Shown here: one piece after another, positions 1 to 64,000 of the stretch
Layout: each line of letters opens with the position of its first letter
How positions within the stretch are numbered: position 1 is the first letter of the stretch
NCBI GenBank assembly: GCA_027006175.1
Contig: JALTKS010000006.1
Location: 1 to 64,000, forward strand
From: Gammaproteobacteria bacterium
Lineage (GTDB): Bacteria > Pseudomonadota > Gammaproteobacteria > AKS1
Reading direction: 5' to 3'
Length of the DNA stretch: 64,000 nt
Program-made: the position numbers and the translations under genes
Notes under the pieces: generated by a model
The model's database searches: none
Told to the model about the DNA's origin: nothing
Seen by the model: the letters and a program-made list of their open reading frames with translations, nothing else

Positions 1-809
1 TGTTTGAAGCACAGGATCGTATTCTTGCCGAAGTCGAACCTGAAATTGCGAAACATTTAACTGCGATTCTAAATGATGATCCGAATCTAACCATTCTAAC
101 CTCAACCGGTCTTGCTTCAATTAAAGGTAAACCGGGTGCAATGAAGTTGTCGTACAAAGACACGGATGGCAAGTCACACACTCAAACAGTGGATTACGTG
201 ATCATGGCAACCGGCAAACGCCCAGCGCTGGAACCCCTGCAGTTAGATAAAGCCGGTGTGGCGGTTGAAAATGGTGTGATTAAGGCGGATACGCGTTGTC
301 GTACTAACGTGCCTCATATCTTCGCTGTGGGTGACGTGATTGGTGGTTTGATGTTGGCTCATACAGCGGGTCAGCAGGGACGTGTTTCTGCCATGAGCAT
401 TCTTGGCGAAGATATGCAGTATGACCAGGATATGGATTCAGGTGTCATCTTCTCTCGCCCAGAGGCGGCCTTCGTTGGTTTGTCTGTCGAACAGGCAAAA
501 GCCAAAGGGATTGATGCAGTGGAAGTGAAAATGCCCATGAGCATTGATGCCAAGGCGATGATAACCAATGAAACACAGGGCATGATTAAAATTGTGGCGG
601 ATAAAGCCACTGAGCGTGTGATTGGCGTTCATTATCTGGCTGATCATGCCGATACGCTGATTGGTGAAGGTGTCATGATGGTCTCAGGTCGTATGACTTT
701 GACGCAGGTTGCGCAGGCGATTCATCCCCACCCAACACAAACAGAAATGTTTGGTGAAATGGCACGCCGTTTATTGTCACGTTTACGCCGTAGCAAGAAG
801 AAGAAATAA
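1..809 (+). CDS. Dihydrolipoamide dehydrogenase-like pyridine nucleotide-disulfide oxidoreductase, C-terminal part (5' truncated by window edge)
   Basis: Frame 3 is open from the window start (FEAQDRILAEVEPEIAKHL...) into the listed ORF; FAVGDVIGG..LAHTA and the C-terminal dimerisation motif AIHPHPTQTE are typical of Lpd-type flavoproteins. Confidence 0.9.
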   Translation, partial: FEAQDRILAEVEPEIAKHLTAILNDDPNLTILTSTGLASIKGKPGAMKLSYKDTDGKSHTQTVDYVIMATGKRPALEPLQLDKAGVAVENGVIKADTRCRTNVPHIFAVGDVIGGLMLAHTAGQQGRVSAMSILGEDMQYDQDMDSGVIFSRPEAAFVGLSVEQAKAKGIDAVEVKMPMSIDAKAMITNETQGMIKIVADKATERVIGVHYLADHADTLIGEGVMMVSGRMTLTQVAQAIHPHPTQTEMFGEMARRLLSRLRRSKKKK

Positions 810-956
810 AGCTCAATATTACTGTCGCATCAGTACCGAGTTGTTATCACTCAGTGCTGATGCGGCAATCTCTTTGTTAACATCTTAAGTCCTGCCTTAG
901 CTAAAGATTTAGCTCTTTTTACCGATATAGTCACTAGTAGTAACTGATTTTTACGG

Positions 957-1850
957 GTGAGCATCGTGCGCGGCATGGCTAAGTCATTGATTTTTATAAC
1001 ATCGCTGTTACTTTTGCTAATACCTTCAATGGTAACGGCAACAAGCAGTTTGCGCTATGAAACGCCATTCGATCAATCTATCTGGGAAACGACCTCATCA
1101 CCATTATCCTGTACCCTCAGCCAAACCATTGATTATTATGGTAAAGCCGAGTTTGTTCGCTTGGCGGGTCGAGATATCTACTTAAAATTGATCACCGATC
1201 AAGGTGGCCCCAGTGGTGGCAAAGCACGTTTAGTGACCTTGCCGTCAGCCTGGCAACATAAGCTGGAAGGACGTGATTTAGGCAGAGTAAGGTACAAAGG
1301 CGGGAAAGACCCCTTTCGTTTCAGTCAACTTCAAGTTCGTCGAGTACTAGCGTCACTGGAGCAAGGCTTGCGTCCGGCTCTTCACTTCCACAATCGTAGC
1401 AGTGGCGTGGATAAGGTTGAAGTCGTTTTATCAGCGGTTAATTTCAGAGCTGGAATGGAAAATTTTCGGCGTTGCATGGCGGGTTTAATTCCACTGGATT
1501 ACCAGTCTGCGAGCAATACCAATATATTGTTCGGTAATCGTGGTGCAAAGCTGGATAAGGCGTCCAAGCGTCGACTTAATGCTATTGCACAGTTTGTGAA
1601 GGCAGATAAGGATATTAAACGGGTCACAGTGGAAGGTTATAGCGACAATATCGGCAGCCGAGGTTCAAATTATGCCTTGTCCAGAGAACGTGCCCTGTCG
1701 GTACGTCAATATCTGTTGGCAAGAGGGGTGCCTGCTTCCATGATTGAATTTGAATATTTTGGTGAACACAAACCAGCTTATTCAAACCGTACCAAGAAAG
1801 GGCGTCTATTGAATCGCCGTGTAGAAGTAAGACTCAAAAAAGCCTTTTAA
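957..1850 (+). CDS. OmpA-family protein, MotY-like
   Basis: Signal peptide; C-terminal OmpA peptidoglycan-binding domain (VEGYSDNIGSRGSNYALSRERALSVRQYL); N-terminal region resembles sodium-type flagellar MotY. Start may be 972. Confidence 0.7.
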   Translation: MSIVRGMAKSLIFITSLLLLLIPSMVTATSSLRYETPFDQSIWETTSSPLSCTLSQTIDYYGKAEFVRLAGRDIYLKLITDQGGPSGGKARLVTLPSAWQHKLEGRDLGRVRYKGGKDPFRFSQLQVRRVLASLEQGLRPALHFHNRSSGVDKVEVVLSAVNFRAGMENFRRCMAGLIPLDYQSASNTNILFGNRGAKLDKASKRRLNAIAQFVKADKDIKRVTVEGYSDNIGSRGSNYALSRERALSVRQYLLARGVPASMIEFEYFGEHKPAYSNRTKKGRLLNRRVEVRLKKAF

Positions 1851-1892
1851 TCATCTTTAGCGGTCATTCTGGCTGCTCATGCCCGAGTCGGG

Positions 1893-1898
1893 TATAAT
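1893..1898 (+). promoter_or_regulatory. Candidate -10 element (TATAAT) upstream of argG
   Basis: Perfect TATAAT about 60 bp before the argG start; -35 is weak. Confidence 0.4.
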
Positions 1899-1960
1899 CT
1901 CGCGCTGTTTTCAAATTTCTGCTTTTCCGTGATGATATGAGAAAGGCATGGGACATAATT

Positions 1961-3181
1961 ATGAGCAAACGTAAAATTAATAAAGTAGTACTGGCTTATT
2001 CTGGCGGTCTGGATACATCGGTTATCCTGAAATGGCTGGAAGATGTCTATGGCTGTGAAGTCGTCACGTTTACTGCCGACATTGGTCAGGGTGAAGAAGT
2101 AGAACCTGCACGTGCCAAGGCAGAAGCCATGGGTATTAAAGAGATCTACATCGAAGATCTGCGTGAAGAATTTGCTCGTGATTATGTTTTCCCTATGTTT
2201 CGTGCCAATGCGATTTACGAAGGCGAGTACTTACTTGGCACATCGATAGCCCGCCCATTGATTGCCAAACGTTTAATTGAAATTGCTAATGAAACAGGTG
2301 GCGATGCCATTTCTCATGGCGCAACCGGTAAAGGTAACGATCAGGTTCGTTTTGAACTGGGTGCTTATGCGTTAAAACCGGGTGTTGAAATTATTGCACC
2401 GTGGCGTGAATGGGATTTAAACTCACGTGAAAAATTAATGGCTTATGCGGAAGAACATGGCATTGCTGTTGAAATGAAACAAGGTAAAAAATCACCTTAT
2501 TCGATGGATGCTAACTTGTTACATATTTCTTACGAAGGCGGCATTCTGGAAGATCCCTGGGCAGAGCCTGAAGAGTCGATGTGGCGCTGGACCGTCTCAC
2601 CAGAACAAGCACCAGATGAACCGACTTATATTGAACTTGGTTATGAGAAGGGTGACATCGTCAGTATTGATGGTAAAGCCACGTCTGCTGCAACCGTGAT
2701 GGAATACTTGAATAAAGTCGGCGGTGAAAACGGTATTGGTCGTGATGATATTGTTGAGAATCGATTCGTTGGCATGAAGTCACGTGGCTGTTATGAAACA
2801 CCGGCGGGAACAATCATGTTGAAAGCACACCGTGCGATGGAATCCATTACGCTTGATCGTGAAGCAGCACATCTTAAAGACAGTTTTATGCCAAAGTATG
2901 CGGAACTGGTTTACAACGGTTTCTGGTGGAGCCCTGAGCGTTTGATGATGCAAAAGATGATTGATGAGTCACAAAAGAATGTGAATGGTTCTGTTCGTCT
3001 TAAACTTTATAAAGGTAATGTTATTGTTGTTGGTCGTAAATCTGAATCAGATAGTTTGTTTGATGAAAGCATAGCAACCTTTGAAGATGATGAAGGTAGT
3101 TATGATCAGAAAGATGCGGAAGGGTTTATTAAGTTGAATGCATTGCGGTTACGGATTGCGGCTCGGAAGCGGGATATGTGA
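1961..3181 (+). CDS. argG: Argininosuccinate synthase
   Basis: [32 protein letters not shown]; start chosen at MSKRKINKV (the ORF track starts at 1937). Confidence 0.97.
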
Positions 3182-3193
3182 TTTTTGGGTTGT

Positions 3194-3271
3194 GTATTGC
3201 TACATCACTTCGTTCTTCTCCTCCACGCTGAGTGCTTGACGTCGGAGAAGAACGAAGTGATGCAGCAATAC
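3194..3271. repeat. Long inverted repeat (hairpin 1) with conserved 23-bp core
   Basis: Arms 3194-3221 and 3244-3271 complementary at 27/28 positions; core CCACGCTGAGTGCTTGACGTCGG at 3223-3245. Confidence 0.9.
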
Positions 3272-3323
3272 CCGTAGATTGTTGGTTAGGTGGTTTCGAG
3301 GTTGAATAATTCAGTTTCAGCTT

Positions 3324-3397
3324 GAAGCAAAGTCTGTTTATTTTTCACCGACGTTAAGCACTCAGCGTGGAAGTGAAAAATGAACGGACTTCGCTTC
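3324..3397. repeat. Long inverted repeat (hairpin 2) with the same 23-bp core in inverse orientation
   Basis: Arms 3324-3348 and 3373-3397 match 22/25; core 3348-3370 is the reverse complement of the hairpin 1 core (22/23). Confidence 0.9.
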
Positions 3398-3419
3398 CAT
3401 CAATTCCAGAAAAAAATCA

Positions 3420-3458
3420 AAAAAGCCACTAGATTAACAATTCATCTAGTGGCTTTTT
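3420..3458. terminator. Bidirectional intrinsic terminator between argG and the convergent DoxX/MNIO operon
   Basis: AAAAAGCCACTAGAT-taacaattc-ATCTAGTGGCTTTTT, perfect 15-bp stem with A/T tails. Confidence 0.9.
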
Positions 3459-3480
3459 ATTTCACGCTGTTAGGTTGATC

Positions 3481-4077
3481 TTAGTTTTTATTGATACTTT
3501 CCTTAATCCAGTAATCAACACTGAAGTATTTTCCTGAACCTACAAAGAACAACATTAATAGCATAATAAAATAAGTAGCAGCGAACTCAATACCATTGTT
3601 ACTAATAATAAAGTTACCGCTACTGGTTAACCATTCGTAATTACCATTGGCTTTCAGTATATCTCTTGCGGCGGCCAGTTTTTCTCCAGCGGCAACAGCC
3701 CCATCACAATTAAATAAACATGATTGTGCATCGGCAATGGCAAACCAGCCATTTTCCCAGTGAACAGTAAAGATAGCGACAAGCATGGTGATCATGAGCG
3801 GGATACTAATCCAGCGTACCGCAAAACCAACCAGCAAGAATGCAGCACCGAGTAATTCAGTTGAGGTGGCAAGGAAGGCCATTACTTCAGGAAAAGGAAG
3901 TCCCAGTCCCCAATCAGGGTTGCCGAACCATGCGGCAGTATCTTCAAAAGAATTGTATTTATTAAGACCCGCCATCAGGAAGACAGGAACAAGATAGAGT
4001 CTTAATGCGAGTGGACCTAGAAAATCAAGTGCGCGGGTACTGTCAAGCAGTCGTTGTAAACCGAGTAGAAATTTCAT
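3481..4077 (-). CDS. DoxX-family membrane protein (BufD-like)
   Basis: Four predicted TM segments, LRLYLVPVFLMAGLNKY...ELLGAAFLLVGFAVRW; position downstream of the DUF692/DUF2063 pair. Confidence 0.85.
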   Translation of the reverse strand: MKFLLGLQRLLDSTRALDFLGPLALRLYLVPVFLMAGLNKYNSFEDTAAWFGNPDWGLGLPFPEVMAFLATSTELLGAAFLLVGFAVRWISIPLMITMLVAIFTVHWENGWFAIADAQSCLFNCDGAVAAGEKLAAARDILKANGNYEWLTSSGNFIISNNGIEFAATYFIMLLMLFFVGSGKYFSVDYWIKESINKN

Positions 4078-4107
4078 GGTGTTCCTCTCCGTGTGGAATT
4101 TATTATT

Positions 4108-4890
4108 TTATTTCGATACACCTAAGATAATATTTCTTTCCTTTAGTTCTCTTAATGTGTCTAAACCGCCATTTATCACGGCATCGATGTCAGGATGTTG
4201 TAATTCGTTGGCAATTTTTTCAAGCGCCATGCGTCCTGATATGTTTTTATCTTCATTTAGCAGGTAGAGAAGTCGGGCTGTGACGGGATTTATTTCCATA
4301 AAGTGAACTTCATCGTCAAGATCACGGTATACGACAAGATGAGTTGCCTGGGCAGCAGGCGCTGTTGGAATGTAGTCAGGGCTTATTTTATGTACTTCAA
4401 AGTTGTAACTAAGTGGCCAGGCAAGTGGTGAAATAACGGGATGCCCATCCAGAAGTTCGCCATCAATATCGATTTCAGCGGTATCGATAACCGCTTCATC
4501 TATATCCAGAGCAAGTTCAATCCATTCATAGTGTGCGAGTTCAAGCATGAAGGGGAAGTCATCATCCTGAGCTTCACGTTCATTTTGTAGATAATCAAGA
4601 AACTCTTGTGTTAGTTCAAGAAAGTAGGGCGTGTGGTTTTTATGATTTTTAAAATAGTCACGGACTAGCAGATGCCAGTTATCTTCACTGTAAAGGCTTC
4701 TTAGAACGGGGAAGCCACCACTGATGAAACCTTCTACATTGTTGTAAAACAACTCGGAGTAAATTTTAATACGACGTTCTTCAATGCCATCAGGAATGGC
4801 AACATTCTCTGGATCGCGAATATGCGAGGTAAAGGCATACTGCCAATCTTTGAAAGATTTCTTAGCCAAGTTGGGCGATGGCACGTTCAT
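4108..4890 (-). CDS. DUF2063 family protein, putative RiPP partner protein of the MNIO (BufC/HvfC-like)
   Basis: FTSHIRDPENVAIPDGIEERRIKIYSELFYNNVEGFISGGFPVLRSL...W..LVRDYFKNHKNHTPYF is typical of the family; overlaps the MNIO gene end. Confidence 0.9.
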   Translation of the reverse strand: MNVPSPNLAKKSFKDWQYAFTSHIRDPENVAIPDGIEERRIKIYSELFYNNVEGFISGGFPVLRSLYSEDNWHLLVRDYFKNHKNHTPYFLELTQEFLDYLQNEREAQDDDFPFMLELAHYEWIELALDIDEAVIDTAEIDIDGELLDGHPVISPLAWPLSYNFEVHKISPDYIPTAPAAQATHLVVYRDLDDEVHFMEINPVTARLLYLLNEDKNISGRMALEKIANELQHPDIDAVINGGLDTLRELKERNIILGVSK

Positions 4891-5728
4891 CGTTTAATTG
4901 AGTCCATTTTTTCTGACGCTCAACGATCATATCGACTTCGCCAAGTAGTTCGTTCATGGGAGGGATATTAAAGTCACGTTCGAGCAGGGTTGGAATCACA
5001 CCAAAACGTTCGTAAGTTTTTTCAAGTAAATTCCAGACGGGGTCAATAACATCGGCACCGTGAGTATCCACAATCAGATCATCGGCTTCGTTGTAATGCC
5101 CTGCGATATGGATATACGCCATGCGTTCACCGGGCATGGCATTGAGGAATTCTTCGGCATCATAGCGATGATTAACGCTGTTAACGTAAATATTGTTCAC
5201 GTCAAGGTGGAATAAGCAGTCGGCCTGTTCGAGGACTGCATTAACGAAGTCGATTTCAGACATTTCCTGACCGGGTGCGGCATAGTAGGAAACATTTTCC
5301 ATGGCAATGCGCTGACCAAGGATATCTTGTACCCGTTGGATACGCTCAACAACGTGTTTAACCGCATCTTCGGTAAAGGGAATAGGGAGTAAATCGTAAA
5401 GGTGACCTTCATCACCACAATAACTTAAGTGTTCACTGTACAGCTTGATATCGTGCTGTTTCATGAATTTGCCAACGCGCTTGACGAAGTCTTCGTCTAA
5501 GGGGGCAGGGCTGCCAATGGAAAGAGAAAGTCCATGACAAACAAAATCGTGTTGTTCGGTAAAGGCGCGGAACTGTTTACCCATTGCGCCGCCGAGACCA
5601 ATCCAGTTTTCTGGGGCTACTTCGTAGAAGTTAACTTGATCCGGAGAGTGCTCGGCCAGCGAACCCATGAGGGTTCGCCGATAGCCGAGACCGGCTCCAT
5701 GAACGGGGAATTGTTGTTCCATGCTCAT
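4862..5728 (-). CDS. DUF692 multinuclear non-heme iron oxidase (MNIO; BufB/HvfB-like)
   Basis: GAGLGYRR...VNFYEVAPENWIG...HGLSLSIGSPAPLD...YSEHLSYCGDEGHLYDLLPIPFTEDAV...MENVSYYA...LDVNNIYVNSVNH...HIAGHY...DTHGADVIDPVW; DUF692 metal ligands present. Confidence 0.95.
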   Translation of the reverse strand: MSMEQQFPVHGAGLGYRRTLMGSLAEHSPDQVNFYEVAPENWIGLGGAMGKQFRAFTEQHDFVCHGLSLSIGSPAPLDEDFVKRVGKFMKQHDIKLYSEHLSYCGDEGHLYDLLPIPFTEDAVKHVVERIQRVQDILGQRIAMENVSYYAAPGQEMSEIDFVNAVLEQADCLFHLDVNNIYVNSVNHRYDAEEFLNAMPGERMAYIHIAGHYNEADDLIVDTHGADVIDPVWNLLEKTYERFGVIPTLLERDFNIPPMNELLGEVDMIVERQKKWTQLNDERAIAQLG

Positions 5729-5752
5729 AGTTCCTGGATAAATACAGCAGTA

Positions 5753-6073
5753 TTATTTCTTACCGCCACATTTAGCTTCGCCACATTTAGCTTCTTTCTT
5801 CTTAGCGCCACATTTAGCATCTGCTTTTTTAGCATCATGCTTTTTATCAGCACCACATTTAGCTTCACCACATTTGGCTTCCTTAGCTTTTTTTGCTTTG
5901 CTGCCGCCACATTTGCCTTCGCCGCACTTGCCTTCAGCAACTTGTTGGTAGCCGCTGCTCAGGTCAGACATGCCGAATGGGTTAGTTGTATCTGCAGAAA
6001 CAGGTGCTGCTGCCATACTCATTGCGAATGCTGCTCCAAGAGCTGTAGCGATAGGTGTCATTTTCTTAGACAT
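5753..6073 (-). CDS. Cys-repeat RiPP precursor 1 (bufferin/HvfA-like), secreted
   Basis: Sec signal peptide (MSKKMTPIATALGAAFAMSMAAAPVSAD) then 7 [E/D][G/A]KCG motifs; immediately upstream of the MNIO gene. Confidence 0.9.
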   Translation of the reverse strand: MSKKMTPIATALGAAFAMSMAAAPVSADTTNPFGMSDLSSGYQQVAEGKCGEGKCGGSKAKKAKEAKCGEAKCGADKKHDAKKADAKCGAKKKEAKCGEAKCGGKK

Positions 6074-6296
6074 GGGGTATTGCCTCCTAAATATATAAAA
6101 TTATATAAAATTATTTTTGTGGTTTTGGTAGTAAAAATTTACCACCACTGGAACATCCCAGTTCTACCACGTGGTAAATGCGACAGTCATTATTTGCTGG
6201 AGTTCCAAACGAATAATTTCTGACTCCCACATTATGTTTGTAAAAGACCCGCTTAACAAGTGAATGCTTTCACATTTTTTACTTAAAGGTAAAAAA

Positions 6297-6357
6297 TAAT
6301 GCCCTGATAACAGTAGCAACTGCTAATATAGTCATGCTAGTGGTTGTTAGGGCATTA
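6297..6357. repeat. Imperfect inverted repeat between the two precursor genes (possible terminator/attenuator for precursor 2)
   Basis: taatgccctgataacagtagca (6297-6318) pairs with tgctagtggttgttagggcatta (6335-6357). Confidence 0.6.
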
Positions 6358-6395
6358 ATTTGTCCGGTTAAAGACAAATTATATACATGAAATGC

Positions 6396-6839
6396 TTATT
6401 TCATTGCGCCACATTTACCTTCATTACTCTTCATGTGACCTGCACCGCATTTGCCTTCAGCGGCTTTTTTAGCTTTATCAGCACCGCATTTGCCTTCAGC
6501 GGCTTTTTTAGCTTTATCAGCACCACATTTGCCTTCGGTGGCATTTTTAGCATCATGTTTCATTTTATCGCCGCCGCATTTTCCTTCGCCGGCTTTTTTC
6601 ATTTTGTCAGCACCACATTTAGCTTCTGTTTTTTTATTTGCGCCACATTTACTTTCACCGCATTTAGCTTCAGATGACTTTGTTTCAGAAGGGCTGTCAC
6701 CCATTGCTGTTGCGTAGCCACTTGATAAGTCAGATAGCCCAAAAGGATTAGCTGAATCAGCCGCAACCGGGTTAGTAGCAATAGATAGTGCGAAAGCTGT
6801 ACCAAGGGCAGCAGCGATAGGGGTTAATTTCTTAGACAT
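6396..6839 (-). CDS. Cys-repeat RiPP precursor 2 (bufferin/HvfA-like), secreted; paralogue of 5753-6073
   Basis: Same signal peptide and NPFG-SDLSSGY region as precursor 1; 8 E[G/A/S]KCG motifs. Confidence 0.9.
   Translation of the reverse strand: MSKKLTPIAAALGTAFALSIATNPVAADSANPFGLSDLSSGYATAMGDSPSETKSSEAKCGESKCGANKKTEAKCGADKMKKAGEGKCGGDKMKHDAKNATEGKCGADKAKKAAEGKCGADKAKKAAEGKCGAGHMKSNEGKCGAMK
6442..6519. repeat. Two perfect 39-bp tandem copies inside precursor 2 (encode ADKAKKAAEGKCG)
   Basis: gcaccgcatttgccttcagcggcttttttagctttatca at 6442-6480 and 6481-6519, then a diverged third copy. Confidence 0.95.
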
Positions 6840-7001
6840 TTTAATCTCCCGAAGGTTGTTGTAATTTCTATGCCGTCATTGGCATTTTAATAGTTTACTG
6901 GATGAGTCCCTCATTCCAGTGATAACTGAGACACATTCTAAGCTGAAAAGTTCTAGTAAGGGACGTTGAATAGCTAGCCTTTTGTAGGCAATTTCGAGAT
7001 T

Positions 7002-7439
7002 TTATCTGGATTGAGAGAGGCGTTTCTTTAAACAGGCCAAATATGACTGTTCATCGGGCATTTTTTGTTCACGTTGGGCCTGCCAAAGCATTTCACCAAG
7101 ACAATCCATCACTTGATGTTCCGCATGGTGGGCATCACCGATTAGCATCACTAATTGCTGAAATATCCCGGCAATACCGACAGGACGATCCGTGCTGAGC
7201 TGCTCATGGATGGCAATATGCATCCCCATATGTAAGAAAGGGTTGGTTTCGCCATTTTCAGGTAAGTATTCTGCCCCTAAGGCTTTATCTTCATTGGTGA
7301 GCAGCGGTTGGTATTCAGGGTGTTGGCTGACAATCGTCACAATCATCTCTTCTAAAGGCTCAAGAGGCTGATTATTTAGATGTTTCTGCCAAGCCTGGAT
7401 GAAAACCTGGCGGGTTTGGTCACGATCTTGTCCGAACAT
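7002..7439 (-). CDS. DUF1841 family protein
   Basis: FGQDRDQTRQVFIQAWQKH...NPFLHMGMHIAIHEQLSTDRPVGI...AEHQVMDCLGEMLW. Confidence 0.85.
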   Translation of the reverse strand: MFGQDRDQTRQVFIQAWQKHLNNQPLEPLEEMIVTIVSQHPEYQPLLTNEDKALGAEYLPENGETNPFLHMGMHIAIHEQLSTDRPVGIAGIFQQLVMLIGDAHHAEHQVMDCLGEMLWQAQREQKMPDEQSYLACLKKRLSQSR

Positions 7440-7525
7440 AGCGGGTTAGTGTTTGCTTAATTTAAGAATTGAAACGAGTTTAACCTAAATTGAGGAATCT
7501 TTCTTTGCTCGTTGGCAATAGGTGT

Positions 7526-8161
7526 TCAGGCTTTTACTTTTTTCTTGAATTCACACAGGTCTTCAATAAGACATTGCGGGCATTCCGGGGAACGTGCTTT
7601 ACACACATAGCGACCATGAAGGATTAACCAGTGATGAGCATCTAATTTGAATTCGTCTGGAATAAATTTAATCAGTTTTTTTTCGACTTCCACGACATCT
7701 TTGCCGGGGGCGATACCGGTTCGATTACTAACACGAAATATATGTGTATCTACCGCAATGGTTGGTTCGCCAAAGGCCGTGTTCATAACAACGTTGGCTG
7801 TTTTTCGACCAACTCCGGGCAGTGCTTCCAGTGAGGCACGATCGTTAGGTACCTCACCATTGTGTAAATCAACCAGCATTTGACAGGTCTTGATAATATT
7901 GGCTGCCTTGGTGTTATAGAGCCCAATTGTTTTGACGTATTTTTTAAGATTATCCAGCCCCAAATCAAGGATCGCTTGCGGGGTGTTGGCAACAGGGTAG
8001 AGTTTATTGGTTGCTTTGTTGACACCAACATCGGTGGCTTGAGCTGATAAAATGACGGCAATGAGTAATTCGAAAGGGCTCGAATAATTTAACTCGGTGG
8101 TTGGGTGCGGATTTTGTTTACGCCAGCGGCGGAAAATTTCGGTGCGTTTGGTTTTGTTCAT
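7526..8161 (-). CDS. nth: Endonuclease III
   Basis: FELLIAVILSAQATDVGVNKAT, LPGVGRKTANVV, C-terminal 4Fe-4S CKARSPECPQCLIEDLC. Confidence 0.97.
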   Translation of the reverse strand: MNKTKRTEIFRRWRKQNPHPTTELNYSSPFELLIAVILSAQATDVGVNKATNKLYPVANTPQAILDLGLDNLKKYVKTIGLYNTKAANIIKTCQMLVDLHNGEVPNDRASLEALPGVGRKTANVVMNTAFGEPTIAVDTHIFRVSNRTGIAPGKDVVEVEKKLIKFIPDEFKLDAHHWLILHGRYVCKARSPECPQCLIEDLCEFKKKVKA

Positions 8162-8167
8162 AAAGGC

Positions 8168-8857
8168 TTAATGTGAATCTGCTGATGTTAGCCCATCTGT
8201 CGCAAGCATAACGGATGGCTTGGCGACTTTATCGTCAATGATATTTTTAACGACAATCATTAAGCCAAGACCGATAAAGGCACCGGGTGGCAAAATAGCT
8301 AATAAGAAACCACGATAGTCATCAATCAAAACGATTTTCCAACTTTCAGCAAAGGCGCCAAACATAAGGTGTGCATTGGCAAACAAGGTGCCTTGTCCAA
8401 GTGATTCACGTAAACCACCGAGTAGAACCAGTACGATGGTAAAACCAATCCCCATCATGAGGCCATCCAGTGCAGCACGATCAATGGATGTGCGTGATGC
8501 AAAGGCTTCAGCACGACCCAGAATGGCGCAATTAGTGACAATCAGAGGAATAAAAATCCCGAGGACTTTATGCAGGTCGTATAACCAGGCATTCATGGCA
8601 AGATCAATTGCCGTAACAAAGGAGGCGATGATGAGCATAAAGGCAGGAATACGAATTTCTTGTCTGACGAGGTGTCGGATGGCCGAGACAGACATATTGG
8701 ATGCGAGTAATACCATTGTTGTAGCCAGGCCCAGGCCAAGACCATTCACAACCGTTGATGATACGGCCAGAAGTGGACAGAGACCAAGTAGTTGTACAAA
8801 GCCAATGTTATTGTACCAAAGGCCATTACCGGTAATGTCTGCATAGCGATTAAACAT
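8168..8857 (-). CDS. rnfE: Electron transport complex subunit RnfE
   Basis: [32 protein letters not shown]; rnf operon position. Confidence 0.95.
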
Positions 8858-8858
8858 A

Positions 8859-9491
8859 TTAGCGTTCCTGTTTGTTGCTATCTATGTAGAGGCTGTCACG
8901 ATGCTGTTGATAATACAGCAGTGCTTTATGTACAGCTTTTACAATGGCGCGCGGAGTAATGGTCGCGCCGGTAAATTGATCGAACTCCCCGCCATCTTTT
9001 TCAACTTGCCAGGCCTTGTCATGAGTGGTTGAAAGACTCTTGCCATTAAAACCGGTTACCCAGTCAGAGCGCTCTATTTCAATGGCATCACCAAGCCCGG
9101 GTGTTTCTTTGTGCTTACTGACGCGTACACCAAGTACACTGCCATCATAACGAATCGCAATCAGAAGAAAAATATTACCGCTATAACCATCAGGTGCAAC
9201 AGACTCCATCGCCACGGCAATAGGTTGTTTATTCTTTCGGGCGCGAAAGACTCTTAATGGCATATCAATACCAAGATGAACAGGATCGTTGACGGTGATG
9301 GTATCGGTAAATAAATCGTTATCATGCATTACTGGTGGAATAAGCTGGTGCAAATTCCGTAATAAGGCTCTCTTTTCACTGGCAGCAATAGGTTCTTTTG
9401 TGGCATCAAAAGTAATGGCAACTAACCATGTGCTGATTAATGCAAAAATACCCAGTACTGCAGCGGTACGAATCATGTGTGTAAATAACAT
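8859..9491 (-). CDS. rnfG: Electron transport complex subunit RnfG
   Basis: Flavin attachment motif [22 protein letters not shown]; rnf operon. Confidence 0.95.
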
Positions 9492-9494
9492 AAC

Positions 9495-10520
9495 CTAGCC
9501 GTTGCCTTGACCAAATACACGTGGGCGAGTGTAGTGATCGATAGTGGGCGCTGCCATGTTCATGAGTAAGACAGCAAAGGCGAGCCCTTCGGGGTAATTC
9601 CCCCATGTGCGAATGACATAACAAATAACACCGATGCCAATGCCATAATAAATTCTGCCCCGCGGTGTGGTTGCGGCACTAACAGGATCGGTGGCAATAA
9701 AGAAAGCCCCCAGCATCGTTGCGCCGCCAAACAGATGAAGCAGTGGGCTAGCATATTGATTTGAATCAATGAGGTAAAACAGACTGGATAGCACGGCAAT
9801 TGCCCCTAACATTGCGACAGGAATTTGCCATGCAATGCGGCGTGTCAGGAGCAGGTACAAGCCACCTAATAAGAAACCAAGACTGACCATTTCCCAGCCA
9901 ACTCCCGCAAGGCTACCAAACAGGTTGCCGAATTGAGGGCTGATTAATGTTGTTGGAATATCAATGCCAGCGCGAAGTTGTGTTTTTATACTATCAAGCG
10001 GTGTCGCGCCACTGATGGTGTCGATACCGAGTCCTGAATTAAAAATAACATCGATACTCGTTTGGAATGTGGGTACTTGTTCCAGCAATGAAATTGCCGC
10101 AGGCCAGCGGGTCATTTCTAATGGAAATGAAATGAGTAACATCACATAACCCAGCATGGCAGGATTAAACGGATTGTAGCCAATGCCGCCGTAAATTTGT
10201 TTACCAAATAGTATGGCAAAGAAGGTACCTAAAACGATAACCCACCATGGCGCAATAGACGGTATCGCCAGAGCAAGCAGAACAGCCGTTAGCAAGGCAC
10301 TGCCATCGGTTAATGTTTTTATTACAGGACGTTTTCGCAGCACCAGGACAATGGCTTCTGTTACAACGGCGGTTAAACAAGCAAGTAAAATCTGTATTAA
10401 AACACTAACACCAAATAGCCACACATAGGCAAGGGTTCCCGGCACGAGCGCATAGCCAACATGCAGCATTAAACGGCTAACACTGGCAGAGGATGATACT
10501 TGTGGCGTATTAATAATCAT
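9495..10520 (-). CDS. rnfD: Electron transport complex subunit RnfD
   Basis: IYGGIGYNPFNPAMLGYV, DSISGATPLD-like motif (DTISGATPLDSIKT), FIATDPVSAATTPRGRIYYG. Confidence 0.95.
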   Translation of the reverse strand: MIINTPQVSSSASVSRLMLHVGYALVPGTLAYVWLFGVSVLIQILLACLTAVVTEAIVLVLRKRPVIKTLTDGSALLTAVLLALAIPSIAPWWVIVLGTFFAILFGKQIYGGIGYNPFNPAMLGYVMLLISFPLEMTRWPAAISLLEQVPTFQTSIDVIFNSGLGIDTISGATPLDSIKTQLRAGIDIPTTLISPQFGNLFGSLAGVGWEMVSLGFLLGGLYLLLTRRIAWQIPVAMLGAIAVLSSLFYLIDSNQYASPLLHLFGGATMLGAFFIATDPVSAATTPRGRIYYGIGIGVICYVIRTWGNYPEGLAFAVLLMNMAAPTIDHYTRPRVFGQGNG

Positions 10521-12160
10521 GATGATGTGGTGTCTTTATTTTGTTGCTTACGTCTTGCATCGGCTTCATCAATTTTAGCTTGCTGCTCGGCGCTTAGATT
10601 ATCAGTATTTGCCGGATTTGTGTCGGATGCCGATTTTTTTTCTTGTACTCGTTTCATGGCGGCAAGAATAGCGGCTTTTTTAGGATCATCGTCTTGATCC
10701 GGTTTTTTCTTTAGTGCGGCTTTTTTACGGTTATGGCGTTCGCGCTTTTCGCGTTTCTCACGCTCAAGCCTTTTTAAACGCAATTCATGACGGATGCGAG
10801 CTTTATCTGATTTTTCCTTGTCACGTTCCTGTTGCCAAATAGTCGTTTTAGCAAAGCGGAAGTATTGTACCAGTGGAATACGACTCGGACAGACAACATC
10901 GCAACAGCCACATTCAATACAGTCAAACAGGCTGTAGTCCTGAATCGCGTCAAATTCCTGTGCGCGTGCATGCCAGTAGAGTTGTTGCGGTAATAAGTTT
11001 ACCGGACAGACGTCAGTGCATTCACCACAGCGGATACATGGTAGCGGTGTAGCTGGTTTGATAACGTCACGTTGGTGTATGGCTAAGACGCAGTTACAGG
11101 TTTTGGTAATGGGAGAACGGCTATCTTCAAGTTTGAAGCCCATCATTGGACCACCGATCAAAATAGTACCAATATTTTCTTCGAGACTATGGCAGTGGTT
11201 TAATAAAAATTGTATTGGGGTGCCAAGTCGAACCTGCATATTTCGTGGTTGCGGAATGCCAGAGCCGGTTATTGTGACAATGCGCGAAGTGAGAGGAATG
11301 CCTCTTGTGATCGCATCATCAATCGCGGCAGCCGTTCCCACATTATGACAAACAATCCCAATGTCTAAAGGTCTACCCTGACTAGGCGGTTGCTTGCCAG
11401 TAAGACTGTAGATAAGCTGACGCTCTCCTCCAGCAGGGTAACGGGTTGGCACACGGACTAATTGAATATTATCGCTGTCACGCATCGCGGACTGCAATGC
11501 GGCATAGGCTTCAATTTTATTATCTTCAATGCCAATTAAACAGTCTTTTGCATTGAGTGCATGGCGCATAATGCGTAGACCATTAATGATTTTGTCGGCA
11601 TGCTCGCGCATGAGCATATCATCGCAACTAATGTAAGGTTCACACTCAGCCGCATTAAGTATCAATGTATCAACCGGATGTTCCTCGGCATTAAGTTTAA
11701 TGTGGCTAGGAAACCCTGCTCCGCCGAGACCAACAATGCCCGCACCTTGAATGCGCTGCTGAATCTCATTGCTAGTTAGAGATTGAAAATTTTCGTTGCC
11801 GATCAATTTGTTTTCAATCGCAATATCACGACCATCGGTTTCAATAACAATACAAGTTACATCCAGATTTGACGGGTGTGGAATACTGCGGGGTTCAATT
11901 GCAATGACAGTACCTGAACTTGAGGCATGAATAGCCGCACTGATATGACCACTAATATTGGCAATGCACTGGTTTTTTAATACTTTATCACCCACCTTGA
12001 CACAAGGTTTTGCGGGATTACCAATATGTTGGACAAGCGGCAACACTAACGCAGGTGGAATGGGGGCAACTTCTATAGGACGTGAGGTCGATATTGATTT
12101 ATGTTCTTCAAGGTGTAGCCCACCATGGAAATCAAATACTTTTGGTTCAGAATGGTTCAT
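10517..12160 (-). CDS. rnfC: Electron transport complex subunit RnfC
   Basis: [22 protein letters not shown], two 4Fe-4S motifs ([24 protein letters not shown]). Confidence 0.95.
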
Positions 12161-12729
12161 GTTGAACTCTCCTGAACAGGTGTGTTCGTTTCAATTTCAG
12201 CGGGGTTGGGCCACTGCCAATGATTGGTTGATTTCTTTTCTGGGACAATATAAATACAGTCAACAGGGCAGGGGGGGATACACAGATCGCAACCAGTACA
12301 GTTTTCAATAATGACCGTGTGCATTTGTTTTGCCGCGCCAACGATGGCATCGACAGGGCAAGCCTGAATACATAAGGTACAACCAATACAAATTTCTTCA
12401 TCAATGATGACAACGGTCTTTTCTTCTTTGGTTTCTCCGTTTTCAGGATTAAGTGGTAAAGGATCGCGGCCTAACAAGTCAGCCAGCGCGATAATTGTAC
12501 TTTCACCACCGGGTGGGCATTGGTTGATTTCTACTTCACCGTTTGCAATGGCTTCAGCATAAGGACGACAGCCGGGGTAAGTACATTGCCCGCATTGGGT
12601 TTGTGGCAGCAAGGCATCGATTTTATCGACAATGGGATCAGATTCAACCTTAAAACGTACAGCAGCAAAGCCGAGTACTAGTCCGAAGATCACCGATATT
12701 ACAAGTAAGGTAATGACAGCAATTAGCAT
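12157..12729 (-). CDS. rnfB: Electron transport complex subunit RnfB
   Basis: [22 protein letters not shown] and two ferredoxin motifs. Confidence 0.96.
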
Positions 12730-12736
12730 ATAAAGA

Positions 12737-13318
12737 TTAGACCTTTACCAAACCGGAAAAGCCCATAAAGGCGAGTGACATAAGTCCAGCGGTGATTAAA
12801 GAAATAGCCGCACCTTTAAACGGTTTCGGTACATCGGCAACCGTTAAACGTTCACGCATGCCAGCAAATAAAATCAGAACGAGAGAGAAACCCACCGCTG
12901 CACCAAAACCATAAATAGCAGACTCCAGAAAAGTGTGCTGTTTTTGTATGTTGAGTAAGGCAACACCCAGTACCGCACAGTTGGTGGTGATCAGTGGCAA
13001 AAATATACCGAGCACCTGGTAGAGTAGTGGGCTGGTTTTATGCACAATCATTTCGGTAAATTGTACGACAGCGGCAATCACAAGTATAAAAGCAATCAAG
13101 CGTAAGTATTCAAGGTCGAGCGGCAACAGAATATATTCATTCACCACATAACTGCTAACAGATGAAAGAGTTAAAACAAAGGTAGTCGCGAGTGCCATGC
13201 CGGTCGCTGTTTCAACTTTGCGTGAGACGCTCATAAACGGGCACAAGCCAAGGAACTGTACCAGAACAAAATTGTTGACCAGTACGGTGCTGACTAATAT
13301 GAGCAGATATTCAGTCAT
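12737..13318 (-). CDS. rnfA: Electron transport complex subunit RnfA
   Basis: [36 protein letters not shown]. Confidence 0.96.
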
Positions 13319-13339
13319 GTTTTGCCCCTTTTGTTAATG

Positions 13340-13480
13340 GACAGGATTAACAAGATTTACATGATTGTGCTTTGGGTAAAGATGTTGCTAGCGACACATG
13401 CAAATTTATTTTATTAAGCAATTAATAATTATTTAGAATTAAAAACAAGATGAAATTATGTTCACCTTGTCAATCCTGTC
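13340..13480. repeat. MITE-like palindromic intergenic element
   Basis: 27-bp terminal inverted repeats (13340-13366 and 13454-13480), 22/27 matching, flanking about 87 bp AT-rich interior. Confidence 0.7.
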
Positions 13481-13485
13481 GAAAA

Positions 13486-15561
13486 TCATTTTATTTTCAT
13501 TCCCGGTGCAGCGCCTTCATGTGGTTCGAGAATAAATAAGTCTTTCCCCCCAGGCCCTGCAGCAAGTACCATGCCCTCGGAAACACCAAAGCGCATTTTA
13601 CGTGGAGCAAGGTTTGCAACCATAACCGTGTGCTTACCAATTAAATCCTCAGGTGCGTAAGCTGATTTAATACCCGCAAAAATATTGCGTTGTTCACTAC
13701 CTATGTCGAGAGTCAGCTGTAATAGCTTGTCAGCACCATCAACATGTTCTGCATTAATGATCTTGGCAACGCGTAAATCAATTTTAGCAAAGTCATCAAT
13801 GCTGATGGTATCAGCAATCGGTGGGTGTTCGTGTTGTTGTTTTTCAGCATGCCGTGCGGGTGAAGGCGTTTCTTTTTTATCACCGAGACTGTCTTTGTTG
13901 GCATCGACCATGGCATCTACCTGTGTCATTTCTACGCGTTTAGCGAGATGTTTGAATTTGTTAATAGCGTGATCGGTGAGCAAGGTTTGGCTATCGTGCC
14001 ATTGCAATGGTTCGATGTTAAACAGGGCTTCAATCTTTTCTGCCATTACCGGCAGAATCGGTTTTAAATAAATGGTTAACAAGCGAAATGCATTCAAGCT
14101 GCTGGTACAAACCAGATGCGCATTGGCAAGGGTTGTTTCGTCTTTGACCATTTTCCAGGGTTCCAGATCGGCAATGTATTCATTTACTTCATCGGCAAGA
14201 TCCATAATGGCGCGCACGGCTTCACTGAAACGACGTTCGTTAAACAGCGCAGCAATATCGTCACTGGCGGACTGGAGCTTTTTATTCAATGCAAGACCGG
14301 CATCATCCATGTTGGCGGCGAGCTTGCCGTCAAAACGTTTGGCAATAAAACCGGCGGTACGACTGGCGATATTAACGAACTTACCAACAACGTTGCTGTT
14401 TACGCGTGCCACGTAATCTTCAAGATTAAGATCGATGTCTTCTATCTTGTCGTTTAGTTTGGCGGCAAAGTAGTAACGTAAATACTCCGGGTTCAAATGT
14501 TTCAGGTAACTGCTGGCGGTAATAAAGGTGCCCCGTGACTTGGACATTTTTTGTCCGTTGACGGTCAAGAAGCCGTGCACACAAATTTGATCCGGTGTGC
14601 GGTAACCGGCGTAGTGCAGGGTTGCCGGCCAGAACAGCGCATGGAAGTTAAGAATATCTTTACCTATGAAATGATAAAGCTCAGCCTTACTATCGGGTGC
14701 CCAGAAGTCATCAAATTCAAGACCTTCGGTACGTTCACAAAGATGTTTGAAGCTCGACATGTAACCCACCGGAGCATCCAGCCAAACATAAAAATATTTA
14801 CCCGGTGCATCGGGGATCTCAAAACCGAAGTAAGGGGCATCACGGGAAATATCCCAATCCATCAGACCGGTTTCAAACCATTCCTGTAATTTGTTGCGCG
14901 ATTCAACCGGCAATGATTCGTGACCATGTTGGTTTAACTCACCTGCCATCCATTGTTTCAGAAAATCTTCACACTCACTGAGCTTAAAGAAATAATGTTC
15001 AGATTCCTTGAGCACCGGTTTCGCGCCAGAGATAGCCGAGTAAGGATTTAATAATTCAGTGGGGGCATAGGTCGCGCCACAAGATTCACAGGCATCGCCG
15101 TATTGATCCTGCGCATGGCATTTTGGGCATTCGCCTTTGATGAAGCGGTCGGCGAGGAAAATGCCTTTGTCAGGATCAAACAATTGCTCAATGGTACGGG
15201 TGGTGATTTTGTCAGCCGCGTTTAATGCGGTGTACATGCCGGTTGCCAGTTCGCGGTTTTCATCTGAATGGGTTGAGTGATAATTATCGAATTCGACATT
15301 AAAACCATCAAAATCGGCGAGACGTTCGCCACGAATGCGCTCAATTAACTGTTCTGGGGTAATACCTTCGGCTTCCGCGCGCAGCATAATGGCGGTGCCG
15401 TGGGTATCATCGGCGCAGACGTAGTAGCACTGGTGGCCCTGCATGCGTTGGAAACGGACCCAGATATCGGTTTGAATATATTCGACCATATGGCCGATAT
15501 GCAGGCTGCCATTGGCATAGGGCAGGGCACTAGTGACGAGTATTTGGCGTTGTTTGGACAT
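13486..15561 (-). CDS. metG: Methionyl-tRNA synthetase
   Basis: [32 protein letters not shown]-terminal tRNA-binding (EMAP) domain. Confidence 0.98.
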
Positions 15562-15739
15562 ATTTCATCTTATTGTTAGGTTAATCCCGTTTAAAACAGT
15601 CAGGAATAGCTGACTAGAATTGTCTGGAATATGCATATTATGTTACTCTAATATATTAACCGAATTAAGTCTCCAGTGTTAAGTATATTAAAGGTATCAG
15701 ACATTGGGTGTTGAAGTGAATTTGCAGGAGAACAGAGCA

Positions 15740-16828
15740 ATGGCAGAAGTAACTCGCGAGAGCGTTGAAGCAAAGCTGAAAGAATACATCGATCCTTATC
15801 TCGACAAGGATTTGGTATCAGCGAAAGCAGTGAAAGATATCAAAATCGACGGCGGTGCGGTCAGTATTGATGTCGTGCTTGGTTTTCCTGCCAAGGGCTA
15901 TGTTGAGACATTGGCAGCAAAGCTTAATGAATTTGTTAGCAGTATCGACGGTGTTAGCGACGTAACCATTGACGTTAGCATCAAGATCGCAGCACATAAG
16001 GCACAAAAGGGTGTTGAGCAGATCCCGGGTATCAAGAATGTGATTGCAGTGGCATCCGGTAAGGGTGGTGTGGGTAAATCAACCACCTCTGTAAACCTTG
16101 CTTTAGCCTTGGCGGCTGAAGGCGCCTCGGTCGGTATTCTTGATGCGGATATCTACGGTCCAAGCCAGCCGCGTATGCTGGGTGTGAATAAAGAACGTCC
16201 TGAATCACCTGATGGTAAAACCTTAGAACCTATTAATAGTTACGGCCTACAAGCCATGTCGATTGGTTTCCTCGTTGATGAAGACACCCCCATGATTTGG
16301 CGTGGTCCAATGGTCACACAGGCCTTAAACCAGCTCATTAACGATACTCATTGGAAAGATCTTGATTACCTGATTATCGATTTGCCACCAGGTACTGGCG
16401 ATATCCAGCTGACGCTGGCACAACGTATTCCTGTTAGTGGTTCCGTGATTGTCACAACACCACAAGATATTGCCTTGCTAGATGCCCGTAAAGCCTTAAG
16501 CATGTTTGAAAAGGTTGAGGTACCAGTATTGGGTATCATAGAAAACATGAGCATCCATATTTGTAGTGAATGTGGGCATGAAGAACACATCTTTGGTCAA
16601 GGTGGTGGCGAAAACATGTCTGAACAGTATGACGTCGATCTGCTTGGCGCATTACCGTTGGATATGGCGATTCGTAAAGACACTGATGACGGTAAACCAA
16701 CCGTGGTTGCAGACCCAGATGGCCGTGTGGCACAGATTTATCGTGAAATCAGTCGCCGCGTTTCAGGCAAGATGTCTATGCAAGCGAAGGATTACGCCAG
16801 CAAGTTCCCGAATATCGTTATTTCGTAA
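15740..16828 (+). CDS. apbC: Mrp/ApbC family iron-sulfur carrier P-loop ATPase
   Basis: ASGKGGVGKSTTSVNLALAL, CxxC (HICSECGHEEHIFG); start set at MAEVTRE (ORF track 15704). Confidence 0.93.
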   Translation: MAEVTRESVEAKLKEYIDPYLDKDLVSAKAVKDIKIDGGAVSIDVVLGFPAKGYVETLAAKLNEFVSSIDGVSDVTIDVSIKIAAHKAQKGVEQIPGIKNVIAVASGKGGVGKSTTSVNLALALAAEGASVGILDADIYGPSQPRMLGVNKERPESPDGKTLEPINSYGLQAMSIGFLVDEDTPMIWRGPMVTQALNQLINDTHWKDLDYLIIDLPPGTGDIQLTLAQRIPVSGSVIVTTPQDIALLDARKALSMFEKVEVPVLGIIENMSIHICSECGHEEHIFGQGGGENMSEQYDVDLLGALPLDMAIRKDTDDGKPTVVADPDGRVAQIYREISRRVSGKMSMQAKDYASKFPNIVIS

Positions 16829-16845
16829 GTAATTACTACTTAATC

Positions 16846-16874
16846 AAAAGGCCGGTTTTTTAATCGGCCTTTTT
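16846..16874 (+). terminator. Intrinsic terminator after apbC
   Basis: AAAAGGCCG-gttttttaat-CGGCCTTTTT. Confidence 0.85.
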
Positions 16875-16976
16875 GTTGCATCGAACCCAAGAACTTCAGT
16901 CTTCTTTGCGCTTCATAGCATTTTACGGTTTAATACCCCGCAACAAAAAACAAATATTCAGGCAGACAGACAACAC

Positions 16977-17543
16977 ATGAGCATCAAATCAGATAAATGG
17001 ATTCGCCGTATGGCTGATTCGCACGGTATGATTGAACCTTTTGAACCGGGTCAGGTGAAACATAATGGCAATGAACGTATCGTTTCTTACGGTACCTCAA
17101 GCTACGGTTACGATATTCGCTGCTCAGATGAATTCAAGATTTTTACTAACATCAATTCAACCATTGTCGATCCGAAAAATTTTGATGAAGCCAGTTTTGT
17201 TGATGTGAAATCAGATGTGTGTGTGATTCCACCAAACTCCTTTGCACTTGCTCGCACTATTGAATACTTCCGTATCCCGAGAAATGTATTGACGGTCTGT
17301 TTGGGTAAATCAACCTATGCACGTTGCGGTATAATCGTTAATGTCACGCCGTTTGAACCCGAGTGGGAAGGGCATGTGACTCTGGAGTTTTCAAATACCA
17401 CACCACTACCTGCAAAAATTTATGCTAACGAAGGTGTAGCGCAAGTTTTATTTTTTGAATCAGATGAAGAATGTGAAACGTCTTATGCCGATCGTGCAGG
17501 CAAGTACCAAGGTCAGCAAGGCGTGACGTTACCAAAGACGTGA
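16977..17543 (+). CDS. dcd: dCTP deaminase
   Basis: [51 protein letters not shown]. Confidence 0.97.
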
Positions 17544-17548
17544 GCTGA

Positions 17549-18439
17549 TTACAGACTACTATAGATAATTCCTATCCAGACGTTAGCCGGGAAAAAACTA
17601 TTGGCTTCCCATGCTGCCCATTTTTTAGATAGGCTTTTTTTCTGAATTTCTTCCAGACTTAAGCCTTTGGCTTTCATCGCAGATACTTCTGCGGATGTGT
17701 CAATCAACATATCATGAAAGGCTTGCAGTTCCTTTTTAGTTGAAAGTGGACCGTGACCGGGTATGACCCTGGTTTTATCATCAATCATTTCCAGTATTAG
17801 GCTAATGTTCTTTGCCATGTTGAGTACATTGCCACCATGGTCAACATCGACGAAGGGAAACATGCCTGAGAAAAAGTGATCACCCATGTGAACAATATTG
17901 GCTTTTTTAAAGAAAACCACAGAATCGCCATCTGTATGACCTTTGGGGAAATGCACGACTTCGATATCTTCATCATTAATATGTAATGATAGTCGTTTGG
18001 CATAGGTGATGGCTGGTAAGGCATGTTTTGGGTATGGCTTGGAAACCATTTTGAATAATTTAATTTCTTGCGTGGTTAACAAGCGCGCTCTGACATTATC
18101 ATGAGCAATGATTTGTGCATGATGTCCAAGTGCCATATTTCCTTGCGTATGATCACCGTGCCAATGGGTGTTGATAAGGTAGTTAAGATTATTTACGCCA
18201 CCGTATTTACCGAGCGCATTTTTGAGTGCATCAGACATTACTTTATAGTCTGCATCAATCAGTAAAAGCCCGTTTTCACCTTTAAGCAGGGCAAGGTTAC
18301 CCCCTTTCCCTTGCAGCATATAAATATTTTCAGTGAGCTGTGTTGATTTAAAGCTGGGCGATTTAGCATGATGGTCATTATCGGCATAGCCATATGAGCT
18401 GAGTAAAAGGCTCACTGCGATTAATATCCATTTATTCAT
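17549..18439 (-). CDS. MBL-fold metallo-hydrolase, exported
   Basis: NTHWHGDHTQGN motif, signal peptide; start at MNKWILIAVS preferred over the ORF start 18502. Confidence 0.85.
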   Translation of the reverse strand: MNKWILIAVSLLLSSYGYADNDHHAKSPSFKSTQLTENIYMLQGKGGNLALLKGENGLLLIDADYKVMSDALKNALGKYGGVNNLNYLINTHWHGDHTQGNMALGHHAQIIAHDNVRARLLTTQEIKLFKMVSKPYPKHALPAITYAKRLSLHINDEDIEVVHFPKGHTDGDSVVFFKKANIVHMGDHFFSGMFPFVDVDHGGNVLNMAKNISLILEMIDDKTRVIPGHGPLSTKKELQAFHDMLIDTSAEVSAMKAKGLSLEEIQKKSLSKKWAAWEANSFFPANVWIGIIYSSL

Positions 18440-18557
18440 AGCAACTTCTCCATTTTGATTTTTATTTAAGGCTTTATAACACAATAAACCTATCATCTTC
18501 ATATAAGATTAAACTTTAGTAGCAAAGTTGGGTATATTTTCTGTATCCTTCGTGTTT

Positions 18558-19481
18558 ATGAAGAAACCAATCGTATCAATCTCCAATCTATCGAAGACCT
18601 ATGCCAGTGGTTTCGTTGCATTAAAAGGTGTGAATCTTGATATTGCCGAGGGTGAAATATTGGCATTACTTGGCCCAAATGGCGCGGGCAAAACAACGTT
18701 AATTTCGATTATCTGCGGTATTGTGAATGCTTCATCAGGTCAGGTTCTTGTTAATGGACAGGATAATGTAAAGAATTTTCGTTCTGCACGTGCCTTGATT
18801 GGTCTGGTGCCACAGGAGTTAACTTTAGGGGCATTTGATACAGTCTGGAATACTTTGAATTTTAGTCGAGGTTTGTTTGGCAAGAAGCCGGATCCTGCCT
18901 ACCTTGAGCAATTACTGAAAGATTTGTCGTTATGGGATAAGAAAGACAGCCTGTTGCTAACACTTTCGGGGGGCATGAAACGCCGTGTGTTAATTGCCAA
19001 AGCCTTATCACATGAACCTACGATTTTGTTTTTGGATGAACCTACGGCAGGTGTTGATGTAGAACTACGAAAAGAAATGTGGGCATTAATTAACCGGTTA
19101 CGTAAATCGGGTGTGACGATTATTTTAACAACACACTATATTGAAGAAGCCGAAGGAATTGCAGATCGGGTAGGCATCATCAACAATGGTGAGCTGTTGG
19201 TGGTTGAAGATAAATTAGCCTTAATGCATAAATTGGGTAAGCGGCAATTAAAGATTGATATTGAAAAAACAATATCAAAAATCCCTGAGTCATTATCCGC
19301 CTGGGAATTAACGCTTTTTGAAGATGGTCAGTCATTGTTATATACCTATGATCCAAACAGGCAACAAACAGGTGTTGCTAAATTATTACGCACCATTGAC
19401 TCAGAAGGGTTATTAATTAAAGACGTTAATACATCGCAAAGTTCTTTAGAAGATATTTTTATTGATATGGTGAACAAGTAA
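18558..19481 (+). CDS. ABC transporter ATP-binding protein (YadG/NodI type)
   Basis: Walker [10 protein letters not shown], signature LSGGMKRR, Walker B ILFLDEP; start MKKPIVSIS within listed ORF. Confidence 0.9.
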
Positions 19482-19483
19482 TA

Positions 19484-20245
19484 ATGAATATTCATGCGGT
19501 AAGAGTTATTTATAAGTATGAAATGTTACGAGCATGGCATACTTTATTGCAAAGTTTTGCGTCGCCGGTGATATCAACTGTATTGTATTTTGTGGTATTT
19601 GGTGCGGCGATTGGCTCACGTATTGAACAGGTTGACGGGGTTTCTTATGGTGCCTTTATTGTGCCGGGATTAATAATGCTTGCTTTATTAACACATAGCA
19701 TTGCAAATGCCTCATTTGGCATTTTCTTTCCCAGATTTACAGGGACTATTTATGAAATACTGTCTGCGCCGATTTCCTTTGTTGAGATATTAATTGGCTA
19801 TGTTGGTGCAGCGGCAACGAAGTCATTCATTATTGGTATTATTATTTTAGCAACGGCAGGTTTCTTTGTGCCTTTAGAAATAGCACATCCTTTCTGGATG
19901 TTGTTGTTTTTAATTTTAACCTGTATTTCATTTAGTTTATTTGGATTTATTATAGGTTTATGGGCTGAGGATTTTGAAAAACTGCAATTAGTTCCTTTGC
20001 TTGTTATTACACCCCTGGTTTTTCTTGGCGGAAGTTTTTATACGATAGACATGCTACCACCAGCATGGCAAACGGTAACGCTTTTTAATCCGGTGGTATA
20101 TTTGATTAGCGGCTTTCGCTGGAGTTTTTTTGAAGTATCAGATGTGAGTGTTTGGGTAAGCCTTTCTGTGGTATCAGGATTTCTGTTTATTTGTTTAGTG
20201 ACAGTATGGTGGATGTTTAAAACAGGTTATCGATTAAAGCATTAA
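19484..20245 (+). CDS. ABC-2 type transporter permease (YadH-like)
   Basis: Six hydrophobic segments, [20 protein letters not shown] motif; adjacent to ATPase. Confidence 0.88.
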
Positions 20246-20268
20246 GATGGTTTACATTACACCTGCAT

Positions 20269-22041
20269 TTAGTCTTTACTTGCAACGAGTTCAACCCAGA
20301 ACGTGCTTCCTTTGTCTAATTTGCTGATAACACCAATTTTCCCGTGCATGGATTCAACCAGTTCTTTTGTTACCATTAGGCCAATTCCTGCACCTTCAAC
20401 TTCATTGGGTTGACCAAGGCGCTCAAATGGCTGGAATAGCTTGGTAAGATTTTGTTTGGTAATACCTATTCCTGTGTCAGCGATATTAATTCGATACATG
20501 TTCTTTTTGGCTTCAACAGATATCGTCACCATGCCGCCTTTAATATTGTATTTTATGGCATTGGAGATAAGGTTGAGTAACACTTGTCGTAATCTAACCG
20601 GGTCAACATTGACCTTACAGATAGTAGAGCATGAAATCTTATTATTGATTTTAATGTCAAGTTTTTCAGCCATGGTGCTTGATAAAGAAACAGCCTCACC
20701 TAATACTTCACACAGGTTAACGCTTTGCATATTAAGGTTAATATTGCCGGAGTCGATGGCACTTAAATCAAGGATTTCATTTACCAGGTGAAGTAAATGG
20801 TTACCGGCAATGTTAATTTCATTAATATTTAATTTCTGTTGTTCAGTGAGAGTTTGATCAATATTCATTTCCAGTAATTGACTAAACCCAATAATGGCAT
20901 TAAGCGGGGTTCGTAGCTCATGGCTAATGGTTGAAAGAAAGTCTGTTTTCATCGTATTAATACGTTCGACATCCATTCTTTTGCGTTGTTGCGCAGCAAG
21001 GAGTCTGGTGTAGATAAGTAGCATTGTCATTGAAAAGGTGATGATTAGCCCCATGATGACAAATACCCAGATAATGTTCTTTTTCTCCAGAGCAAGGATT
21101 TCATTCGTTGTTGTTTCAATGTACTCAGCAACGTTAAGTTCATAGGCATTTAATGATGAAAGTATTTTTTCTCCGATCGGGTTTAAATGTTCATCCATAT
21201 AACGAAGATCTGTACGCCAACGCTTGCCTAAATGAACGTTAATCACTTTTGGTAAGGCCTGAATCCATGCCTTTTGGCTTTTATCAATATCAGAAATCTG
21301 ATTTTGTATTAAAATATCAAATTCATTGACTGAATTTAGTACTTGTGCCCACTGTTTTTTGAATTGTTCGAGTTGTGCAAGTGTCGCTTGTTGTGTGCGG
21401 CTATTACGAAGTAAAAGTAGTGCCCGAAATTCCGAAATAATGCGAAGCCATCTATTTTGCGCTCCTTGAAGCAATATAATAAGATCTTTATCCTTATTAT
21501 CTTCTTGTAATAGAATCTGAATGGCGTTGGCCAGGCCATTTGTTACACGATAACTATTGGCTGCCTGTGTTTCTGTAGAGCTTAAAACCCCTTCAATCAC
21601 ACCACGCGTATCCTGTCTAATACCGCGCAGTGGCGGTAATTTTAAAATATATTCATTAACATTCATTCTTATATCGGCAACGAGCTGTTGCTGAATGTTC
21701 ACTTGCGTACTATCAGTCTGTGCCAGTTTTTCCGCATGTCGATAAAGTTTTTGGGTTTCTTGTGTGGCAATTTCCCATGTTTCATCACTGCCAAGAAACA
21801 TAAAGGTGTTAATGGCGGCTCGTGAAACATCATATTGAATCTGAAATTGTTGCGTCGTCAATAATAATTGGTTTGCGACTCTCAGTCGGTCATGTACCTG
21901 GGATGTTTTGCCAACGGATAAGAGCAAATTAGACGAAAGAATTAATCCTATAATAACAATAAGCACAAAGACGAGAAGTCGCCTGTCCATAAAGTCGATA
22001 TAGCGTACACGTTCTGAATTCGGTTTATTATTAGACTGCAT
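20269..22041 (-). CDS. Membrane sensor histidine kinase (HisKA/HATPase)
   Basis: H-box STISHELRTPLNAIIGFSQLL, N/G boxes; two TMs flank a long periplasmic helical domain. Start MQSNNKPN inferred (ORF track 22125). Confidence 0.88.
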   Translation of the reverse strand: MQSNNKPNSERVRYIDFMDRRLLVFVLIVIIGLILSSNLLLSVGKTSQVHDRLRVANQLLLTTQQFQIQYDVSRAAINTFMFLGSDETWEIATQETQKLYRHAEKLAQTDSTQVNIQQQLVADIRMNVNEYILKLPPLRGIRQDTRGVIEGVLSSTETQAANSYRVTNGLANAIQILLQEDNKDKDLIILLQGAQNRWLRIISEFRALLLLRNSRTQQATLAQLEQFKKQWAQVLNSVNEFDILIQNQISDIDKSQKAWIQALPKVINVHLGKRWRTDLRYMDEHLNPIGEKILSSLNAYELNVAEYIETTTNEILALEKKNIIWVFVIMGLIITFSMTMLLIYTRLLAAQQRKRMDVERINTMKTDFLSTISHELRTPLNAIIGFSQLLEMNIDQTLTEQQKLNINEINIAGNHLLHLVNEILDLSAIDSGNINLNMQSVNLCEVLGEAVSLSSTMAEKLDIKINNKISCSTICKVNVDPVRLRQVLLNLISNAIKYNIKGGMVTISVEAKKNMYRINIADTGIGITKQNLTKLFQPFERLGQPNEVEGAGIGLMVTKELVESMHGKIGVISKLDKGSTFWVELVASKD

Positions 22042-22206
22042 AGCAAATGATAAACATACTTCTAATATTTTATATTTATTGACTGACCCTAAGTACATAC
22101 TATACGCATCGTGCTTTAAAAGCACGATAAAGTAATGGTTATATCTATTTATAAAACTAATAGAAGTTATAGACTTAGTTTAAGAGGGGCTAATGCTTAA
22201 TCTTTA

Positions 22207-22929
22207 TTATTTTAATTCGGTAATCATCATTGTAAATACATTATCATCTTTGTGGCGTTCTATTTTTACCGGTAAATAGTGTTTTTCTGGTGACACCCAA
22301 AGATAAGTAATGCGGTTCTTTTTACCCGTTCGTACGCGTTGTAGTTTAATGGTGTTGAGTTCACCAATGGGCGTATTAATCGTTTCATTATTAAGGACTT
22401 TAAATTGGTACGTCTTGAGTCGACCGCCATCGGCTATTTTATATTCTGCTTTTTTCTTTCCGTGTTGCAGATCTTGCATGAGCGCCAGCATATAACTGAA
22501 TTTATCCTGTGTACCGTCAGGAATAGACATTTTCCAGGGCTTTTTCCCTACTCGGTTAGTAACTGAATTTGTTTGCCAATTGAAGTTTAATTCTGCATGG
22601 CGTTTCTCATTGTCACTATCGCGGTATTCGTAACGAATAGGCACGATTTGATCGCTACGTAATTGCCATTGACTCACCTCGATGACTTCACCTGATTTAA
22701 AGAGGCTGGCAAATCCGGTTGCATGCATGTCGGCTTGATAAATATAATGGTCGCTATGCTGGGTTAAACGATGCGTACGAACGCCGATATCAGTATTATT
22801 TCGACTTACCTTATAAACGGCGGTGAAGGGTGTAAAAGGATGTTCTGCATAGAGCGGCGCACTGAATACTAGTGCGAGAAATGACACTAGAAAAAGAGTT
22901 AATTTATTGGTTTTCCATACCCTGTGCAT
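22207..22929 (-). CDS. DUF3108 domain-containing exported protein
   Basis: FTPFTAVYKVSRNNTDIGVRTHRL..., PVKIERHKDDNVFTMMI. Confidence 0.8.
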   Translation of the reverse strand: MHRVWKTNKLTLFLVSFLALVFSAPLYAEHPFTPFTAVYKVSRNNTDIGVRTHRLTQHSDHYIYQADMHATGFASLFKSGEVIEVSQWQLRSDQIVPIRYEYRDSDNEKRHAELNFNWQTNSVTNRVGKKPWKMSIPDGTQDKFSYMLALMQDLQHGKKKAEYKIADGGRLKTYQFKVLNNETINTPIGELNTIKLQRVRTGKKNRITYLWVSPEKHYLPVKIERHKDDNVFTMMITELK

Positions 22930-23572
22930 AGTTTAGCCCTGTTTCAGGAAGTGTCTGTTGGTCGAGCAGGACTTGATTATTATCAAGCCTTAAACGTTTT
23001 TCAGCAAACCATTTTATCGCCAGTGGGTAAATGAGATGCTCCTGATGTAAGACGCGTTCAGCCAATTGCGGGGCTGTATCCTGTTTTTTTACTGGAACAC
23101 TGGCTTGTAAAATAATGGGGCCGCCATCAACTTCAGTGGTAACAAAATGAACACTTGCGCCATGTTCTTGGACACCTGATTCAAGTGCGCGTTCATGTGT
23201 ATTTAAGCCGGGGAAGTTGGGTAGTAGCGCTGGATGAATATTCATCAGGCGACCTATGTAATGTTCAACAAAATTAGCGGTGAGAATACGCATAAAACCG
23301 GCTAGTACGATTAAATCTGGTTGATAATGATCAATTTTCTGAATTAAGGCCTGATCAAATTCTTCCCGATCTTTAAAAAGGGTGTGATCAACAACGTCGG
23401 TTGTAATATTGGCTTGTTGAGCACGTTCAAGTCCTTTTACATCAGGACGATTACTAATGACAGCAACGATATTGATGGGACACTTATCTGTTTTACTTGC
23501 ATCAATAATAGCCTGCAGGTTGGAACCGCTACCAGAAATCAGGATAACGACAGAGGGTGTTGTAGAAGGCAT
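22904..23572 (-). CDS. purN: Phosphoribosylglycinamide formyltransferase
   Basis: VILISGSGSNLQAIIDA, LAGFMRILTANFV, NIHPALLPNFPGLNTHERAL. Confidence 0.97.
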   Translation of the reverse strand: MPSTTPSVVILISGSGSNLQAIIDASKTDKCPINIVAVISNRPDVKGLERAQQANITTDVVDHTLFKDREEFDQALIQKIDHYQPDLIVLAGFMRILTANFVEHYIGRLMNIHPALLPNFPGLNTHERALESGVQEHGASVHFVTTEVDGGPIILQASVPVKKQDTAPQLAERVLHQEHLIYPLAIKWFAEKRLRLDNNQVLLDQQTLPETGLNYAQGMENQ

Positions 23573-23580
23573 TACGTTAC

Positions 23581-24654
23581 TTAATCAAGAATGACGCTGG
23601 GTGTGTCAGTGCTGCCATCAATAATGTCACCAATCTTCACCACCAGTTCGCCTTGTTGAGTGAGTACCTCAATGGCTTTATCGGCATCTGCTGCAGCAAC
23701 ACAAACGACCATGCCAATACCGCAGTTAAACGTACGTAACATTTCAAAGTCTTCAACGTTGCCATGTTGTTGTAGCCAGTCGAAAATAGCAGGGCGTTGC
23801 CAACTGTGAGTATCAATTTTCGCGTCACTTCCCTGAGGCAGAACGCGAGGTAGATTTTCGGGTAAGCCGCCACCGGTAATATGTGCCATCGCATGTACAT
23901 CAATTTGTTTGCATAATTCAAGCAGTGGTTTTACGTACATACGGGTAGGAGCAAGCAGGGTTTCGCCTAGCGATTTACCGTTAAAATCATCGGTTAATGA
24001 TGCACCACTGACGTCAATAATTTTACGTACCAATGAGTAACCATTTGAATGTGGACCCGATGAAGCAATACCAAGAATGACATCGCCCGAGGCAACCTTG
24101 CTGCCATCAATAATGTTATCTCGTTCAACCACACCGACACAGAACCCGGCCAGATCGTAATCACCTTCGCTATACATGCCCGGCATTTCAGCCGTTTCGC
24201 CACCGGTGAGCGCACAGCCAGCTTGTTCGCAGCCAACCCCAATACCTTTAATCACATCACTGGCAGTATCCAGATCCAGCTTACCTGTGGCAAAGTAATC
24301 GAGGAAGAATAAAGCCTCTGCACCTTGCACGATAAGGTCGTTAGCGCACATAGCGACGAGATCAATGCCAATGGTACTGTGTAAGTTCAGATCAATCGCC
24401 AGTTTAAGTTTGGTACCGACACCATCTGTGCCTGACACAAGAATGGGTTGTTTATAATGACTCGGAATTTCAAATAAAGCGCCAAATCCGCCTAAACCAC
24501 TGACTACGCCATCACGTTTGGTTGCTGCAGCAATGGGCTTGATACGGTCGATGAGTTGGTTTCCTGCATCAATATCAACGCCTGCATCACGGTAACTTAA
24601 TGATGTTGAAGAAGATTTTTTATCGTTATTGGAAGATTGGTCTTTCTGGCTCAC
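23581..24654 (-). CDS. purM: Phosphoribosylformylglycinamidine cyclo-ligase
   Basis: [46 protein letters not shown] start at 24654 (VSQKDQ) preferred, as the ATG ORF (24783) adds an atypical extension. Confidence 0.95.
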
Positions 24655-24787
24655 GTCTATAACTCCAAAATTTTGACCCAAAACAGGCTGGGCCATTGCT
24701 GATGCGTATGGTATCGGGGCGCTGGGTGGAGTGCAATCAAGAAAACGCTCAGGTGCGCGTTTGTGAGGAATAGGTATAATCATATTT

Positions 24788-25882
24788 ATGCAGAAATTAA
24801 CAAGAACAACAGCTTATTTATTGCTTAGTCTGTGCTTATGGGGGATTTCATTCTCCGCGGCTGCGGTTGAAGTCCCAGGGCTTTATGAGTCTGAATTAGC
24901 GGTGATGAGTCAAGGACGTGCTGAGCGTCGAGAGATTATTCGTTCAGCGTTACTTGAGGTACTTATAAAGGTAACAGGAAATACCAGTATCGCGTTGTCG
25001 CCAGGAATCCCGCAGATCTTAAGTCGCAGTAATCAATATTTGCAGCAATATCGTTATCGCACTGAACAGCAGCCGGTGAGTAAGCAGTATCTTTGGGTAC
25101 GTTTTGATAAAAAATCATTGGATACGGCACTGAGAAAACTGGAAATTGCGATTTGGGGGCGTAGTCGACCTTCGACATTGGCATGGGTTGCAGTAGAGCG
25201 TGATGGCAAGCGGCAGCTGTTGACGAGTAGTGAGATGGATGAGCTTACCGAGGTCTTTCTTGATAAAGCTAAACATCGAGGTATTCCTGTTGCCTTACCG
25301 TTGTTAGACATAGAAGATCAGCAAAGAATTAATGTGTCAGATGTACTGGCAGGTTTTCAGGACACAATCTTAAAGGCATCACAACGCTATTCTGCTGATG
25401 CGGTTTTGGTTGGGCGATTGCGCCAACTAACAAGTCAGCGTTGGCAAGGGCGCTGGACCTTAAACCTGGCTGGCCAGGAAGTGACCTGGAAAGAAGAGGG
25501 TAAGCTTGAAGATATCATCAATTTTGGTATTGATGGCGTAACCTCAACACTGGCGAGTAATTTTGTTCGCATGCCGAGCAATATTGCAGGTGAAGTTAAT
25601 GTTTTGGTTACCGACGTGTTTAATTTAAATGATTATGCACGTAGCGATCAGTTCCTTCGCGGGCTTGATGGCGTGATTGATGTTGAACCTGAAAAAATTG
25701 AAACGCAGAGTATTTTGTTTAAAGTTACGTTGCGTGGTGACAAGCAAAGCTTGCTCCAGGCGGTTCGGTTAAGTAGCCAATCGGTTCTTGCTTCGGTAGA
25801 GACGCAAGCGGTTCCCGTTGTTAGTCAACCGCTTAATAATATTGCCACTGCGCCATTGCTAACATTTAAATTAATACAGTGA
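24788..25882 (+). CDS. DUF2066 domain-containing exported protein
   Basis: Signal peptide; [37 protein letters not shown]; divergent from purM. Confidence 0.85.
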
Positions 25883-26439
25883 ACTATCGATTTATTCCAA
25901 ACTTAATTACGGTAATGCGGATAATTCTGGTTGCCCCTATAGTCTGGTTTTTAACACAACATCAATTTACAACGGCACTGATATTATTCGCTATAGCGGG
26001 TTTCAGTGATGCACTCGATGGTTTTTTAGCACGGCGTTTTAATTGGCAGAGTTGGTGGGGATCCGTATTAGATCCTTTAGCCGATAAACTATTACAAGTA
26101 TCATGTTATATAACGTTAGCATGGATGGGACATTTACCCTTGTGGCTAGTCGTTAGTATTGTTTTACGTGATGTCATTATTGTTTTTGGGGCGTTAATTT
26201 ATCATCATCGTATTAGTGAATTTAAGGCAGAACCCAGTTTAGTCAGTAAGATTAATACGTTTACTCAAATTGTTTTGATATTGATGGTTGTTTTGCATGT
26301 TGGGGTCTATCCATTACCCGAGTTGTTGTTGCAAGGGATGATTTATTTAGTATTTCTAACAACACTGTATAGTGGCATCGATTATGTTTACCGCTGGATG
26401 CAACGGGCAGTTAAGCACGAATCAAACAATAAGGAATAA
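25879..26439 (+). CDS. CDP-alcohol phosphatidyltransferase family protein
   Basis: DALDGFLARRFNWQSWWGSVLDPLADK (DG..AR...G..D..aD motif). Confidence 0.92.
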   Translation: MNYRFIPNLITVMRIILVAPIVWFLTQHQFTTALILFAIAGFSDALDGFLARRFNWQSWWGSVLDPLADKLLQVSCYITLAWMGHLPLWLVVSIVLRDVIIVFGALIYHHRISEFKAEPSLVSKINTFTQIVLILMVVLHVGVYPLPELLLQGMIYLVFLTTLYSGIDYVYRWMQRAVKHESNNKE

Positions 26440-27503
26440 TGACAGTGACTGATACACGTTCAGGATTGATTTTTGCAGTGGTCGTGACGTTCGGTGTTTT
26501 ATTGTATTTATTAGCGCCAGTGTTGACCCCTTTTTTAATTGCCGCATTGTTAGCTTATATCGGCGATCCTTTGGTTGATAAATTAGAACGGCATCGCTTG
26601 TCACGCACATGGGCGGTGTTGGTGGTTTTCCTTGGTTTGTCACTTGTGTCGTTGGTTTTATTAGCGATTATTATTCCTTTGTTAGGTAAACAGGTACAAA
26701 TATTTATTTCAAATGTTCCTGCTTATATTGATTGGCTACAAAATACGCTGATGCCATGGGTGCAACAGCGGTTTAATCTTTCTGAAACTCCCGACATTGG
26801 TGAACTTAAACAAGTGGCACAACAAAACTGGAAACAGGTCGGTGGTGTGGTTGCTAATATACTTAAATCCGTTACCGGTTCTGGCGCAGCATTGCTTGCC
26901 TTTACGGCAAATCTGGTATTGATTCCTGTTGTTACTTTTTATTTTTTACGCGACTGGGATATTCTGGTTAAGCGCGTACATGATTTATTACCCGCCAAAA
27001 TTGAACCGCTTGTTTCTAAATTAGCAAACGATGCAGATGAAGTCCTGGGTGCGTTTATGCGGGGGCAATTATTAGTCATGTTAAGCCTGAGTTTATTTTA
27101 CTCACTTGGTTTGTGGATAGCCGGGTTACATTATGCCTTATTGATTGGTCTGATAGCCGGTATATTAAGTTTTGTTCCCTATCTTGGTGTGATTATTGGT
27201 GTTGGTTTAGCGGTTGTTGCCGGTCTGTTTCAGTTTGATAGTGTCTCTGCTTTATGGCCGATTGGCGTGGTGTTCGGGATCGGACAATTACTGGAAAGTT
27301 TCCTGCTAACGCCTTTTCTGGTTGGTGATAGAATTGGGCTACATCCAGTGACGGTTATTTTTGCTATTGCTGCATTTGGCCAGTTATTTGGTTTTTTTGG
27401 TATTTTATTAGCACTTCCTGCGGCAGCTGTCGTTATGGTGGTTGTGCGCCATGCACATAATGAATATCGCAATAGTGATTTGTACGGAAGACAACAAGCT
27501 TAA
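26439..27503 (+). CDS. AI-2E family transporter (PerM-like)
   Basis: LLAYIGDPLVDKLERH..., FVPYLGVIIGVGLA, multi-TM. Confidence 0.9.
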   Translation: MTVTDTRSGLIFAVVVTFGVLLYLLAPVLTPFLIAALLAYIGDPLVDKLERHRLSRTWAVLVVFLGLSLVSLVLLAIIIPLLGKQVQIFISNVPAYIDWLQNTLMPWVQQRFNLSETPDIGELKQVAQQNWKQVGGVVANILKSVTGSGAALLAFTANLVLIPVVTFYFLRDWDILVKRVHDLLPAKIEPLVSKLANDADEVLGAFMRGQLLVMLSLSLFYSLGLWIAGLHYALLIGLIAGILSFVPYLGVIIGVGLAVVAGLFQFDSVSALWPIGVVFGIGQLLESFLLTPFLVGDRIGLHPVTVIFAIAAFGQLFGFFGILLALPAAAVVMVVVRHAHNEYRNSDLYGRQQA

Positions 27504-27512
27504 AAAACAATC

Positions 27513-28199
27513 ATGTCAGATCAATTACCTTTACATATTGGTTTGCGAGATAGCGCAACCTTTGCCAATTTTTACCCCGCCAGTAATGAACAACTCATCG
27601 CCGAGCTGCGCCGTTGTGTAATGAATCAAGGCGAGCATTTTATTTTTTTTCATGGCATCAGTGGCACAGGGAAAAGTCATTGCCTGCAAGCTGTATGTCA
27701 CGCAGCAACCAAACAGCAGTTACAGGCAACATATTTGCCCATGCGTGATATTCAATCCATGCCGGTTGATTTATTAGAGGGACTCGAGCAATTCGATATC
27801 GTATGTATCGATGATGTTGAATCAATTGCCGGGAATCGAGAATGGGAAGTGGCGATTTTTAATCTCTATAATCGTATCCGTGACAACAGTGGTTACCTGA
27901 TGGTGGCTGCAAATAGCAAACCAGATGAGTTAGGTATTCACTTAAAAGATTTACAGTCACGCCTAACATGGGGGCTGGTTTTTCAGATTGAATCACTGGA
28001 TGATGCAGCCTTGGCGTTGACCTTACAGTTACGAGCTAAAACAAGAGGCATGGAATTGCCAGATGATGTGGCAGCCTATATTTTAAAGCGTAGTTCCCGT
28101 GACATGAATACGTTATTTTCGTTGCTTGAAATACTTGATCGAGAATCATTGGTAGAACAGCGCAAGTTAACGATACCCTTTGTTAAAAATTATCTTTAA
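27513..28199 (+). CDS. hda: DnaA regulatory inactivator Hda
   Basis: QLPLHIGLRDSATFANFYP, DnaA-like ATPase without DnaA DNA-binding domain. Confidence 0.93.
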   Translation: MSDQLPLHIGLRDSATFANFYPASNEQLIAELRRCVMNQGEHFIFFHGISGTGKSHCLQAVCHAATKQQLQATYLPMRDIQSMPVDLLEGLEQFDIVCIDDVESIAGNREWEVAIFNLYNRIRDNSGYLMVAANSKPDELGIHLKDLQSRLTWGLVFQIESLDDAALALTLQLRAKTRGMELPDDVAAYILKRSSRDMNTLFSLLEILDRESLVEQRKLTIPFVKNYL

Positions 28200-28570
28200 T
28201 CGGCAGCTTTTTCAATGGCTGCCCGTTTTTCTCTGGCTTTAACTCGCACATACATCATCGAGCCGATGAACATCATAATGCTGAAAGTAATTTGTATTAG
28301 CGCGTAAATTCGTTCTTCTACGTTTGCCGCAGCGACCATGACGCCAATGGTAAAATAAAACAGCGCCATAAAGTGCAGCCATGCATGGGTATAAAGTTTG
28401 CCGTACAAGAGTCCTCGCATGGGGATGAGTAATGGTCCTACATAAAAAATGAGAACGATACTGACAGGAAAGATGGTGGGTGGCGCAAGAACAACGGTCC
28501 ACAACAAGAGCAAAAAGAATAAACCAAAATAGCCCATTAAAGCGAGTAGGTAATAAAAACGACTGGTCAT
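28196..28570 (-). CDS. DUF2069 domain-containing membrane protein
   Basis: Four TM segments, LLIPMRGLLYGKLYTHAWLHFMALFYFTIGV. Confidence 0.85.
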   Translation of the reverse strand: MTSRFYYLLALMGYFGLFFLLLLWTVVLAPPTIFPVSIVLIFYVGPLLIPMRGLLYGKLYTHAWLHFMALFYFTIGVMVAAANVEERIYALIQITFSIMMFIGSMMYVRVKAREKRAAIEKAAD

Positions 28571-28576
28571 GGTTTA

Positions 28577-29523
<947 letters not shown>

Positions 29524-29661
29524 AGTATATAAACCAATGCTTATTTAGATGCCCATAGTGTACCTGTTGCTTGCGGGGAGTCCTATAGTTTGAGATTGAA
29601 ATATTAAAATTGAAAAAAGTCTCTGAAATCGAGATCTTGGACACGTTTCTTGCTTGACAGG

Positions 29662-29690
29662 TTGACGTAGCGGATGCTAGTTTTTACTAA
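29662..29690 (+). promoter_or_regulatory. Candidate sigma70 promoter upstream of the LysM gene
   Basis: TTGACG - 17 bp - TACTAA. Confidence 0.4.
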
Positions 29691-29779
29691 TATAAAGGCG
29701 GTCTATTTTGAGTGCCCGTCTTACATTATAAGAATGATGAATTTCGCCGAAAAATAACGGCATTTGGAGTGTTAAAACA

Positions 29780-30403
29780 ATGAAAACCAACAAGTTTCTA
29801 AAGAATATTGCAATGATGGCAGTGGTTGCTGGTGTGAGTGTCGGTTGTGCAAGCACACAACAAGAACAACCTAAAGAAGACCATCATACAGCTCACCATA
29901 AAGGTCCAAGTGCATGTGAAAAAGAACTTGCCCATGCAGAAGCCGCTCGTAAAAAGGCAGCCAGTGTTGGTGGTGAGTGGCGCGACATCAAGAAAATACT
30001 CAAGAAAGCCAAGAAAGCGCACAAAGCAGGTAATGACGCCAAATGCCTTAAGTTAGCAACGAAAGCTCGCCGCCAAGGTGAACTTGGTTATGCACAGGCA
30101 CTTCGTGAAGCGGCACAAAAAACATCAGCATCAAGTGTTTACACCGTTTCCAAGGGCGACAGCCTTTGGTCAATCGCTGGCGACAGCAGTGTTTACGCTG
30201 ACCCTTACCAATGGCCACTGATTTACAAAGCAAACCGTGACCAAATTAAAGATGCTGATTTGATTTACCCGGGTCAGTCGCTTGATATTGATCGTGGCGC
30301 ATCATCTGCAGACATTAATGCGGCAATCAGCCATGCGCGTGGACGTGGTGCATGGGCAGTCGGTGTTGTTGAAGATGCGGACAAGGCATATCTTGCTCGT
30401 TAA
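29780..30403 (+). CDS. LysM domain lipoprotein
   Basis: Lipobox VSVGCAS; LysM YTVSKGDSLWSIAGDSSVYADPYQWPLIYKANRDQIKDADLIYPGQ. Confidence 0.88.
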   Translation: MKTNKFLKNIAMMAVVAGVSVGCASTQQEQPKEDHHTAHHKGPSACEKELAHAEAARKKAASVGGEWRDIKKILKKAKKAHKAGNDAKCLKLATKARRQGELGYAQALREAAQKTSASSVYTVSKGDSLWSIAGDSSVYADPYQWPLIYKANRDQIKDADLIYPGQSLDIDRGASSADINAAISHARGRGAWAVGVVEDADKAYLAR

Positions 30404-30430
30404 TCTGTAAGATACAGGCTTTAAACCCAA

Positions 30431-30458
30431 ACGCCCCGCTTTATGCGGGGCGTTTTTT
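30431..30458. terminator. Intrinsic terminator between convergent LysM gene and fumC
   Basis: ACGCCCCGC-tttat-GCGGGGCGTTTTTT. Confidence 0.92.
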
Positions 30459-31857
30459 ATTCAACGATGCCATCTTTCGCCGCTTTTAACACAATCGCAT
30501 CAAAATCATTAATATCCATCAGCCCTTGTTCGGCAACAATATCACGAACAGGTCGGCCGCTTTTTTCTGAAAGTTTAGCAATATCGGCGGCTTTACTGTA
30601 ACCGATATGAGTATTGAGTAATGTTGCCAAACCAACGCTACTATGTAGAAATTCTGCACAGCGTTCACGGTTAATAATTAAACCTTCCAGATTAAATTCA
30701 CTCGCAGCATTCATGGCGTTCGGTAACCATTCCATTGCATCAAACAGAGCTGAACCCAGTGCAGGCATCATGACATTGAGTTCGAGTTGTCCTGCCTGGG
30801 TCATCATTGCGATGGCATGATCTTGGCCAAGAATTTGATAACAAACCTGATTAAGCATCTCGAACATAACCGGATTTACTTTACCCGGCATAATGCTTGA
30901 GCCAGGTTGTACGGCAGGTAGGGTGATTTCACCAATACCGGTGCGCGGACCTGAGGCAAGTAAACGCATATCGTTACTAATGCGAGTTAACTCTAATGCC
31001 AAACTGCGAATAGCAGCGGATAAGGTTTGTACATCATTCATAGACTGCATTTGTGCAGCAAGATCATCAGCAGGACGTATGGCTTCCCCGGTTAATGTGG
31101 CGAGTTCTTTGGCAACATTCACAATGTAATCAGGTGAGGTGTTTAAACCGGTTCCTGCGGCGGAACCACCAAGTCCGATTTGGCAAAGTGGGTCGCGGCA
31201 ACCTTCTATTTGTTTAATAATGCGTCGTAATGTCCAGGCATAGGCATTGAATTCACGTCCTAAGGTCGTCGGCACGGCATCCTGCAGATGAGTACGGGCA
31301 CTTTTAACCGTATCCTCTTCCTGTTTACCGAGTTTTGCAAAGGCATTTGCCATGGTTTCAACGGCACGAAGTAGTTTGGGTAATTTAGCAAGTGCAGCAA
31401 GTCGAATCGCTGTCGGTATTGTGTCGTTGGTGCTTTGCCCCATGTTGACGTGATCGTTGGGGTGCACTTTGTCATACTGTCCTTTTTGCCCACCAAGAGC
31501 GACATTGGCCAGATTGGCAATGACTTCATTCGAGTTCATATTATGGCTCGTTCCTGCGCCAGCCTGAAATCGGTCAACAACAAATTGATCCAGATGTTGA
31601 TCCGCAAGGATTTGGTCACACGCCGCAACAATCGCATCGCGTTGTTGTTCGCTTAACCAATTGGTTTGGCAGTTGGCGATGGCAGCCGCACGTTTAATAT
31701 GGACATGAGCCCGTACAAAGTCCCTATCTGGCATGCGACCACTAATCGGAAAATTGATAATGGCGCGTGCCGTTTGGATGCCGTACCAGGCGTCAGCCGG
31801 AACTTCCAGTTCGCCGAGGCTGTCTTTTTCGATACGTGTGTTGTGATTTTCTGACAT
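30457..31857 (-). CDS. fumC: Fumarate hydratase class II
   Basis: EKDSLGELEVPADAWYGIQTARAIINFPISG, GSSIMPGKVNPV; start MSENHNTRIE inferred (ORF track 31992). Confidence 0.92.
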   Translation of the reverse strand: MSENHNTRIEKDSLGELEVPADAWYGIQTARAIINFPISGRMPDRDFVRAHVHIKRAAAIANCQTNWLSEQQRDAIVAACDQILADQHLDQFVVDRFQAGAGTSHNMNSNEVIANLANVALGGQKGQYDKVHPNDHVNMGQSTNDTIPTAIRLAALAKLPKLLRAVETMANAFAKLGKQEEDTVKSARTHLQDAVPTTLGREFNAYAWTLRRIIKQIEGCRDPLCQIGLGGSAAGTGLNTSPDYIVNVAKELATLTGEAIRPADDLAAQMQSMNDVQTLSAAIRSLALELTRISNDMRLLASGPRTGIGEITLPAVQPGSSIMPGKVNPVMFEMLNQVCYQILGQDHAIAMMTQAGQLELNVMMPALGSALFDAMEWLPNAMNAASEFNLEGLIINRERCAEFLHSSVGLATLLNTHIGYSKAADIAKLSEKSGRPVRDIVAEQGLMDINDFDAIVLKAAKDGIVE

Positions 31858-32010
31858 ATCCGATCCCGTAAGTGGTTGTTTCTGTAGTATAATGAAACAG
31901 ATTATCGCATAATTAGGGGCTGAACTCAGCATTGATAACAGATCAGTGAACAGAAAGCCTTTTTGTGGGTCTGAATAATAGTCAATACCCATTGTTCTGG
32001 AGATTCTGAA

Positions 32011-32520
32011 ATGTTGTTTAAAAAGTTATGTGTGGTGGTAATGCTGTTCTTGTTCACGATGTCACTATCCTATGCCGGGCAGGATGACATTGTCGATTTT
32101 ACCTTGAAAGATCTTAGCGGCAAGACGCATAAGCTGTCTGATTATCGTGGTAAGTGGGTAGTGGTGAATTACTGGGCAACGTGGTGTCCACCTTGTCTTG
32201 AAGAGATTCCTGATTTATCTGATTTTCATGACAAACATAAAGACAAAGATGCCGTTGTGTTAGGCGTTAATAATGAAGAACTACCAATTACAAAATTAAC
32301 TGATTTCGCTGAATCTTATTTAGTCAGTTATCCAATATTACCTGCGCCGAGAGATGCTTCGGCCGACTATATGCTGGGTCCTGTTCCGGCATTACCGACA
32401 ACCTATATTGTATCTCCAGCAGGTAGGGTAATGGCTCGTAATGTTGGTCCCTTAACCGGTGAAATGATCGAGTCCTTTATGAAAACAGCCTGTAAGGATA
32501 AAACCGTTGAAGCATGTTAG
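32011..32520 (+). CDS. TlpA-like thioredoxin-fold protein, exported
   Basis: Signal peptide, WATWCPPCLEEIPDL. Confidence 0.9.
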   Translation: MLFKKLCVVVMLFLFTMSLSYAGQDDIVDFTLKDLSGKTHKLSDYRGKWVVVNYWATWCPPCLEEIPDLSDFHDKHKDKDAVVLGVNNEELPITKLTDFAESYLVSYPILPAPRDASADYMLGPVPALPTTYIVSPAGRVMARNVGPLTGEMIESFMKTACKDKTVEAC

Positions 32521-32576
32521 TGACAATCATTTGCATAGTCGCAGTGATGAAAAAAATTTAAAGCAGGATAAGTGAA

Positions 32577-33110
32577 GTGCTTAATTATTTACAAAAAACA
32601 GTCATAGTCATGTTGCTTTCCATAACGGGGTTGCAAGCGGATACTACACGCGATCCTTATGAGTATTTTTTTCAACAATCGATTGGTGATTATGCAGAAG
32701 AGCTAGCGATTGCAAAAGAAGAAGGCAAAAAAGCAGTGATGCTTTTTTTTGAGCAAGATGAATGCCCTTTTTGTCACTATATGAAGAAGACCGTACTTAA
32801 CCAGCCTGAAGTGCAGGAATATTATCGCAAAAATTTTGCGATGTTTGCTATCGACATCGAGGGTGATGTTGAAATGACAGACTTTGATGGCAAGCAAATG
32901 AAAATGAAAGATTTTGCGTTTAAACTTAATCGAGTACGAGCAACGCCAGTACTTGCATTTTATGATTTGGAAGGAAAACGCATTGTCCGCTTTATCGGTA
33001 AAACCGCCGGTGTAGAAGAGTTTATGCAATTAGGGAAATTTGTCGCAGAGGGAAAATATAAAACAATGCGCTTTACCAAATATAAGCGTGAGCTGCGTAA
33101 AGCTAAATAA
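32577..33110 (+). CDS. Thioredoxin-fold protein, exported (SoxW-like)
   Basis: FFEQDECPFCHYMKKTVLNQPEVQEYYRKNF; the start codon may be GTG at 32577. Confidence 0.8.
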   Translation: MLNYLQKTVIVMLLSITGLQADTTRDPYEYFFQQSIGDYAEELAIAKEEGKKAVMLFFEQDECPFCHYMKKTVLNQPEVQEYYRKNFAMFAIDIEGDVEMTDFDGKQMKMKDFAFKLNRVRATPVLAFYDLEGKRIVRFIGKTAGVEEFMQLGKFVAEGKYKTMRFTKYKRELRKAK

Positions 33111-33128
33111 TATTAAGGGTAGTGACGG

Positions 33129-34439
33129 TTGAAATATTTTAAGTTTCCTAAGCGGCAATCGGTTCTTGCTTGCGGTTTATTCGCTATTGCTATCGTTGCC
33201 GTGGCAGATGAAGAATTTCCCGATACCATCTCATTAAATTATGCATTACAGCGAGCAGAGAGTAACCACCCGGATATCCAGCAAGCCCAGGCGGCAATCG
33301 CCCTGGCTGAATCAGAACAACTGGATGCCGAGGCATTGACCGGAACCAATGTTTCTCTACAAGGCAGACTTCGTTACATTGAACCTTATAACACCGATTT
33401 TGATAACACCCGTAATGATAGTGGTGTCAGTTTTCTCGTTGATAAAAACTTGTATGACTTCGGCCGAAGCGAATCAGCAGGGCGAGCCGCTGATTTAGCC
33501 ATTAGTGGTGAGCGTATTGCTTTAGCCAGCACTCGGAATCAACGGCGTCTTGATATTATGCGACGTTACTTTGATGTGTTGTTGGCAGACATGGCATTTC
33601 TTCGTGATGATGAAGACATGGCAACGGCATATGTGACCTTGGATAAAGCACGTGATCGTCGTGATGTTGGGCAGTTATCGGATGTTGAAGTATTAGAACT
33701 TGAAAACCGTTACCAACAAGTACGTATAAGACGTTATCGTAGTGATAATCAACAGCGTAGTACGCGAGCGGCACTCGCAATTGCAATGAATCAACCAGGA
33801 CACCTTCCTGCCACCCTGGAAAAACCGGTTTTACCCTCGCTGTCACGAAAAGTGCTTGAGTTTGAAGAGATTCAAAAAATCATCAATAAAGATAACCCTG
33901 CCGTACGTGCAGCACAGGCGCGACTTCAAGCAGCGCAATCAAGACTTCAGGCAGCCAGAGCAGATGATGGGCCTGTTTTAAGCGGTGAACTTACGTTTAA
34001 TGAAGATAACCGTGCAATTGGTTCACGTGAAAAAGCCCGCATAGGGTTAGTATTAAACGTGCCGCTTTCAACTGGTGGTAGAACGCGGGCTTTAATAGCA
34101 CGACAACAAGCCGAGCTGACCCGTGCTCGTGCAGAATTAGCGCGGCAAAAAATCTTATTGGAACAACAAGCGCTCGATATCTGGTTGGAAATATCCAACC
34201 TTAAGGCACAACGCCAACAAGCTATCGCACAACTGGATTACCGAGAACTTTATCTTGACCAACGTCGCGCGCTTTATGAACTGGAAACTGAAACTGATTT
34301 AGGCGATGCCATGGTACAAATTTCAGAAGCACAACGGTTTTTAAAACAAACAGAATTTGATATTGCTTATCGATGGGCTCAATTAGACGCATTGATGGGT
34401 AAGAAAGTCTATTCAACAGCATTACAGCAAGGAAAATGA
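33129..34439 (+). CDS. TolC-family outer membrane protein
   Basis: LNYALQRAESNHPDIQQAQAAIALAESEQLDAEAL, second OEP repeat NPAVRAAQARLQAAQSRLQAARADDGP. Confidence 0.9.
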   Translation: MKYFKFPKRQSVLACGLFAIAIVAVADEEFPDTISLNYALQRAESNHPDIQQAQAAIALAESEQLDAEALTGTNVSLQGRLRYIEPYNTDFDNTRNDSGVSFLVDKNLYDFGRSESAGRAADLAISGERIALASTRNQRRLDIMRRYFDVLLADMAFLRDDEDMATAYVTLDKARDRRDVGQLSDVEVLELENRYQQVRIRRYRSDNQQRSTRAALAIAMNQPGHLPATLEKPVLPSLSRKVLEFEEIQKIINKDNPAVRAAQARLQAAQSRLQAARADDGPVLSGELTFNEDNRAIGSREKARIGLVLNVPLSTGGRTRALIARQQAELTRARAELARQKILLEQQALDIWLEISNLKAQRQQAIAQLDYRELYLDQRRALYELETETDLGDAMVQISEAQRFLKQTEFDIAYRWAQLDALMGKKVYSTALQQGK

Positions 34440-35197
34440 CAATGAAACAATTGTATATTTTGGCTCTGTTACTCGTGTCATTCTCTAATGTGGCCTTCTC
34501 TGCCGATGTTGAAGGGAAACTGAGCTGGTCACAACGAATAGTCATGAGCACAACGGTATCAGGTGTGGTAGATGAAGTACTGGTGAGTGCAGGGGATCGC
34601 GTTAATAAAGGGGATGTTTTACTACGATTACAGGCAGATCGTTTTAAAGCCAGTTTAAACAGTGCAAAGGCAAGCAAAAGTGATGCGCAATATAAATTAA
34701 AAGAAGCGGAAAGAGAATTTGGTCGGGCACAAGAGCTTTATGATCGCACGGTATTGTCCGATAGAGATTTGCAGTTAGCTGAAAATGGTTTGGTTGCAGC
34801 TCGTGCAGAATTTGCAACGGCAAGTACACGTTACACGAATGCAAAACGTGACCTAATTGAAAGCGTTATCAAAGCACCATTTGATGGCGTTATTCTTAAG
34901 CGGTATGTGCAACCGGGGCAAACGATTATTACGCGAATGAAATCAGTGCCAATGATTAGTATCGCGGCAACAAAACCTTACCATGTTATTGGTGCCGTAA
35001 CCTCCGTTTATGCGAGTAAACTGGCAACAGGGCAAGCGGTCACTATGACCATCAACGGCAAGACGTATAATGGTATTCTGCTTTCTATTGGCTATGAACC
35101 CGTAGAAGGGACAGACACTTATCCCGTTGTTATTAGCTTTAATGCAGGTGATGATTTAATGCGGGCAGGGCAAACGGCGACGATTCATTTTCCTTAG
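34436..35197 (+). CDS. HlyD/RND-type periplasmic adaptor subunit
   Basis: VSGVVDEVLVSAGDRVNKGDVLLRLQADRFKA, IKAPFDGVILKRYVQPGQTI. Confidence 0.9.
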   Translation: MTMKQLYILALLLVSFSNVAFSADVEGKLSWSQRIVMSTTVSGVVDEVLVSAGDRVNKGDVLLRLQADRFKASLNSAKASKSDAQYKLKEAEREFGRAQELYDRTVLSDRDLQLAENGLVAARAEFATASTRYTNAKRDLIESVIKAPFDGVILKRYVQPGQTIITRMKSVPMISIAATKPYHVIGAVTSVYASKLATGQAVTMTINGKTYNGILLSIGYEPVEGTDTYPVVISFNAGDDLMRAGQTATIHFP

Positions 35198-35211
35198 GTG
35201 TGAGCAATAGT

Positions 35212-36222
35212 TTAGTCTTGATGATCCTTGTTATTTGTTAATAATATGCTAAATGGTAACAGTATATAATGATAAGTATAGCGCGATATTTTATCTGAAC
35301 TTAGGAAAATAGTTAATAACATTGACGAAAATAATGCAATTAGTAGCGATGAAAATACTGAAATTTCATTTAAGAAATTTAGAGCACCAAACGTTAATAT
35401 TATTTTAATTATGAAACCGTGCCATACATAAATATATAAAGAATTTTTTCCTCTATTACTAATCCATAATTTTGTTTTTGGAATAAGAAATAGAACCGCT
35501 ATTGATGTGGTTAGTGAGAAAGATAGCAATAATAATCTTATCAAGGCTGTATACCAATAATCATAACCAAGTTGGCTATATGACCAGCTTCCATAAAGCC
35601 ACTGGGGTTGAATATCATTGATTAAAATAAATATTAAGAAATTTGCAAAGAGCATGCTTAACCAAAATATTTTTGGTAATTTTAATAAAGTTAAATTCGT
35701 TAATATATTAGGAAATATCTTATGGCCAATTATAAAAAAAGGGAAAAAATATAATGTTCTTGAAAGCCCTAGAAAATAGTTTATTGATGAGAAATAACCA
35801 GCTAAAAGGGCGAGGAAAACGGCAATAAAGACAGGAAACCGGAAACTCATAAATACAGGTAGAATCAATCTCCAAATAAATAAACTGAACAGAAACCATA
35901 AAATCCAATACGGCTGAAAACTTCTTGTGTAATCACTTATTTCCCCTTCAATAAAATAATTTAGAGATTCGTATAACACAGTAAATACTATTAGTGGAGT
36001 TAATATGTTTTTAATTAGTTTTTTAATGCTATCGTTTGAAGGAATTGTTTTCGATAGAATTCCTGAAATTATTACAAACACAGGTATATGAAAAGAGTAT
36101 ATGCTCAAATAAATACTCTCAAGTGCCATGCTTTGAGTAATCAGGGGTTCAATTATGTGCCCAAATACAACTAAAAATACCATTAAAAATTTTGCATTAT
36201 CAAACAAGTAATTTCGATTCAT
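35212..36222 (-). CDS. Acyltransferase family 3 (OafA/WecH-like) membrane protein
   Basis: NRNYLFDNAKFLMVFLVVFGHIIEP...FHIPVFVIISGIL...ILWFLFSLFIWRL; ~10 TMs; clearly AT-rich. Confidence 0.85.
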   Translation of the reverse strand: MNRNYLFDNAKFLMVFLVVFGHIIEPLITQSMALESIYLSIYSFHIPVFVIISGILSKTIPSNDSIKKLIKNILTPLIVFTVLYESLNYFIEGEISDYTRSFQPYWILWFLFSLFIWRLILPVFMSFRFPVFIAVFLALLAGYFSSINYFLGLSRTLYFFPFFIIGHKIFPNILTNLTLLKLPKIFWLSMLFANFLIFILINDIQPQWLYGSWSYSQLGYDYWYTALIRLLLLSFSLTTSIAVLFLIPKTKLWISNRGKNSLYIYVWHGFIIKIILTFGALNFLNEISVFSSLLIALFSSMLLTIFLSSDKISRYTYHYILLPFSILLTNNKDHQD

Positions 36223-36369
36223 CTCAATCTTCTAACCCTTCAACTAAAAAATTAGTGGCTCTCTGTTTGGTTTTCAACCTATCATAAAAATCAAGCGGTG
36301 ATACCGAGTGGATTAATTTCTGCATGTGATAGGGCTAATGCATAAGGAGAAGCCTGAAATCTGATTAGG

Positions 36370-36933
36370 CTATCTTTTATACCAGCGGTCGCTCAAGGCA
36401 TTAAGTACTTTGTTTGAATATCGTTTACTTCCAAGGCTGCCATTGTAGCGTGCGAGGCCTCGGACCAGGTCACCTTTTTCTTTATCTAAATAGTGCCGAA
36501 GAATGGTACAGCCAAAGCGTAAATTTGTGCGAGGGTGAAATAAGTCATCGTTAGGTTTGCCGATTTCTTTGAGCCAGAAAGGCATGATCTGCATTAGTCC
36601 ACGTGCACCAACTCTCGAGATTGCCCAACGATTAAAGTTACTTTCAACTTCAATGACCGATAGCACTAACTCAGGGGCAAGTTTTGCGCGGTTAGCTTCG
36701 TAGTGGATCTGTTTGAGTAATCGTAATCGTTTGCGGTGATCGGGCATTCTCTTTTTTAATCGACTCGACATATCGAGCAACCATACTTCTGCATCGAAAC
36801 GATCTTCGAAACTATCGGCGCTATTGATGGCTTTAGTCAGAAGTGAGCGTAGTTCTGGATCAGGGCGTTCAGTTGTTGAAGCATGCAAGCTACTCCACGC
36901 AAATAATAAAATAAGTAAAAATGGTTTGTACAT
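36370..36933 (-). CDS. Lytic transglycosylase (SLT domain)
   Basis: APELVLSVIEVESNFNRWAISRVGARGLMQIMPFW...NLRFGCTILRHYL. Confidence 0.9.
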   Translation of the reverse strand: MYKPFLLILLFAWSSLHASTTERPDPELRSLLTKAINSADSFEDRFDAEVWLLDMSSRLKKRMPDHRKRLRLLKQIHYEANRAKLAPELVLSVIEVESNFNRWAISRVGARGLMQIMPFWLKEIGKPNDDLFHPRTNLRFGCTILRHYLDKEKGDLVRGLARYNGSLGSKRYSNKVLNALSDRWYKR

Positions 36934-36959
36934 AATCGAACCCTGTTTACTTCATTTAA

Positions 36960-38669
36960 CTACGAACCCATTTTATCCTTAAGAAAGTCGATGATACCTT
37001 CAAGTGGTGTATCAATACTATCGCTATCACGGCGACCTTTGTACTCTACCATGCCCGCATCCAGGCCACGATCGCCAAGTACCAGGCGATGTGGAATACC
37101 GATTAATTCCATGTCAGCGAACATAACGCCTGGACGTTCTTTTCTGTCATCAAGCAGGACATCAAAACCGGCTTGTTTTAATTCAGTATAGAGTATTTCT
37201 ACGGCTTCGCGCAGACGTTCTGACTTGTGCATATTCATGGGTAAGATACTGACATGGAAAGGCGCAATGGCATCTGGCCAGATGATGCCTTTGTCGTCGT
37301 GGTTTTGCTCAATTGCAGCAGCGACCACACGTGTTACACCTATACCGTAACAGCCCATTGTCATGATTTGTTGTTTGCCATTTTCATTGAGTACGTTAGC
37401 GTTCATTGCCGCGCTGTATTTATCGCCGAGTTGGAAAATATGCCCAACTTCAATACCACGAGCGATACTCAAATTACCTTCGCCATCGGGGCTGATATCG
37501 CCATCAACGACATTACGAATATCGATGCAGTCTGGTTCATCAAGATCTCGTCCCCAGTTAACGCCGGTAAGATGTTGTCCATCTTTATTCGCACCACAGA
37601 TAAAATCGGCAACATGTGCCGCACTATGATCAACCAGCACTAAAATATCCAGACCAACCGGACCAATTGAACCGACCTTGCAGCCAAGTTCTTTGGCAAT
37701 ACGGGCTTCGTCTGCCATTACAAGTGGCTCAGCAATGGCGGGATGTTTAATGGCTTTTATATCATTAAGTTCGTGATCACCGCGTAGAACCAATGCGACA
37801 AGAGAGTCATCAACCCCTTCGACAATCAGTGTTTTCAAACACTGACTCGCTTCAACTTTAAGAAAGGCACTGACTTCTTCAATACTGTGTTGCTTGGGTG
37901 TATCAACCGTTGTCATCTCCTGACTTGCTGCAGGTCGCTCACCGACAGGCGGTAGTGCTTCAGCAAGTTCTACGTTAGCGGCATAATCACTGCCATCACT
38001 AAAAGCAATTGCGTCTTCTCCGGATTCCGCGAGAACGTGAAACTCATGAGACAAAGCGCCGCCAATACTGCCAGAATCTGCATTAACAGGGCGAAACTTG
38101 AGTCCAAACCGAGTAAATATACGTGTGTAGGCTTCGTGCATTCGTGCATAGGTTGCGTCAAGCGAGGCATTATCGAGATGAAAGGAATAGGCATCTTTCA
38201 TGATAAATTCACGTGAGCGCATTACACCAAAACGGGGGCGAATTTCATCGCGGAATTTCGTTTGAATTTGAAAAAAAGTAGCCGGCAACTGACGGTAACT
38301 ACGAAGCTCACGACGAATCATGTCGGTGATGATTTCTTCGTGAGTAGGACCGAGACAGAATTCACGACTATGGCGATCACGCATTCTCAGTAATTCAGGA
38401 CCATATTGATCCCAACGACCTGATTCTTCCCATAACTCGGCAGGCTGAACAACGGGCATTAATACTTCTTGTGCACCGGCTGCTTCCATCTCTTCACGAA
38501 TAATAGCCTCAACCTTGCGAAGCACACGAAGTCCCATGGGAAGCCAGTTGTAGAGGCCAGCAGCCATTTTGCGGACTAATCCGGCACGAATCATCAGCTG
38601 ATGGCTAATAATCTCAGCATCAGCGGGGGTTTCCTTAACGGTGGCGAGGAGGAATTGGGAGGTGCGCAT
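36960..38669 (-). CDS. proS: Prolyl-tRNA synthetase
   Basis: [50 protein letters not shown]; YbaK-like insertion domain. Confidence 0.97.
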
Positions 38670-38711
38670 AATCGAGCTTCTTTCTAAAGAATGATAAAGG
38701 TCGATATTCTA

Positions 38712-38984
38712 CTATTTTGGGGCGGCAGGTGCATCCATTACATTCCAGTCATCCCGTACTTTTATTTTTTCGTACAAGGTGCCATCACTGGGAGGCTCCT
38801 GAGTTAACTGCCAGGCACCGTCCTTTGACTTCCACTTGTATCCATAGCTGACGTGATTTTTTACACCGGTATCATAGAGAAGCTGATTATTAACGAATTT
38901 TTTAACGTCCGGGTTAAAAAAATACCCCGCGACAGCCGCAATAATGAGTAGAAAAATGAGCGCCATGAAGCCTTTCATAATCAC
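38712..38984 (-). CDS. Small DUF4124-like membrane-anchored protein
   Basis: N-terminal TM; YGYKWKSKDGAWQLTQEPPSDG. Confidence 0.6.
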   Translation of the reverse strand: MIMKGFMALIFLLIIAAVAGYFFNPDVKKFVNNQLLYDTGVKNHVSYGYKWKSKDGAWQLTQEPPSDGTLYEKIKVRDDWNVMDAPAAPK

Positions 38985-39079
38985 ACCTTGTGAATATTGT
39001 CAGGTATGCAGTTTAGCAAAAGAATGCCAAAGGCTAAAAATTAAGTGTATCTCAATATGAAAATGTTGAGAGGATGTAT

Positions 39080-39634
39080 TTAAACTGGATGGGCGTTGAC
39101 GCGTTTCCTGCGTTGAGAAAAACCAAACAAGCCAAGGATGGCAGAACCAAATAACCAGGCAGCGGCAGGTACGGGTACCGTTGATACAACAGACGTAGGC
39201 GTACTTAATGCGTCGTAGGTGACAGAATCAAGGTAAAAAATGTTTTCATTAATAGCATCAAAAATTCGAGTTGATGTTATGTTTGTATAGGAGAATGTAT
39301 CAGATTCCAAATTATTATCCGTTTCTACAAAGTTGAAAGAGCTTAGTTGGTAGTCAGGTGTAATATTAATGTTGGCTGAAACTGATGTATCACTCAGGTT
39401 AAACATTCCCAGGTTTGTCAGGTTTGTCCATTCACGAGAAATAAAATCGCTGTCACTAAATGTCATCGCGTTATTGGTGTCATTAGCGAAGGTCAATGTT
39501 AGTAGTGTGCCTACAGCATTATTACTCGCTGAATCTTGAACAAACGTTACTGATAGTGATGCTGCATTAGCTTGAAGCACAACCAACATAAGCGCTGCGA
39601 CAGGAATGAGTTTACGTTTTATTATTTTGAACAT
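39080..39634 (-). CDS. VPxPA/PEP-CTERM-type sorting-signal protein
   Basis: Signal peptide; C-terminal VPVPAAAWLFGSAILGLFGFSQRRKR. Confidence 0.8.
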   Translation of the reverse strand: MFKIIKRKLIPVAALMLVVLQANAASLSVTFVQDSASNNAVGTLLTLTFANDTNNAMTFSDSDFISREWTNLTNLGMFNLSDTSVSANINITPDYQLSSFNFVETDNNLESDTFSYTNITSTRIFDAINENIFYLDSVTYDALSTPTSVVSTVPVPAAAWLFGSAILGLFGFSQRRKRVNAHPV

Positions 39635-39754
39635 ATTGTCATTTCAACCTTAAGTATCTGGATACATTATACCCCGTCCTTAGAGTTAGCTGACATAATA
39701 GGTTAAAAGTTAACCCAATATCTATGACCCGAATGGGTCATTTTTCGGGCTTAT

Positions 39755-39894
39755 AGCCAGAAACTCATGAATTTCCTACTCAAACTCTCCGTCAGTTTCT
39801 TCATAAACCTGTTGCGAGGATACTCACTAGCAAGACAATGACCATTCAGTCGTCCGCAGGATTGTGTTCCGTGTATTGTTTTACTTTTTATGAG
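39755..39894 (-). pseudogene. Internally deleted, diverged fragment of the cytochrome b561-type gene at 42408-43025
   Basis: 39755-39803 aligns to 42519-42568 (AGCCAGAAAyTCATGAATTTCCT...TTCTTCAT); 39807-39894 aligns to 42682-42766 (CCTGTTGCGAGGATACTCACTAGCA...CAATGACCAT...ATTGTG...TGTATTGTTT). Confidence 0.85.
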
Positions 39895-40031
39895 TTCCTT
39901 ATCTGTAATTAAGAATTAAACTATATTTATCAGTAGCTTGTGTGTTAGCAACAATATATTTAGTGTGGGCATTGACAGTGAATTTAAGTTGTGGAAATAT
40001 GCTTCCTTTTAATTAAGGCGAAATAATTTTT

Positions 40032-42368
40032 ATGCGGCGGTTGTTTGTTTTACCGGTTTTTTTATTAATTGTTAGTCAGTTAGCGGGTTGTGCAAATCTG
40101 GGTGCAACATCAGCAATTCTATCAAATACTCAGGAAGACTATATTCGGAGTCAGGGTGGGCGAAGTGTTTTCAACAAGTTGGGCCCCAAAGACATGGCTA
40201 TTCATTGCAGCATGTATGCGCAAGTTGCCGATCTGGACGGTGCATCCGAGTGCAGTAAACATCTTATTGACCGTTTCAAAGACAGCAAGGAAAAAGAGGT
40301 TCTATATCACGTCATTTCCACTGGATATCTGATCCGAGCATTTTCTGAAATGGAGCAGGGCAAGTATTCACAAGCCATTGAGACGGCCGATGAGGCTATT
40401 CGCCTTATTAAAAAATATAACCTGGACAAAAATGAAAGCGGTATATTCAGCTCGAATTTTGGCCCGTTCTTTTTGCGCAGCAAATATGACATGCATGACT
40501 TTAAAGCCATTGCCTATTTTCGTATGGGGGATAAGGCGAAGGCAGAAGAGGAATTAAAAAAAGTTTCTTTAACGCTGGATAACCTGGATGAGCTGGTTAA
40601 TGGTCTGGCATTTATGAAGGATGCTGTTATCAATGGTCTGGCTCGAACTTATGCGCTAATGGGGCGTTATATCGAGGCAGCGGAACTATACGTTAAAGAT
40701 GATTCATTATCTGCCAGCGAGATTATTAAAAAGAGGGAGCGAAATGTATTACTGGTTGTAGAACTGCATAAGCTTCTGGATGTGTCGTTATTCTACATTG
40801 CAAAAGCAGATCTTGAGAAAGGTAATTACAAGCGGTCACTGGCTTTATTTAAAGAACTGGAATCGTATGCTTCTATTACAAGAATGCCGGTGCTGTACTG
40901 GATGTACTGGTATGAATATGGCAATTTGTTATTGACACTGAGCGATGTAGATAATGCCATTGGAAAATTAAAAAAAGCGGTTGAGGTCATAGAGAGACAG
41001 CGTTCAACACTCAAGACAGAGATCGGCAAGATCGGTTTCATTGGCGATAAACAAAAAGTTTATTCATTGCTGATATCGCTACTACTCAAGCAACATCAAT
41101 ACGGAGATGCCTTTGTTTTTGCTGAAAGGGCGAAATCCAGAGCATTGGTTGATCTGTTGGCAGAGAAAAAACAGATTCGTGGTGGTCCAATAAAAGATGT
41201 CAAAAAAGCGCAGCGTATCATTGCCGATATTACACTGGCAGAAGCGAAATTTGCGCGACTAAGAAAACCTGAGGAAGGTAGCGCAGAAAGAGCACTTATT
41301 CTGAAGAAAAAACAGGAATTGAAAAAATTCAGTCCAGAACTCGCTTCTCTGGTTAGTGTTGATGCACCTGATCTTGGCACCATACAATCGTTGTTACCAG
41401 AAAAAGAAGTATTGATTGAATATTATGCCAATAATAATGATCTATATGCATTTGTGGTGACCCGTAATCATGTACAGGGTGTCAGGTTGAATGGAGAAAA
41501 ATTACATAAAGCAGTTGCTATATTCAGAAGGTCACTACAGCATCGGCGTCATTCGTTTAAAAGATTCAGTAAGGCGCTCTATGCCAGATTAATTGAGCCG
41601 CTAATGTCTAAGGGGACGTTTAAGTACAAGAATCTTACTATTGTTCCTCATGGGCCTTTGCATTACCTCCCTTTTAATGTGCTGACAACCGGTAAGAAAT
41701 ACCTTCTTGATGAATATAACATACGGATTTTACCAAGTGCTTCTGTTCTGGCATATCTGGGTAAAAAAGTTAATCCTAAAGACGGCATTATGGTTATTGG
41801 TAACCCTGATCTTCATGATAAGTCTCTTGATTTACCTGGCGCGGAAAAAGAGGCCAAAGCTATCGCCAGATTAGAAAACAGATCAACGTTACTGTTACGA
41901 AACAAAGCAACAGAAATGGTTGTTAAAAAGCAGATGGGTAAATTTGAAAAAATTCATATTGCTTCTCATGGAGTCTTTAATCCTGATTCACCTCTTGCTT
42001 CTGGTTTATTGCTCACCAGGGATGCGGGGAGTGATGGAATACTTACCGTAAATGAAGTTTTTGATCTTCGGCTTAATGCTAATCTGGTAACATTATCGGC
42101 ATGTGAAACAGCTCTTGGTAATATTTCAAGTGGTGATGATATCGTTGGCCTTACACGTGCGTTCTTGTATGCCGGAGCAAGAAGTATCGTTTCCAGTTTA
42201 TGGAAAGTTGATGATAAAGCAACAAGTCTGCTTATGAAGAGTTATTATGAACTACAGAAAAATAACGATAAACGCACTGCTTTACGCAAGGCACAGCTCA
42301 AAGTCAGGAGAAAATTCAGTCATCCTTTTTATTGGGCTGCTTTCGAGTTAACAGGTTCAGCTATTTAA
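40032..42368 (+). CDS. TPR-CHAT domain lipoprotein (caspase-like peptidase family)
   Basis: Lipobox VSQLAGCAN; TPR-like helices; CHAT His motif IHIASHGVFNPDSPLASGLLL and Cys motif LVTLSACETALG...GDDIVGLTRAFLYAGARSIVSSLWKVDD. Confidence 0.93.
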   Translation: MRRLFVLPVFLLIVSQLAGCANLGATSAILSNTQEDYIRSQGGRSVFNKLGPKDMAIHCSMYAQVADLDGASECSKHLIDRFKDSKEKEVLYHVISTGYLIRAFSEMEQGKYSQAIETADEAIRLIKKYNLDKNESGIFSSNFGPFFLRSKYDMHDFKAIAYFRMGDKAKAEEELKKVSLTLDNLDELVNGLAFMKDAVINGLARTYALMGRYIEAAELYVKDDSLSASEIIKKRERNVLLVVELHKLLDVSLFYIAKADLEKGNYKRSLALFKELESYASITRMPVLYWMYWYEYGNLLLTLSDVDNAIGKLKKAVEVIERQRSTLKTEIGKIGFIGDKQKVYSLLISLLLKQHQYGDAFVFAERAKSRALVDLLAEKKQIRGGPIKDVKKAQRIIADITLAEAKFARLRKPEEGSAERALILKKKQELKKFSPELASLVSVDAPDLGTIQSLLPEKEVLIEYYANNNDLYAFVVTRNHVQGVRLNGEKLHKAVAIFRRSLQHRRHSFKRFSKALYARLIEPLMSKGTFKYKNLTIVPHGPLHYLPFNVLTTGKKYLLDEYNIRILPSASVLAYLGKKVNPKDGIMVIGNPDLHDKSLDLPGAEKEAKAIARLENRSTLLLRNKATEMVVKKQMGKFEKIHIASHGVFNPDSPLASGLLLTRDAGSDGILTVNEVFDLRLNANLVTLSACETALGNISSGDDIVGLTRAFLYAGARSIVSSLWKVDDKATSLLMKSYYELQKNNDKRTALRKAQLKVRRKFSHPFYWAAFELTGSAI

Positions 42369-42407
42369 CAATACTCGCAATATTGATGATATTGAACGTA
42401 GAAATGG

Positions 42408-43025
42408 TTAAGATTTTTTGTAGCCAGTAATCATTGATTTAATTAAATTCTGGTGATGTTTTCGGCTAGACAAGAGCACCCCACCGATGTGGAGAAATAC
42501 CAGAAAAACGGTGAAATTAGCCAGAAATTCATGAATTTCCTCCCAAAACTCCTCGTCCGCTTCTTCATCGTCATTATCGGAGACCTTAATCAAACTGGGT
42601 AATGGTGTTTGGCTGTATTCGGCACTGGAAACGGCAAGTGGACCATTACCTTCTAGTCCGTAAACTTTCAAACCACTATAGCCTGTTGCGAGGATACTCA
42701 CTAGCAGGGCAATGACCATCCAGCCGCCCGCGGGATTGTGACCAATGTATTGTTTCTCTTCATGAGTATCTTGAGAGGAAACCAATCCACGTAAATAATG
42801 AATGACAGCACGACGACCTGTGATAAATTGGCTGAATCGAGCGTATTTAGTACCGACAAGCCCCCAGATAATTCTGAATCCAATGAGTCCAATGATGTAA
42901 TAGCCGGCATAGGCATGAACAAGGTCGAGTTCTTCACCTGTTAGATAGGCAATCGTGAACATCAGCACCAGTGTCCAATGGAAAAAGCGTACCATGTAGT
43001 CCCAGACGTAAATTTGATTTTTCAT
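42408..43025 (-). CDS. Cytochrome b561/b-type domain membrane protein
   Basis: VWDYMVRFFHWTLVLMFTIAYLTGE...HAYAGYYIIGLIGFRIIWGLVGTKYARF; C-terminal LVFLHIGGVLLSSRKH. Confidence 0.9.
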   Translation of the reverse strand: MKNQIYVWDYMVRFFHWTLVLMFTIAYLTGEELDLVHAYAGYYIIGLIGFRIIWGLVGTKYARFSQFITGRRAVIHYLRGLVSSQDTHEEKQYIGHNPAGGWMVIALLVSILATGYSGLKVYGLEGNGPLAVSSAEYSQTPLPSLIKVSDNDDEEADEEFWEEIHEFLANFTVFLVFLHIGGVLLSSRKHHQNLIKSMITGYKKS

Positions 43026-43159
43026 TTGTCACTTCCTTCGTTTGCGTGAGCGTGTATAAATACTGGCTCAATTTTTCAATGAATACATCGGGCAAATGCT
43101 GCATGATTGTCTTTTTCAGACATATGTACCATGATATAAGTGATTGAAATAATTAAATT

Positions 43160-43678
43160 ATGGAAGGCGTTAAAATAATGTTGAGAAACCCAAAAGAAAC
43201 AGCCCTGGTGCTGGTTTTGCTGTTGGTGGGGGTAACCAGTGGCATGGATCTCTTTACCGATTTATCTCATGGCGCATCATTTTCGCATGTCTTCAAAGAA
43301 GGTCTGATTGTCGTCCTGGCGCTTATTTTAGTGGTATGGATTTTATCGGAACAACGCCAGCAATTAGCACAGATACAGAACTTGAAGGCCGAGCTACTCC
43401 AATCTGAGCAGCAGAAAACAAAAGCAAATACTTATGTACTAACTGCACGCAAGCAATTATCGGAGGTAATTACCAAGCAGTTTGATGAGTGGAGCTTATC
43501 CTCCAGCGAAAAAGAGGTAGGGTGGCTATTACTTAAGGGCTTTAGTTTGAAGGAAATTTCAGTTATCCGCGAGACACACGAGAAAACCGTGCGCCAACAA
43601 GCATCGGCAATATATAAAAAATCCGGACTCAGTGGGCGACACGCGTTTTCTGCCTGGTTTATAGAAGATTTACTCTGA
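43160..43678 (+). CDS. Membrane-anchored LuxR-type HTH protein
   Basis: Two N-terminal TM segments, coiled linker, then EKEVGWLLLKGFSLKEISVIRETHEKTVRQQASAIYKKSGLSGRHAFSAWFIEDLL. Confidence 0.8.
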   Translation: MEGVKIMLRNPKETALVLVLLLVGVTSGMDLFTDLSHGASFSHVFKEGLIVVLALILVVWILSEQRQQLAQIQNLKAELLQSEQQKTKANTYVLTARKQLSEVITKQFDEWSLSSSEKEVGWLLLKGFSLKEISVIRETHEKTVRQQASAIYKKSGLSGRHAFSAWFIEDLL

Positions 43679-43700
43679 TAGACCGGGTTAAAACACGTTA

Positions 43701-44165
43701 TTATTTACAATAAGACTTAATGGCGTCTTGCGCTCGTTTCAGTTTCGCTGCGCGTTCATCATCGGTTAGGTAGCGTGTTGAGCCGTCATCTTCTGTGTAC
43801 CGAATACGTACTTTTGTTTGTATTAAATTAAGGTTTTTCTTGGCTTGCTCACATTTCTTTTTATAGTCCGCTTTTTTTGCGGCCAGTTTATCTGCCTCGT
43901 CTTTTGCTTTATCGGTTTCTTCTTTACGTTTATTAAAGGCTTCAAGACGTTTTTTAAGATCACTCTGAGCCTTTACAGGATCAACTGCAGGCTTTGACGG
44001 TGGCTTAATTGTTTTAAAATTACCCGTCGGTGGTGGCGTTGAGGTGTAGTTAGTATTGCCGTTTTCATCGACCCATTTATAGGTCTTAGCCAGCGCCATT
44101 GGTGAAAGTGCCATAACGCCAATGAAACAGAGCAAAGACAATAGTGTTGTTAAGGTATTACGCAT
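43701..44165 (-). CDS. DUF4124 domain-containing exported protein
   Basis: KTYKWVDENGNTNYTSTPPP. Confidence 0.85.
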   Translation of the reverse strand: MRNTLTTLLSLLCFIGVMALSPMALAKTYKWVDENGNTNYTSTPPPTGNFKTIKPPSKPAVDPVKAQSDLKKRLEAFNKRKEETDKAKDEADKLAAKKADYKKKCEQAKKNLNLIQTKVRIRYTEDDGSTRYLTDDERAAKLKRAQDAIKSYCK

Positions 44166-44483
44166 GTATTAACTCCTTTATTGTTAATTTTTAGACACTA
44201 TAACCTGAAAATGGTTTGGCGTTTTGGAACGAGTGATGATTTTTAGCCCTATTTGATTAAAAATCAACGTTTTTTCAATACGATACTTGACCCGACGCGC
44301 CATTATAAGTATTTTCTCATATTGGCTCGGAATACCTGTAGTGCTCGATTTTAGGGCAATTTTCAGCCTTTATTATAGAAATTCGGTTGACCCCGGGTAT
44401 TTACCTATCAGGTCGACAGGGTCACTGTGACGCTGTTGAGCTATGTTATTGATAAAAAAGAATATTATTTGGAGATTGTGAAC

Positions 44484-46196
44484 GTGGAATTGAACGGTGC
44501 CGAAATACTCATTCGTTTCCTGAAAGATGAAGGCGTTGAACATGTCTTTGGCTATCCAGGTGGCGCGGTACTCTATATATATGATGAGTTGTTCAAACAG
44601 GAAGAGGTAAAACATATTCTTGTTCGTCATGAGCAGGGGGCGACCCATGCTGCAGATGGCTATGCACGTTCCACCGGTAAACCGGGTGTTGTCCTGGTAA
44701 CATCGGGACCGGGTGCGACCAATGCGGTAACCGGTATCGCAACCGCTTATATGGATTCAATTCCAATGGTGATCATTACCGGTCAAGTTAATACCTGGGC
44801 AATTGGTTCTGATGCCTTTCAGGAAGTTGATGCGGTCGGTATTACTCGCCCATGTGTGAAACATAATTTCCTCGTTAAAGACGTAAAAGATCTCGCTGAA
44901 ACATTGAAGAAAGCCTTCTATGTTGCAACGACAGGACGTCCAGGTCCTGTTGTTGTTGATGTACCAAAAGATGTCACGATAGCAACAACAGAATACGTCT
45001 TCCCGGAAACCGTTGAGATGCGTTCTTATAATCCTGTTGTGAAAGGGCATCCCAAACAAATTAAAAAAGCAGCTGAATTATTACTCGCAGCGAAACGCCC
45101 GATGATTTATTCAGGTGGCGGTGTCATATTAGGTGAAGGTTCAAAAGAGCTGATTGATTTTACCCGTGCTTTAGGCGCACCGATTACAAATACCTTAATG
45201 GGTTTGGGTGCCTATCCTGCAACCGATGATCAATTTATTGGTATGTTAGGCATGCACGGTACTTATGAAGCCAATATGGCGATGCATGAATGTGATGTAT
45301 TAATTTCAGTTGGCGCGCGTTTTGATGATCGTGTTGTTGGAAAGATAGAACAGTTCTGTCCTGACGCAACCATTATTCATATTGATATTGATCCGGCATC
45401 TATTTCTAAAAGTGTTGTTGTTGATGTGCCGATTGTCGGTGATGTTGCAACCGTACTGACTGACATGATTGCCCTTGTAAAAGAAGGCAAGAGTGGACAG
45501 GATGAAAATGCATTAAAAGCATGGTGGAATCAGATTACTGAATGGCGTGGTATGAACTGTTTAAATTATGATCGCCATAGTGCATTGATTAAGCCTCAGT
45601 TCGCCATTGAAAAACTGTATGAAGTCACCCATGGTGATGCCTATGTGGCTTCGGATGTTGGGCAGCATCAAATGTGGGCAGCCCAATTTTACAAATTTGA
45701 TGAACCGCGCCGCTGGATTAACTCAGGTGGTCTGGGCACGATGGGCTTTGGTTTACCGGCAGCCATTGGTGTACAACTTGCGCACCCTGATGCAACTGTT
45801 GCGTGTGTAACAGGCGATGCCAGTATTCAAATGTGTATTCAGGAATTGAGTACCGCATTGCAATATAATACGCCGGTTAAAATCATTAGTTTGAATAACC
45901 GTTACATGGGAATGGTGAGACAGTGGCAGGAATTCTTCTATGAGTCTCGTTACTCACAGTCATACATGGAAACGATTCCTGATTTTGTGAAGTTAACAGA
46001 GTCATACGGTCACGTGGGAATGCGTATTGAAAAACCAGAAGATTTAGAAGGCGCTATGAAAGAAGCCTTCGCGATGAAAGATCGCCTCGTCTTTATGGAC
46101 ATTATTACGGACCAAACAGAAAATGTTTACCCAATGATTGCAGCGGGTAAAGGCCATCATGAAATGCACCTTTCACCAGAGAGGGAGTTAGCCTGA
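44484..46196 (+). CDS. ilvB: Acetolactate synthase large subunit
   Basis: ELNGAEILIRFLKDEGVEHVFGYPGGAVLYIYDEL, TPP motif GDASIQM; GTG start with upstream GGAG inferred (ORF track 44427). Confidence 0.96.
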   Translation: MELNGAEILIRFLKDEGVEHVFGYPGGAVLYIYDELFKQEEVKHILVRHEQGATHAADGYARSTGKPGVVLVTSGPGATNAVTGIATAYMDSIPMVIITGQVNTWAIGSDAFQEVDAVGITRPCVKHNFLVKDVKDLAETLKKAFYVATTGRPGPVVVDVPKDVTIATTEYVFPETVEMRSYNPVVKGHPKQIKKAAELLLAAKRPMIYSGGGVILGEGSKELIDFTRALGAPITNTLMGLGAYPATDDQFIGMLGMHGTYEANMAMHECDVLISVGARFDDRVVGKIEQFCPDATIIHIDIDPASISKSVVVDVPIVGDVATVLTDMIALVKEGKSGQDENALKAWWNQITEWRGMNCLNYDRHSALIKPQFAIEKLYEVTHGDAYVASDVGQHQMWAAQFYKFDEPRRWINSGGLGTMGFGLPAAIGVQLAHPDATVACVTGDASIQMCIQELSTALQYNTPVKIISLNNRYMGMVRQWQEFFYESRYSQSYMETIPDFVKLTESYGHVGMRIEKPEDLEGAMKEAFAMKDRLVFMDIITDQTENVYPMIAAGKGHHEMHLSPERELA

Positions 46197-46690
46197 TGCG
46201 TCATATTATTTCTGTATTACTCGAAAATGAATCAGGGGCTTTATCGCGTGTTGCCGGTTTGTTTTCAGCACGAGGTTACAATATTGAGTCATTAACGGTT
46301 GCACCAACTGAAGATGGTTCATTGTCGCGGATGACACTGGTGACAGAGGGCTCTGAACAAATTATTGAGCAAATCACCAAGCAACTAAACAAATTAGTTG
46401 ATGTGGTGAAATTATTAGACCTGACGGAAGGTGCTCATATTGAACGTGAAATGATGTTGATCAAGGTCACGGCTGAAGGCGTGGATGCACGTGAAGAAAT
46501 CAAGCGTCTGATCGATATTTTTCGTGGACGTATTATTGATGTTACCGATGTGACATATACTCTGGAATTAACGGGTACAGGCAGTAAGTTAGATGCCTTT
46601 ATCGAGGCACTTGGAAATACAACGATTTTAGAAACAGTACGTTCAGGTGTGTCAGGGATTGCACGTGGAGCAAAAAGCTTGCATGTCTAA
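46196..46690 (+). CDS. ilvH: Acetolactate synthase small subunit
   Basis: MRHIISVLLENESGALSRVAGLFSARGYNIESLTVAPTED. Confidence 0.96.
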   Translation: MRHIISVLLENESGALSRVAGLFSARGYNIESLTVAPTEDGSLSRMTLVTEGSEQIIEQITKQLNKLVDVVKLLDLTEGAHIEREMMLIKVTAEGVDAREEIKRLIDIFRGRIIDVTDVTYTLELTGTGSKLDAFIEALGNTTILETVRSGVSGIARGAKSLHV

Positions 46691-46707
46691 GTGAACTGAT
46701 AAGCTAA

Positions 46708-47790
<1,083 letters not shown>

Positions 47791-47811
47791 TTGTCAGAGT
47801 ATTACATTAAC

Positions 47812-47841
47812 AATGCGGTCTTTATGACCGCATTTGTTTTT
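47812..47841 (+). terminator. Intrinsic terminator after ilvC
   Basis: AATGCGGTC-tttat-GACCGCATTTGTTTTT. Confidence 0.85.
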
Positions 47842-47857
47842 GCAGGTTAACGAACAT

Positions 47858-48493
47858 ATGGCACTAACAAACAGACATCAATTAATTGCGAGCGAAGGAC
47901 ATCTCTTTATAACGCTAAGCATTGTTGCTGCAGGTATTTTGGGTCATTATTTTGGTTGGCTGGAAATGTCGCCGCTATGGTTGATACCTGTGTTGTTAAT
48001 ATTTATGTTCCGAGATCCCACTCGCCACATTCCTCCTGAGCCTTTAGCTGTATTAAGCCCGGTTGATGCGGAAGTGTTAGCGATAGAAGATATACGAGAT
48101 GGATTTATTGATCGCGATGCAAAAAAAATTGTTTTAGGGATGGGTATTTTTGATATCTATTCTATTCGCAGCCCAATTGAGGGCAAGGTTGTACATCAAT
48201 GGTATGTTGATAAGGAAACAGCGGTGTCTGATGCGCCACAATTTGCGCAGTGGATTAAAACAGACGAAGATGATGATGTTTTGCTGGCTATTTATCGCGG
48301 GCGCATCATGCCGAGACCACGTTGTTATGTGCAAATTGGCGAGCGTTTAGGGCAAGGACAGCGTTGTGGTTTCATGAGTTTCGGTGCTCGTATTGAAGTG
48401 TATGTTCCTGTTACCGCACGTATTGATGTAACGGTGGGGCAGCGTTTGGTAGCAGGTGAGCACCCGTTGGCACACTTTATTCACCATCATTAA
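47858..48493 (+). CDS. Phosphatidylserine decarboxylase family protein
   Basis: MFRDPTRHIPPEPLAVLSPVDAEVLAI...FDIYSIRSPIEGKV...CGFMSFGARIEVYVP (GS/A processing region); start MALTNRHQ after the terminator. Confidence 0.85.
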   Translation: MALTNRHQLIASEGHLFITLSIVAAGILGHYFGWLEMSPLWLIPVLLIFMFRDPTRHIPPEPLAVLSPVDAEVLAIEDIRDGFIDRDAKKIVLGMGIFDIYSIRSPIEGKVVHQWYVDKETAVSDAPQFAQWIKTDEDDDVLLAIYRGRIMPRPRCYVQIGERLGQGQRCGFMSFGARIEVYVPVTARIDVTVGQRLVAGEHPLAHFIHHH

Positions 48494-48573
48494 TGAGCAA
48501 AAATGGCTCATAAAATCGGCAGACTAATTCTTTCCTGCTATGATCTAGTTATCTTGAAGAGTAAGGTCACGTT

Positions 48574-49335
48574 ATGACGGAACCAGAACATATCCATAAG
48601 CAGCGTAGCAAAGGCATCTATTTGCTACCCAACCTATTTACCACTGCCGGTCTGTTCGCGGGTTTTTACGCCATTATTGCGGCGGTTGATGGACATTTTG
48701 CCAATGCAGCAATTGCTATCTTTGTTGCGCTGATTATGGATGGCATGGATGGACGCGTTGCGCGTATGACACATACCGAAAGTGATTTTGGTGCTGAATA
48801 TGACAGCATGGCAGACATGGTCTCATTTGGTTTAGCGCCTGCATTGGTTATTCATCAGTGGGCACTGACTTCATGGGGGAAAATAGGCTGGTTAGCCGCC
48901 TTTGTTTTTGCAGCATGTGCTGCATTACGTTTAGCACGTTTTAATACTCAGGTTGGTATTGCCGACAAGCGATATTTCCAGGGTTTAGCGAGTCCTGCTG
49001 CTGCCTCATTAATTGCTGGTTTTGTTTGGCTTGGAGTGGATTTTGGTTGGGAAGGAACAGATAAAAGTCTGATTGCCATTGTTGTGAGTATTGGCGCAGG
49101 TATCTTGATGGTCAGTAATCTTCGTTACCATAGTTTTAAACAATTTGATCTGCGTGGCAAAGTCCCTTTTATTGTTATCGTTGCGTTGATGCTGGCATTT
49201 GCAGTGATTTATTTGCACCCTCCTGTCGTATTGTTCATCGGCTTCTTCGTGTATGCGATTTCTGGACCGACCATGGCAGTATTAAAATACAAAGAGCGTC
49301 ATCAAGAGAAGAGCAAGTCTGATAAAGCCGCTTAA
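48574..49335 (+). CDS. pssA: CDP-diacylglycerol-serine O-phosphatidyltransferase
   Basis: KGIYLLPNLFTTAGLFAGFYAI, MDGMDGRVARMTHTESDFGAEYDSMADM. Confidence 0.95.
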   Translation: MTEPEHIHKQRSKGIYLLPNLFTTAGLFAGFYAIIAAVDGHFANAAIAIFVALIMDGMDGRVARMTHTESDFGAEYDSMADMVSFGLAPALVIHQWALTSWGKIGWLAAFVFAACAALRLARFNTQVGIADKRYFQGLASPAAASLIAGFVWLGVDFGWEGTDKSLIAIVVSIGAGILMVSNLRYHSFKQFDLRGKVPFIVIVALMLAFAVIYLHPPVVLFIGFFVYAISGPTMAVLKYKERHQEKSKSDKAA

Positions 49336-49343
49336 CGCCTTAT

Positions 49344-51362
49344 TTAAAACCAGTCTTGCCTGTTTTCAGCCACGTGCATTAGTGCGGCAACGACTTGCTT
49401 GTCATATAGTTTTCCTGATTCTTTATAAAGCTGATCTAAAATGTCCTTGGTTGATAGTGGATCGCGATAAGCGCGCGGACTCTGCATGGCAACGAAGGCA
49501 TTGGCAACGGCTAAAATTTTAGCTGTTATCAGAATCTGATCACCATTGATTTTACCTGGGTAGCCAGTGCCATCAACGTGTTCATTTTTTTGTGCAATCG
49601 TTTCTAATACAGGACCATCGAAATCCAAATCAACTAATATGCTGGAAGTTTGTTGAATGGTTGTTTGTAGTGTTTCACGTTCTTCATCGGTAAGCTCGGT
49701 TGTTTTCTCCAAAATTTCTCTAGGAATGAATAATTTGCCAATATTGGCCAGACATGCTGCTAGCTCAAGTGTTTCGATATCTGCATCGGAAAGATTAATT
49801 TCCTGGGCGATTGAACGAGCAAGTTTAGTAGTCTTGGCTGAATGATTGGCGCTGTCTGGCACATAACTGTCGATAACATGTGTCAACGTCTGTACAAGGT
49901 GCTTCATTAAACGTTTGTGTTTATCTTCTGCATTCCGTAGGTCGGTAATATCATGAAGTACAATTAATGTATTGTATTCATTGATAGGGAAAAAACTACA
50001 GTGATAAGTTTTTTGTAGTTTATTAAATATTAATTCATTTACTGTAATAACAATACGGTTATTTTTATGTGAGTCTGATACGTAATTTTCAATTATACTT
50101 CCGGTTTCAGGCCCAAAGCTTGCTGCCAGGCTCTTTCCGACAAGATCATCAGGTGTTAGTTTAAAGAGAGACGCAACAGGAAGATTGGAAAACTGAATTT
50201 GTAACTGATTATCAATAATCAAAATTAAATCACCGATATTATTGGTGACTGTTTGTAAAACGTTTTTTTGCTGGGAGAGTAGTGCTGATTTCTCTTGTAG
50301 TGCAGTTGCATATTTTTGAGCGTATAGGCTCGCACCATGTCGCCATGAAGCAATAAGAATAAATAATAGTGCGGCTAAACCAAGTGAGAAAGAAATGATC
50401 AGAGATTGTCTTTGGGATTCTGATGCATCTAATGCTTCTATGGATGAAATCGTTTGCAATAATAGCCAATTTGTATCTTTAATTTCGCGGCTTATAAAAA
50501 GAATATCCTGATCATTGTAATTTTTCTTAATAGAAAAAGCGCCAGGGTTATCTAATGCATATGCAGCAGCAAGATTTGATGCATCATGAGGCAATTTAAG
50601 AAACATGCTCGAGTGATTTGCGTTGTTCTTGTTTAGGTAAATAACAGAGTTATGGTATCGACGAACGAGAATGCTTTCATCGCTTTTTGTGCTAAATATT
50701 TCTTTGTTGAGCAAAGGGTAAAGACTGTTACTTAAAGTTCTGGTGCCAATAATACTATAGTTATTAAGAACAGGAACAATGAAGGTAATTACTTGTTCAT
50801 TATGCTGGTCTAAATAAATATCTCGGATTTGCTTACGCCTGCTCCCAGCGACTTGTCGGGTTTTTTCGAGTGTTAGTTTATCGGGTTTAGGCATGCCGGG
50901 TGTTGCTACAATGACCTTGCCCTGATTTGACAGGATCGCAATACCAGAGTGTCTGATAGTAGGTATGTTAGCCTTGATTGGGCTTGGAGCAATATTTTCA
51001 AGGAAGCCATTTTTGTTTGCTGTCTGGGTTAATAAATTTATAAGGTAGGTACGTTGCGCCAGTTGAATGTTGTTATAATTGGTTTCATCGCCTTTGGATA
51101 ATTGTGACAAGTAAAGTTGTAAAGATTGATTTCTGGCAAGAGAAGTTAATGTGTCATATTGTGTTGACATCCAATCGCTTAGTAAGTCTTCACGAACATC
51201 GGCCATTAACGATAGACGATATTGCCAATTTTGAATTTCTCTCTCATATTCGTTGTTGGAGAGTTTATTAATTAACCCAATGCCGATGCCAATAATAGCA
51301 ATGAGTATAATGAGTGCAAGCCATTTGGAAAATTTAGTTTGTAATAACGATACCGGTTTCAT
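49344..51362 (-). CDS. Membrane HD-GYP-family protein (periplasmic sensor domain + PAS + degenerate HD-GYP)
   Basis: Two TMs flanking ~300 aa periplasmic domain, PAS-like region, then LAACLANIGKLFIPREIL...NEHVDGTGYPGKINGDQI...VANAFVAMQSPRAYRD; start MKPVSLLQ inferred. Confidence 0.85.
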   Translation of the reverse strand: MKPVSLLQTKFSKWLALIILIAIIGIGIGLINKLSNNEYEREIQNWQYRLSLMADVREDLLSDWMSTQYDTLTSLARNQSLQLYLSQLSKGDETNYNNIQLAQRTYLINLLTQTANKNGFLENIAPSPIKANIPTIRHSGIAILSNQGKVIVATPGMPKPDKLTLEKTRQVAGSRRKQIRDIYLDQHNEQVITFIVPVLNNYSIIGTRTLSNSLYPLLNKEIFSTKSDESILVRRYHNSVIYLNKNNANHSSMFLKLPHDASNLAAAYALDNPGAFSIKKNYNDQDILFISREIKDTNWLLLQTISSIEALDASESQRQSLIISFSLGLAALLFILIASWRHGASLYAQKYATALQEKSALLSQQKNVLQTVTNNIGDLILIIDNQLQIQFSNLPVASLFKLTPDDLVGKSLAASFGPETGSIIENYVSDSHKNNRIVITVNELIFNKLQKTYHCSFFPINEYNTLIVLHDITDLRNAEDKHKRLMKHLVQTLTHVIDSYVPDSANHSAKTTKLARSIAQEINLSDADIETLELAACLANIGKLFIPREILEKTTELTDEERETLQTTIQQTSSILVDLDFDGPVLETIAQKNEHVDGTGYPGKINGDQILITAKILAVANAFVAMQSPRAYRDPLSTKDILDQLYKESGKLYDKQVVAALMHVAENRQDWF

Positions 51363-51388
51363 AGGTACCTGATCCTTTTTTTGCCAGC

Positions 51389-52063
51389 TTATGAGGGTAA
51401 ATGAATCCACCATTCCCTCTCATTAAGAGAGTATATTGGAATGTAGTGCAGAATATTTTTGTCGGATAAAATTTCATTAACCTGATTGTCTAAAATTAAT
51501 GTATCACCGTCCAGATAAACAGCGAGTATGGCATGAGGAATACCCAGGTTAGTGTCTTCTAAAACGACTATTCGGCTTTGTAACTTTGTATGTCCAAGCC
51601 AACGCAATGAAAGTAGTTTGGTGATGGCGTAGTCTTCACAGTCACCACCGCGCTTAAGAAATTGCTTTGGGATAGCCCAGTAATCCTCTAAATTATAGTT
51701 ATCAATATCCAGGATATATTCTTTTTTGTTTGCATAGAGATTAATGTTTTTTAACTGGGTACGGATATTTTGTCCTTTAAGTGTTTCCAGATAGTCTAAC
51801 CATTGTTTTAAATGGCAGCGGTTAAATTGTTGGCTGTTGCAATTACCTTCGGGAATATCTTCGCGAACATGTCGGTCGAGCACACTCAACCATTGCGGAA
51901 AAATGCTTAAGTCAGTTTGTTTTGATTCTATACTGCCAAATACACCAGCAGCATGGGCAAAAGAGGGGTTAAAACTAAAAATCAGTAAAATGCTTACAAA
52001 TGCCATGAGTAAGCGAGAACGCCACTTATTTGGCGAAAACGGATAAAAATAGATACCCAACAC
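51389..52063 (-). CDS. lapG: LapG-type periplasmic cysteine protease (BTLCP, transglutaminase-like)
   Basis: Signal peptide; catalytic GGDCEDYAITKLLSLRWLG, HAILAVYLDGDTLILDNQ. Confidence 0.88.
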   Translation of the reverse strand: MLGIYFYPFSPNKWRSRLLMAFVSILLIFSFNPSFAHAAGVFGSIESKQTDLSIFPQWLSVLDRHVREDIPEGNCNSQQFNRCHLKQWLDYLETLKGQNIRTQLKNINLYANKKEYILDIDNYNLEDYWAIPKQFLKRGGDCEDYAITKLLSLRWLGHTKLQSRIVVLEDTNLGIPHAILAVYLDGDTLILDNQVNEILSDKNILHYIPIYSLNEREWWIHLPS

Positions 52064-52291
52064 ATTAGCTTCCTTATGTAATTATCTGATATTAAGACAA
52101 TATTATCGAACAAGCTATTTTTTACGATGAATACTTGTGTCAAAGAACTGTCACTAGTTCAAAACATCATATAACTCTTGGATTTTCAAAGCGTTAATGT
52201 CATTGTATAGTCTACGGCATTTATATAAAATATGTTGTATATCGTGGCGTGGGGAAGCGATATACGTTTTTCGGTAATAGGGTGGGGATGT

Positions 52292-53572
52292 ATGGCTTTA
52301 AAGTTACGTCAATTTGGTGTCGTGCTAGCACTGATCAGCTCGTTGTCTGTTGTTACCGGTGAGGTAGTGGCTGCAGATGCTGAAGCAGAGTTTAAAAAAG
52401 CCATGGCGGCCAGAAATAGCGGTGAGCTTGATGACTCCATTGTTATTTTTGAATCCATTCTTAGTCAAGAACCCTTATTACATCGTGCCAGGTTAGAGTT
52501 GGCGGTTGCTTACTATAGAGCAACGCGGTTTGATGAGGCGGAAAAAAATGCCAAGAAAGTACTGGCTGATCCCAAGACTCCAGCATCAGTGCGTGTTTCT
52601 ATAATTGCTTTTCTCGCTAAAATAAAATCAGAACGCAAGCGTTTCGAAAAAGTCGATAGTCGTTCGGGTGTATCTGTTTCGGCAGGGTATCTGTATGACA
52701 CAAATGTAAATGTTGGTCCTAACTCAGATATTATTAATCTTGGTACGACAACACTTCGCCTAGGGGCTGGCTCCAAGCCACAAGGTGATAGTGCGATCAC
52801 TTTATCGGGTACATTTAATTACAGTTACCAAACAGGCAAAGTTCTTAATATGGGTGGCAGATCGGCCGCGGTATTATGGCAATCGCAGGCATCTGTTTAT
52901 AGTAAACAATATGAGGATTTGTCTGAATTTAATTTGGATGTGGTGAGTTTAAGCACGGGTCTCGCTTTCGTTGCACCGGGTCACTGGCGTAGCAATGTTA
53001 GCTTGCAAGTTGATAATATTGAATTAGGCAGTGACTCGCTGGCTTTTTATACAACGCTTTTACCCAGTATTACCTGGCAGCTGAATAAAACAACAGACTT
53101 ATCGGTTAAAGCCTCGTTTGCGGATCGCGATTTTAAGCAACGCAATGATCAAGGGCGAAACAGTTTTTATAAATCGGTTGGTCTTACGCTAGGTAAGCGC
53201 TATATGAAAGGTAAGTTGTCATTACAGGCAGGCGTAAGCTTATTTGATGAAAATGCCAGGGATGATCGTTTTAGCCGTGATGGCGCGAAAGTGTTTTTAG
53301 GTGCGAACTGGCAAGCATGGAAAAATGGTTTAGTGTATGCGAGCGTCAGTCAGCGAGATGCTAAACATGATGCACCTGAGCCTCTCTTTAATGAAAAAAG
53401 AGATGAGCGTGAACAGCGTTTTGCACTTGGTTTTCGGCATCAATTCAGTGGCAGCTATTTTGATAAGTGGGTATTAAAAGGTAGTTATAGCAATACGGAT
53501 AATGCTTCTAATGTAGATATTTTTAAATATGATCGGGAAGTAACAAACGTTACATTTTCCAGAAATTTTTAG
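52292..53572 (+). CDS. Slam-like outer membrane protein (TPR + C-terminal beta-barrel; DUF560-type)
   Basis: Signal peptide, TPR (ARNSGELDDSIVIFESILSQEPLLHRARLELAVAYYRATRFDEAEK), barrel ending in ...EVTNVTFSRNF; start MALKLRQF inferred. Confidence 0.72.
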   Translation: MALKLRQFGVVLALISSLSVVTGEVVAADAEAEFKKAMAARNSGELDDSIVIFESILSQEPLLHRARLELAVAYYRATRFDEAEKNAKKVLADPKTPASVRVSIIAFLAKIKSERKRFEKVDSRSGVSVSAGYLYDTNVNVGPNSDIINLGTTTLRLGAGSKPQGDSAITLSGTFNYSYQTGKVLNMGGRSAAVLWQSQASVYSKQYEDLSEFNLDVVSLSTGLAFVAPGHWRSNVSLQVDNIELGSDSLAFYTTLLPSITWQLNKTTDLSVKASFADRDFKQRNDQGRNSFYKSVGLTLGKRYMKGKLSLQAGVSLFDENARDDRFSRDGAKVFLGANWQAWKNGLVYASVSQRDAKHDAPEPLFNEKRDEREQRFALGFRHQFSGSYFDKWVLKGSYSNTDNASNVDIFKYDREVTNVTFSRNF

Positions 53573-53626
53573 GAAACAGGCAACATAAAATTGATGTCAA
53601 TGCTTGTTCAGGTGGGGAGAACTATC

Positions 53627-54757
53627 ATGAGTAAATATAATTTAGTTTCAAGGTTCGTGGCACTATCATTAGCGACCATCACAACGTCAGCTTATGCTAT
53701 TACGGAAGAAGACTCTGTGCATAGCTGGGGGCCATGGGAAACATTGGTTCAGCCAGCTGCTGGTCCCCAAGCACCGGTTCCAATAACCTTATCAGGTCCT
53801 GTCGTACCGGGTTTTGGAGCGGGTGATGCTAGTCAATTCACTGCTCTTATTACAACACCAACGTCAACATCTACAACATCTGCTACGGAGTCGATATGTG
53901 CAGCTGGTTCAGCTTGTAGTTATGCATTGATTTATTCTCAAACAGGAATTAATCAAACCTCACGACAAACAGCAACAGCAACATTGTCTCCAATCCCTGT
54001 TGGTATTCGTGTTGCTGTTGATGGATTACTGGACATACAAGGTCCACTTGCTCTTGGCGATGGTGCTCAAGATACAACCACTTTAAATGTAACGAGTACC
54101 ACGGCACTGGCTTTAACTTTAGGCATCGAAAATGCACCGGTTACTTATAACTTAGGAGGTAATTGGTCAACATTTTCTATAGCCGATGGGTTTGCTTTTA
54201 TGAATGGTAAGACTGTTAATCCTATAAATACACCTTTTGCTTATGGTGATGCAACCATAGCTAGAGTTGTTGATGGTCGAGGCACTTTTACAAAAGCTAA
54301 CTTTATCTTTGGTGAAAGCACAGGAGTTAGTGATTTAAATGATTTAAACGCAGGCAATGTTACAGCAAACTACAATGGCAATGGGTTGTTAAGCCGTGGT
54401 ACGCAAGTAAATATAGCGGTTAATTTTGGTGAAGGCACGTGGAACGGTTCATGGAACGGTGGCAGTGATGCTGCGGGTATTAGTCCAACCCTGAGTACAG
54501 ATGGTGTAAAGGTTTTGACAGGTGTCGTTGGATTTAATGCAAGTGGTACTATTGATGGTGCTAATATTGTTTCAAACGTCATTTCTGCGAATGATGCCTC
54601 GGCTATTTCAGGGACAGTTAATGGCTCATTTTTTGGTAACAATGCGGGTTCATTAGCGGGTGCCGTTAATATTAACAAAACCAGAACGGATGGCACTTAT
54701 ACGGATAGTAATTATCAGGATTTATTTGTGACAACAATAAACGCAGGTGAACAATAA
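53627..54757 (+). CDS. Putative Slam-type substrate: exported protein with TbpB-like/hemophilin-like beta-barrel C-terminal region
   Basis: SPI signal peptide (no lipobox Cys, ends SAYA); VNFGEGTWNGSWNGG...VGFNASGTIDGAN...SAISGTVNGSFFGNNAGSLAGAVNI pattern. Confidence 0.65.
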   Translation: MSKYNLVSRFVALSLATITTSAYAITEEDSVHSWGPWETLVQPAAGPQAPVPITLSGPVVPGFGAGDASQFTALITTPTSTSTTSATESICAAGSACSYALIYSQTGINQTSRQTATATLSPIPVGIRVAVDGLLDIQGPLALGDGAQDTTTLNVTSTTALALTLGIENAPVTYNLGGNWSTFSIADGFAFMNGKTVNPINTPFAYGDATIARVVDGRGTFTKANFIFGESTGVSDLNDLNAGNVTANYNGNGLLSRGTQVNIAVNFGEGTWNGSWNGGSDAAGISPTLSTDGVKVLTGVVGFNASGTIDGANIVSNVISANDASAISGTVNGSFFGNNAGSLAGAVNINKTRTDGTYTDSNYQDLFVTTINAGEQ

Positions 54758-54791
54758 AGATATGTTTTAGTGACAGAATGGAATTAAAAGA

Positions 54792-54816
54792 GGTGGCTAT
54801 AGGCCGCCTTTTTTAT
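54792..54816 (+). terminator. Probable intrinsic terminator after 53627-54757
   Basis: GGTGGC-tatag-GCCGCC followed by TTTTTT. Confidence 0.7.
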
Positions 54817-54828
54817 GGTTATTAATAC

Positions 54829-54857
54829 TTGGCAAATCCAGAACTAGAGGCTATAGT
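54829..54857 (+). promoter_or_regulatory. Candidate sigma70 promoter for leuA
   Basis: TTGGCA - 17 bp - TATAGT, ~240 bp upstream of leuA. Confidence 0.5.
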
Positions 54858-55100
54858 ATCGCTCATGAACAATAAGTCACATAGCTTAGCATTCCAGAAG
54901 GCTCATCCGAGTCAGGCTGCTTTGTGCCTAAATGCTCTTTTCCTGCTCCTGCCGTAAGGCAGACATACACACCCCCTATACCCTGGCGAGGGTCAGTAGA
55001 AACGCATAAATCAGACAAAAATCAGTAGAATACGGCCTAGAACCATGCCCATTAGCAGCTGCGAGTGGTAAAATGCCGTCAGAATTGTATGGAGTAGGAC

Positions 55101-56645
55101 ATGAGTGACAAATTAATTATTTTTGATACGACCTTGCGTGACGGTGAGCAAAGCCCTGGTGCATCCATGACAAAGGATGAAAAGGTACGTATTGCGAAAG
55201 CGCTTGAGAAAATGCGCGTGGATGTGATTGAGGCAGGATTTCCGATCGCATCTCAAGGTGACTTTGAGTCGGTTAAGGCAGTCGCCGATATTGTGCAAGA
55301 CAGTACTATCTGTGGCTTGGCGCGTGCCCTGGACAAAGATATTGATCGTGCGGGTGAAGCACTTAAAGGTGCTAATTCAGCACGTATTCATACGTTTATT
55401 GCAACATCACCGATCCACATGCAAGAAAAATTACGCATGTCTCCCGATCAGGTGCTTGAGCAAGCTGTTGCCGCAGTTACCCGTGCTCGCCAGCATACGG
55501 ATAATGTTGAATTCTCACCAGAAGATGCGGGTCGTTCAGACCTGGATTTCTTATGTCGTGTACTTGAAGCAGTGATTGATGCCGGTGCAACAACATTGAA
55601 TATTCCAGATACGGTGGGTTATAACTTGCCACATCAATTTGGAGAGTTGATTTATAACTTGCGTGAAAAAATTCCTAATTCGGACAAAGCAATTTTTTCA
55701 GTGCATTGTCATAACGATCTTGGTTTAGCTGTATCCAATTCATTGTCTGCGGTATTGAATGGCGCACGACAAGTTGAGTGTACCATTAACGGTTTGGGTG
55801 AACGGGCAGGTAATGCGTCACTTGAAGAAGTCGTCATGGCAGTGCGGACGCGCCAGGATATATTTAGTTGTGATACGAATCTTGATGCCACTCAAATCAT
55901 GACCTGTTCACGTCTTGTGTCGGGTATTACCGGTTTTGCAGTGCAACCCAATAAAGCGATTGTGGGTGCGAATGCTTTTGCACATGAATCGGGGATACAT
56001 CAGGATGGTGTATTAAAGAAACGTGAGACTTACGAAATTATGCGAGCTGAAGATGTTGGTTGGTCAGCTAATCGCATGGTGTTGGGTAAGCATTCAGGGC
56101 GGAATGCTTTTCGTACTCGCATGCAGGAATTAGGCTTTAGTTTTGATTCCGAAGACGATGTGAATAATGCCTTCTCTCGTTTTAAAGATCTTGCGGATAA
56201 AAAGCATGAAATTTTTGATGAGGATTTACAATCATTAATGACAGAGGCAGGCATTGAGGCTGAAAACGAACTATTCAAATTAGTATCGTTGAAAGTATGC
56301 AGCGAAACAGGTGAGAAACCGGATGCAAATATTAGCTTATGGGTTGATGGCGAAGAAAAGTCCGCGCATTCAGAAGGTGGTGGACCAGTTGATGCAGCAT
56401 TTCGTGCGATAGAAAAAATTGTTGTAAGCGATACTGAGTTACAGCTTTATTCGGTCAACAATATTACCACGGGTACAGACTCTCAAGGCGAAGTAACTGT
56501 GCGACTTGAGAAGGGTGGCAGTATTGTTAATGGGCAAGGTGCTGATACAGATATTGTTATTGCTTCAGCAAAAGCATATATCAATGCACTCAATAAAATT
56601 ATACGTCCCTCGGAACGTTCACACCCTCAAGCGGGCGATGTGTAA
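55101..56645 (+). CDS. leuA: 2-isopropylmalate synthase
   Basis: [33 protein letters not shown]-terminal regulatory LeuA domain. Confidence 0.98.
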
Positions 56646-56653
56646 TTAGTCTT

Positions 56654-57373
56654 ATGCGTGAACAGTATCTACAAGAAATGGGAATCACCCGCTGGGTCAG
56701 GCGTGAGCCTGACTCAGTTGTTGTAGGTAACGTTGTACCCGAACCTGCTGAAGAAACGACAGAAGTAGAATTAACCGTGGTGCAAACGCCAGACAGTCAT
56801 ATGGTGAATGAGCTTGATTGGCCAGAACTGCAGCAACAGGTTTCAGATTGTGTTGCTTGTGACTTACATGCCAGCCGAAGCCAGACAGTATTTGGTGCAG
56901 GTTACCAACAAGCTGACTGGATGATTATTGGTGAAGCACCCGGTAACGAGGAAGAGCAACAAGGTGAGCCTTTTATGGGGCAATCGGGTCAATTATTAAC
57001 GGCAATGATTGAAGCCATGGGATTGAAGCGTGAACAGGTTTATATAACGAATATTCTTAAATGCCGACCACCTGAAAATCGTGATCCGGTTAAAGACGAG
57101 ATACTGGCTTGTCATGCTTTCTTAAGAAGACAAATAGAATTATTGCAACCTAAAATAATTCTATTACTTGGGCGTGTAGCGGCACAAAGCGTGTTGGATA
57201 CCGATGCATTGATGAAAGACATACATGGAAAAGTATTCAAATATAAAGAGACAGAAATACCGGTTGTTGCTACCTATCACCCTGCTTACTTGTTGCGAGC
57301 ACCGGGTGAAAAACGTAAAGCATGGCAAGACCTACAAATAGCGATGAACATTGTATCTGGTGAAGCAACATGA
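56654..57373 (+). CDS. Uracil-DNA glycosylase family 4 (type 4/5, Fe-S)
   Basis: CVACDLHASRSQTVFGAGYQQADWMIIGEAPGNEEEQQGEPFMGQSGQLL. Confidence 0.93.
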   Translation: MREQYLQEMGITRWVRREPDSVVVGNVVPEPAEETTEVELTVVQTPDSHMVNELDWPELQQQVSDCVACDLHASRSQTVFGAGYQQADWMIIGEAPGNEEEQQGEPFMGQSGQLLTAMIEAMGLKREQVYITNILKCRPPENRDPVKDEILACHAFLRRQIELLQPKIILLLGRVAAQSVLDTDALMKDIHGKVFKYKETEIPVVATYHPAYLLRAPGEKRKAWQDLQIAMNIVSGEAT

Positions 57374-57840
57374 GTGCCGTTTTACAACAGCCTGATATCC
57401 GAATTTGCCCTATGCAGTTACGTGATGTTGAAGCCGTATTAGAAATCGAACACGCCATGTACGATTACCCCTGGACAGAAGGCATATTTAAAGACTGCCT
57501 ACGGGTTGGTTATTGTTGTTGGTTGTTGTTGGAAGATGAAGAGATTGTCGCTTATTCAGTATTATCAGCGGCGGCGGGTGAGTCACATTTATTAAACCTT
57601 TGTGTGAGAAAGGAAAGCCAACGCCGTGGTTACGGACGTCAGTTAATGGAGCATATGCTTAAATTAGCAAAACGCCATGATGCGAATGTCTGTTTATTGG
57701 AAGTTCGACCATCAAATATAGCCGCAATTGATTTATATGAAAAAATGGATTTTGTAGAAGTAGGCATGAGACCTGCTTATTATCCCGCCAAGGGTGGTCA
57801 CGAAGACGCACTTATTCTTGCACGCGAATTAACACTTTAA
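57370..57840 (+). CDS. rimI: Ribosomal protein S18-alanine N-acetyltransferase
   Basis: LRDVEAVLEIEHAMYDYPWTEGIFKDCL, VRKESQRRGYGRQLM, PSNIAAIDLYEKMDF. Confidence 0.93.
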   Translation: MSAVLQQPDIRICPMQLRDVEAVLEIEHAMYDYPWTEGIFKDCLRVGYCCWLLLEDEEIVAYSVLSAAAGESHLLNLCVRKESQRRGYGRQLMEHMLKLAKRHDANVCLLEVRPSNIAAIDLYEKMDFVEVGMRPAYYPAKGGHEDALILARELTL

Positions 57841-57860
57841 TTTATAAATTGTAGATAAAA

Positions 57861-59441
57861 ATGTCAGATATTACAGATGAAACATCCCTGCGTCGTACTT
57901 TTGCGATTGTTTCCCATCCCGATGCCGGTAAAACAACATTAACTGAGAAATTATTGTTGTTTGGTGGTGCTATCCAAATGTCCGGTACCGTTAAAGGTCG
58001 TAAGTCTGATCGGCATGCTACCTCTGATTGGATGGAGCTGGAAAAACAACGTGGTATATCAGTAACCTCATCGGTCATGCAATTTACGTATGGTGACAAG
58101 ATTGTAAATTTACTGGATACCCCAGGTCATGAAGACTTCTCTGAAGATACTTATCGCACACTTACTGCGGTCGATTCTGCATTAATGGTGATAGATTGTG
58201 CTAAAGGTGTAGAACAACGAACGATTAAATTGATGGATGTTTGTCGCTTGCGTGATACGCCAATTATGACATTCATCAATAAACTTGATCGTGAGGGGCG
58301 TGACCCATTTGAATTACTAGATGAAATTGAAGATATTTTGAAAATCCGTTGCGCGCCGATTACCTGGCCAATTGGTATGGGTAAAACACTTAAAGGTGTT
58401 TTTCATGTGCTTAATGATACGGTGCATTTATTTAGTGCCACGCATAAAGGCAAAGTACAAGAAGGTGAAGTGATTGAGGGTTTAGATAACCCTCGTCTTG
58501 ATGAATTGTTAGGTGTGCAAGCAGAAGAACTACGAGAAGAAATTGAATTAGTGCGTGGTGCAAGTAATGATTTCAATGTCGCTGACTATCTTAAAGGTGA
58601 ATTAACACCGGTTCTATTTGGTTCTGCAACCAATAACTTTGGTATTAAAGAATTATTAGATATTTTTACTGAAAATGCTCCAGCTCCATTAGAACGTGCA
58701 ACCGATGTACGCAGCGTTAGACCCGATGAAGAAAAATTTTCAGGCTTTGTGTTCAAGATTCAGGCCAATATGGATCCGGCTCATCGCGATAGAGTGGCTT
58801 TTCTTCGTATTACCTCGGGTAAGTTTACCAAGGGAATGAAAATGTATCAGGTGCGATTAGGTAAAGATGTACAAATTGCCAATGCAACCACTTTTATGGC
58901 AAGAGAACGTGAGAATGTTATAGAGGCTTACCCCGGTGATATTATTGGCTTGCATAATCATGGCACGATTAAAATTGGTGATGCATTTACTCAAGGGGAA
59001 AACCTTAAATTCACAGGTATACCTCATTTTGCACCTGAATTATTCAGACGTGTTGTATTAAAAGATCCCTTGAAAATGAAAGCCCTGCAAAAGGGACTCA
59101 TACAGTTATCTGAAGAAGGGGCAACACAGGTATTTCGTCCTATACAAAGTAATGATCTTATTCTTGGCGCTGTGGGAATATTGCAATTTGATGTGGTGGC
59201 GTATCGGCTTAAAGATGAATATAACGTTGAATGTTCATATGAGCCCATACAAGTTGCTACGGCACGTTGGATAGAGTGTGATGATCCTAAAATGCTCGCT
59301 GATTTTGAGAAAAAAGCAGCTGAAAATCTCGCTTTGGACGCAGCAGATGAGCTGACATATCTTGCCCCAAGCAGGGTAAATCTTGAGTTAATGATAGAAC
59401 GCTGGCCAGAAATTAAATTTTTATCAACACGCGAACATTAA
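57861..59441 (+). CDS. prfC: Peptide chain release factor 3
   Basis: [65 protein letters not shown]. Confidence 0.98.
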
Positions 59442-59537
59442 AATAACATCTATCTAGTTGATTTTATTATATATATCATCTTAATTGGTTTAAAATAATA
59501 AGCTGGATTATCTAAAGTCTTTCCTATTACTACCGAT

Positions 59538-59571
59538 AGCCTGTACATAGTTACTACGTACAGGCTTTTTT
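59538..59571 (+). terminator. Intrinsic terminator after prfC
   Basis: AGCCTGTAC-atagttactac-GTACAGGCTTTTTT. Confidence 0.88.
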
Positions 59572-61983
59572 ATGTCCCGGGTTAATTATATTCGTTTGCC
59601 ATCATGTTTAAGAGTGTGGGCTTTTTATGTCGCATCAGCCTTTTTTCTGAGTGCTTTACTGTTTGCGAGCCGCGTTCAAGCGGCTGATGAAACACAAGTA
59701 GAGGCAACAACCGATTTGCGTATTTTGGTTGATGTGTCTGGCAGTATGAAAAAGAATGATCCTAACAATCTTCGCCGAGATGCTTTGAGATTATTGATTG
59801 GGATGTTACCCGAAACAAGTCGTGTGGGTATTTGGAGTTTTGGTCAATACGTTAATATGCAAGTAAAACCTGGTTTCGCCACAAAGGCATGGAAAAATAA
59901 TGCACGTAAAGAAGCCAATAAAATCCGTTCACTTGGCCTTTATACAAATATACAAGATACCTTAACCAAGAGTAGTTGGGATTGGCGACGTCCTGATCCA
60001 AAATGGGATCGTCATATGATCTTATTGACAGATGGTATGGTGGATATATCGAAAGATCCAAAGAAAAATAAAAAGTCCCGTCAGAAGATACTCGGCAGTA
60101 TTGTTTCAGATCTTAAAGCTGCGAACGTAAAAATACATACGATTGCACTATCCAAACAAGCCGATCATGAACTGCTAAAAACTTTATCTAAAAAGACCAA
60201 TGGCTGGTATGAATCAGTTGAATCAGCAGACATGTTACAACGACTATTCTTAAGGCTATTTGAAAAAACCACCAAAATGGATTCACTGCCGTTAGAAGAT
60301 AATCTGTTTGATGTTGATGACAGCATTAGTGATATGACGCTACTGGTTTTTCGAAGTGGCTCAGGTAAACCAACTAAAGTATTAGCTCCCGACCATTCGG
60401 TGTTTGAGTATGAGAAACCATCTAAGGGTGTCGAATGGTTCCAGGATAAGAACTTTGACATTATTACTGTACATAAACCCATGGTTGGTAAATGGAAAAT
60501 AGATGCAGACATAGATAAAGATAACCGGGTTAAAATAATAAGTAACTTGAAATTAAGCGTCGCGCCATTACCGTTAGACATTGTTGAGAACGAATCGGTT
60601 AAATTGAAAGCATCAATTGTAACCAAAGACGGCTTACTTGATGATAAAGAAATGTTAAGTTTAATTAAAGTGAGTGCTAATACGACAGGTTATAAAGGTA
60701 ATGAGGTAACACAGGAAGTCCCTGCCTCAAGTAAAACGGGTAAATATGAAACCATACTGGAAGGGGTTGATGAAAAAGGAACGGTACAAATTGTTATAAA
60801 AGTAGACTCACCAACATTTAAACGTGAATCAAGACATGAAATAAAAGTGCATGAGAATCCGGTTAAATTAACGCTAAAGGCAACATCAAATGGTCTTGTT
60901 ATCAGTGTGAAGGAAAATCCACTATTAATTCAAACGGGAACACTGCAGTTAGCATTAAGAATAGATGGAAATAAAGGAGCTTATTACGTAACAAAGTATG
61001 GGGCACATCGTTGGCAGGCAACGCTGGATAATAGTTTCTCTGGTAAAGCGATAACTATTGATGCAACGGCAAATCGAATTGGAAACATACCCTTCAGAAG
61101 CAAATTACATGGTCGACTTCCGGAAGCCGTAAAACCGATGAAAGATCCACTGACTGTTTGGGTAGAAGAAATAGAATCGGGTCTGGTTATTAAGGCAATG
61201 CTCGAAGAAAATATTATTCAAACAGGCACATTGCAACTGGGCTATTATGCAGAGGAAAATAAAGAAACTCCTATCACGATTACTCAAAAGACGGATAAAG
61301 TATGGCAACAATTGTTGTTGCCAGAATATACGGGTAAAACATTAATTGTTTCAGCAAGCGCTTATCAGCTTGATGGTAAGCCATTTAATAAAGAATATAA
61401 GGTGGTTGTTCCTGAGCTAAAAGTGAAAGATGTTGCAAGTGAAGAGCCTAATGTCGAAGAGCATGCTGGTAATAATGATGAACCTGAAAGTGAAGATGAA
61501 CATGATAAAGAGAGTGGGCATGAAAAAGAAGAAGAACATGCGCCGGAAGAAACGAGTGTCGTTGTTGTAATAACATTGTTGATCATCGCAAATATTATTA
61601 TATTTGGTGGTGCATATTTCGGTTATCGTTATTGGAAGAAGAAAAACAAACCAATAGAAGATGATTTGGATGATGAGTCAGACCCTGTAGAGGCTGTTGA
61701 TACAGTACCTGATACTGTTGATGCAATACCTGATGTAAAAGAAAATATTGATGATGAGCCGCCCCCTGAGACAGAAAAACCAGTAGAAGTAGATGAAGAC
61801 TTTTCAGCTCAACGTAAAGAACCACCTTTGCCAGAGGATGTTGATTTAGATATTGATGAAGCATCAGGAGCGGAGGATGATGCAGAATTAATTGAAAAAT
61901 CATCTGCTGATGATCTTCCCGAATTTGATGTTGACATGGAGTCAGATATATCTGATGAAAGTACTTCGGAGAAAGAGAAATGA
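59572..61983 (+). CDS. VWA-domain membrane protein (TIGR03503-like)
   Basis: Signal peptide; MIDAS DVSGSMKKNDP; duplicated C-terminal beta domains; single TM near the end; acidic cytoplasmic tail. Confidence 0.8.
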   Translation: MSRVNYIRLPSCLRVWAFYVASAFFLSALLFASRVQAADETQVEATTDLRILVDVSGSMKKNDPNNLRRDALRLLIGMLPETSRVGIWSFGQYVNMQVKPGFATKAWKNNARKEANKIRSLGLYTNIQDTLTKSSWDWRRPDPKWDRHMILLTDGMVDISKDPKKNKKSRQKILGSIVSDLKAANVKIHTIALSKQADHELLKTLSKKTNGWYESVESADMLQRLFLRLFEKTTKMDSLPLEDNLFDVDDSISDMTLLVFRSGSGKPTKVLAPDHSVFEYEKPSKGVEWFQDKNFDIITVHKPMVGKWKIDADIDKDNRVKIISNLKLSVAPLPLDIVENESVKLKASIVTKDGLLDDKEMLSLIKVSANTTGYKGNEVTQEVPASSKTGKYETILEGVDEKGTVQIVIKVDSPTFKRESRHEIKVHENPVKLTLKATSNGLVISVKENPLLIQTGTLQLALRIDGNKGAYYVTKYGAHRWQATLDNSFSGKAITIDATANRIGNIPFRSKLHGRLPEAVKPMKDPLTVWVEEIESGLVIKAMLEENIIQTGTLQLGYYAEENKETPITITQKTDKVWQQLLLPEYTGKTLIVSASAYQLDGKPFNKEYKVVVPELKVKDVASEEPNVEEHAGNNDEPESEDEHDKESGHEKEEEHAPEETSVVVVITLLIIANIIIFGGAYFGYRYWKKKNKPIEDDLDDESDPVEAVDTVPDTVDAIPDVKENIDDEPPPETEKPVEVDEDFSAQRKEPPLPEDVDLDIDEASGAEDDAELIEKSSADDLPEFDVDMESDISDESTSEKEK

Positions 61984-62597
61984 ACGAGGCGACTAGCACG
62001 ATAGTATTCATAGCTGCCGAATTCGGCGCGGTGCTTTTATTATTGTTTGTGGTAGCGCTGGTATTGTTTCTGAAACGACGTGCTTCAGATAAACGTTATG
62101 TAGCAAAATTTATTGCTGAACATAAGGATAGTCACATTAGTAGGCGTGATGCCATGCGGGAAAATATGGCATCTGATTCCTTGTTAAATGAAGAAGAATT
62201 GGATGATTTCTTGAATAGTGTGGCTTCATCAGAAAGAAAATTATATAAATGTATTTTAAATATGTATCTTGGGTTCGATCGACAGTGTTTATCAGAAATT
62301 CGCGATGAGCTATCAGACATGAATGGAAGCTGGGTCGAAACCATAAAGAAGAATATACAGCGGATACCTGAAGGTAGTATTCCGGTAGAAAAAGTACAGG
62401 AGCTCAATGATAAAATTGATGAACTTACATCAGAGAATGAGAAAATAGCATCGGATCTCGCTGAGGCAATGGAAACAATGGAAGATATTGTTAAGGAATA
62501 CTCGCTTATGTATGCGGGCCAAGAGAATGAAACAATGGATAGGCTATCGGATGATTATCAAAAACTAAAGAATAAATCAGATTCACATAACAACTAG
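61980..62597 (+). CDS. Hypothetical membrane-anchored coiled-coil protein
   Basis: N-terminal TM then helical/coiled-coil; overlaps the VWA gene by 4 nt. Confidence 0.75.
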   Translation: MNEATSTIVFIAAEFGAVLLLLFVVALVLFLKRRASDKRYVAKFIAEHKDSHISRRDAMRENMASDSLLNEEELDDFLNSVASSERKLYKCILNMYLGFDRQCLSEIRDELSDMNGSWVETIKKNIQRIPEGSIPVEKVQELNDKIDELTSENEKIASDLAEAMETMEDIVKEYSLMYAGQENETMDRLSDDYQKLKNKSDSHNN

Positions 62598-63313
62598 CGC
62601 TGAGTTTCTACATGATTTATATGATTATGATCATGTGAATAAGCGCCATTAAGACTATATAACCCAAACAATATAATTAATGTTCCTGCTAGCTGACGTA
62701 CTATCGGATGGTGAAAAAAACGTTTCAATTCGGTCGCAGTTGTTCCGAGCAAGACAAGCGTTGGTAAGGTTCCCAAGCCAAATGCCAGCATAATCAGACC
62801 ACCTTGCAGTGTATTTTGACTACTAAGGGAAAAAGCCAGCATGGCATAGACCATCCCACATGGAAGCCAGCCCCATAGCGCGCCAAGCATAAAAGCATGA
62901 GGATGTGTTTTTACCGGTAATAATTTATTACCCAATGGCTGGATATATTGCCAGAAGTAACTACCCGCACTTTCAAGTACGCTGAGTATTTTCCACCAGC
63001 CTGCGATGTATAAACCTAATAACACCATAAAGCTTCCACTTAGCCAGCTACCAATAACTTGTGCATTTTGGTTGAAAAGCTGGCTACTGGATTCACCTAG
63101 GCTGGCAATAAGTAGCCCAGCAATAACATAGCTACTTAAACGACCGAGGTTATAAAGAAAAATAAAAGTAACTATTCTGAATTTGCTTTTATCAGGCTTT
63201 GATTCTATGCCAAGACTAAGACTGCCAACGATACCACCACACATACCAACACAGTGAACAGACCCTAGCAATCCGGTAATCAGTGCCGCGAGTAACGTAA
63301 TTTCACTGCTCAT
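62594..63313 (-). CDS. Sulfite exporter TauE/SafE-family membrane protein (CcoS/FixI-neighbourhood type)
   Basis: LLGSVHCVGMCGGIVGSLSLG, GALWGWLPCGMVYAMLAFSL, adjacent to fixH/ccoG. Confidence 0.88.
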   Translation of the reverse strand: MSSEITLLAALITGLLGSVHCVGMCGGIVGSLSLGIESKPDKSKFRIVTFIFLYNLGRLSSYVIAGLLIASLGESSSQLFNQNAQVIGSWLSGSFMVLLGLYIAGWWKILSVLESAGSYFWQYIQPLGNKLLPVKTHPHAFMLGALWGWLPCGMVYAMLAFSLSSQNTLQGGLIMLAFGLGTLPTLVLLGTTATELKRFFHHPIVRQLAGTLIILFGLYSLNGAYSHDHNHINHVETQR

Positions 63314-63321
63314 AAAGATAT

Positions 63322-63819
63322 TTATCTAGGTGTGAACGTAAGTTTATTTTGATCTGGATAGAGTAATTCAGAACTAAGGCGCCACTGTTCAGTATGTAGC
63401 TGAACATACCATTTTCCAGGAATCAGTTTGTTTATAAGGCCATGGTAGTTTTTATCTGGTGTTAGTGTAAGTTTTATATGTTGATCATGATTTGCACGTG
63501 TGGCGTGAAGTAGGCTGAGGCTAATGGTGTCAGGTAATTTAATTCTGTTTCCATCAAGCTTTACAGAAACAGTGCCATTTTCAACACTAAATTCGAAACT
63601 TGCTTTGAGTCCTAATTGTTTTGCATTGATATCGCGTTCAAGAACCAGGTTAATTTGTTTGCCATACCGATAATAGTCATCGTTAACTAAACCATCATCG
63701 GTGGTGATGGCAAGGTAGATCATTGAGATGCCGCCTAATACCGCACTAAGGGGAATGAGGATAAGCATCCAAACCAATGGTTGGCGGTACCATGCGGCAC
63801 TTGCGGTTGAATTATTCAT
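63322..63819 (-). CDS. fixH: FixH family protein
   Basis: AWYRQPLVWMLILIPLSAVLGGISMIYLAITTDDGLVNDDYYRYGKQIN. Confidence 0.85.
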   Translation of the reverse strand: MNNSTASAAWYRQPLVWMLILIPLSAVLGGISMIYLAITTDDGLVNDDYYRYGKQINLVLERDINAKQLGLKASFEFSVENGTVSVKLDGNRIKLPDTISLSLLHATRANHDQHIKLTLTPDKNYHGLINKLIPGKWYVQLHTEQWRLSSELLYPDQNKLTFTPR

Positions 63820-64000
63820 TAGCGACGTCCTGCTGGGCCGAGGAAACGTGTCGCTTCATCGATATGAATATCGGGGTTGTCTATTGACGCAACAGATATA
63901 TTTATTTCAGTGCTACGTTTTTTCAGGTCATATGGGTCGACTTGTAAACGTATTGGTACATCAAGTACTTCACCTGATAAAACTTTAACAGAATCTGACT
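63819..64000 (-). CDS. ccoG: Cytochrome c oxidase accessory protein CcoG, C-terminal fragment (truncated by window edge)
   Basis: Reverse-strand translation ...SDSVKVLSGEVLDVPIRLQVDPYDLKKRSTEINISVASIDNPDIHIDEATRFLGPAGRR*; stop overlaps fixH start (TAATG). Confidence 0.8.
   Translation of the reverse strand, partial: SDSVKVLSGEVLDVPIRLQVDPYDLKKRSTEINISVASIDNPDIHIDEATRFLGPAGRR

Follow-up and report, generated by a model that had tools for sequence, protein, structure and literature searches.

The closest described counterpart of the locus analysed here is the DvhD/DvhG pair of Desulfovibrio vulgaris, in which a receptor composed of TM, dCache, TM, PAS and degenerate HD-GYP parts adjoins a LapG-type protease. 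DvhD binds c-di-GMP (about 0.1 µM) without hydrolysis, and reconstitution showed that it controls DvhG, a LapG-like protease (PMC13090378). The LapD/LapG system of Pseudomonas and its relatives shares the protease family, the inside-out logic and the consensus cleavage site [T/A/P]AAG (PMC13090378). LapG is also known to act on a non-T1SS surface protein, namely CdrA of Pseudomonas aeruginosa, which follows the two-partner (type Vb) route and is subject to a canonical LapG (PMC4694147). Slam/T11SS loci pair a TPR-plus-barrel outer-membrane protein with a neighbouring cargo that ends in an eight-stranded barrel (TbpB, fHbp, NHBA, hemophilin; PMC8406197, PMC12282271, PMC8560813). The two T11SS surveys searched make no mention of LapG, HD-GYP or cyclic-di-GMP, and LapG joined with Slam/T11SS was not found in the literature searched, which does not imply its absence elsewhere.

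The window, i.e. the whole 64,000-nucleotide stretch of gammaproteobacterial DNA that was analysed, contains a receptor/protease gene pair and, divergent from it, the genes for a Slam-like protein and its putative cargo (Table 1). The original prediction described lapG directly upstream of an HD-GYP gene, and both ORFs are present as described; the Slam/cargo genes with their LapG-like site were absent from it. The pairing is not due to chance, as a LapG-like gene lies directly upstream on the same strand in 14 of 14 other related receptor loci of the class sample. The two ORFs abut or overlap, which makes co-transcription of protease and receptor plausible. The true receptor start is likely the inner Met at 51362, because the ORF of a close relative starts there. 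An Rfam search of the window had no matches, so that a c-di-GMP riboswitch from any known family was not seen.

Table 1 The receptor/protease pair and the divergent Slam-like and cargo genes (positions in the window)
Feature	Position	Strand	Remarks
LapG/DvhG-like periplasmic cysteine protease (BTLCP)	51389..52063	-	224-aa ORF; C-H-D triad and Ca site intact
DvhD-like receptor: TM, periplasmic dCache-like domain, TM, PAS, degenerate HD-GYP	49344..51413	-	689-aa ORF
Intergenic region that separates the protease/receptor unit from the divergently transcribed Slam/cargo unit	52064..52231	.	Gene layout; mostly the same in relatives
Slam-like (T11SS) outer-membrane protein: N-terminal TPR and barrel	52232..53572	+	TPR_Slam and SlipAM in relatives; window protein below curated cut-off
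Predicted T11SS cargo with signal peptide, then DSVHSWGPW...PAAG segment, a variable linker and a TbpB-like barrel at the C-terminus	53591..54757	+	TbpB_B_D; likely start 53627
DSVHSWGPW handle, conserved; only copy in genome	53711..53737	+	
PAAG, candidate site for LapG-type cutting, which would fall between the two Ala	53753..53764	+	Sequence, consensus, conservation

The receptor ORF matches HD_5 (2.6e-39) and PAS_4 in profile searches, and contains none of the LapD_MoxY_N, GGDEF and EAL domains, in contrast to LapD. The predicted architecture of two TMs, a periplasmic part, PAS and HD-GYP is borne out, and the periplasmic part can be refined to about 280 aa with a dCache-type fold. The best PDB sequence matches of the receptor are the DvhD crystal chains 9rc0 (E 6.4e-41) and 9rbz (1.4e-37), followed by 5z7c (6e-22); active HD-GYP proteins stand far behind these cytoplasmic structures of DvhD. 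The same two chains top the fold search with the predicted structure of the receptor (mean pLDDT 79.5), and the DvhD periplasmic domain 9rc2 is the best isolated dCache fold match (E 1e-7, TM 0.73 by target length).

The metal ligands are lost as originally listed, with HD changed to AN, HHE to KNE, the mid-helix His to Gln and vAD to vAN, and the loss is identical to that in DvhD. Asn replaces the HD Asp in all 24 gammaproteobacterial receptors, and in 23 of them also the vAD Asp. We compared twelve DvhD residues, composed of the eleven reported c-di-GMP contacts and R653, which was mutation-tested in DvhD. Eight of them (P567, L577, Y621, M646, R650, Y652, R653, and E668) are identical in the window receptor and K582 is conservatively replaced by Arg, whereas K520, Y523, and R569 are not conserved, a difference from DvhD that counts against the assignment. 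Several of the compared residues are common across HD-GYP domains, therefore they support nucleotide binding and are not specific to DvhD. Sequence and predicted structure identify the HD-GYP protein as a homologue of DvhD in which the metal ligands are missing and most of the nucleotide-contact residues are kept. By analogy, this supports a dead HD-GYP receptor acting as the LapD counterpart for LapG. The core of the original idea is thus supported by homology to DvhD. Its novelty is not, because the search for LapG-linked HD-GYP receptors in the literature leads to DvhD/DvhG (PMC13090378), a direct precedent that makes the LapD-like reading one of a known kind.

It is very unlikely that the HD-GYP protein has retained c-di-GMP hydrolysis, or merely senses a periplasmic ligand via its dCache domain, with no gating of the protease. 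Ligand sensing is the usual role of dCache and PAS domains, which would suit such a function; however, the metal ligands are gone in all relatives, the pairing with LapG is invariant, and DvhD sets a precedent of binding with no hydrolysis.

The protease ORF matches Peptidase_C93/BTLCP (PF06035, E 8.6e-16, above the cut-off), and its best PDB matches are the LapG proteins of Pseudomonas and Legionella. All 46 relatives keep the catalytic Cys, His and Asp as well as the Asp of the Ca site; the Glu of this site is kept in 45, one being undetermined. Against the LapG equivalog NF045674 of NCBIfam the window protease reaches 76.9 bits, far below the cut-off of 320 bits, which separates it from canonical LapG. 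In the tree, a branch with 100/100 support splits the DvhD-linked LapGs from canonical LapG. Compared with DvhG, the window protease is short and has a signal-peptide-like N-terminus.

The spread of the pair was followed in a same-order sample of four genomes, a class sample of 369 genomes and a phylum sample of 399 genomes (labels beginning with L, C and G below are our own for loci, contigs and genomes). Besides the window genome, full-length receptor relatives occur in 13 of the 369 class genomes, together with one PAS-less relative. Receptor relatives are also found in 8 of the 399 phylum-sample genomes, all outside the window's class; here LapG is mostly divergent, and a LapB-type exporter adjoins in two (L119, L121). 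At one further locus (L124, 4274-6403) a DvhD-like receptor is split in two ORFs by a stop and lacks a LapG on that contig piece, and is possibly decaying.

TPR_Slam is found in 12 of 12 aligned members of the Slam-like family and SlipAM in 6 of 12, the window protein itself scoring below the Pfam curated cut-offs. Slam-like genes occur at the pair in most relatives, usually in the same divergent layout, and in one genome (G125) the cargo lies beside the pair with the Slam gene elsewhere. At some loci (L039, L043, L044) the pair has no Slam, which speaks against the linkage. The Slam subtype and the receptor are shared by 11 genomes (15 and 15 of 369; 0.6 expected), and by family code 5 are shared of 9 and 8, counts that are not independent and make the significance of co-occurrence optimistic, because relatives share ancestry. 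This linkage to Slam and cargo instead of a T1SS and RTX adhesin distinguishes the window pair from DvhD/DvhG, just as the Slam/T11SS route distinguishes it from LapG/CdrA.

The C-terminal barrel of the cargo matches Pfam TbpB_B_D with 27.7 bits, above the cut-off of 26 bits. The cargo model is weak overall (pLDDT 47.5) and moderate in the barrel, and its fold matches are TbpB, LbpB, NHBA, fHbp, and hemophilin, which are known or likely Slam cargo. Unlike the described cargo, the window protein lacks a lipobox and has at its N-terminus a WGxW handle with a LapG-like site. The LapA retention domain, targeting helix and DP motif are absent from it.

The cargo sequence that directly follows the signal peptide is DSVHSWGPWETLVQPAAG (in the fuller stretch, EEDSVHSWGPWETLVQPAAG), where PAAG agrees with the LapG consensus. 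Of the 11 receptor-anchored loci with a visible cargo, 10 have PAAG in this position. The exception, with PLAG, is L045 (4.4-9.4 kb), where the PAS-less receptor relative occurs with LapG and Slam. Among 591 background ORFs, 22 contain [TAP]AAG within their first 80 aa. Outside the C-terminal half, the invariant residues of the long cargos are the D, S, W, G, W, A, A, and G of the handle/PAAG segment. Because the divergent Slam/cargo genes carry a LapG-like site, the neighbouring cargo is likely a dedicated substrate of the window LapG.

We scanned one genome per species, covering 84,980 species, with a pattern that fixed part of PAAG and left free the residue before AAG (four-residue spacing) or the final Gly (five-residue spacing). 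The scan returned 31 stretches, 30 of which are real signal-peptide proteins, almost all adjoining Slam; the other match (L080) was judged a chance one (PAAF, no signal peptide, no Slam). At the unfixed positions, P precedes AAG throughout (T in Amphritea, L082, a natural TAAG variant), and G is found throughout at the end. A window-type LapG lies on the same piece for 19 of the 30 motif genes. Genome searches located it for nine of the remaining eleven, together with one that had been counted before. L093 and L094, which complete the set, are the same loci as L035 and L041, where the pair had already been identified, so that all 30 motif genes occur in genomes with a window-type LapG. Among the motif proteins there are also short ones of about 105-150 aa, which have no barrel. 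Next to short Pro-rich ones (L064, L065, L069, L070, L072, L083, L091, L094, and others), the following gene often encodes a VPLPA/PEP-CTERM sorted protein, which hints at an exosortase link.

We put at roughly two in three the probability that the pair forms a DvhD/DvhG-type inside-out switch, with the neighbouring Slam-exported (T11SS) cargo as the predicted substrate, cut at PAAG. At high c-di-GMP the receptor would bind the nucleotide and restrain the protease, and falling c-di-GMP would set the protease free. Gene linkage and the motif point to the neighbouring Slam cargo as the substrate rather than an RTX adhesin. The cut would take place between PA and AG, about 20 residues into the mature N-terminus and just past the DSVYxWGxW handle. 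The most speculative step is that the handle may hold the cargo on the periplasmic side, perhaps at Slam, and that the cut then would release the cargo; that the handle binds the TPR part of Slam in the periplasm is our guess. The cut might also represent a maturation step instead of release. The receptor is of a kind already known, and the probable substrate, the Slam cargo, looks new. The LapG switch would thereby reach T11SS/Slam export, a route with neither c-di-GMP control nor a LapG-type release protease in the literature searched.

A natural comparison is provided by four class-sample genomes that have the Slam subtype without the receptor (L142, L143, L144, L145). In two of them (L143, 6.1-11.5 kb; L144, 2.9-7.4 kb) the Slam gene adjoins canonical LapG-LapD. 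The small cargo at these loci contains DSVYQWGHW followed by GADPSQITEPTAAG (L143) or GADPSDVTEAPEAG (L144), much like the GEDPTDVAEATAAG of LapA, and both cargos have a DP together with the LapA-like segment. The site is TAAG in the L143 cargo and the non-consensus PEAG in the L144 cargo. The L143 cargo matches retention_LapA of NCBIfam only over the cleavage segment, at positions 91-116 (E 1.6e-4). The other two genomes (L142, L145) have FecR-type neighbours with no such site. As DSVYQWGHW is kept and the PAAG part is swapped for a LapA-like segment, the handle and the site segment appear to evolve separately: the handle is common to both kinds of locus, and the segment after it seems to track the neighbouring protease (two loci, one of them with PEAG). 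These sequences suggest canonical Lap control of T11SS loci as well.

The same comparison bears on the possibility that DSVYxWGxW...PAAG is a recognition signal for Slam or a chaperone, or the maturation site of another peptidase, unrelated to LapG. Such a function would be in keeping with the presence of the segment in both long and short proteins beside Slam, and with the WGxW also found in other Slam-linked FecR-type proteins. However, the replacement of the PAAG part at L143 and L144 matches the adjoining canonical LapG, and an AAG preceded by P or T agrees with the LapG consensus, which makes this explanation improbable. We consider it fairly probable that in Gammaproteobacteria c-di-GMP, via a DvhD-type dead receptor and its own LapG, gates the cleavage and release of Slam/T11SS surface proteins, with the site co-evolving with the adjoining protease-receptor type. 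The same Slam subtype with two LapG kinds and two site kinds thus offers a natural comparison for the evolution of protease/substrate specificity.

In contrast to the host of DvhD/DvhG, the window host is a gammaproteobacterium that also has canonical LapD-LapG. The check for a canonical LapD elsewhere in the genome identified a separate LapG-LapD pair on contig C19, which includes the only PF16448 match in the genome; a LapB-type exporter comes next, where the contig ends. The LapA retention module, with GEDPTDVAEATAAG (TAAG), is located on contig C81, the first bases of which complete the LapB exporter. From these gene contents the window pair is a parallel second system and no replacement, because a separate canonical LapG-LapD-LapB-LapA set exists. 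That the window LapG substitutes for a missing LapD system is ruled out by this complete canonical system. DvhD-type receptors are thus not confined to Desulfovibrio, and here one coexists with a canonical Lap system in the same cell. The canonical operon is split over two contigs (lapG-lapD on C19, lapA on C81), and a large sensor histidine kinase gene lies upstream of its lapG-lapD.

With a LapA carrying TAAG in the same genome, the window pair might instead control a large T1SS adhesin elsewhere (for example this LapA), Slam being a mere neighbour and PAAG incidental. The known substrates of DvhG and LapG are mostly T1SS adhesins, the pair stands beside a LapB-type exporter at the two loci outside the class, and at the gammaproteobacterial L043 beside genes for a cadherin-domain protein and HlyD. 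We nevertheless regard this as unlikely: the LapA contig belongs to the canonical LapG-LapD-LapB operon, Slam and the PAAG cargo recur beside the pair across families, and the site turns LapA-like where the adjoining protease is canonical LapG. The inside-out switch acting on the Slam cargo thus remains our preferred reading.

At L043 (1-7782) and L044, the DvhD-like pair lies near a cadherin/Ig-domain protein and HlyD-type genes, and probably serves adhesin control there. FecR weakly resembles the LapA retention module. FecR-like proteins on contigs C38, C69, and C110 were considered as LapA-type substrates, which was not supported, as their partial matches are weak and below the cut-off, and they have no obvious site. 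On contig C110 (L049, L050, L062), another Slam-like gene lies beside the genes for two FecR-domain proteins, which have WGRW and C-termini resembling those of Slam cargo.
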